DNA from: Halorientalis regularis
Lineage (GTDB): Archaea > Halobacteriota > Halobacteria > Halobacteriales > Haloarculaceae
Reading direction: 5' to 3'
Length of the DNA: 32,082 nucleotides
NCBI RefSeq assembly: GCF_023698535.1
Contig: NZ_JALJCL010000024.1
Location: 1 to 32,082 of the forward strand
Shown here piece after piece: positions 1 through 32,082 of this stretch. Position 1 is the first letter of the stretch, and every line of letters starts with the position of its first letter. A program made the translations under genes and the position numbers. A model generated the notes under the pieces. The model made no database searches and was not told the DNA's origin. It worked only from the letters and a program-made list of their open reading frames with translations.

Positions 1-71
1 GTGCGCTCGTTCTCCCAAACGTCTTGACTGTCCTCTTCCAACGTCTCGCTGAGGAGGTCTGCGAGTTGCAT
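1..71 (-). CDS. 5' end of an unidentified gene, cut by the window edge
   Basis: Reading leftwards from an ATG at 71-69, an open frame encodes 23 residues beginning MQLADLLSETLEEDSQDVW and runs off the window. The acidic, helical start looks like haloarchaeal coding sequence. I do not recognise the family. The nearby inverted repeat (71-78 with 122-129) would suit a mobile element end, but that is inference. No function is assigned. Confidence 0.4.
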   Translation of the reverse strand, partial: MQLADLLSETLEEDSQDVWENER

Positions 72-129
72 AGGCACTTCTCGCTACAGCCTCCTCGCTT
101 CTCAAACTCACTCAACTAGACAGTGCCTA
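71..129. repeat. 8-bp inverted repeat upstream of the edge gene
   Basis: TAGGCACT at 71-78 is the exact reverse complement of AGTGCCTA at 122-129, with 43 bases between. The repeat abuts the start codon of the minus-strand edge gene. It could be an operator or part of a mobile-element terminus. The rest of 130-289 is moderately AT-rich (ATATGATTTATTT near 184-196) and shows no gene. Confidence 0.4.
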
Positions 130-289
130 GAAATCGAACTGCTGGAACTCTGCAACTTCAGGCCCACGATTTGATATAGCGACATATGATTTATTTCTGG
201 GTTTCGGTGCGTCCACTCTCACGAGAGGGGTCTGTCGATACGGGGCTGTTACAGTCGGAATATGGGGAAAGAGGGGCCGGTGCCGGCGA

Positions 290-1198
290 TCACTCGCGGT
301 GATCGTCGACGGTCTCGAAGGTGCCGTCGGCGACGGCGGCCGCGACGGCGTCGGTGGTCACGTCGTCGACGTGTTTCGGGTACTTCCGGCGGAAGTAGCC
401 GACGATGTTCTCCACGTCGCGCGCGAGCAGTTCGCGGCTGTTCTCGTGGTCGGTCGGGACGGCCTGGGGCCAGTCGAAGACGGTCACGCCGTCGGCCCCG
501 ACGAAGACGTTGTACTCGCTCATGTCGGCGTGGACGTACCCGCCCTCGTAAGCTGTCGCCAGCTCCACGAGGATCAGATCCAGAATCGGCACGACCTGTT
601 CGGGTTCGAGTCGCGTCCGGGAGAGTTCGGTCGCGTCGATCTTCTCCATCAGGATGGCGTGGCGGTTCTGATCGACCGGGCGGGGGACACTCACGTCGGG
701 GTAGAGGGTTTCGAGGGCGTCGTACTCCCGTTCGGCGGCCTTGCGCGCGGTGTACAGCCAGGAGACGTGGTCGCGATCCGAAGTGTAATCGCGTTCTTTC
801 ATCACTTCCCGGAAGTTGGTGTACCCCTCGCGGTGGTACTTCAGGGCCAGGGGCTTGTAGGAGCGGACCTCGTACACGTCGCTCTCCTTGCCCACGCCCA
901 GGGGCGCGCCGAACTCCTCGACGCTGCCGCGTTCGATGAGGGTGTGCAAGGCCAGCGCGTCGTAGCCCTCGAAGGTGAGCTTGAACCCCTGGTACTGGAT
1001 CGTCTTTCGCTCGACCAGCCCGCGGTCCTCACACCGGTCGAGCCGGTAATCGACGTTCTCCGGCGAGAGCCGCGAGAACTCGGGCAACTTGCCCCGGGCT
1101 ACCCACTCCGAGAACCGCATCCCCTGCTCGATCCCCGAGAGCAGGTGGAAATCCTCGGGTTCGAGCTCCCGCATGAGCGGCGCGACGTTTTCGACCAT
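290..1198 (-). CDS. rio2: RIO-type serine/threonine protein kinase Rio2
   Basis: A 302-residue atypical protein kinase/ATPase of the RIO2 family, which acts in late maturation of the small ribosomal subunit. Residues 1-90 form the winged-helix domain typical of Rio2. The RIO P-loop GVGKESDVYE is at 101-110, the ATP-binding lysine at K120, and the hinge MEKIDA at 184-189. The catalytic loop HADMSEYN puts the catalytic Asp at 225, and the metal-binding motif FDWPQ has its Asp at 242. Archaeal Rio2 more often has a DFPQ-like motif, so Trp here is a mild variant. Length and all key residues match an intact enzyme. The ATG at 1198 is 135 bases from the divergent lplA-like gene. Family assignment is secure; the ribosomal role is taken from the family. 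Confidence 0.95.
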   Translation of the reverse strand: MVENVAPLMRELEPEDFHLLSGIEQGMRFSEWVARGKLPEFSRLSPENVDYRLDRCEDRGLVERKTIQYQGFKLTFEGYDALALHTLIERGSVEEFGAPLGVGKESDVYEVRSYKPLALKYHREGYTNFREVMKERDYTSDRDHVSWLYTARKAAEREYDALETLYPDVSVPRPVDQNRHAILMEKIDATELSRTRLEPEQVVPILDLILVELATAYEGGYVHADMSEYNVFVGADGVTVFDWPQAVPTDHENSRELLARDVENIVGYFRRKYPKHVDDVTTDAVAAAVADGTFETVDDHRE

Positions 1199-1269
1199 CA
1201 GCCGCCCGTAGCGGGCCGGTCCGTAAAAGCCCGACGCGTCCGGCCGCTGGCGACAGTAAATCGGATACC

Positions 1270-1278
1270 GCTATATCG
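1270..1278. promoter_or_regulatory. TATA-like element between rio2 and the lipoate-ligase-like gene
   Basis: CTATATCG lies in the 135-bp divergent spacer. It is about 60 bases ahead of the plus-strand ATG at 1334 and about 72 ahead of the minus-strand ATG at 1198, so it could serve either gene with a short leader. Direction cannot be decided by eye. Confidence 0.3.
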
Positions 1279-1333
1279 AATCCCGAGCGGTGGCCGACAC
1301 AACCGCTTTCCTGCCCCGGGGCCAAGGGCGGCT

Positions 1334-2149
1334 ATGACCGACCTCGCCGACCGGGAGTGGCGGCTGATCCGCGAGGAGCCCTGGGACGGGCCGATGAACA
1401 TGGCTCTCGACGAGATCGCGGCCGAGACCGCCGCTCGGGGCGGCCCGCGCACGCTTCGAGTCTACCAGTGGGAGCCCAGTACCCTCTCGCTGGGGTACAA
1501 CCAGGACGCTGCTACTGTGGACTGGGACTACTGCGATCGCGAGGGGATCACCGTCACCCGCCGACCGACCGGCGGCGGCGGCATCTACCACGACACCCAC
1601 GGCGACATCTCCTACTCGATCATCGCCCCGGCCGACGAACTCCCCGGTGATCTGATGGACAGTTACGAACTCCTCTGTGAACCGATCATGGACGCCTTCG
1701 CGGACATGGGCGTGCCGGCGGCGTTCGCCGACGAGAAACGACCCGCCGTCTACCAGCCGGCCTGTTATCTCCGGGAACTGCACCCGGCCCACGACGTTGT
1801 ATCGGCGACCGACGGGCGCAAACTCAGCGGCAACGCCCAGTACCGTCGCAAAGACAGCGTCATCCAGCACGGGTCGCTGACCTACGCCGGCCGAGCTGAT
1901 CGGCACCTCGCGGTCTTTTCGGGCCACGACGTGACCGTCGACGCGTTCGACGAGCGGGTGGGGGCCATCGAGGACTACACCGACCGCTCCCGGGCGGAGG
2001 CCGTCGATTCGCTGACGGACGCGCTCGCGACGTGGGCCGACGCCGACGGGGGAGCCTGGACCGACGACGAACTCACGCGAGCCCGTGACCGCGCCGAAAA
2101 GAAGTATGCCACGGAGTTGTGGACGCGCGACCGCGAGGACCCGACCTAG
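1334..2149 (+). CDS. Lipoate-protein ligase / octanoyltransferase family protein
   Basis: A 271-residue BPL/LplA-fold protein of lipoyl metabolism. Residues 76-86 carry RRPTGGGGIYH, the lipoyl/octanoyl-AMP binding signature. GRKLSGNAQYRR at 161-172 supplies the conserved lysine (K163), followed by QHGSL. Such enzymes attach lipoate or octanoate to E2/H-protein lysines in the cytoplasm. C144 (PACYLREL) sits about 20 residues before GRK, where LipM-type octanoyltransferases have their catalytic cysteine, so a transferase working without ATP is possible. The open frame extends far upstream, but that part is antisense to rio2. ATG 1334 is the first start after the divergent spacer and begins at the normal family N terminus. 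The 3' end overlaps the convergent peroxiredoxin gene by four bases. Confidence 0.85.
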   Translation: MTDLADREWRLIREEPWDGPMNMALDEIAAETAARGGPRTLRVYQWEPSTLSLGYNQDAATVDWDYCDREGITVTRRPTGGGGIYHDTHGDISYSIIAPADELPGDLMDSYELLCEPIMDAFADMGVPAAFADEKRPAVYQPACYLRELHPAHDVVSATDGRKLSGNAQYRRKDSVIQHGSLTYAGRADRHLAVFSGHDVTVDAFDERVGAIEDYTDRSRAEAVDSLTDALATWADADGGAWTDDELTRARDRAEKKYATELWTRDREDPT

Positions 2150-2679
2150 CTCATCCCAAAACTCGCGGGTTCGTTCCCCAGTTCTTCGACGATGGCCTCG
2201 TGAATCTCCCGGACTGGCGCGGTGTCACGGGTCGGGTCGAGCCAGTGGTTCGAGAGCCACTTGTAGCGGACCTGCTGGTCCCGGTCGACGAGAAACGTCG
2301 ACCGGCGCGCGCGACTGCTGAGCTTGAACGCCCGGTAGCGGACGCCGAAGGCCTCGGCGATGTCCAGATCCGGGTCGGCAAAGAGCGGGAACCCGAGGTC
2401 GAGATAGTCGATGAACCGTTTGTGGAGGGCGGCCCCGGACTTGCTGACGCCGACGACCTGCACCTGATCGCCCGTGGCGAACCAGTCGAAGTCCCGGAAA
2501 TCACACCACTCGTCGATACAGTCCGGACTGAAATCGGCCGTGTAAAAATTGAACAGGACCGGCTTGTCCTCGAGTAGTTCCGATAGTGTCGTCGTCCGAT
2601 CGGTCCCGTCGGGGTCGACCAGCTGGCCCGAAAAATCCGGAACGCGCTCGCCGACGGCGAGCCCCGCCGAATCTGTCAT
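2146..2679 (-). CDS. Peroxiredoxin (AhpC/TSA family)
   Basis: A 177-residue thioredoxin-fold peroxidase. After an N-terminal GERVPDF strand, the active site reads FYTADFSPDC, with the peroxidatic cysteine at C54 and a second cysteine at C59, a spacing seen in BCP-type enzymes with a local resolving Cys. The usual Pro of the P-x3-T/S-x2-C motif is replaced by Thr47, while the Ser/Thr three residues before C54 is kept (S51). GVSKSGAALHKRF and FPLFADPDLDIAEAFGV are classic peroxiredoxin segments. It would reduce peroxides in the cytoplasm using a thioredoxin-like donor. It is tail-to-tail with the lipoate-ligase-like gene, with their stops overlapping by four bases. Confidence 0.88.
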   Translation of the reverse strand: MTDSAGLAVGERVPDFSGQLVDPDGTDRTTTLSELLEDKPVLFNFYTADFSPDCIDEWCDFRDFDWFATGDQVQVVGVSKSGAALHKRFIDYLDLGFPLFADPDLDIAEAFGVRYRAFKLSSRARRSTFLVDRDQQVRYKWLSNHWLDPTRDTAPVREIHEAIVEELGNEPASFGMS

Positions 2680-2987
2680 TCACGGTGCTACGAGCGACGC
2701 CGGTAATACCCTTGGTACGGTTTCAGCACGTGTAGTACCGGTCGTACGAATAGGCTGTCCTGAACCGGAAGCGACCACAGCGGCGAGTCGCGACTTTCAC
2801 CGCCTCGTGAACCACTCTATAATTGTCACGAGCTACCGGTCCAATATTATCGAATGATAATTTGCTCCGTATGCTTTTCAGTCTCCCTTCTACAATTTAG
2901 AATAATGATATTAGAATTGTCGGTCTATAACCAGATAGCGAGGCAGACGGGACTGCATTGTGGTGTTACTACGGGGGGTACCAACGC
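2680..2987. other. AT-rich intergenic spacer with promoter of the surface protein
   Basis: No gene is seen in these 308 bases. G+C drops sharply from about 2815. Two inverted repeats stand out: ATTATC-GAAT-GATAAT at 2846-2861 and ACAATT (2892-2897) with AATTGT (2915-2920). A TATA box (TCTATAA, 2924-2930) would start transcription near 2955, giving a leader of about 33 bases with a G-rich SD-like run (2974-2979) ahead of ATG 2988. A TTG at 2958 in the same frame is a weaker alternative start. The composition shift marks the border of an accessory island. Confidence 0.5.
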
Positions 2988-3812
2988 ATGAGCGGTGAGC
3001 ACCCGTCGGGAGAAGACGAGCAGTCCGCAAACGTGGATGGGTCCGAGACGGAGAGTGACGAGTCGGCAGCCGCCTCCGAGACCACGGTCGATCGGCGAAC
3101 GGTACTCAAGGCCGGGGCACTGACGGCTGTGGCTGGTCTTGGAGCTAGTGGGTTCCTCCTCAGTGGTGACGACTCCGACGAGAACGTTCAGTACGGCTAC
3201 GGCGGAACCCCCGTGGAGACGACCCAGACGACCGTCAGGCAGACGCGAACATCACGGAGTGCGCCAACCGGTCCGACCCCGACCCCGACGGCGACGGCGG
3301 GGGCGGCGACGACCGACGAGGAGACGACGACCACGACGCGTCGCACCACGACGACCTCACAGACCACCACGACTGAACCGACGGAAACGTCTCCCACGAC
3401 CGAAACCCCCGCGACGACGACCGAATCCACCGAGACCGAAACGGAAAGCGGCGGTGGGTTTGTCGGTGGCGGTGGAGGCGGTGGCGGTGGAGGCGGTGGC
3501 GGTGGCGGTGGAGGCGGTGGCGGTGGAGGCGGTGGCGGTGGTAGCTCCGGAGGCGGTGGCAATTCGGGAGATGGGTCGACCACGACGACAACGGATACGG
3601 CGACCACGACGACAACGGATACGGCGACCACGACGACAACGGATACGGCGACCACGACGACAACGGATACGGCGACCACGACGACAACGGATACGGCGAC
3701 CACGACGACCGACGGAACGACGACGGTCACGACCACGACGGAATTGAGTACGGACGAGTACGGCGTCCAGGGGTACGGCGAGTACGGTTACGGCGGCGTC
3801 GCGCCCGACTGA
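2988..3812 (+). CDS. Tat-exported Thr/Gly-rich repeat surface protein
   Basis: A 274-residue low-complexity protein of unknown family. Residues 1-35 are acidic. A twin-arginine signal follows (DRRTVLKAG, R36-R37) with a hydrophobic stretch at about 42-58, so export in the folded state is likely. Next come YGYGG (about 72-76), a Thr/Pro/Ser-rich stalk, 26 consecutive glycines (160-185), and five perfect TTTTTDTA-type octapeptide repeats. It ends with a Tyr/Gly-rich tail (QGYGEYGYGGVAPD). The Thr-rich part resembles O-glycosylated stalks of archaeal cell-surface proteins. The matching YGYGG motifs on either side of the low-complexity core are unusual. Adjacent glycosyltransferase remnants and a glycosidase fit a cell-surface locus. 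No catalytic domain is visible, so it may be a linker, adhesin or matrix component; this is inference. Confidence 0.7.
   Translation: MSGEHPSGEDEQSANVDGSETESDESAAASETTVDRRTVLKAGALTAVAGLGASGFLLSGDDSDENVQYGYGGTPVETTQTTVRQTRTSRSAPTGPTPTPTATAGAATTDEETTTTTRRTTTTSQTTTTEPTETSPTTETPATTTESTETETESGGGFVGGGGGGGGGGGGGGGGGGGGGGGGGGSSGGGGNSGDGSTTTTTDTATTTTTDTATTTTTDTATTTTTDTATTTTTDTATTTTDGTTTVTTTTELSTDEYGVQGYGEYGYGGVAPD
3465..3542 (+). repeat. Glycine-codon tandem repeat
   Basis: 26 successive glycine codons built from an irregular GGTGGAGGCGGTGGCGGT unit (18 bp, several copies). The repetition is at the DNA level, so the length is likely to vary by slippage. Confidence 0.85.
3577..3696 (+). repeat. Five perfect 24-bp tandem repeats (Thr-rich coding)
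   Basis: Units start at 3577, 3601, 3625, 3649 and 3673, each beginning CGACCACGACGACAACGG. A partial sixth unit runs to about 3709. They encode TTTTTDTA-type octapeptides. The perfect identity, including silent positions, indicates recent expansion. 24 bp keeps the frame, so copy number can change without breaking the protein. Confidence 0.92.
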
Positions 3813-3921
3813 TCGCGTCGGCCGTACGGATTTCCGGTGTCGTGGAACGTCGACTGAACGAGCGAATCACTCCGATAGCAGTGTCGAAATAGCCATTACT
3901 GTCGACACGACAATCTCTCGT

Positions 3922-4851
3922 GTGAACGTCGCGTTCGTCTCGAACGTCGTCTACCCCTTCGTCAAGGGTGGGGCAGAAAAGCGGATCTACGAGGTCGGAC
4001 GTCGACTGGCTGCCGATGGCCACGAGATAACGGTGTACGGCCGCCACTTCTGGGACGGACCGGCGACGATGGCGTACGAGGACATGACACTCCGGGCGGT
4101 CGCGCCGAGCGCGGACCTCTACGAAGGTGAGCGCCGTTCGATCACCGAAGCCATCGATTTCTCCGTCCGCCTGCTCCCGGAACTGCAGCCGGCGCTCTCC
4201 GATCGCGAACACGACCTCGTCGTCGCGTCGGTGTTCCCGTACTTTCCCGTGCTCTCGTCGAAACTCGCGACCCTGGGGAACGGGGTACCGCTGGTGACGA
4301 CCTGGCACGAAGTCTGGCGGTCGTACTGGTCCGAGTACCTCGGGCGCCTGGCTCCGTTCGGCCGAGGCGTCGAGTTCGCGACTGCTCGCACGCCACAGCA
4401 CCCCATCGCGATCTCCGACGTGACCGCGTCCCGGCTCGCGGAAATCGGCCCACCCCGCGAGGAGATCGAGATCGTCCCCAACGGGATCGACGTCGATCGG
4501 ATCCGATCCGCCCCAGTTCCGGACGACGGGTACGACGTGCTGTTCGCCGGTCGGTTGATCGAGCACAAGAACGTTGACGTGCTGCTCGATGCGTTCGACG
4601 CGGTCGGACCGGACCACGACGCGACGCTCGGAATCGTCGGAGACGGGCCGGAGTCTGACGCACTTCGGACCCACGCCCAGTCGCTGGACTGCTCGGAGCG
4701 GATCGACTTTCTCGGCTTTCTCGACGACTACGACGATGTCCTCGGCCAGATGCTGGCAGCGGACGTGTTCGTCTCGCCATCGGCGCGCTCGTTCTCGACC
4801 TTCCGGACCTGCTGGCGAAGGTGGTCGGCGTCGAGGTGGCAATCCTCGTGA
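3922..4851 (+). pseudogene. Glycosyltransferase family 4, truncated by a deletion
   Basis: The GTG at 3922 begins MNVAFVSNVVYPFVKGGAEK, the N-terminal Rossmann half of a GT4 (GT-B fold) glycosyltransferase with its GGAEKR motif. The C-terminal half starts normally (IEIVPNGIDV, VLFAGRLIEHKNVDVLLDAF, LGIVGDGPESDAL, DFLGFLDDYDDVLGQML). After ADVFVSPS (about position 4783) the expected REGFG..LEAMA donor-site segment with its catalytic Glu is missing. From there the frame reads about 23 unrelated residues to a stop at 4851. The DNA past about 4776 codes, in another frame, for the end of a GtrA-type protein. The enzyme therefore lacks its nucleotide-sugar site and about 70-90 residues and should be inactive. 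It probably once worked in surface glycan or exopolysaccharide assembly. Confidence 0.85.
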
Positions 4852-5138
4852 TGTTCGCCGTCAACGAACGGTGGACGTTCGCCGGCCGGGGTGCCCCCGG
4901 TTTCGGCCCGCTCGCACACCGCCTCGGCAGATCACACCTCGTTCGTTCGGGTGGGGTGTCGCTCCAGCTCGCCGCCTACTGGCTCCTGACACGTCGACTC
5001 GATATCACGGTCGTCGCGGCCGGGATCGACGTGTGGTTTCTCGTCGCCAGCGTCGTCGCGATCGGTGCCGCGATGCTCGTCAACTACGCGTTCGAGGGGC
5101 TGTTCACCTGGCGGCTCCAGCGCGACGAGGCGACCTGA
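4776..5138 (+). pseudogene. GtrA-family membrane protein, C-terminal remnant
   Basis: In a frame different from the glycosyltransferase, the DNA reads AIGALVLDLPDLLAKVVGVE and then VAILVMFAVNERWTF, followed by two more hydrophobic segments, ending FEGLFTWRLQRDEAT before TGA at 5136-5138. NERWTF after a membrane helix and a C-terminal FxWR motif are typical of GtrA-like four-helix proteins, which help move lipid-linked sugars across membranes. The N-terminal helix region is missing or partial, and no proper start exists apart from an internal GTG at 4821. The junction with the glycosyltransferase lies in about 4773-4787. Translation from GTG 4821 cannot be excluded, but the protein would lack its first helix. 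Confidence 0.75.
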
Positions 5139-5143
5139 CGCGG

Positions 5144-6235
5144 CTACGCCCGGTCGGCCACGTCGGCCAGGAACCGTTTCGTGAACGCGCCCATATACCG
5201 GTCGCCGCTCCGCAGGGTCCCGTCGGTGTCGAACATGGTCGGGCTCCAGAGCGAGTCGGCACACCACGCCGTCCAGCTGAGATTCGCTATTCCCTCGAAG
5301 TACCGCCGAAGTGGCTCGCCGTATCCCGACGTGCTCCCGACCATGTGGTCCGGCTTGTCCTCGTCGTCGACGTAGCCCCACTCCGTCACGAACAGTGGCT
5401 GCTCGTCCGCGACCGCGGCGAGCGCGTCGAGATCGTGGTTCTCGAAGTGTGTCGGATATAGGTGGGTCGCGTATACGATGTTCTCGCCCTCGAAGGGATC
5501 CTCGGCGGCGTATTTCGTGTACGTCGACCAGCGCGGCGACCCGACGAGGAGCGGCGTTTCGGGTGCGTGTGAGCGGACGAGGTCGACCCACGGTTGGGCT
5601 GTCTCTCGCCACGCCGCCCAGTCGCGCCGACCGTCGCCGAACGGCTCGGTCGGTTCGTTGAACAGCTCGAAGAGGACGTGCTCGTCGTCGGCGAACGCCG
5701 GTGCGACCGCGTCCCAGAACCGTCGTACCTCCCGGTCGATCTCGTCGGTGTTCCAGGGCTCGACGCGGTGGAAGTCGATGATTGCGTAACAGTCACGAGC
5801 TTCGAGAAACTCAACGACCGGTCGCACGTACTCCTCGATAGTCCGTTCGAGCCCGATCGAATCGATCGAGTGCTGGAAAGGCACTCGAACCACGTCGGTG
5901 TACCATCCCTCGTCCGGATCGGTGAGACGATCGAGCGTTTCCAGAAACGTCGCATCCCCCATCTGTTGATACTGTGTCCCCCACCAGGGATCGACCGTGT
6001 TCAGCCCGTGGAGATCGACGCTGTTGCCCGCCGGGTCTTTCAGCCATCGACCATCGACGTGGAGGCGTGGCAGTGTGGATTGCATCTGTGCGTCTGACGA
6101 CTTGGATTCACCCCTCGGTGATGTCTTACCACTCGGCGAACGTCTCGACGTCGAGCCGAGTGTCGGTAACAGCCCTCCCGCAGTGACGGCAGTCAGGTAC
6201 TGCCGCCGGGAGAGGCTCGTCACCGTTCTACGCAT
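5144..6235 (-). CDS. Tat-exported glycoside hydrolase family 5 (cellulase-like)
   Basis: A 363-residue retaining glycosidase. It opens with a twin-arginine signal (SRRQYL, R10-R11) and a short hydrophobic segment, then a Ser-rich linker to about residue 55. The TIM barrel follows: LHGLNTVDPWW near 75-85, VVRVPF near 115, and IIDFHRVEP near 152-160 with the conserved His. The acid/base Glu is in LFNEP (E194), then HLYPTHF, and the nucleophile Glu is in FVTEWG (E285). These match GH5 endoglucanase-like enzymes acting outside the cell on beta-glucans or related polysaccharides. The substrate cannot be told from sequence. Its stop is five bases from the end of the GtrA remnant, and it sits in the glycan island, so trimming of a self-made exopolysaccharide is as plausible as feeding on foreign polymer. 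Confidence 0.88.
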   Translation of the reverse strand: MRRTVTSLSRRQYLTAVTAGGLLPTLGSTSRRSPSGKTSPRGESKSSDAQMQSTLPRLHVDGRWLKDPAGNSVDLHGLNTVDPWWGTQYQQMGDATFLETLDRLTDPDEGWYTDVVRVPFQHSIDSIGLERTIEEYVRPVVEFLEARDCYAIIDFHRVEPWNTDEIDREVRRFWDAVAPAFADDEHVLFELFNEPTEPFGDGRRDWAAWRETAQPWVDLVRSHAPETPLLVGSPRWSTYTKYAAEDPFEGENIVYATHLYPTHFENHDLDALAAVADEQPLFVTEWGYVDDEDKPDHMVGSTSGYGEPLRRYFEGIANLSWTAWCADSLWSPTMFDTDGTLRSGDRYMGAFTKRFLADVADRA

Positions 6236-6341
6236 CCCTGTCGTGCTCCGTGCTGGAGACTGTTATTCTCACCGTCCGTTTCGATTTTTATGATCCGTCA
6301 CGCATCGAAGCCGCTTTGACACCGACACACCCAGTGGTGAT
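6236..6341. promoter_or_regulatory. Divergent promoter region between GH5 and nfo
   Basis: A 106-bp spacer between two divergent starts. A T-rich TATA-like element (ATTTTTATGA, about 6284-6293) is well placed for nfo, giving a leader of about 25 bases before ATG 6342. No clear operator repeat is visible. Confidence 0.4.
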
Positions 6342-7178
6342 ATGCTCAGAGTCGGTGCACACACCTCTATCGCCGGCGGCGTCGACAACGCCGTCGAGGA
6401 GCAACTCGACTACGGCGGCAACTGCGGGCAGATCTTCTCGCACTCGCCACAGGTCTGGCAGGATCCGAACATCGACGCCGACAACGCGGCGCAGTTCCGG
6501 GATCGCTCCGAGACCGAAGACGTGGGGCCGTGGGTGATCCACTCCTCGTACCTTGTCAACCTCTGTACGCCCAAAGACGACCTCCGGGCGAAGTCGGTCG
6601 ACTCGATGCAACAGGAGGTCGACGCCGCGGCCGAACTCGACATCGACTACGTCAACGTCCACCTCGGCGCCCACACCGGGGCCGGTGTCGACCAGGGACT
6701 CTCCAACGCCGCGAGCGCGCTGGACGAACTCGACGTGCCCGACGGGGTCACAGTGTTGATCGAGAGCGACGCGGGCAGCGGGACGAAACTCGGCGGCCAG
6801 TTCGAGCACCTGGCGACCGTCCGGGAGCGCACCGAGCAGACAGTCGAGTTCTGTCTCGACACCGCCCACGCCTTCGCGGCGGGGTACGATCTCTCGACGC
6901 CGGCGGGAGTCGACGACACGCTCGCGGAGTTCGACGACGTGGTCGGCCTGGATGACCTGGCCTGTGTCCACCTCAACGACTCGAAACACGACTGTGGCAC
7001 GAACAAAGACGAACATGCCCACGTCGGCGAGGGCCTGATCGGCGACGACGGTATGCGTGCGTTCGTCAACCACGAGGCCATCCGGGACGTGCCGCTGGTG
7101 CTGGAAACGCCGACCGAAGACGGCCGGGGCTTCGCCTGGAACATCGACCGCGTCCACGAACTGCGGGACGGCAAATAA
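6342..7178 (+). CDS. nfo: Endonuclease IV (AP endonuclease)
   Basis: A 278-residue TIM-barrel enzyme that cuts DNA 5' to abasic sites in base excision repair. It opens [18 protein letters not shown], the standard Nfo N terminus. It then shows [69 protein letters not shown] and VPLVLETP. These hold the His/Glu/Asp ligands of the three-zinc site. All expected metal ligands appear present, and the length is normal. The enzyme acts in the cytoplasm on chromosomal DNA. It stands alone, divergent from the GH5 gene. Confidence 0.95.
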
Positions 7179-7259
7179 ATTCACACGAAGGTATCAACAC
7201 TCGGCGAGCCCTTCTCGCAGAATCAGTCGGTTTTTGGTGCGGTCGAGCCAACTGCTCGT

Positions 7260-8054
7260 GTGCGCGAGTTCAGCGCCGAGTATCTGGAGACGACGCGGGC
7301 GGGGATGTGGGCCGACTCCCGGGAGGCACTCGCCGACCTCGACCTCTCGGCCCGCGAGCGGGTCCTCGACGTGGGCTGTGGGACGGGCGAACTCACGCGA
7401 GTGCTTCGCGAGGAGAGCCCCGCCGAGGTGGTGGGCCTCGACGCCGACCGGGGCTTGCTCGCGAGCGTCGACCCGCCACGACTGCAGGGCGACGCGCTCT
7501 CACTGCCGGTGGCCGACGACAGCTTCGATCTGGTGGTCTGTCAGGCGCTGCTCGTGAACCTGCCGGATCCGGCCGCGGCGGTCGCGGAGTTCGCGCGCGT
7601 CTCGACGGACCTGGTCGCGGCGATCGAGCCGAACAACGCCGCGGTGTCGGTGACCTCCTCGGCCGACCCGGAAGCCCACCTCGCGCAACGCGCGCGTGAA
7701 CTGTATCTTCAGGGTATTTCGACCGACGCCACGCTCGGCGCGGACGCGGCCGGTGTCTTCGAGGCGGCCGGGCTGACCGACGTGACCACGGCCCGGTACG
7801 ATCACGAGCGACGGATCGACCCACCCTATTCCGAGCACGCCGTCGAGGCGGCCCGGCGGAAGGCCAGCGGCGAGGGGCTGGCCACCGACCGCGAGACGAT
7901 GCTCGCCGGCGACGCCACGCCCGAGGAGGTCGACGACCTCCGGGAAGCCTGGCGCGCGATGGGCCGAGACGTGATCGCCCAGATGCAAGCCGACGAGTAC
8001 CACCGCCGCGAGGTCGTCCCCTTCTTCGTCACCGCCGGCTCCGCCCCCGAGTAA
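7260..8054 (+). CDS. Class I SAM-dependent methyltransferase
   Basis: A 264-residue methyltransferase starting at a GTG (MREFSAEYLETTRAGMW). SAM motif I is VLDVGCGTGELTR (about 35-47). VVGLDADRGLL follows, with the acidic ribose contact, and then SFDLVVCQALLVNLPDP as motif IV. The substrate is not predictable. The C-terminal segment (HAVEAARRKASGEGLATDRE, then MGRDVIAQMQADEYHRREVVPFFVTAG) resembles haloarchaeal UbiE/BioC-like methyltransferases of unknown role. It is 81 bases downstream of nfo on the same strand. No partner gene suggests a pathway. Confidence 0.8.
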   Translation: MREFSAEYLETTRAGMWADSREALADLDLSARERVLDVGCGTGELTRVLREESPAEVVGLDADRGLLASVDPPRLQGDALSLPVADDSFDLVVCQALLVNLPDPAAAVAEFARVSTDLVAAIEPNNAAVSVTSSADPEAHLAQRARELYLQGISTDATLGADAAGVFEAAGLTDVTTARYDHERRIDPPYSEHAVEAARRKASGEGLATDRETMLAGDATPEEVDDLREAWRAMGRDVIAQMQADEYHRREVVPFFVTAGSAPE

Positions 8055-8227
8055 CTACCAGAAAACGTATATTTGTCTGCCGGTCGGCTGACGCTTTTAG
8101 ATAAGGAATCTGGTACGTATTATACCAGATAGCGTATGTTTCTGCGGGCGTAATACGGTGCCGGTGGCTGTGCGGTGCTGCGGTTCTCGGGTTGTCGCCT
8201 GGGCGGTTTCGGCGCGTCGACCGACGA
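8055..8227. promoter_or_regulatory. AT-rich spacer with an inverted repeat and a repeated TACCAGA motif
   Basis: A perfect inverted repeat, ATCTGGTA - 7 bases - TACCAGAT, lies at 8108-8130. TACCAGA occurs again at 8056-8062, and the 18-base stretches at 8056-8073 and 8123-8140 (TACCAGAaaaCGTATaTT against TACCAGAtagCGTATgTT) match at 14 positions. No gene is visible. The site lies between the 3' ends of two convergent genes, so a terminator or protein-binding role is possible. Confidence 0.45.
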
Positions 8228-8881
8228 TCAAACCACGTCCCCTCTGACGGTCGCCCCCTCCGCCTCGGCGCGGTACTGTTTCACTGCATCGGCGGCCGTT
8301 TCGGCCTTGTCAGCGTCGAGTCCCAGCATCTCCAGCGCGCCCGAGAGCGGCGGGAACGCGAATTCGCTCTCCCGGAGTTTCCGGACGGCTTCGTCGCTGC
8401 GCTGGCCCTCAACCCACAGGCAGACGCCCCGCGGATCGAGGATCTGTTCGTAGTTCTCCCGGGCCATCGCACCCTCTAGTCGCTGTCTGACGTTGTCCTC
8501 GAAGGAGGCGTTGCACACCTCCAGGTGGATCGGTTCGTCGTCGTCGACGAGGTGGGCGGCGAGACACTGCTCGGGCGCGGCGTGGCCGTTCGCGTTGGCG
8601 CGCAGGTACTCCGGGTACTCGTCGGCCCAGTCGGCGTCGACGGTCTCGCCGACGCCCTCGATCCCGTGAGACTCGCGGAACTCCTCGGCCCGGTCGGAGT
8701 CGCGCCCGAAGAGCATGTCCTTGGTGACGTAGACGTCCAGTCGTTCGACGGGGTCGAGGCCGAGCGCCACGTCGCCGTAGACCCACACCTCCCGGACGGG
8801 CACGGGCATCGGCTCGGTGGCGACGGTCTCGACCAGATCGGCCACGCGGTCGACGGCCGCCCGGCGCTCGAAGTCGGTCAT
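8228..8881 (-). CDS. Conserved haloarchaeal protein of unknown function
   Basis: A 217-residue soluble acidic protein from the ATG at 8881 (MTDFERRAAVDRVADLVETV). The segment VWVYGDVALGLDPVERLDVY (about 30-49) faintly recalls a nucleotidyltransferase-type G-S-x(n)-D-x-D region, but the acidic pair is not convincing. It also has HAAPEQCLAAHLVDDDEPIH, and later CLWVEGQRSDEAVRKLRESE and a helical tail. I recognise no named domain with confidence. Codon use and acidity match the neighbours. It is divergent from the hydrolase at 8976, with 94 bases between. Confidence 0.75.
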   Translation of the reverse strand: MTDFERRAAVDRVADLVETVATEPMPVPVREVWVYGDVALGLDPVERLDVYVTKDMLFGRDSDRAEEFRESHGIEGVGETVDADWADEYPEYLRANANGHAAPEQCLAAHLVDDDEPIHLEVCNASFEDNVRQRLEGAMARENYEQILDPRGVCLWVEGQRSDEAVRKLRESEFAFPPLSGALEMLGLDADKAETAADAVKQYRAEAEGATVRGDVV

Positions 8882-8975
8882 CAGTTCCACTACCGACGCG
8901 ACGGGGAAAACGGTTCCGTGGCTCGACGGCCGTGTCGGCACGGGGATACTTACCACAGGCCGCCGACGCGCTGGT

Positions 8976-9677
8976 ATGCGCCGCGAACTGTTCGGCCCCG
9001 AGGACGGCCCGGATCTCGTCGTGATCCTCGGCTGGGGCAACGAGTTCGAGTTCGAGACCGTCCAGTGGCTGCTCGACCAGCTCACCGACGCGGGCTATCG
9101 GGTCCACGGGTTCCAGATCCCGACGGTCGTCACCGACTTCGAGGACGAGTGGCTCGACCCCGTCGCCGAGTACGTCGCCGAGTTCGAGACGTACCGCCTG
9201 CTCACCCACTCGACGGGCGGCCTCATCGGCGAGTTCCTCGACGACCCCGAACCCGTCCACAAAGTCCACCTGAGTCCCTGGTGGGGATTCCACGACGACC
9301 TCGACAATCCCATCGTGACCCTGGCGATGAAACTCCCGCTCGCCAGGCCGATCCTCCCGGCCGGCATCGACAAGGAATCGCTGGGCACCCACACCACGGA
9401 CCGCCAGATCGAGGCCACACCCGACAAGGCGGCTCCGACCTTCCTCCGAGAAGCCCGCTGGGGACAGGAACGATTGCCGCCCTTCGACGACGACACCGCC
9501 GTCTTCTACACACCCGAGGATCCCGTCGTCAGCGCCGACGCCATCGAGGCCCGGACTCCCGAGCCAAACCGGATCAGCTACGAGGGCGGCCACGAACTGT
9601 TCGGCTCGACCAGCCGCGAGGACCACATCGACACTGTCCTCGCCGCGCTCGATTCGGGCGTCGACGCGCTCGAGTAG
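8976..9677 (+). CDS. Alpha/beta-fold hydrolase
   Basis: A 233-residue serine hydrolase. The N terminus runs GPDLVVILGWGNEF (first strand and oxyanion-hole loop). The nucleophile elbow is THSTGG, with Ser79 in place of the usual GxSxG, a common small deviation. A likely triad Asp is D182 in YTPEDPVV, and the triad His is H206 in YEGGHELFG. A PILPAGID-containing cap segment lies between. The substrate is unknown. The ATG at 8976 gives the expected short leader before the first strand. The gene faces the small minus-strand gene at 9678, whose stop abuts its own. Confidence 0.8.
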   Translation: MRRELFGPEDGPDLVVILGWGNEFEFETVQWLLDQLTDAGYRVHGFQIPTVVTDFEDEWLDPVAEYVAEFETYRLLTHSTGGLIGEFLDDPEPVHKVHLSPWWGFHDDLDNPIVTLAMKLPLARPILPAGIDKESLGTHTTDRQIEATPDKAAPTFLREARWGQERLPPFDDDTAVFYTPEDPVVSADAIEARTPEPNRISYEGGHELFGSTSREDHIDTVLAALDSGVDALE

Positions 9678-9899
9678 TCAGGCCCGTTTCTCCGCGTCGG
9701 ACACCTCGAACGTGGCGGAGAGGTCCGACTCGTCGGGCTTCTCGAACTGGATCTCGGCGGCCTTGTCCCAGACCACGTAGTCGTCGCCGAGGCGGTTGAT
9801 GAGCATGAGCATATCCGTCCGACCGCCCACCTCCTGAAGTACGTTTCCGAAACGGTCAACCCCGAAGATCAGCAAGGGTTCGCCAATGGACTGTGACAA
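9678..9899 (-). CDS. Small conserved haloarchaeal protein, 73 residues
   Basis: Reads EPLLIFGVDRFGNVLQEVGG, then RTDMLMLINRLGDDYVVWDK, with an acidic tail. It looks like a folded small domain rather than antisense noise because the composition is haloarchaeal and it fits exactly between two genes. The only available start near the conserved beginning is a TTG at 9899, which overlaps the divergent ncsA start by 14 bases. Such overlap of two divergent 5' ends is unusual. The function is unknown. Confidence 0.55.
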   Translation of the reverse strand: MSQSIGEPLLIFGVDRFGNVLQEVGGRTDMLMLINRLGDDYVVWDKAAEIQFEKPDESDLSATFEVSDAEKRA

Positions 9900-10896
9900 G
9901 TGCGACGACGAGGCGGTGATGCACGCCGCCTATTCGGGCCTGCACATGTGCGCCGACCACTTCTGTCGGTCCGTCGAGAGCCGGACCCGTCGGCGCGTCC
10001 GCGAGGACAACCTCCTGCCCGACGACGCCAGCCCCGACGACCCCGAGACCTGGCTGATCGGCCTCTCCGGTGGCAAGGACAGCGTCGTCCTCACGCAGAT
10101 CCTCCACGACACCTTCGCCGAGGACCCGCGGGTCGAACTGGTCGCGCTGACGATCCACGAGGGAATCGAGGGCTACCGCGACGAGTCGCTGGCCGCCTGT
10201 CGCGACCTGACCGAGGACCTCGACGTGCGCCACGAACTCGTCACCTACGAGGAGGAGTTCGACCTCCGGATGGACGACGTGGCCGTCGAGGACCCGATGG
10301 ACATGGCCCCCTGTGCCTACTGCGGCGTCTTTCGCCGCGACCTCCTCTCGAAGTACGCCGCCGAGTACGACGCCGACAAGCTCCTGACCGGCCACAACCT
10401 CGACGACGAGGCCCAGACCGCCCTGATGAACTTCTTCGAGGGCGACGTGGAGCAGATGGCCAAACACTTCGACGCCAGCCTGGGCGCGTTCCCGGGCGCG
10501 GCCGACGGCGGCGGCGACCGCGACGGCACGCCCGTCCGCGTCAGCACCGACGGCCCGTTCGTCCCCCGGGCCAAGCCTCTCCGGGACGTGCCCGAGAAGG
10601 AGATCGCCCTCTACGCCCAGCTGCAAGACCTCCCCGCCCACATCACCGAGTGTCCCCACGCCAGCGAGGCCTACCGCGGGGAGATCCAGCAGCTCCTGTT
10701 CGACATGGAGGAGAACCACCCCGGCGTCCGACACTCGATCATGGCCGGCTACGAGGACCTGGCCGCGATGGCCGCCCGCGCCTATCGCGACGGTGGCGGT
10801 CCCGAGTACGGCGAGTGCGAGCGATGCGGTGCGACGACGACCCGCGCGGTCTGCCGGAAGTGCTCGCTGGTCGAGGCGGTGCACGCAGCCGATTGA
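9886..10896 (+). CDS. ncsA: tRNA 2-thiouridine synthase NcsA/TtuA (Ctu1-type)
   Basis: A 336-residue PP-loop ATPase that activates U34 of Lys/Glu/Gln tRNAs for 2-thiolation, using sulfur carried by ubiquitin-like SAMP proteins in haloarchaea. An N-terminal zinc finger (C3, C6, C22 and H25 or C27) is followed by the PP-loop SGGKDS (61-66). APCAYCGVFRR and KLLTGHNLDDEAQT, with the catalytic/cluster cysteines, come next, then ECPHASEAYRG. A C-terminal zinc finger (CERCG...CRKC) closes the protein. All signature parts of the TtuA/Ncs6 group are present and the length is typical. It is monocistronic, convergent with ftsZ2. Confidence 0.93.
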   Translation: MDCDKCDDEAVMHAAYSGLHMCADHFCRSVESRTRRRVREDNLLPDDASPDDPETWLIGLSGGKDSVVLTQILHDTFAEDPRVELVALTIHEGIEGYRDESLAACRDLTEDLDVRHELVTYEEEFDLRMDDVAVEDPMDMAPCAYCGVFRRDLLSKYAAEYDADKLLTGHNLDDEAQTALMNFFEGDVEQMAKHFDASLGAFPGAADGGGDRDGTPVRVSTDGPFVPRAKPLRDVPEKEIALYAQLQDLPAHITECPHASEAYRGEIQQLLFDMEENHPGVRHSIMAGYEDLAAMAARAYRDGGGPEYGECERCGATTTRAVCRKCSLVEAVHAAD

Positions 10897-10930
10897 CGGA
10901 CGCTGTCCGCCAATCGAGCCTGTCCTCGCA

Positions 10931-10980
10931 TCGCTCGTGCAGGCGGCGGATTGATTCGTCTCGCTCGTGCAGACGGCGGA
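10931..10980 (+). repeat. Short direct repeat, 30-bp period
   Basis: TCGCTCGTGCAGGCGGCGGA at 10931-10950 recurs at 10961-10980 with a single change (G to A). Two copies only, directly downstream of ncsA. No coding value is apparent. Confidence 0.7.
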
Positions 10981-11049
10981 CTCGTCCGCCGCGCGTCAGA
11001 CGTACGTCACACGGGAAATCGGTGGCTGACTGGACGTAAACGTACGTTT
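10974..11049. terminator. Hairpin and two ACGTACGT palindromes between ncsA and ftsZ2
   Basis: A 7-bp stem with a 4-base loop (CGGCGGA-CTCG-TCCGCCG, 10974-10991) lies 80 bases after the ncsA stop. Two perfect palindromes follow: GACGTACGTC (10999-11008) and AAACGTACGTTT (11038-11049). The second is followed by TTTT read on the plus strand, consistent with archaeal T-rich termination. The palindromes could alternatively bind a protein. This is inference from position. Confidence 0.4.
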
Positions 11050-11100
11050 TCGTGAGAAAAGCGGAAAGTTAGTGGGTCGCTTCGCGAGTGGGCCGGTAGC

Positions 11101-12318
11101 TCAGTTCGTCCGGATGACGTCGAGCCCGTTCTTCGTCTCGCTGGTCTCGTCCTGGCCGCCGTCGGCCCAGCCGTCACTCTGGGCACCGCCGGCGTTGCCC
11201 ATGCCGTTCTCGACGTTCTCGCTCGCGTCGAACGTGCCCTCGAACTCGGCCTCGTCGGCGTCCATGGCCTGCTTGGACTTGTCGGCCTGCTTCTGGGCCG
11301 TCGGACCGAGGATCTGGGCGCTCTGGACGCCGGTCATGATGGCCATGACCCGCACCTTGCCCTTGTACTCCTCCTGAATGCGCGCGCCCCAGATGACGTT
11401 GGCGTCGGCTTCCAGGCGGTCGGTGATGTTCTGGGCGATGCCCTCGGCCTCCTTCAGCGTGAGGTCGGGGCCGCCGGTGATGTGGACCAGCCCGCCGGAG
11501 GCACCGCGGTAGTCCACGTCCAGTAGCGGGTGGTTCATCGCGTCCTTGACGACCTCCTCGGTCTTGTTCTTGTCCTGGGTCTCGCCGACCAGCATGACCG
11601 CCACGCCACCCTTGTTCATGATGGCGGACATGTCGGCGTAGTCCAGGTTGATCAGCGATGGCTGGGTGATCGTCTCGGAGATACCCTTGACCGTCTCGGC
11701 GATGATCTGGTCCATCACCGAGAACGCCTTGCCGATGGGCAGGTTCGGGACGTAGTCGAGCAGGCGGTTGTTGTCCAGCACGATGATCGAGTCGGCCTCG
11801 TTGCGGAGACGCTCCAGGCCCTCTTCGGCTTTCACCGTGCGGGCGCGCTCAACGTTGAACGGCGTCGAGACCATGCCGACGACGATCGCGCCCTGCTCCT
11901 TGGCGATCTTCGAGATAACGGGGGCCGCACCGGTGCCGGTGCCGCCACCCATGCCTGCGGTCACGAAGACGAGGTCCGCTTCACCGATGACCTCCTTGAT
12001 CGTGCCCTGTGCCATCTCGGTCGCGCGCTCGCCCATGCTGGGGTCGCCGCCCGCGCCGAGCCCGTTGGTGAGGGACTTGCCGACCAGGATCTTCGTGTCG
12101 GCCTCGATCATCTCGAGGTGTTGGCGGTCGGTGTTGATGGCGATGGTTTCAGCGCCGTCGACACCGATGTTGTACAGCCGGTTGACCGTGTTGTTCCCGG
12201 CACCGCCCGCGCCGACGATGACGATCCGCGGGTCACCGAAGCCTTCCGCGCCAGCGTTGTCCTGTTTTTCCTTCTCTTTCTCGTCGTTTTCGAGTGCCGA
12301 CTTTACGAGGTCCTGCAT
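11101..12318 (-). CDS. ftsZ2: Cell division GTPase FtsZ2
   Basis: A 405-residue tubulin-family GTPase. An acidic/basic N-terminal extension (1-28) leads to [12 protein letters not shown] (36-45), then the GTP signature GMGGGTGTG (122-130). The T7 loop NLDYAD (224-229) supplies the catalytic Asp residues needed for polymerisation. An Asp/Gly-rich linker ends in the conserved tail GLDVIRTN. Haloarchaea carry two division FtsZs. The N terminus MQDLVK and the cdrS-ftsZ2 arrangement identify this as FtsZ2, which acts in constriction of the division ring at midcell. The gene is three bases downstream of cdrS and is surely co-transcribed with it. Its stop is convergent with ncsA. Confidence 0.96.
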
Positions 12319-12321
12319 CGT

Positions 12322-12504
12322 CTACACCTTGGCCCAGGATCGCTTGCGTTTGTCAGAGGAGTCCCGGGAGTCCTCCTGTTCGTTTAGCATGTCGCGGACG
12401 GCCGACCGTATGGCCTCGCTCCGGTTCGGGTACTCCCCGGAATCGACCATTCGTTCGACCTCTTCGATCTGCTGTTTCGGAATCCGTAGTGTCACACGCT
12501 CCAT
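12322..12504 (-). CDS. cdrS: CdrS, ribbon-helix-helix cell division regulator
   Basis: A 60-residue ribbon-helix-helix protein. [20 protein letters not shown] gives the DNA-contacting strand and first helix, and [18 protein letters not shown] is the standard helix-turn-helix 2 segment, followed by a charged tail. In Halobacterium salinarum, CdrS is reported as a short RHH regulator co-transcribed with ftsZ2 and needed for normal division. The synteny here (cdrL, cdrS, ftsZ2) is the same. A longer open frame reaches 12582, but ATG 12504 gives the canonical RHH start. It is controlled by the 231-bp region upstream. Confidence 0.9.
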
Positions 12505-12735
12505 TTTTGGTTCCCCTGTTAGGGTAAGACGATGGGGGCATGTCACCGCGCCCCATGTTTTACACACCGGAAACCGCACCACTGCAGCCGATTGTTGTGC
12601 GTCGCGCCCGGTGTGTAAGACGCACCGTCTTACGCAGGGTTTACATCAGACTGTTGGGTTATAAAGGTTTCCCCCACCGTAAGACAAGTGCGTGCTAACG
12701 GGGTAAACGCCATCCTGAACACTGTTTACGGCGGG
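12505..12735 (-). promoter_or_regulatory. cdrS-ftsZ2 control region with repeated GTAAGAC motif
   Basis: GTAAGAC occurs at 12524-12530, 12615-12621 and 12679-12685, and inverted at 12627-12633. The central pair forms a perfect palindrome, GTAAGACG-CAC-CGTCTTAC (12615-12633). A second inverted repeat links TTACACACCGG (12560-12570) with CCGGTGTGTAA (12608-12618). A TATA box for the minus strand (TTTATAA, 12659-12665) would start RNA near 12636, placing the palindrome just inside the transcript start and giving a leader of about 130 bases. RHH proteins bind short inverted or tandem sites, so this is a likely CdrL and/or CdrS operator. Binding by CdrL is inference from the known system. Confidence 0.6.
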
Positions 12736-13293
12736 TTACGGTTGGTCCAACACGTCCGCTGCCGGAGTCCGGCGGCCACAGCCGGGGCAGAACGCCCAGT
12801 CCGAGCGCAGTTCGTCGCCACACTCACAGAACACGCGCCGGGCCGCCTTCTCACCGCAGTTCGGGCAGTAAACGTGGTCAGAACCCAGGTCTTCGCCGCA
12901 TTGCTGGCACGTACTACGTTCGTCCGCGGCCGCGTCTGACACGTCCTCGCTCTCCTCGGCGGGCGTCTTACGCTCGTCGACGCTCACGTCGTCGGACTCG
13001 GTGGAATCGCCGTCGAGAGCGATGTTTACGTTGATATCCTGTGGCTGGCGCGGCGTAAACGTCGTCTCCAGCCGGTCGGCGATGATCGCGTCCACACGTT
13101 CCGCCACGAGGTCGTCGAGGCTGTCTTCCGTCGGCGTCGCCGACGCGCTCGACGCCGTCGCCTCGGGAGCGCTTTCGGTCGCCCCGTCGAGGTACGTCCG
13201 GAGCGCCTCGCGCATGACCTCGCTTTTCGACGCGTCGAACTCCTCGAGCTGCTCGATGAGTTCGTCGTCCGCGCGGAACGTTATCTTGCTCAT
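12736..13293 (-). CDS. cdrL: CdrL, RHH regulator with C-terminal zinc ribbons
   Basis: A 185-residue protein. An N-terminal ribbon-helix-helix domain (MSKITFRADDELIEQLEEF, then SKSEVMREALRTYL) is followed by a Ser/Glu-rich linker. A central segment LDDLVAERVDAIIADRLE may help oligomerisation. Two C-terminal zinc ribbons follow: C129/C132 with C143/C146, and C156/C158 with C169/C172. CdrL is known in haloarchaea as the long RHH partner that regulates cdrS-ftsZ2. The TATA box at 13324-13333 would start RNA near 13300, so ATG 13293 is chosen over the in-frame ATG at 13305. A further inverted GTAAGAC (12965-12971) lies inside the gene. Confidence 0.88.
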   Translation of the reverse strand: MSKITFRADDELIEQLEEFDASKSEVMREALRTYLDGATESAPEATASSASATPTEDSLDDLVAERVDAIIADRLETTFTPRQPQDINVNIALDGDSTESDDVSVDERKTPAEESEDVSDAAADERSTCQQCGEDLGSDHVYCPNCGEKAARRVFCECGDELRSDWAFCPGCGRRTPAADVLDQP

Positions 13294-13323
13294 TCGACCT
13301 GTCATACACCAAGCCAGGCGAAC

Positions 13324-13333
13324 TATTTTAATC
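13324..13333 (-). promoter_or_regulatory. TATA box of cdrL
   Basis: GATTAAAATAG on the minus strand lies about 25-30 bases before an inferred start near 13300. It gives a leader of fewer than ten bases, typical of haloarchaeal leaderless-type promoters, and decides the start codon at 13293. Confidence 0.55.
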
Positions 13334-13401
13334 TTCCCGACTGTCAGACGGTCGTCAGCCGCCGCGAAGACGAACCCCCTGCACTCGTGCGATTCTCGAA
13401 T

Positions 13402-13415
13402 GATAACCGTTAAGT
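13402..13415 (+). promoter_or_regulatory. Likely promoter of tRNA-Tyr
   Basis: GATAACCGTTAAG is about 30 bases ahead of the tRNA 5' end, the expected place for an archaeal TATA element. Confidence 0.4.
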
Positions 13416-13443
13416 CCGACAGTGGACCTACGTTGGAGTGCGT

Positions 13444-13517
13444 CCGCCCTTAGCTCAGACTGGTAGAGCAGTCGACTGTAGATCGACTTGCCCCCCGTTC
13501 AAATCGGGGAGGGCGGA
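13444..13517 (+). tRNA. tRNA-Tyr (GTA anticodon)
   Basis: A complete cloverleaf of 74 bases. Acceptor CCGCCCT pairs with AGGGCGG (13510-13516), with discriminator A at 13517. The D stem is GCTC/GAGC, the anticodon stem GTCGA/TCGAC with loop CTGTAGA (anticodon 13478-13480), and the T stem CCCCG/CGGGG with loop TTCAAAT. C1-G72 with A73 is the archaeal tyrosine identity set. There is no intron, and CCA is not encoded. Its 3' half is repeated twice downstream. Confidence 0.96.
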
Positions 13518-13772
13518 TACTTCTCGCGGCGCTCACTCCCCAGCGCCGCGAGTATCCGCACCCGATACGATTCGAGCTCGTGAGTCGCGCGCAGCGAAGT
13601 GAGCACGTCTCACAGTGTCAAATCGGGGCGGGCGGATACTTCTCGTGTACTCGACCGGTGAGCGGAACGAACCCGTCGGGTGCCGGAGGGACAACCGACG
13701 CGATTTGAGCAGCGAACGGGAGCGAGTGAGTTCAAATCGGGGCGAGCGGATACTTCTCGCGGTGCTCACTCC
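13498..13772 (+). repeat. Triplicated tRNA-Tyr 3' end: integration footprint
   Basis: The 42 bases from the T loop through the acceptor into flanking DNA (13498-13539) recur at 13731-13772 with only three mismatches. The inner 28 bases recur again at 13618-13645 with one mismatch. Spacing between copies is 119 and 114 bases. The third copy contains the stop codon of the downstream minus-strand gene. This is the pattern left by integrases that use tRNA 3' ends (attL/attR-type repeats). Only about 190 bases remain between the outer copies and no integrase is present, so the elements were lost. Confidence 0.75.
13514..13559 (+). terminator. Long hairpin directly after tRNA-Tyr
   Basis: GCGGATACT (tRNA end and flank) plus CGCGGCGCT pairs with AGCGCCGCG (13542-13550) and AGTATCCGC (13551-13559), interrupted only by a short bulge. 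The inner stem is nine perfect base pairs with an 8-base loop. It may end tRNA transcription or guide 3' trimming. It also embeds an inverted copy of the tRNA tail. Confidence 0.5.
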
Positions 13773-14538
13773 AGGAGCGCCTGCAGAATCCGGAGTTCCT
13801 CGTCTTCCGAAATCGTCTCGGCGTCCATACAGGCGTGAACGACCTTGTGGACGAGGTCCGGATCGTCGAACGCTGACGCTTCGCCGTCGTCGCGGGCTGC
13901 TTCGAGGGCCGCGACCGTTTCTGGAGGGCGTCGAGGGTGTCTTCGATGTCGGCCCTCACGGGAGTCTGCTCGTCGGCCCCTGCTTCGGGCGGTGCCGTCT
14001 CACGCGTGTCCGTCGCGGGTGTCTCGGTCGCGGAGCCGCCGTCCGTCGTCACGCTGGGCGCTGGCGGGTCGTCGAAGACGGCGTCGACGAACGACTCGCG
14101 TTCGCTCCACTCGAAGCCCTCGATCCCGTTCACGCGCTTGTTCACGGTCGCGCGCGACACGCCCACGCGCTCGCCGGTCTCTTCCTGTGTCGCCGTCGGT
14201 TCGGCCGCGACGACCGCGAGCACCTCTCCCTGTTTCTCCGAGAGATCGCTCGGCTCGGGGTAGCCGTCGGACACCGTGTCAGTGGTCGACTCGCCCGTCG
14301 TCGAGTCGTCTATCGTCTCGGTCGCCCCGTCGTCCGTCTCGTCACTGCCGCCGTCGGCCGTGTCGGTCTCCTCGTCGGTCGACGCGTCCGACGGGGCCGC
14401 CTCGGCGGCGGGATCACCGTATTCCTCGAAGACGTGTTCGACCAGATCCGGTGTCGCGCTCGGGACCATCGACGCGAGATCGTCGACCGACGCGTCGGGA
14501 TTCTGCCGCGCGACGTCTAGGATTCGCCTGTGCCGCAT
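13766..14538 (-). pseudogene. Tandem-HTH DNA-binding protein with a one-base frameshift
   Basis: From ATG 14538 (MRHRRILDVARQNPDASVDD) the protein has an N-terminal helix-turn-helix region to about residue 45 and a long Asp/Glu/Thr linker. A second HTH follows (LSEKQGEVLAVVAAEPTATQ, then EETGERVGVSRATVNKRVNG). Near 13921 the frame breaks. After ...TLDALQ the open frame becomes basic and unlike the rest, whereas shifting by one base restores ETVAALEAARDDGEASAF and later DAETISEDEELRILQALLE before TGA at 13768-13766. One missing G (CTCCAG then AAACG) explains it. An upstream ATG at 14577 is an alternative start. It is likely a transcription regulator now lacking its normal C terminus, unless the break is a sequencing error. 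Confidence 0.75.
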
Positions 14539-14760
14539 CGAACTTGGGAGTGACCCACCCGTGTTCTCCGTTCCCATCCGTATGTTCGCTGCAGTTCTTC
14601 TGACATGATAACTTTTCTCCGAGTAGCAATTTTCGCCATCCGTGCCGTCGGGCGGTGGCGGTGTCTGATCGAAGAACGACATGTTAAATAGGCCGGTTGC
14701 TAACCTGAAAACGAGAGAATTCTGTCGTCGCGTGGCGCTCCAGAACCAGCTAGATTCGCT

Positions 14761-15183
14761 ATGACAGCCCCTGACGACAGAGAGGCCACGTCCGATGCGG
14801 AGACCGGAACGTATCGGATCTCCCACGACCCGACGACGCAGAACCCGAGCATCCCCATCCTCGAAGCCGTCGCTACGGTCAGCGACGCCGAACCCACGGC
14901 GCTCGATCCGCTCGACGAGTACGCCGATCCGGACGCACTCGGTCACGTGCTCGGACCGACGACCGAGCAGTCGGGAGTCCACGGCTCGCTCTCTTTCAAT
15001 TCCGAGGAGCTCCTCGTCGTCGTCCACAGCGACGGCGAGATCGAACTCCGGGAACAGGTCCGAACTACGCGCGCTCCTCGGGTGGCCGGCCACCGCTGTC
15101 CAGCCACTCCGTCGACCGGATATCGTAGCCGCCACAGTTCGGACAGACCTGCGGTTGTCGCTCGAACGTCGCGTGACAGGTGA
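14761..15183 (+). CDS. Stand-alone HalOD1 output-domain protein
   Basis: A 140-residue protein. Residues about 28-98 match the haloarchaeal output domain HalOD1: SIPILEAVATVSDAEPTALD, then DEYADPDALGHVLGP and SGVHGSLSFNSEELLVVVHSD. HalOD1 usually hangs from response regulators and is thought to pass on signals; here it stands alone. The last about 37 residues turn basic and Ser/Arg-rich and lie antisense to the zinc-ribbon gene (15065-15253). This suggests the original stop near 15065 was lost and the frame now reads through. No kinase or receiver partner lies nearby. ATG 14761 follows an open spacer from the divergent HTH gene. Confidence 0.65.
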   Translation: MTAPDDREATSDAETGTYRISHDPTTQNPSIPILEAVATVSDAEPTALDPLDEYADPDALGHVLGPTTEQSGVHGSLSFNSEELLVVVHSDGEIELREQVRTTRAPRVAGHRCPATPSTGYRSRHSSDRPAVVARTSRDR

Positions 15184-15253
15184 GACACTCGTACTGGGAG
15201 CCCTCCGACTGCTCGCGGGACAGGTACTTCTTCAACCGCAGTAGCGTACCCAT
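15065..15253 (-). CDS. Small zinc-ribbon protein, 62 residues
   Basis: MGTLLRLKKYLSREQSEGSQ is followed by YECLTCHATFERQPQVCPNC, a four-cysteine zinc ribbon (CxxC...CxxC), and a short tail with GGYDIRSTEW. Small haloarchaeal zinc proteins of this type are common but mostly of unknown role; RNA or protein binding is plausible. ATG 15253 is preferred over a GTG at 15274. Its 3' part overlaps the end of the HalOD1 gene on the other strand by 119 bases. Confidence 0.7.
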   Translation of the reverse strand: MGTLLRLKKYLSREQSEGSQYECLTCHATFERQPQVCPNCGGYDIRSTEWLDSGGRPPEERA

Positions 15254-15530
15254 CCGGATCACCTCGCGTCCCACGAGGGGTGTGTGCCAGACCGCACTGT
15301 CGTCGCGGGGGTGGGGAAATATCGACCTCGGGCCTCAGTCATATCACGGGATGACGGACCTCGCATTCTTGAATGCACCCGACCGTTCAACCGGGGGACG
15401 GCGCGGGTATCCCGGCAGTTTGCGGCCCCGGCTACAGATACCGAACCCGAGAGGGTTCTCGGCGACGTTCGTGCCGGTCGGTCGTCACTTCGTCAGTGGT
15501 CGTCGCCGGATGACCGCGCCGTTTTTGTGA
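15254..15530. other. Untranslated spacer ahead of the cobalamin cluster
   Basis: 277 bases with no convincing gene. AAATATCG near 15318 is a weak TATA candidate for plus-strand transcription, and GTTTTTG at 15521-15527 abuts the first gene's GTG. I see no structure I can call a cobalamin riboswitch, although this is where one would sit. Confidence 0.35.
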
Positions 15531-16211
15531 GTGCCGCGGGTGGATTCGCGCGTGGCAGTTTCGTTCGATCTCTTCGGGACGCTGGTCGACGTCGACCGAT
15601 CCCCGGACCCGGCGGCAGCGGTCGCGACGGCGCTGTCAGACAGGGGCGTCGCCGTGCCCGACGACTGGGCGAGCGCCTACCGGGAGCGTCACATCGACGC
15701 GCCCGACGGCGCGTCGGTCCCGCTCCCGGCCCACGTCAGCGCCGCCCTCGCCAGCCGCGGCGTCGACGCGCCCGGGACGGCCATCAGACGCGCCGTCGTC
15801 GCGGCCTTCGACCCCGAGGTCGAGACCCGGGACGGCGCGGCCGCGGCCGTCCGTGCAGCCGCAGCCCACGGTCCGGTCGGCGTCCTCTCGAACTGCAGCG
15901 TTCCCCATCTGGTCTCGCGCGTCCTCACGCGCTCGACCGTGGATCGGGACCTGCTGGACGCTACGGTCACGAGCATCGGCTGTGGCTGGCGCAAGCCCGA
16001 CCGCCGGGCCTTCACGGCGGCGGTGACGGCGCTGGACGTGCCCCTCGACGACCTCTGGCACGTCGGCGACGACCCGCGGACGGACGGGCGGGTTCTCGAC
16101 CGCGAGTCGTCGGCCGACACGCCCGACGCGGCGGGCCCGAACCACGTTCTCCTGGAGGACGTGTCTCTCCGCAAATTCCCCGAATACATGGAGGGTCGGG
16201 CGTGGGACTGA
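15531..16211 (+). CDS. HAD-family hydrolase heading the cobalamin cluster
   Basis: A 226-residue haloacid dehalogenase-type phosphatase from GTG 15531. Motif I is SFDLFGTLVD with nucleophile D13. A helical cap follows at about 25-95. Motif II is VLSNCS (S120), motif III K155 in WRKPD, and motif IV HVGDDPRTDG (D180/D181/D185). It begins the plus-strand run of cobalamin genes and stops 16 bases before cbiB, so co-transcription is very likely. The late cobalamin pathway needs a phosphatase for alpha-ribazole phosphate or adenosylcobalamin phosphate. No CobC-like or CobZ-like gene is visible here, making this enzyme a candidate. The substrate is inference; the HAD fold is clear. Confidence 0.82.
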   Translation: MPRVDSRVAVSFDLFGTLVDVDRSPDPAAAVATALSDRGVAVPDDWASAYRERHIDAPDGASVPLPAHVSAALASRGVDAPGTAIRRAVVAAFDPEVETRDGAAAAVRAAAAHGPVGVLSNCSVPHLVSRVLTRSTVDRDLLDATVTSIGCGWRKPDRRAFTAAVTALDVPLDDLWHVGDDPRTDGRVLDRESSADTPDAAGPNHVLLEDVSLRKFPEYMEGRAWD

Positions 16212-16227
16212 CGGGGGTGAGCGGGCC

Positions 16228-17136
16228 GTGTTGAGCGCCGGCGCCGTCGGGCTGGCGCTCGCCCTGGACGCCGCGGTCGCCGAACTCCCGACGCCCGTCC
16301 ATCCGGTCGCCTGGTTCGGCCGCGCGGTCGGGCCGCTGGACCGGGACTGGCCCGCGCCGCGGCTGGTCGGACTCCTCGGTGTACTGGCGCTCCCGCTGGC
16401 CGCAGGCGCGCTCGTCTGGGCCGTCGTCGCGCCCGCGACGGCGCTCGACCCGCTCGCAGGTGCGGCCGTCGCGGGACTGGTGCTGTTCGTCACCACGAGC
16501 CTGCGCCGGTTGCTGTCTGCCGTCAGAGACGTGAGCGAGGCGACCGAACGCGACCTGGAGGCCGCCCGCGAGAAACTGCGCGCGCTTGCGGGTCGTGACG
16601 CGTCGGCGCTGTCGGCCGGCCAGCTCCGGAGCGCGGCCGTCGAGAGCGCCGCCGAGAACCTCGCCGACGGGCTCGTCGCACCGCTCGCGGCCTTCGCCCT
16701 CGGCGCACAGCTCTCCCCGGCGGTCGGCGCGGCCGCGGCCGCCTGGGTGAAGGCGGTCAACACGATGGACTCGATGCTGGGGTATCGCTCGAAACCCGTC
16801 GGGTGGGGGCCGGCGCGACTCGACGACGCGGTGATGTGGGTCCCCGCCCGCGCGAGTGCGCTATTGCTCGCGGCCGCGGCGGGCGCACCGACCGCGACGC
16901 GCCGCGCGTCGCGCTGGGTCGACTCGGTCCCCTCGCCGAACTCGGGCTGGCCGATGGGAGCGCTCGCGGCAGCCCTCGACGTGCGGCTCGAAAAACCGGA
17001 CGTGTACGTCCTCAACGCCGACGCGCACCTGCCCACGGTCGCGGACGCCCGGGCGGCCGTCCGGACCGTCGCCGTCGCGGGCGGCCTCGCGTACGCGCTC
17101 ACGGCCGCGCTCGTCTTCCTGCCGGAGGTGCGCTGA
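16228..17136 (+). CDS. cbiB: Adenosylcobinamide-phosphate synthase CbiB
   Basis: A 302-residue polytopic membrane protein that joins aminopropanol phosphate to adenosylcobyric acid. Family signatures are HPVAWFG (25-31), ESAAENLADG (139-148), KAVNTMDSMLGYRS (175-188) and SPNSGWPMGALAAAL in the C-terminal third. Several hydrophobic segments (about 48-70, 78-92, 150-172, 205-220 and the C terminus) fit an integral membrane enzyme. It starts at GTG 16228 preceded by GGGGTGAG, a good Shine-Dalgarno match. The cobS start follows its stop by one base, so translation is tightly coupled. Confidence 0.93.
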   Translation: MLSAGAVGLALALDAAVAELPTPVHPVAWFGRAVGPLDRDWPAPRLVGLLGVLALPLAAGALVWAVVAPATALDPLAGAAVAGLVLFVTTSLRRLLSAVRDVSEATERDLEAAREKLRALAGRDASALSAGQLRSAAVESAAENLADGLVAPLAAFALGAQLSPAVGAAAAAWVKAVNTMDSMLGYRSKPVGWGPARLDDAVMWVPARASALLLAAAAGAPTATRRASRWVDSVPSPNSGWPMGALAAALDVRLEKPDVYVLNADAHLPTVADARAAVRTVAVAGGLAYALTAALVFLPEVR

Positions 17137-17137
17137 C

Positions 17138-18022
17138 GTGTCCGACGACAGTGTGACGCGTGACGACACGTCCGACGACACCGCGTCCGACGCGTCACAC
17201 GGCGACCCGTCGGCGGGGACGGAAGCGACAGTCGAGCCGGCCGACCCGCGCGGCTCGCTCTCCACCCGAATCGTCGACGCCGTCCGTGGCTCGCTGGGTT
17301 TTCTCACGCGGTTCCCGGTCGGCACCGACCGGCGGGCCTGGGACGCCTTCCGGCGGACGCCCGCGGCGTTCGTCCCGGTCGGCTACCTCGTCGGCGCGCT
17401 CGCCGCCGTCCCCGTCCTCCTCCCGCTCCCGACCGCGACGGCGGCCGTCCTCTTTCCGCTCGGACTGGTCGCGCTCACGGGGATCAACCACGCCGACGGC
17501 GTGGCGGACGTTGGGGACGCCGCCGTCGTCCACGGCGGCGAGGACCCCGTCGCGGCCCGCCGACGGGTCCTGAAAGACAGCGCGGTCGGTGTCGGCGGGA
17601 CGCTCGCGCTCGCCCTGCTGGTAGCGGCGCTGGTCGCCGCCGGGGCTGCGCTCGCTGGCCTGCCGGCGTTCCCCGCACTCGCGGTTGTCGTCGCCGCGGC
17701 GGTCAGCGCGAAACTCGGGATGGCCATGGTCGCGTGTCTCGGGACCGCGCCGGCCGACGGACTCGGCGCACAGCTCACTCGTGTCTCCGGCCGCCGAGAT
17801 CTGCTCGTCCCCGTCACGCTGGCGCTGCCCGCCGGGGTCCTGACCCTGCCGTCGCCGGCCGCGGGCGTCGCGCTCGGTGCCGGGGTCCTCACGACGCTCG
17901 TGTGCTGGCGCTGGGCGGACGCGCGGCTCGGCGGGGTCAACGGCGACGTGTTCGGCGCGGCCAACGAACTCGCGCGCGTCGTCGCGCTCCACGCGGGGGT
18001 GATCGCGTGGACGCTCTCCTGA
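17138..18022 (+). CDS. cobS: Cobalamin synthase CobS (adenosylcobinamide-GDP ribazoletransferase)
   Basis: A 294-residue membrane enzyme that joins adenosylcobinamide-GDP with alpha-ribazole (or its phosphate). After an acidic, probably disordered N-terminal extension of about 45 residues, the family start GSLGFLTRFPVGT appears. The hallmark HADGVADVGDA (118-128) follows with its metal-binding acidic residues, then the LKDSAVGVGG segment and several Ala/Val-rich helices. The extension makes it longer than most family members (about 250). An internal start is possible, but GTG 17138 is one base after the cbiB stop. The 3' end overlaps cobY by 16 bases. Confidence 0.92.
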   Translation: MSDDSVTRDDTSDDTASDASHGDPSAGTEATVEPADPRGSLSTRIVDAVRGSLGFLTRFPVGTDRRAWDAFRRTPAAFVPVGYLVGALAAVPVLLPLPTATAAVLFPLGLVALTGINHADGVADVGDAAVVHGGEDPVAARRRVLKDSAVGVGGTLALALLVAALVAAGAALAGLPAFPALAVVVAAAVSAKLGMAMVACLGTAPADGLGAQLTRVSGRRDLLVPVTLALPAGVLTLPSPAAGVALGAGVLTTLVCWRWADARLGGVNGDVFGAANELARVVALHAGVIAWTLS

Positions 18023-18597
18023 TGTGTGGCGGCCGGGGAACCCGGCTCGACGCACCGGTCGAGAAACCCATGTACCGGGTGGCCGGACGGCCCATGGTCG
18101 ACCGCGTTCACGACGCGCTGGCCGGGAGCGACGTCGAGTCGGTCGTCGCGGCAGTGTCGCCGCAGACGCCAGAGACGGCGGCCCACCTCCGCGAGCGCGG
18201 CGTCGACGTCGTCGAGACGCCCGGCGAGGGCTACGTCGCCGACCTGGACGCGGCGCTCTCGACGCTCGCCCGCCCGGCCGTGACCTGCGTGGCCGACCTC
18301 CCCTTGCTCTCGTCCGCGCTGGTCGACGAGGCCTGCGAGGCCTACCGAGGGTCCTCGGCGGACTCGCTGACCGTCGCGGTTCCTGCGGACCTGAAACGAC
18401 GACTGGGAATGAGCGTCGACACGACCTTCGACGAGCAGGGTCGAGAACTCGCGCCGACGGGGCTGAACGTCGTGGGTGACGGTGAGGGGGCGGTGTGGGT
18501 TACGTCGGCGGCGCGGCTGGCGGTCAACGTCAACCGCCGGGGCGACGGGGCCGTGGCGGGGTGGTTGGCTGCACGGCTCGCTCAGCCGAACGAATGA
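18007..18597 (+). CDS. cobY: Adenosylcobinamide-phosphate guanylyltransferase CobY
   Basis: A 196-residue nucleotidyltransferase that activates adenosylcobinamide phosphate with GTP. It is the archaeal replacement for the bacterial kinase/transferase CobU. The N-terminal motif MCGGRGTRL (6-14) binds the nucleotide. EKPMYRVAGRPMVDRV continues the MobA-like fold. TCVADLPLLSS supplies the metal-binding Asp, and PTGLNVVG lies near the C terminus. Start GTG 18007 lies inside the end of cobS, indicating coupled translation. CobU kinase is absent, as expected for a pathway in which CbiB makes the phosphorylated product directly. Confidence 0.9.
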   Translation: MDALLMCGGRGTRLDAPVEKPMYRVAGRPMVDRVHDALAGSDVESVVAAVSPQTPETAAHLRERGVDVVETPGEGYVADLDAALSTLARPAVTCVADLPLLSSALVDEACEAYRGSSADSLTVAVPADLKRRLGMSVDTTFDEQGRELAPTGLNVVGDGEGAVWVTSAARLAVNVNRRGDGAVAGWLAARLAQPNE

Positions 18598-18633
18598 AAA
18601 GTATATTTCGACCGGAGACACTGGGTACTGGCG

Positions 18634-19683
18634 ATGGATCCCGACGCGGTAGACTCTCTGCTCTCGGGCGGATCCGACGACGACCCGGTCGCGGACGATG
18701 CGCGGGTCCCGCACGGGAGTTCGGACGACCGGCAGGTGCTCGATTTCAGCGCCAACACCAACCCGCGGTATCCCGAGGCCGTCCCGCGGATCTACGAGAC
18801 CGCGCTCCCGACCGCACGCGAGTACCCCGCCGACGACTACTCGGCGTTCCGCGTGCCCGCCGGCAAGTACGTCGGCTGTGAGCCCGAATCCGTGATTCCG
18901 ACCGCGGGCGGACTCGCGGCCATCCGACTCGCCATGGGCACGGTGGTCCACTCCGGCGAGTCGGTCCTCGTCCCCGCGCCGTCGTTCAGCGAGTACGCCC
19001 GCGAGGTCCGCCTCCAGGGCGGCGAACCCGAGTTCGTCCCCCACGACGAACTGCTCTCCGCCGACCCGGCCGACCACGCGATGGTCGCAGCCTGTAACCC
19101 GAACAATCCCACGGGCGAGGCTTACGATCCCGCCCGCATCCGCGAGTACGCCGACCGCTGTCGCCGGGCGGACACCGTCTTGCTCGTCGACGAGGCGTTC
19201 CTCGATTTCACCGAGGACCCCTCGCTCGCGGGAACCGAGGGCGTGATCGTCGCCCGCTCGCTCACCAAGATGTTCGGCCTCCCCGGCCTTCGCGCCGGGT
19301 TCGCGGTCGCGACGGGCCAGCTCCGCGAACGGCTCGCGGCCGCGCGGCTCACCTGGTCGCTGTCCGAACCCGCCGCCGCCGTCGGTGCCTACTGCATGCG
19401 ACAGACCGAATTCGTCGCCGAGACGCGCCAGCGGATCGCCCGCGAACGCCCCCGGATGGCCGCGCGACTGGGCGACCGTTTCGACGTGTTCGAGTCGGAC
19501 GCCCCCTTCCTCCTCTGTGACGCCGGGTCGAGCGAGACCGTCGACGCGGCCATCGCCGCGGCCCGCGACCACGACATCGCGATCCGGGACGCCCGGACCT
19601 TCCGCGGGCTGGACTCGCACTTCCGGGTGGCCGTGCGGATGCCCGCCGAGAACGACCGCCTGCTCGCCGCGCTCGGTGTATGA
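18634..19683 (+). CDS. cobD: CobD-like PLP enzyme, L-threonine-phosphate decarboxylase
   Basis: A 349-residue fold-type I PLP enzyme. DFSANTNPRYP (37-47) is the CobD/HisC-type substrate loop. NPNNPTGE (155-162), VDEAFLDFTED (185-195, PLP Asp186) and SLTKMFGLPGLRAG with Schiff-base Lys212 follow. A C-terminal FRVAVRMPAEND region completes the fold. CobD makes (R)-1-amino-2-propanol phosphate from threonine phosphate, the side arm used by CbiB. Histidinol-phosphate aminotransferase is the main alternative for such sequences, but the gene is inside a cobalamin operon. A 36-base gap separates it from cobY, and its ATGA overlap with cbiZ couples the two. Confidence 0.87.
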   Translation: MDPDAVDSLLSGGSDDDPVADDARVPHGSSDDRQVLDFSANTNPRYPEAVPRIYETALPTAREYPADDYSAFRVPAGKYVGCEPESVIPTAGGLAAIRLAMGTVVHSGESVLVPAPSFSEYAREVRLQGGEPEFVPHDELLSADPADHAMVAACNPNNPTGEAYDPARIREYADRCRRADTVLLVDEAFLDFTEDPSLAGTEGVIVARSLTKMFGLPGLRAGFAVATGQLRERLAAARLTWSLSEPAAAVGAYCMRQTEFVAETRQRIARERPRMAARLGDRFDVFESDAPFLLCDAGSSETVDAAIAAARDHDIAIRDARTFRGLDSHFRVAVRMPAENDRLLAALGV

Positions 19684-20390
19684 ACACGATCGTTGCCGAC
19701 GGCGTCCTCCGGGTCTCGGGCCCGGACCGCTGGCTCGCCACGGGACCTGGCGGAGGCCTTCGAACTGCACCGGTCGCATACAATATCTCCGTCCCCGAGG
19801 GATTCGACCGAACCGATCTCGATAGCTACGTTACCGAGCGCCGCGAGCGGGCCGGCTTCGAGCGTGAGGGACCTGCCCTGCTGACCGGCGTCGGCCTCGA
19901 ACACGCCCGCGGTGCCCGCGCCGAGCCCGTAACCGTCGTCGCCACGGCGGGACTCTCGAACCCCGCGGCGCTCCCGATGAACCCGGACGTGAGCGATGAC
20001 GGGGCCGAAGCCGAGGCCGCCGACCGCGAACCCGGGACGGTCAACCTGCTCGTGGGGACGACCCGAGCGCTCGACCGCGGCGCGCTCGCGACCCTGCTCG
20101 CGACCGCGGTCGAGGCCAAGACCGCGACCCTCCAGTCCCTGACGGGCTTTACCGGCACCACCTCCGACGCCGTGGTGGTGGGTTGCCACCGGGACGGCGA
20201 ACCAGCCGACTTCGCGGGCAGCGGGACGCCCGTCGGCGCGGCGACGCGGGCCTGCGTCCGCGACGCCGTCCGGGCGAGTCTCGACTCACGATACACCGAC
20301 CGCGCGATTCCCGGCAGCGTGACCGACGCCGACCACGGCGTCCGGACCGGCGAGCGAGCCACCGTGTTCGAGCCGACGGACCGGGAGTGA
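19680..20390 (+). CDS. cbiZ: Adenosylcobinamide amidohydrolase CbiZ
   Basis: A 236-residue enzyme that cuts the aminopropanol arm from adenosylcobinamide, giving adenosylcobyric acid, so that scavenged corrinoids enter the pathway. Motifs include the N-terminal RVSGPDRWLATGPGGG, LLTGVGLEHA, ATAGLSNPAALP (88-99), GTVNLLVGTTRAL and TGFTGTTSDAVVVGC. These are the conserved CbiZ blocks. The start ATG overlaps the cobD stop as ATGA. CbiZ presence shows salvage of incomplete corrinoids, not only de novo synthesis. Confidence 0.92.
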   Translation: MNTIVADGVLRVSGPDRWLATGPGGGLRTAPVAYNISVPEGFDRTDLDSYVTERRERAGFEREGPALLTGVGLEHARGARAEPVTVVATAGLSNPAALPMNPDVSDDGAEAEAADREPGTVNLLVGTTRALDRGALATLLATAVEAKTATLQSLTGFTGTTSDAVVVGCHRDGEPADFAGSGTPVGAATRACVRDAVRASLDSRYTDRAIPGSVTDADHGVRTGERATVFEPTDRE

Positions 20391-20417
20391 TACAGTCCTC
20401 GCGCCCGGAGGACGGGT

Positions 20418-21080
20418 ATGACAGACACGAGAGACGCGACCGACGATCCGCTCGGCCCCAGCGAGATCGAAGCGAGCGCGCCCGAGGAGTTCGGCCTCGT
20501 ACAGGTCTGGTGGGGCGACGGCAAGGGCAAGACCACCGCGGCGCTCGGGATGGCGTTCCGGGCCGCCGGCCACGGCTACCGCGTCCACGTCCTCCAGTTC
20601 ATGAAAGGTGGGACCGGGACTGTCGAGGACGTGCGCGGCGAGTACAACGCCATGGCCGCGATGCCGGGCCTCTCCTACGAGAACGCCGGCCACTACGGCT
20701 GGCACGGGTTCATGGACGGCAGCGACGACGACGAACACGACGCCCGCGCGAAGGGCGCACTCGCACGGGCCCGGGAGTTGATCGAGGCGGCTGGTGAGGC
20801 CGACCTCGACGAACCGGTCGCGCTCGACGGCGACCCCGCGGCGGGCGTCCACATGCTCGTTCTCGACGAAGTGCTGTACGCCGCAAACCGAGGCCTGATC
20901 GACCCCGAGGACGTGATCGGCCTGATCGAGGACAAACCCGAGAATCTGGAACTCGTCCTGACCGGCGGCCACGACCGCCCCGAGTACGTCACGGAGCGCG
21001 CCGACCTGGTCACCGAAGTCGGGAAGGAGCGCCATCCCATCGAGGCGGGTCAGGGGGCGCGGAAGGGAACGGAGTTCTAA
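20418..21080 (+). CDS. cobA: Cob(I)alamin/corrinoid adenosyltransferase (BtuR/CobA type)
   Basis: A 220-residue P-loop enzyme that transfers the 5'-deoxyadenosyl group of ATP to cobalt. The Walker A variant GDGKGKTT is at 33-40, then AALGMAFRAAGHGYRVHVLQ and FMKGGTGTVEDV. LVLDEVLYAANRGLI is the Walker B-like region, followed by ELVLTGGHDRPEYVTERADL. These define the CobA/BtuR family, distinct from PduO and EutT. GGAGG seven bases or so before ATG 20418 is a good ribosome-binding site. Adenosylation before CbiZ fits the salvage order. Confidence 0.93.
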   Translation: MTDTRDATDDPLGPSEIEASAPEEFGLVQVWWGDGKGKTTAALGMAFRAAGHGYRVHVLQFMKGGTGTVEDVRGEYNAMAAMPGLSYENAGHYGWHGFMDGSDDDEHDARAKGALARARELIEAAGEADLDEPVALDGDPAAGVHMLVLDEVLYAANRGLIDPEDVIGLIEDKPENLELVLTGGHDRPEYVTERADLVTEVGKERHPIEAGQGARKGTEF

Positions 21081-21245
21081 AAACCGACGGACGGCTGTCT
21101 GACGCGCGGCGAACACCACCACAAGACACATTATTCACCCCTTCCCCTCCAGTGTCGTGGCGGACGGGCGCGACACGCGCTCCCCACCACAGTCACACGC
21201 TCCTGCGGTCGAATCGGTTTAGTCGTTCGCCCCCTACCGACGGGT

Positions 21246-22811
21246 GTGAGCGAGGCCAGGACCATCCTCGTCGCCGGCACCGCCAGCCACGTCGGCAAGA
21301 GCACCGTCGCCGCCGGACTCTGTCGACTCCTCGCCGACCGCGGCGTCGACGTGGCTCCGTTCAAGGCCCAGAACATGAGCAACAACGCTCGCGCGGTGGC
21401 CGACCCCGACGGCGCGACCGGCGAGATCGGCGTCTCCCAGTACGTCCAGGCCCGGGCCGCGCGCGTCCCGGCGACGACGGACCACAACCCCGTCCTCCTG
21501 AAGCCCCGCGGCGACGGCGAGTCCCAGTTGATCCTGCAGGGCGAGGCCGTCGCCCACTACAGCGCCGGCGAGTACTACGACGACCACTGGGACGGCGCGC
21601 TCGCGGCCGCCCGCGAGTCACACGCTCGACTCGCGGCCGACCACGACGTGATCGTCGCCGAAGGTGCAGGCTCCATCGCCGAACCGAACCTCCGGGACCG
21701 GGATCTGGCAAACGTCGAGACGGCCCGGTTCGCCTCCGCCGACATACTCCTCGTCGCGGACATCGAACGCGGCGGCGTGTTCGCTTCCCTCGTGGGCACC
21801 ATCGAGCTGATCCCCGCGGACCTCCGGGAGCAAGTGGTCGGCGCGGTGATCACGAAGTTCCGTGGCGACCGCTCGCTGCTCGACCCGGGTATCGCCGAGC
21901 TCGAGGAGCGGACCGGCGTGCCGATCCTCGGTGTCCTCCCGTACGACGACCCAGGCCTGCCCGAGGAAGACAGCGTGTCGCTCCCGCCAGTCGGCGAGCG
22001 GGCCGTCCGTGGCGACGAGGACGGAATTTCCGACGATCAGTCCGTGATCGTCGGGGTCCCACGGCTCCCCCGGGCCTCGAACATGACCGATCTGGAGCCG
22101 CTGGCGCGCGAGCCGGGCGTCCGGGTGGCGTACCTGCCACTCGACGCCGCCCTCGCCGACGTGGACGCCGTCGTCCTTCCGGGGACGAAGAACACGGTCG
22201 ACGACCTGCGCGCGCTCCGTGAGGCCGACTTCGGGGCGGAGTTGGCGGCGTTCGACGGCCCGGTGGTCGGCCTCTGTGGCGGCTACCAGCTCCTCGGCGA
22301 GCGGATCACCAACGCGGGCGTCGAGAGCACCGACGACCTCGATTCGCTGGCGGGATTCGGCCTGCTTCCGGTCGAGACGCGGTTCGAGGCCGACAAGCAG
22401 GTCGAGCCGGTGACGCGGGAGGTACGCGGCGTCGGCCCGCTCTCGGGAGCCACCGGGACCGTGAGGGGCTACGAGATCCACATGGGGAAGACGCGGCTGA
22501 TCGGCGAGGCCGAGCGCCCGTTCCCCGGCGACGAGGGGCGCGAGCCCGACGGAGCCGCGACCGAACGGGTGCTGGGAACCTACCTCCACGGCCTGTTCGA
22601 GAACCCGACTGCGCGTACGGTGTTCGTCGAGTCGGTGTTCGCGGCCGCGGATCGGGACCGACCGAGCGGGGGGGAGAGCGCGACTGGGACCGCTGGCACC
22701 GCTCCGGGCGGCATCGACGCGGCCGCGGATCGGGCAGCGGCGCTGCTCCGGGACTACGTCGATCTGGACCTGCTCGCGCTCCCTGGGCCCGGTCACGGCG
22801 ATGGTCCGTAA
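21246..22811 (+). CDS. cbiP: Cobyric acid synthase CbiP/CobQ
   Basis: A 521-residue glutamine-dependent amidotransferase that amidates four side chains of adenosylcobyrinic acid a,c-diamide. The N-terminal dethiobiotin-synthetase-like ATPase domain begins [14 protein letters not shown] (7-20), with [10 protein letters not shown] after it. A long middle region includes [16 protein letters not shown]. The C-terminal glutaminase domain has the nucleophile C344 in [10 protein letters not shown] and H448 in YLHGLFEN. The length is slightly above the usual about 490, owing to a Gly/Thr-rich insert near the end. Start GTG 21246 follows a 165-bp spacer, so this last gene of the run may have its own promoter. 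Confidence 0.94.
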
Positions 22812-22818
22812 ATTTAAG
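22811..22818 (+). promoter_or_regulatory. TATA box of the MinD-like gene
   Basis: AATTTAAG overlaps the cbiP stop codon and lies about 25 bases before an inferred start near 22840, giving a leader of only a few bases before ATG 22845. This separates the MinD-like pair from the cobalamin run transcriptionally. Confidence 0.5.
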
Positions 22819-22844
22819 TGCGAAACCGCGGCCATCCTCGCGTA

Positions 22845-23615
22845 ATGGTCGAGGCGTTCGCGGTCGCGAGCGGGAAAGGGGGGACGGGCAAGACCACCAG
22901 CACGCTCGCGCTGGGGATGGCGCTGGCGGAGGAGTACGACGTGACGGTGATCGACGCGGACACGGGCATGGCGAACCTGCTCTTTCACGCCGGGCTCTCG
23001 TCGGTCGGCACGACGTTGCACGACGTGCTAGTCGAGGGCGGCGCACCGGTCGAGGACGCCGTCTACGACCGGTTCGGGATGTCCGTCGTCCCCTGCGGGA
23101 CGAGTCTGGCGGGCTTCGAGGCGGCCGAACCGGAGCGCCTGCGTGACGTGGTTGCCACGCTTGCGGTCGACACCGACGTGATCTTGCTCGACTCGCCGGC
23201 GACGCTGGGCTCGAAGTCCGCCGTCCTGCCCATCGTCCTGGCCGACCGGGTCGTGGTCGTCCTCCAGCCCACCATCCCCGCGCTCTCGGACGGCCTCAAA
23301 GTTCAGGAGTACGCCCACTCGTACGGCACCGAGACGGCGGGAACGATCTTCAACAAGGTGGCCGACCCCGACGACGTGCAGTCGGTCGCCGAGAAGTCCC
23401 GGCGGTACTTCGACGGGCCGACGCTGGCGACCGTACCCGACAGCGACGCGGCCCGGGCGGCCCGCCGCGCCGGTGAGCCCTTGCTCGCGTACGCGCCTGC
23501 CGCCGAGGCCGCCGAGGCCTACCGCGGGGCCGCTCGCGATCTCGACGTGCGCTCGGGCGCGGCCGACGACGTGGCCGACCGCTTTCGCAGCGCCGTCATC
23601 CCGGAGCCACGATGA
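22845..23615 (+). CDS. MinD/ParA-family ATPase
   Basis: A 256-residue deviant Walker A ATPase. KGGTGKTT (11-18) carries the signature extra lysine K11. VTVIDADTGMANLLFHAGLS is the switch I region with the Asp, and VILLDSPATLGSKSAV is Walker B/switch II. VVVVLQPTIPALSDGLKVQEY and IFNKVADPDDV follow, as in MinD. Haloarchaea have several MinD homologues, used for positioning motility and pole structures rather than FtsZ. No typical C-terminal amphipathic membrane helix is evident, since the end reads RFRSAVIPEPR. The gene overlaps the next one by ATGA, so the pair is translationally coupled, which suggests the products act together. Confidence 0.87.
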   Translation: MVEAFAVASGKGGTGKTTSTLALGMALAEEYDVTVIDADTGMANLLFHAGLSSVGTTLHDVLVEGGAPVEDAVYDRFGMSVVPCGTSLAGFEAAEPERLRDVVATLAVDTDVILLDSPATLGSKSAVLPIVLADRVVVVLQPTIPALSDGLKVQEYAHSYGTETAGTIFNKVADPDDVQSVAEKSRRYFDGPTLATVPDSDAARAARRAGEPLLAYAPAAEAAEAYRGAARDLDVRSGAADDVADRFRSAVIPEPR

Positions 23616-24178
23616 AACTCCCCAGCGGTCGGCTGATTCACTCGCGGGTCGTCGACGATCCCGGGTCGGCGCTCGCGGCCGCCCTCGACCGCGAACTCAC
23701 CGGCTACGCCGTGCTGGAGCCACAGGAGACGCTGCTTCTGGCCGCCGACGCGCGCGGCGTCCTCACCTTCGCCGACGGCGTGCCGGTGCTGGCCTACCAC
23801 ACCGAGACCGACCGGGGCGGCCCACCTGCGCTCGCCGATCTGGCGGTTCCCGGCCCCTACCGGCTGGAACTCGTCTCGCTCCCGGCGGATGTCCTCGCCG
23901 ATCTCCACGACACGCCCGCCCTCCGCGTGCCGCCCGGGATGCCCGCCGAGCGGCTCGCGGGCGACCACGACCTCGCGACCCGGACGCGTACCCGCGCCCC
24001 CGACGACCGCGTTCGCGAGGCACCGGGCGGTGAGTCCGACGGCGACGACCCGGCACAGCAGAGCGCCGTCGAGGCCTTCCTCGAGGACGAGGGGAAGATC
24101 GAGGCGATCCGCGAGCAGGCCCGCGAGGAAGCCCGGGAACGTGCGGCCGAGTGGGATCTCGACGACGTGTGTGAGTGA
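23612..24178 (+). CDS. Uncharacterised partner of the MinD-like ATPase
   Basis: A 188-residue acidic protein of unrecognised family. The N-terminal half (MKLPSGRLIHSRVVDDPGSA, then GYAVLEPQETLLLAADARGV and LTFADGVPVLAYHTETDRGG) has the rhythm of a small beta domain in which a strand reads 'gvltFaDGvpvlA'. This recalls DUF4388/PATAN modules of signalling proteins, but only weakly. Residues about 115-150 are a charged linker. Residues about 150-185 (AVEAFLEDEGKIEAIREQ and onward) form an amphipathic helix or coiled coil. The start ATG overlaps the MinD-like stop, so the two are surely co-expressed. It could be an effector or localisation partner. Confidence 0.75.
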   Translation: MKLPSGRLIHSRVVDDPGSALAAALDRELTGYAVLEPQETLLLAADARGVLTFADGVPVLAYHTETDRGGPPALADLAVPGPYRLELVSLPADVLADLHDTPALRVPPGMPAERLAGDHDLATRTRTRAPDDRVREAPGGESDGDDPAQQSAVEAFLEDEGKIEAIREQAREEARERAAEWDLDDVCE

Positions 24179-24200
24179 GCGTGCCGTACCGTACAAACAA

Positions 24201-24207
24201 TTAATAC
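24201..24207 (+). promoter_or_regulatory. TATA box of the microprotein gene
   Basis: TTAATAC lies 25-31 bases ahead of ATG 24232, the spacing expected for a leaderless haloarchaeal transcript. Confidence 0.5.
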
Positions 24208-24231
24208 GTTTCGTATCGTTTGTCCTCTCGT

Positions 24232-24348
24232 ATGGCGACACGCCAACACTCGATGGCCTACCACTCGTGTGGCTGCGGTGAGCAGTTCGACACCACGGAA
24301 GAACTGCTGGAGCACGCCCGGAGTGACCACGGACTCTGGGTACACTGA
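24232..24348 (+). CDS. 38-residue zinc-finger microprotein
   Basis: The frame reads MATRQHSMAYHSCGCGEQFD and then TTEELLEHARSDHGLWVH before TGA. C13 and C15 with H27 and H33 form a compact CxC...H...H zinc finger, close to the C2H2 pattern (strand, then helix ELLEHARSDH). A well-placed TATA box and the finger argue that this is a real gene despite its size. Tiny haloarchaeal zinc-finger proteins are known to be numerous and some affect physiology broadly, but this one is not assigned. It lies between the MinD pair and the winged-helix gene. Confidence 0.72.
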   Translation: MATRQHSMAYHSCGCGEQFDTTEELLEHARSDHGLWVH

Positions 24349-24375
24349 GACGGGCGCCGACGCCGATACCAGCCG

Positions 24376-24612
24376 TTAACTGTCGACGTGAACCGGAATC
24401 CACCAGACGCGACTCCGACCACCGACCTTCTTGCTCGTCACGTCGGTCTTCTCCGAGAGCTCGTGGAGCTTGTTCAGTGCCGTCCGGCGCGAACAGCCGA
24501 GTCGGTCGGCGATCTCCGTCGCCGTCAGTGGCTCCGCGTAGTCCCCGCGCGAGGTGAACACGTCGAGCACGTCCGATTCGGTGTACTCAGTCTCACGGCC
24601 TGCGTCGGGCAT
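24376..24612 (-). CDS. Small winged-helix transcription regulator
   Basis: A 78-residue DNA-binding protein. ESDVLDVFTSRGDYAEPLTA is helix 1, EIADRLGCSRRTALNKLHEL is the helix-turn-helix, and DVTSKKVGGRSRVWWIPVHV is the wing. This is a common haloarchaeal stand-alone winged helix. ATG 24612 is chosen because the TATA element at about 24637-24645 sits 25-30 bases ahead, giving a leaderless transcript; longer in-frame extensions would start upstream of the promoter. It diverges from the serine hydrolase gene, with 106 bases between, and may regulate it and itself. Confidence 0.82.
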   Translation of the reverse strand: MPDAGRETEYTESDVLDVFTSRGDYAEPLTATEIADRLGCSRRTALNKLHELSEKTDVTSKKVGGRSRVWWIPVHVDS

Positions 24613-24635
24613 GTGTGGGGCCACTCCGCCGGGGA

Positions 24636-24656
24636 ACTTATTTCCTTCGTGGAAAT
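24636..24656. promoter_or_regulatory. Promoter and candidate operator of the winged-helix gene
   Basis: A minus-strand TATA element (AAATAAGTT, 24637-24645) overlaps a perfect inverted repeat, ATTTCC-TTCGT-GGAAAT (24640-24656). The repeat covers the TATA/BRE position, ideal for autorepression by the adjacent winged-helix protein. The binding partner is inferred. Confidence 0.5.
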
Positions 24657-24718
24657 GTATGCCCCCTCGCCCGTCTCCGGGGAAACGGTCAATACCAACC
24701 GATACGATAATAGATGCC

Positions 24719-25767
24719 ATGCCACGGCTCACGGACGACGACGAGCGTCGACTGCGGGCGGTCTTCGACCGACACCTATCGGTCGGACTGCACGATGGTG
24801 CACAGCTTGCGGTGTACGTCGACGGTGACCTCGCAGTCGACTTCGCCGGTGGGACGGATCCTGACGGGCAGGAGACGACACCGACCCGACGACACGTCCT
24901 GTTTTCCTGCACGAAACCGTACGTCGGCGTCGCACTTCACCGGCTGGTCGAGGACGGTGTGTTGGACTACGACGACCGCGTCGTCGATCACTGGCCCGAG
25001 TTCGCCGAGGCCGGGAGCGAGAAAGCGGCGATCACCGTTCGGCACGTACTTAGCCACCAGTCAGGCATCCCATTCGGTGAGTTCGACGAACGGCCGGATC
25101 TCTGGGGCGACTGGGACGAAGTCGTCAGGGCGATGGAGAAGATCGATCCGGTCTTTCCACCGGGCGAGCGGGCCGCCTATCACTCGCTCAACTACGGATG
25201 GCTGGTCGGCGAACTGATTCGCCGCGTCAGCGGTGACCCGGTCGCCGAGTTCGTCGAAACGGAGCTTTTCGAACCGCTGGGGATGACCGACACGAGCATC
25301 GGTCTCCGTGACGGCGAGGCCCCGGATTCGGTCGCAACGCTGTCGGGATTTTCCGCCTTCGACCGCTGTCGAGATCCGGCGGAAGGGCTCGGTGACCCGC
25401 CAGCCGAGGCGGCCGCCGCATTCAACGACCCGGCTATCAGACGGGCGGTGGTGCCCGCAGCGACCGGGATGGGGACGGCCCGGGATATGGCGCGATTCTA
25501 CGCGACCATCGCGAACGGCGGCGAACTCGACGGGACGCGTATCCTCGACGGCGCGACGGTCGAGGACGCGCTGGCAGTGCAGGCCGAGACCGAAGACGAC
25601 GGCACGCTCGGGCGACCGATGCGGTACGCACTGGGGTTCTGGAAGGGTGGCCACCCGGCAGACATGTTCGGGACGATCAGCGACGAGCGACTGTTCGGAC
25701 ACGCCGGTCTCGGGAGCGTCTTTGGCTGGGGTGATCCCGACACCGGCGTCGGCTTCGCGTACGTTAC
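24719..25767 (+). pseudogene. Serine hydrolase (class C beta-lactamase/esterase family), 5' part
   Basis: The first 349 of 377 residues of a penicillin-binding-protein-like serine hydrolase. The SxxK motif is S63-C-T-K66. Y154-H-S-L-N158 is the YxN motif (YHSLNYGWLVGELI). GHAGLGSVFGWGD has the third motif as H328-A-G in place of KTG. Such proteins are usually esterases or peptidases, not true beta-lactamases. The gene is interrupted after GFAYV by an IS200/IS605-type element; read through the insertion, it gains a short foreign tail (TAVARRKPTRSRVG) from the element end. All catalytic motifs remain and only the last about 29 residues are replaced, so some activity might survive. Confidence 0.88.
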
Positions 25768-25786
25768 AGCGGTAGCGAGGCGAAAG

Positions 25787-25806
25787 CCCACCCGTTCACG
25801 GGTGGG
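25787..25806 (+). repeat. Left-end hairpin of the insertion sequence
   Basis: CCCACCCG-TTCA-CGGGTGGG is an 8-bp stem with a 4-base loop, 20 bases inside the left end. TnpA of this family recognises such subterminal hairpins as single-stranded DNA. Confidence 0.85.
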
Positions 25807-25904
25807 ATGAAGCCGACAACTGGGAATCTTTCCACGCTCGTAGGCACGGTTGGGGTTGGATGCCTGCGTAACATCTTCAGGTGAGTGGTTTCTATATACT
25901 GACG

Positions 25905-26294
25905 ATGCCTCGTGGGTTCGACAGGGAACGTACCACCGTCCACAAACTCCAGTACCACTTCATCTGGTGTCCGAAGTACCGCAAATCGGTGCTTGAGGGC
26001 GAAGTACGTGACCGTCTCGAAGAACTCATCGAGGAGAAAGCCAACGAACTCGGGTTAGAGATACTGAAGTTGGCGATTCGCCCCGACCACGTACACCTGT
26101 TCATCACGGGCGACCCGACGCTCGCCCCGAACAAAATCATGCAACAGGTCAAAGGCTACTCTTCGCGCCACCTCCGCGACGAGTTCGACTTCGGCCTCCC
26201 ATCGCTGTGGACGCGCTCGTACTTCGTCTCAAGTGCGGGCGACGTATCCAGCGAAGTCATCGAAGAGTACATCGACGCCCAAGCAGGTGAGTAG
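25905..26294 (+). CDS. tnpA: IS200/IS605-family Y1 transposase TnpA
   Basis: A 129-residue HUH-type single-strand transposase. TTVHKLQYHFIWCPKYRK is the classical N terminus, RPDHVHLFI holds the HUH metal site (H62, H64), and the catalytic tyrosine is Y122 in VIEEYIDAQ. GYSSRHLRDEF and LWTRSYFVSSAGDVSSEVI complete the family pattern. It cuts and rejoins one DNA strand as a dimer at the hairpin ends. ATG 25905 is preferred over an in-frame GTG at 25881. Length and residues indicate an active enzyme. One base separates its stop from tnpB. Confidence 0.95.
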   Translation: MPRGFDRERTTVHKLQYHFIWCPKYRKSVLEGEVRDRLEELIEEKANELGLEILKLAIRPDHVHLFITGDPTLAPNKIMQQVKGYSSRHLRDEFDFGLPSLWTRSYFVSSAGDVSSEVIEEYIDAQAGE

Positions 26295-26295
26295 T

Positions 26296-27450
26296 ATGCA
26301 ACGGACCGTCTCAACCACGGTGCGGGTCAAACTCCACTCGCTGACCAACAGGAAAGCCGACCTGCTCGCCCGTGAGTACGAGGCGTTCCAGACGGCTGTC
26401 CACGGCGGAGACGCCGACCTGTACTCTGCGACGGACCAGCAGGCGTCGAAAGTCCAGCGACAGAAAGACCCGAACCCCGACACCGAACAACCCGTCGTCC
26501 TCCGCAACGACGTGTTCGACGTGTCCTACGACGAGGACACCGTTCTCTCGTCGTGGTGGGTCAAAATCCCTGTCTACGACCCCGAGCGTGGACGGGGCAA
26601 ATCCATCTGGTGTCCCGCCCACGTTCCGCATAAGGACGAACAACTCGTCCGAACGGGCGACATTCGGGACAGCGAACTGGTGCGCCGTGACGGTGACTGG
26701 TACGTCCATCTCGTCGTCAAGCGGTCTGTGACCGTCCAAGACGAGTACGACGACGTATTGGCTATCGACATGGGCGCACGGTGGGTCGCTACCTGCGCGT
26801 TCCTCTCTGATCGTAAAACCACCTTCTACGGCGAGAAAGTGCGCCGTATCCGCGAACACTACAAGCAACTGCGGAAGTCCATCGGGAAAGCGAAACCCCG
26901 ACAGGGACAGCAGGTGGTCGAGCGTATCGGTGACGCGGAAGCGCGGAAGGTGGACGACCGCCTCCACAAGATTGCTCGGCAAATCGTGGAGGACGCCGAA
27001 GAACGGAACGCACTCATCGTCGTGGGCGACCTCGGCGGGATTCGCAAGGACAACGACAAGGGACGGTACGTCAACGACAAGACCCACAAGATGCCGTTCG
27101 CTCGCCTGCTCAACTACATCGAGTACAAAGCCCACGACGCAGGCATCGGCGTGCAATTGGTCGAAGAGTACGATACGTCGAAGACGTGCAACCGCTGTGC
27201 TTGCGAGGGCATCCGTGAGACGCAGGGGCGCTTTGAGTGTCCCGAGTGTGGGCTGGACGACAACGCCGACAAGAACGGTGCGCTGAATATTGGCAAACGA
27301 GCCTTGGGCAAGTTCTCGAAACCGCTGTCCGAGGCGGGGGCCGTACTGGCACGGCCCGAAACGCAGGTCATCGTCCCACGCGACGACGAACCTGCGAACC
27401 TCTCCGTATCCGTGGGTTCAACCCCCAGTGGGGGAACCCCACGGCTTTAG
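26296..27450 (+). CDS. tnpB: TnpB RNA-guided nuclease with altered RuvC-II motif
   Basis: A 384-residue TnpB (IS605 OrfB). After an N-terminal REC/WED-like region, RuvC-I is VLAIDMGARW (catalytic D158). RuvC-II reads IVVGDLGGIR, where the usual E-D-L has Gly244 in place of the catalytic Glu. The zinc finger is C298/C301 and C315/C318. RuvC-III is NADKNGALNI (catalytic D325). TnpB guided by an omega RNA cuts DNA next to a target-adjacent motif and helps the element persist. Loss of the Glu could mean reduced or rearranged catalysis. The tail (after about 345) is rich in simple residues and overlaps the RNA-forming right end. The stop codon TAG lies in the loop/3' arm of the right hairpin. Confidence 0.93.
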   Translation: MQRTVSTTVRVKLHSLTNRKADLLAREYEAFQTAVHGGDADLYSATDQQASKVQRQKDPNPDTEQPVVLRNDVFDVSYDEDTVLSSWWVKIPVYDPERGRGKSIWCPAHVPHKDEQLVRTGDIRDSELVRRDGDWYVHLVVKRSVTVQDEYDDVLAIDMGARWVATCAFLSDRKTTFYGEKVRRIREHYKQLRKSIGKAKPRQGQQVVERIGDAEARKVDDRLHKIARQIVEDAEERNALIVVGDLGGIRKDNDKGRYVNDKTHKMPFARLLNYIEYKAHDAGIGVQLVEEYDTSKTCNRCACEGIRETQGRFECPECGLDDNADKNGALNIGKRALGKFSKPLSEAGAVLARPETQVIVPRDDEPANLSVSVGSTPSGGTPRL

Positions 27451-27467
27451 CCGTGGGAGGATGTCAG
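27422..27467 (+). ncRNA. Right end of the element / 3' part of the putative omega RNA
   Basis: Two consecutive hairpins: CCCCC-AGT-GGGGG (27422-27434) and CCCACGGC-TTTA-GCCGTGGG (27438-27457), then GAGGATGTCAG to the element end. In this family the omega RNA scaffold is made from the tnpB 3' end and right end, and the flanking host bases serve as guide. Here the guide would be the about 20 bases from 27468. The 5' limit of the RNA cannot be seen. Confidence 0.6.
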
Positions 27468-27552
27468 TAACGGTATCCGCGAGGAATCCTACGAGCACGC
27501 CGCTCGCGTGAACGCCATGACCGACGCCGTTCGGACCGTACTCCGGGAGTGA
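27468..27552 (+). pseudogene. Serine hydrolase, 3' remnant beyond the insertion
   Basis: In frame with the first part, this codes NGIREESYEHAARVNAMTDA then VRTVLRE and TGA (27550-27552), the normal C-terminal helix of the hydrolase. Joined to 24719-25767 it gives exactly 378 codons including the stop. It is detached from its promoter and start. Confidence 0.88.
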
Positions 27553-27555
27553 GTG

Positions 27556-27744
27556 TCAGGACCGGCGGTCGGTCGCGGAGCCGTCCCGTCGGTGACTGAG
27601 TTTCTCCCCGACGATACCCGGAACCGACGTTCCACAGTACGTACAGGACCACGACCGGCCGGCTGTCCCGTCCTGCCGGTCGAGTTCGTCGACGGACTGG
27701 AGCAGTGCACCGCAACCGCCACACCGATGTGCGGGTGAACTCAC
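27556..27744 (-). CDS. Small zinc-ribbon protein, 62 residues
   Basis: Starts at a GTG (MSSPAHRCGGCGALLQSVDE). Two CxxC pairs (C8-G-G-C11 and C34-T-Y-C37) form a zinc ribbon, with GRSWSCTYCGTSVPGIVG around the second. The basic Ser/Arg tail is probably flexible. The function is unknown. It is directly followed, tail-to-tail, by the interrupted hydrolase gene and lies next to another tiny zinc-ribbon gene on the same strand. Confidence 0.62.
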   Translation of the reverse strand: MSSPAHRCGGCGALLQSVDELDRQDGTAGRSWSCTYCGTSVPGIVGEKLSHRRDGSATDRRS

Positions 27745-27822
27745 GGCTACTCGCTAGTAGGACGGCCCCCGATATGAACGTCCCCGTCGTATCGGTCGCC
27801 CGACGGGAGCGCGTGACCTCGC

Positions 27823-27978
27823 TCACGCGGGCCGGACCGGCGTCTCGCAGTCCGGACACGCCGCGTACCGCGCGTGTCCGTCGCCCCGCTCGTACCGGAT
27901 GAGCAGGTTGCGCGACGGGATCGACGTGCCACAGCGGGGGCAGTTGCCGAGAGACTCGTGGGTGGCGGGTCGTGACAT
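27823..27978 (-). CDS. Small zinc-ribbon protein, 51 residues
   Basis: MSRPATHESLGNCPRCGTSI, then PSRNLLIRYERGDGHARYAA, ending CPDCETPVRPA. Four cysteines in two CPxC knuckles (C13/C16 and C41/C44) define a zinc ribbon with a basic centre, of a kind widespread in haloarchaea and not characterised. ATG 27978 starts right before the conserved part. A minus-strand TATA-like element (GTACATAATC, about 28039-28048) lies upstream. It is probably co-oriented and possibly co-transcribed with the 62-residue ribbon gene. Confidence 0.7.
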   Translation of the reverse strand: MSRPATHESLGNCPRCGTSIPSRNLLIRYERGDGHARYAACPDCETPVRPA

Positions 27979-28145
27979 CGAAAGGAGCGTGTGACAGGGG
28001 AGGGCTGGTCGCCCTCTACGTACCAATACTAACTGGAGGATTATGTACCCGAGCCACGCGGAGTGAAAGTGAAACTGCCGGACGTGATTGGCGTCGTCTC
28101 GAACGATAATTATCCTGAAACGTATCGGTTTCGAGTGGCCCGACC

Positions 28146-28391
28146 GTGTGCGCCGGACGTGTTCCGACCGGTTCCCGCTCGCCACGACCTGGCTGGCGAC
28201 CGGTCACACCCGCCCGCGCGGTTGTTCCCGACTGCATCCGCTCGCTCTCGTTTCCGGTCCGGTCGAATCCGGACGACACCGGCGACCACTCCGACGACCT
28301 ACCGGAGTTTGACTTCGACGTGGACGGTGATCCGTCCGAATCCGATTTCGACGTGGACGAGGAGCCACCGCAGTTCTCGTTTCCGGACTGA
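28146..28391 (+). CDS. Doubtful small ORF with an acidic duplicated tail
   Basis: An 81-codon frame. Its second half is typically haloarchaeal: DDTGDHSDDLPEFDFDVDGD then PSESDFDVDEEPPQFSFPD, with DFDVD repeated. The first half is Arg/Pro-rich and unlike local proteins. A palindromic AT element (GATAATTATC, 28105-28114) about 30 bases upstream could be its promoter. It may be a short acidic protein, or the end of a decayed gene whose front part is lost. I would not rely on the start. Confidence 0.35.
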   Translation: MCAGRVPTGSRSPRPGWRPVTPARAVVPDCIRSLSFPVRSNPDDTGDHSDDLPEFDFDVDGDPSESDFDVDEEPPQFSFPD

Positions 28392-28396
28392 TCGCG

Positions 28397-28433
28397 GATG
28401 CAGGGTCGACGCCGACCGAGGCGCTCCTGCATC
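28397..28433 (+). terminator. Inverted repeat after the acidic ORF
   Basis: GATGCAGG (28397-28404) pairs exactly with CCTGCATC (28426-28433), 21 bases apart, six bases after the stop. There is no T-run, so a role in RNA stability or termination is only possible. Confidence 0.35.
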
Positions 28434-28501
28434 TCGCCTACAGGCGCGGGTGAAGATGTTCGGGACCGGGACTTTGCCGGGGCGGATCGAACGGATCGGT
28501 G

Positions 28502-28804
28502 ATGGACCGGACCGCGGAGTTGCGCCAGCTGGCAGCCGACCTCCGCGAGCGCGAGGTGGTCGCGGACGCCTGGCTCGCCAAGAGTTTCACCGACCGCCTG
28601 TTCGTCGTGGACCTGACGACCGACGCCGGCGTCCCCGAGGATATCCGCGGGCGCCTGCACGAACACGACCTGTACGGGGCCAACGACGTGTACGACACCG
28701 GCGAGGGCGACGAATCGTTCGCGGGCGCGGTCGGCGACGCGACCCGACACCAGTTCGTCGACGTGCAGACGCGGGGCGACCACCAATCGTACGTGGTGGA
28801 ATAG
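28502..28804 (+). CDS. Conserved haloarchaeal protein of unknown function, 100 residues
   Basis: MDRTAELRQLAADLREREVV, then ADAWLAKSFTDRLFVVDLTT and VPEDIRGRLHEHDLYGANDV, ending SYVVE. A helix at the front and alternating strands (RLFVVDL, QFVDVQT, HQSYVVE) suggest a small alpha/beta fold. Composition is fully haloarchaeal. It is followed after 43 bases by another unknown gene on the same strand, so the two may form an operon. I do not recognise the family. Confidence 0.7.
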   Translation: MDRTAELRQLAADLREREVVADAWLAKSFTDRLFVVDLTTDAGVPEDIRGRLHEHDLYGANDVYDTGEGDESFAGAVGDATRHQFVDVQTRGDHQSYVVE

Positions 28805-28847
28805 GTCGGCCGCCTGCACTTTTGCCGCTGGCCGACGAAGACCGCCC

Positions 28848-29276
28848 GTGACACGGTTCGACGCCGACACACCGGCGGAGCGACGCGAACTGTTCGCCAA
28901 CGCCGTCGCGGCACACCGCGAGCGCGGCAGCCCCTTCATCACTATCGAACCGGAGCCGACGCCAGCCGAGGCAGCGGCCGACGAGGAGGACCTGCCCGAG
29001 GACGCGCCGGAACACACGATTCCCTGGATCCAACTCGCCGAGGACACCGTGAACCTCGACTGCACGGACGCGGAACTGGAGCGGTTGACGAATCTCCTCG
29101 ACGAGTACCCCGAGTTCCGGATCGACGAGCTGACGAGTCCGGACGACGCGCAGGGCACGAACGTCCGGATCACGGCCCGTGCCGACCCGGATCGACTGGG
29201 GGGCTTCTTCGACCGCGTGTTTCGATCCGTCTACGGCCGCGACGAGGACTACCGGGCCTGGGTCGTGGAGATCTGA
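28848..29276 (+). CDS. Conserved haloarchaeal protein of unknown function, 142 residues
   Basis: Starts at GTG 28848 (MTRFDADTPAERRELFANAV). An acidic middle (PEPTPAEAAADEEDLPED) leads to a C-terminal domain: WIQLAEDTVNLDCTDAELER, then LTNLLDEYPEFRIDEL, TNVRITARADPDRLGGFFDR and VFRSVYGRDEDYRAWVVEI. The end has the shape of a small ferredoxin-like alpha/beta domain. No catalytic motif is visible. Same strand as the gene before it. Confidence 0.72.
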   Translation: MTRFDADTPAERRELFANAVAAHRERGSPFITIEPEPTPAEAAADEEDLPEDAPEHTIPWIQLAEDTVNLDCTDAELERLTNLLDEYPEFRIDELTSPDDAQGTNVRITARADPDRLGGFFDRVFRSVYGRDEDYRAWVVEI

Positions 29277-29298
29277 GCGCGACAGCAGTGGTCGACGG

Positions 29299-29529
29299 TC
29301 ACCGCTCGTCGGCGATGTCCTCGCCGGTCAGGTGATACAGGAACTGAAACAGCGAGAGGACGGCGAGCCCGAGGAGGGCACCGCTCAACAGACCGAAGGG
29401 GATTCCCGCGGCCCTGAGCGGAGCGACCAGGTGATCCCGCGCGGCCAGCGACAACACGAACGCGAGCACCGACACCGCACCCACTGCGTTCCAGGTCCGC
29501 CAGTGTGTCGGCGACGGGATGGCTGGCAT
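29299..29529 (-). CDS. Small membrane protein with two transmembrane helices
   Basis: A 76-residue protein. After MPAIPSPTHWRTW comes a first hydrophobic helix at about 14-30 (AVGAVSVLAFVLSLAA) and a second at about 43-66 (IPFGLLSGALLGLAVLSLFQ), ending with a short charged tail (TGEDIADER). ATG 29529 gives this compact hairpin; longer frames upstream look like noise. The function is unknown. It resembles many uncharacterised small haloarchaeal membrane proteins and lies convergent with the gene at 28848. Confidence 0.65.
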   Translation of the reverse strand: MPAIPSPTHWRTWNAVGAVSVLAFVLSLAARDHLVAPLRAAGIPFGLLSGALLGLAVLSLFQFLYHLTGEDIADER

Positions 29530-29593
29530 CACCCGTGATTTCGCCGGCCAGTCCGATAGTGTTTTCCGGCGAACCGCGCCGAACCGGTCGCGG

Positions 29594-30154
29594 TCAGCGC
29601 CGCGTGGCGACGACGAGGAGCGTCTCCGGTCGCGTCGCCTGAAGCTCGATCTCGAACCCGGCGGCTTCGAGCGCCGTGGCCGCGTCGTCCGCGGTGAACC
29701 GCTCGGCCAGCGGTGGGCCGTCCTCGCCGGTCCCGTCGGCCGACCAGTCGGCCACGACGAGGGGCCCACCGGACGCGAGAACCCGCCCGATTTCGGCGAG
29801 CGCGTCGTCCGTGGCGAACTCGTGGTAGGTCATCGTCGAGACGGCCGCGTCGAGTTCGCCGTCGTCGAACGGCAAATCCTCGATTCCGGAGGTCACGAGG
29901 TCGACGTTCGCCGGCACACCCTTCTCGCGGTAGTGGCCGTGCATCGCGTCCTGGATGTCGACCGCGTACACACGGCCGGCGTGGGGCGCGACATCGTCGG
30001 TGTAGAACCCAGTCCCGCTCCCGAGGTCGACCACCGTCTCCGTCCCAGTCAGGTCGAGTCCCCAGAGGAGTTCCTCGCGGGAGACGGAGCGATAGCGCGC
30101 CGCAGCGTCTTCGAGTTTCGCCGCCTTCCCCGCGTCGAACGTGTGATGTCCCAT
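29594..30154 (-). CDS. Class I SAM-dependent methyltransferase
   Basis: A 186-residue methyltransferase from ATG 30154 (MGHHTFDAGKAAKLEDAAAR). Motif I is VVDLGSGTGFYTDDVAP (about 41-57), the ribose-binding Asp is in VYAVDIQDAM, and VTSGIEDLPFDDGELDAAVS and LASGGPLVVADW follow. It is close to UbiE/Coq5-type small-molecule methyltransferases; the substrate is unknown. The start is 189 bases from the divergent rhodanese gene, and a shared control region is possible. Confidence 0.85.
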   Translation of the reverse strand: MGHHTFDAGKAAKLEDAAARYRSVSREELLWGLDLTGTETVVDLGSGTGFYTDDVAPHAGRVYAVDIQDAMHGHYREKGVPANVDLVTSGIEDLPFDDGELDAAVSTMTYHEFATDDALAEIGRVLASGGPLVVADWSADGTGEDGPPLAERFTADDAATALEAAGFEIELQATRPETLLVVATRR

Positions 30155-30307
30155 TGCTCGTAGTTGTGTGCGTGTCGTGAAATAGCTGCTGGATCCCGCC
30201 GGCTCGAATCCGGTGTGGCCTGTCGGTCGCACCACTGGCCTCGAAGGGTGCCGAGAAACCAGACTCGTGCCGCTACTGACCTCGCGCTTCTCGGTTCGGT
30301 TCCAACA

Positions 30308-30314
30308 TATTTAA
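30308..30314 (+). promoter_or_regulatory. TATA box of the rhodanese gene
   Basis: TATTTAA, centred about 33 bases before ATG 30344, implies a transcript with a leader of about seven bases. Confidence 0.55.
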
Positions 30315-30343
30315 GCCTGAACAGAGCGGTGATATTGAACGAT

Positions 30344-30688
30344 ATGAGCAATACCGATATCGAGGCTGTCGAGGTCGCACGTCGACTCGAGACGGACGAC
30401 GCGGCGGAGCTGTTCGTCCTTGACGTTCGCAAGGAGCGCGACTACGCACAGCGGCGGATCCCCGAGAGTACGAACGTTCCCGTCTACGAGGATTTGCTCC
30501 AGTACGACTACTCTGGGCTCGAAAATCACCTGGACGAACTCCCCGAGAACGAGGAGATCGCGGTCGTCTGCAAGGCCGGTGTCACGTCCGCCCGCGCCGC
30601 CGAGTTCCTCCGGGCGCAGGGCTTCGAGGCGAAGTCCGTCCGCAACGGGATGCACGCCTGGGGGCGTGTCGACCACGACATGCAGTAG
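30344..30688 (+). CDS. Single-domain rhodanese (sulfurtransferase)
   Basis: A 114-residue rhodanese-like protein. LFVLDVRKERDYAQRRIPES is the CDC25-like N-terminal strand and helix, and the active-site loop VVCKAGVTSARAAEFL carries the persulfide cysteine C76, followed by GFEAKSVRNGMHAW. Single-domain rhodaneses move sulfane sulfur in thiosulfate detoxification, tRNA thiolation or cofactor synthesis. The physiological acceptor here is unknown. ATG 30344 is set by the TATA box. All active-site features are present. Confidence 0.9.
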   Translation: MSNTDIEAVEVARRLETDDAAELFVLDVRKERDYAQRRIPESTNVPVYEDLLQYDYSGLENHLDELPENEEIAVVCKAGVTSARAAEFLRAQGFEAKSVRNGMHAWGRVDHDMQ

Positions 30689-30765
30689 ATTCGCCGACCG
30701 GACGGCGTGGAACTGGCGTCGCGGATGTCGGCCTCCTGCCGTGTCGAGTGGCCGAGAGCAGGGGA

Positions 30766-31110
30766 TTACTCGGCCGTCGGGGCGTCTGTATCCGCCTCGT
30801 GGGATTCGAGTCGTCGTCGGAGTGTCCTGGCCTTCCTGGTCGCGAGAGCGGTCGCGGGTTCCGTCCGGTAGTGCAGGATCGACTCGGCATCGCCGGCCGC
30901 GGTCTGTGGCGTGTGGACGACGGCGACGAGCGTGCCGCCGGTCGTCCTGATCTTGGTGCCGACGGGTGTCGCCGTCGCGTGGAGTCCCTTCACGGCGTCG
31001 TGGATCGCGTCGAGTGCGCCGTCGCCGTCGACGGTCAGCGCGAGCGTCGCGAACTGCGGGTCGGTGAACGTACGATCTGCGGTCGCTGAAGTCTCGGGTT
31101 GGTCGGTCAT
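30766..31110 (-). CDS. Conserved haloarchaeal protein of unknown function, 114 residues
   Basis: MTDQPETSATADRTFTDPQF, then ATLALTVDGDGALDAIHDAV, KGLHATATPVGTKIRTTGGT, LVAVVHTPQTAAGDAESILH and an Arg-rich helix near the end. The middle alternates strands and helices like a small alpha/beta sandwich. No motif points to a function. ATG 31110 begins right after a spacer that leads to the right-edge transposon, so this gene is the last chromosomal gene before it. Confidence 0.6.
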   Translation of the reverse strand: MTDQPETSATADRTFTDPQFATLALTVDGDGALDAIHDAVKGLHATATPVGTKIRTTGGTLVAVVHTPQTAAGDAESILHYRTEPATALATRKARTLRRRLESHEADTDAPTAE

Positions 31111-31202
31111 GGGTGTGCCTCCGTTGCCCCTTTACCTTCGACCCGGACGGAATTAATCGTCCCGGCGCGTCGGGCCCGCGAGTGACACGTAGCGAGCGGA
31201 AG

Positions 31203-31222
31203 CTCACCCCTCCAGGGGTGAG
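31203..31222 (+). repeat. Left-end hairpin of the second element
   Basis: CTCACCCC-TCCA-GGGGTGAG is an 8-bp stem and 4-base loop, the same architecture as the hairpin at 25787-25806 but with a diverged sequence, so the two elements probably need different TnpA proteins. Confidence 0.8.
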
Positions 31223-31261
31223 TCTGAGCGACAATACCGCCCGACAGTCAACGAACTACGG

Positions 31262-31399
31262 CTAATCTGGATGTTCCACGTTTTCAAGACCTTCTTCCAG
31301 CACATCGCAGTACGCTTCGGTCAAGTCCATTTCGTTACGCTCGGCGTGGTCTTTCACTCGCCCGTGGATACTCCACGGAATGTCGATGTTTGGCCTCAT
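31262..31399 (-). CDS. 45-residue accessory protein divergent from tnpB
   Basis: The frame reads MRPNIDIPWSIHGRVKDHAE then RNEMDLTEAYCDVLEEGLEN and VEHPD before TAG. A short strand (NIDIPW) followed by two helices (IHGRVKDHAERNE and DLTEAYCDVLEEGLENV) is the layout of a ribbon-helix-helix subunit. It lies inside the transposon between the left-end hairpin and tnpB, with the two starts 36 bases apart. It may regulate tnpB or the omega RNA, or act as an antagonist. The RHH fold is inferred from the pattern; the role is unknown. Confidence 0.65.
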   Translation of the reverse strand: MRPNIDIPWSIHGRVKDHAERNEMDLTEAYCDVLEEGLENVEHPD

Positions 31400-31434
31400 C
31401 GACGGACTTATTAGACCGAGAGACTAAATAGACT

Positions 31435-31977
31435 ATGGTGATGAGGCGAACCAACACGTTCGCGGTGCGTCCGCTCTCTGAGCGGGACGAGCAACTACTC
31501 CGCGAGTTGTTGGACGCCTCCGCCAGCCTGTGGAACGAACTAAACTACGAACGTCGCCAGAACTTCTTCGACAGCGAGTCGGTGTGGGATACCGCCGACT
31601 ACCGGAAACAGTACGTCGACGTGCTCGGGTCTGCTACCGCACAGCAGGTGATTCGGAAGAATAAGTCGGCGTGGCAGTCGTTCTTCGCCGCCCGCGAGAA
31701 CGGCGAGGACACGGCCCCGCCGGGCTATTGGGGCAACGAGGACGACGGTAGAGAACTCCGCACGTTCATCCGCAACGATCAGTACACGCTGGAAACCGGC
31801 GAGCGGTCACGAGTCGAGATTCCGGTCGGCCAAGAACTGAAAGACGAGTACGGCCTGGGATATCACGACCGCCTGCGCCTCGAAGTTGCTGGCGACCCCA
31901 AGTGGAACGGCGAACAGGGCCGTCTGGAGATACAGTACGACGAGACTGACGACACGTTCAGGGCCATCCGTCTTTAG
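31435..31977 (+). pseudogene. TnpB, N-terminal half only
   Basis: 180 residues from ATG 31435 ([20 protein letters not shown]). They cover the N-terminal REC/WED-type region of haloarchaeal TnpB ([65 protein letters not shown]). The frame ends abruptly after FRAIRL, before any RuvC motif or zinc finger. Full-length relatives need about 220 more residues. A catalytic role is impossible for this fragment. It was cut by another insertion or a deletion at about 31970; the missing part may lie beyond the window. Confidence 0.85.
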
Positions 31978-32082
31978 CTAAGAGAGAAACCGCGTGACAG
32001 CAGCGGCTTATCGAGGCTACTTTTCGAGAGGAATGAGGAGGCGATAGCTGTGTCCAACAGAGCCTCCTCATCGAGAATCATG
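31978..32082. other. Unassigned right edge with a hairpin
   Basis: Non-tnpB DNA. An inverted repeat pairs GAGGAGGC (32035-32042) with GCCTCCTC (32062-32069). This sequence replaces the rest of tnpB and may be the end of another mobile element, but too little is visible to name it. Confidence 0.4.

Follow-up and report, generated by a model that had tools for sequence, protein, structure and literature searches.

Which enzyme removes the 5'-phosphate late in cobalamin synthesis in haloarchaea is the question raised by a hydrolase gene in Halorientalis regularis. The gene (15531–16211, + strand) lies in a stretch of 32,082 nucleotides (contig NZ_JALJCL010000024.1), hereafter the window, and was originally predicted to encode a hydrolase of the HAD superfamily that heads a run of cobalamin genes and takes the place of the CobC or CobZ phosphatase. 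Below, the gene is referred to as HAD, a candidate adenosylcobamide-5'-phosphate or alpha-ribazole-5'-phosphate phosphatase.

The cobalamin gene run and its HAD hydrolase

The HAD open reading frame consists of 226 codons (226 amino acids) and, as called, begins with GTG at 15531; an in-frame GTG at 15552 may be the true start because most homologs begin with MAVSFDLFGT. The closest relatives from named species come from Halorientalis persicus (93%) and H. pallida (88%). Superfamily membership is clear: the protein matches PF00702 among the Pfam profiles (E = 4e-10, 40.8 bits versus a cut-off of 26.4) and contains motifs I–IV with invariant D13, S120, K155, and D180. No match to the CobC profile (TIGR03162) was produced by the search of this protein against NCBIfam.

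Open reading frame coordinates and profile matches confirm that HAD heads a tight cobalamin run, its stop at 16211 being separated by 16 bases from the cbiB frame that starts at 16228. The gene order, all on the same strand, is HAD-cbiB-cobS-cobY-cobD-cbiZ-cobA-cbiP. The run includes cbiB, adenosylcobinamide-phosphate synthase (16228–17136; PF03186, E = 4e-69, and TIGR00380 over the cut-off); cobS, adenosylcobinamide-GDP ribazoletransferase (17162–18022, start provisional; PF02654, E = 1e-32, and TIGR00317 over the cut-off); and cobY, adenosylcobinamide-phosphate guanylyltransferase (18019–18597, start provisional), for which the best NCBIfam matches, TIGR00454 and the CobY model NF045495, are both below the cut-off and the gene order is as in Haloferax. 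These are followed by cobD, threonine-phosphate decarboxylase (18634–19683; TIGR01140, 287.5 bits, 3 bits short of the cut-off), cbiZ, adenosylcobinamide amidohydrolase (19680–20390; PF01955, E = 8e-44), cobA/btuR, corrinoid adenosyltransferase (20418–21080; PF02572, E = 5e-48), and cbiP/cobQ, cobyric acid synthase (21246–22811; NF001989, 536 bits, over the cut-off). The predicted archaeal CobT, the maker of alpha-ribazole phosphate, is encoded on another contig of the same genome (C44, 102505–103482), unlike in many relatives, where cobT lies between cobY and cobD.

Some neighboring genes were noted as well. A MinD-like ATPase is encoded 3' of cbiP (22818–23615), and in two other loci (L097 and L102) a MinD-like gene adjoins HAD in the opposite direction. 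Farther upstream, a protein of the ribbon-helix-helix/zinc-ribbon type whose middle domain is that of CdrL (PF24252) is encoded at 12736–13305 on the - strand, next to an FtsZ-like frame (11101–12318).

The phosphatase hypothesis is not new: it has already been published as a prediction. A 2021 review of open annotation issues in Haloferax lists HVO_0586, the gene preceding cbiB (HVO_0587), as predicted EC 3.1.3.73, and the same activity was predicted for VNG_1577C of Halobacterium by Rodionov et al. 2003, as cited in that review (PMC8305020); no experimental test of the 2003 prediction was found in the papers that could be searched. Both genes occupy the same place before cbiB and have the same proposed function as the window HAD. 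Five Haloferax loci in our set (L188, L205, L219, L238, and L245) have the order HAD-cbiB-cobS-cobY-cobT-cobD-cbiZ-cobD2, matching HVO_0586–0593 and differing from the window in that cobT lies between cobY and cobD.

Linkage, phylogenetic profile, and the absence of CobZ

We examined 145 genomes of the class, counting HAD at E ≤ 1e-10, and detected HAD in 131, cobS in 133, and cbiB in 134 of these. In 112 of the 133 cobS-positive genomes, the gene that immediately precedes cbiB in the same orientation is HAD; these 112 genomes span many genera, and the gap measures 0–251 bases (median 80). Live HAD copies are associated with cobS (123 genomes with both, 4 with HAD only, 10 with cobS only, and 8 with neither; Fisher p = 4e-6, in a test that ignores relatedness). 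The profiling suggested with the original prediction thus yields the expected association, alongside 10 and 4 exceptional genomes.

The ten cobS-positive genomes without a live HAD (G001, G002, G007, G026, G044, G050, G073, G089, G124, and G140) contain no HAD orthologs except for dead copies in G026 and G124. A diverged ortholog was sought and rejected, since only generic HADs were retrieved, at E about 1e-14 or weaker. Nor was a replacement phosphatase recognized beside cbiB in these genomes; the gene 5' of cbiB mostly encodes a BtuF-like binding protein and otherwise CbiA or CobT. In six of them (L036–L041), the BtuF-like periplasmic binding protein occupies the usual place of HAD. These ten genomes must therefore remove the phosphate in another way, and HAD is not the only solution.

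HAD is absent from six of the 12 cobS-negative genomes and truncated in G042, and in G109 the nucleophile Asp13 is replaced by Ala. The four with a live copy are heterogeneous. In G142, which keeps Asp13, an open frame right after HAD (L051:6838–7629, - strand) resembles both ends of CobS without a match to the CobS Pfam profile, and cbiB is gone; the locus resembles a decaying cob cluster. G121 retains Asp13 beside a cobD relic, and G074 and G090 retain it in the absence of cobS and cbiB, with no cob genes seen nearby.

Unlinking of the gene from the cobalamin cluster in relatives, named at the outset as evidence against the prediction, does occur: besides 11 genomes of the Halorubrum type, a few more show it, next to the 112 genomes with linkage. 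In a tree of 133 HADs, the unlinked copies nest inside the linked ones. The 11 genomes have a CobT-CbiA-CbiB-type cob cluster without HAD at a different place from HAD, and all 11 unlinked HADs retain Asp13. This second type of haloarchaeal cluster, cobT-cbiA-cbiB-cobS-cobY-cobD-cbiZ-cobA-cbiP, is found in many Halorubrum-type genomes (L155–L159 and L162–L167).

Asp13 is lost, being replaced by Ala or Glu, in 6 of the 21 unlinked orthologs (G026, G124, G109, G063, G088, and G139). Because all six belong to one clade, this amounts to one to three events rather than six. Three of these genomes (G063, G088, and G139) encode a second, cbiB-linked HAD with Asp13. The frames with Ala for Asp13 are intact (L053:7493–8125, L098:6977–7609, L099, and L110, from G109, G063, G139, and G088), and in L098 the gene lies a few kilobases from one for a class-I glutamine amidotransferase resembling a GMP synthase subunit. 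Plain pseudogene decay is disfavored by the omega of about 0.18 estimated for the nucleophile-less copies (NG86; a crude estimate at this G+C content). Since they are still constrained, these copies may have kept a non-catalytic role, possibly as pseudoenzymes. We did not find this nucleophile loss described in the papers searched.

The CobZ alternative has a clear distribution. The CobZ protein of Methanosarcina mazei and the corresponding half of CbiS have the same proposed reaction as HAD but belong to an unrelated sequence family. No genome of the 145 contains CobZ above the cut-off, and TIGR03161 (CobZ) produced no match in the H. regularis genome at E ≤ 0.001. A CobZ domain fused to the window CbiZ was also considered and ruled out: the CbiS match covers only positions 2–195 of 335, the amidohydrolase half, so that this protein, unlike bifunctional CbiS, lacks the CobZ half. 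A broader sample of the phylum comprised 197 genomes, including 33 that belong to the order of the window. CobZ matches were detected in 108 of the 164 genomes outside this order and in none within it, and the HAD clade was found in 28 genomes, all of this order. In no genome tested do CobZ and HAD occur together; this exclusion over the phylum, which we did not encounter in the papers searched, may go back to a single replacement event at the root of the class.

An atypical active site

Motif I of HAD is F-D-L-F-G-T, with the nucleophile D13 present and Phe15 at Asp+2, that is, in place of the second Asp of the DxD motif, which is the general acid/base in HAD phosphatases (PMC12715507). The original prediction of complete HAD motifs accordingly fails at this residue, although D13 and motifs II (S120-N121), III (R154-K155-P156), and IV are present. 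Motif IV, HVGDDPRTD (GDDxxxD), has the acidic metal-binding form (DD or GDxxxD) expected of a canonical HAD phosphatase; G179 and D180 are invariant and D185 nearly so. Both Phe at Asp+2 and Asp13 are conserved in all 112 cbiB-linked homologs, the window included, and D13, F15, S120, N121, K155, and D180 are invariant in a 30-row alignment. Elsewhere in the protein, His68 is invariant and Tyr50 nearly invariant among the homologs. The invariance of Phe at Asp+2 was not found in the papers searched, and literature searches yielded no usable precedent for a characterized HAD phosphatase without Asp+2. Without the acid/base Asp, the textbook mechanism of HAD phosphatases is not to be simply assumed, and because this residue is missing, a direct assay is worthwhile.

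Structure comparisons point in more than one direction. By profile, the nearest solved structures are BH32/PH0459, HDHD3, haloacid dehalogenases and, more weakly, phosphatases including YihX. In a Foldseek search with the AlphaFold2 model (pLDDT 90.7), fluoroacetate dehalogenase 4A, HDHD3, and PH0459 rank first, and in VIA-align 2 dehalogenases and phosphatases appear together at Z of 15–17. Over the profile and Foldseek searches, cis-epoxysuccinate hydrolases are also among the nearest solved structures. Haloacid dehalogenases, PH0459, HDHD3, and YihX share with this HAD the C1-capped HAD-IA fold and the nucleophile Asp and, likewise, lack Asp+2. YihX is a sugar-1-phosphate phosphatase despite Gly at that position; haloacid dehalogenases, unlike this HAD, are not known to carry the GDDxxxD metal motif.

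HAD may be linked to cobalamin but catalyze another reaction, acting on substrates whose leaving group is better (anomeric or acyl phosphates), in clean-up of a side product, or in carbon chemistry of the kind performed by haloacid dehalogenases and epoxysuccinate hydrolases, with EC 3.1.3.73 provided by another phosphatase. The invariant Phe, the non-phosphatases among the top structure and profile matches, and the ten cobS-positive genomes that manage without HAD, as would be expected of an accessory step, all agree with such a reading. We nevertheless consider it rather unlikely, given that motif IV has the metal-binding form of phosphoryl-transfer HADs, that no CobZ-type candidate was found in the class, and that its almost unvarying position as first gene of the cob run points to a core step.

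Competing phosphatases and the proposed role of HAD

The profile searches (Pfam and NCBIfam) bear out the absence of both CobZ and CobC from the cluster in the window. Finding either gene elsewhere in the genome had been named as grounds for abandoning the prediction; cobZ was not found, and for cobC the outcome is mixed. CobC, alpha-ribazole phosphatase, has the same proposed reaction as HAD but belongs to the histidine phosphatase family, and a CobC-like member of that family is encoded on contig C33 (85798–86334; L035:7784–8422). Its best NCBIfam match is TIGR03162, at 112.6 bits versus a curated cut-off of 162.9, which leaves it outside the alpha-ribazole phosphatase equivalog. The statement that haloarchaea have "no homolog" of CobC (PMC8305020) thus holds for the equivalog but not for the wider family.

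This protein, or non-specific phosphatases, could remove the phosphate, with HAD as an auxiliary. The need of the ten cobS-positive genomes for something besides HAD, along with the best match just noted, fits this possibility, which still appears quite improbable to us: the score is below the cut-off, the same model matches in 13 of 14 control genomes (Haloferax volcanii among the positives), and no cobalamin gene was recognized beside the C33 gene. Moreover, CobC-like histidine phosphatases were detected in 54 of the 145 genomes, roughly one in three; their presence does not correlate with that of cobS (Fisher p = 0.54), and of the 10 cobS-positive genomes that lack a live HAD only 3 encode one. 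The phosphoglycolate-type housekeeping phosphatase that the original prediction offered as its alternative, a chance neighbor of the cobalamin genes, can be rejected as very improbable: although there are several generic HAD-IA hydrolases per genome, the position next to cbiB is constant in 112 genomes of many genera, live HAD tracks cobS, the acid/base Asp is missing, and the phosphoglycolate phosphatase model (TIGR01449) scores 20.7 bits versus a cut-off of 180.

On balance, we slightly favor the reading that HAD is the haloarchaeal replacement of CobZ, a predicted phosphatase that would use a non-canonical acid and act on adenosylcobamide-5'-phosphate or alpha-ribazole-5'-phosphate. Its observed basis consists of the family, the conserved residues, the linkage, the profile relative to CobZ, and the loss of Asp13 from one clade of unlinked copies; the substrate, reaction, and proton donor are what we infer. 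HAD would be a haloarchaea-specific, cobalamin-dedicated HAD-IA hydrolase acting in nucleotide-loop assembly. CobS couples adenosylcobinamide-GDP with alpha-ribazole-5'-phosphate, after which HAD would take the 5'-phosphate off adenosylcobamide-5'-phosphate, or it would act earlier, on alpha-ribazole-5'-phosphate. Nucleophilic attack by Asp13 on the phosphate would yield an aspartyl-phosphate, with Asp13, the backbone carbonyl of Phe15, and Asp180/Asp185 as the probable ligands of Mg2+ and Ser120 and Lys155 stabilizing the intermediate. With no acid at its customary +2 position, the leaving oxygen would have to be protonated by another group, for which His68 and Tyr50 are candidates.

There is strong support for the tie to the cobalamin nucleotide-loop genes and for the absence of CobZ. 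The predicted replacement itself is partly supported, being weakened by the non-standard active site, and loses its novelty to the earlier publication. An obligatory role is opposed by the ten cobS-positive genomes that lack a live HAD and the four cobS-negative genomes that retain one; the phosphatase reading itself, by the dehalogenase-like pattern of Phe at Asp+2 shared by all linked copies. The constraint still seen on the nucleophile-less copies also counts against it, as their loss of Asp13 is not simple gene death. We also entertain, tentatively, the possibility of a cobalamin-dedicated clade of D-x-F HADs that would be either phosphatases with a non-canonical proton donor or enzymes of a different nucleotide-loop chemistry, with the copies of one lineage cut off from the cob genes, deprived of the nucleophile, and still under selection as possible pseudoenzymes. 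If HAD is indeed the replacement phosphatase, one of the two gaps listed for the late haloarchaeal cobalamin pathway would be closed, and CobC and CobZ would be joined by a third enzyme, unrelated to either, for this reaction.
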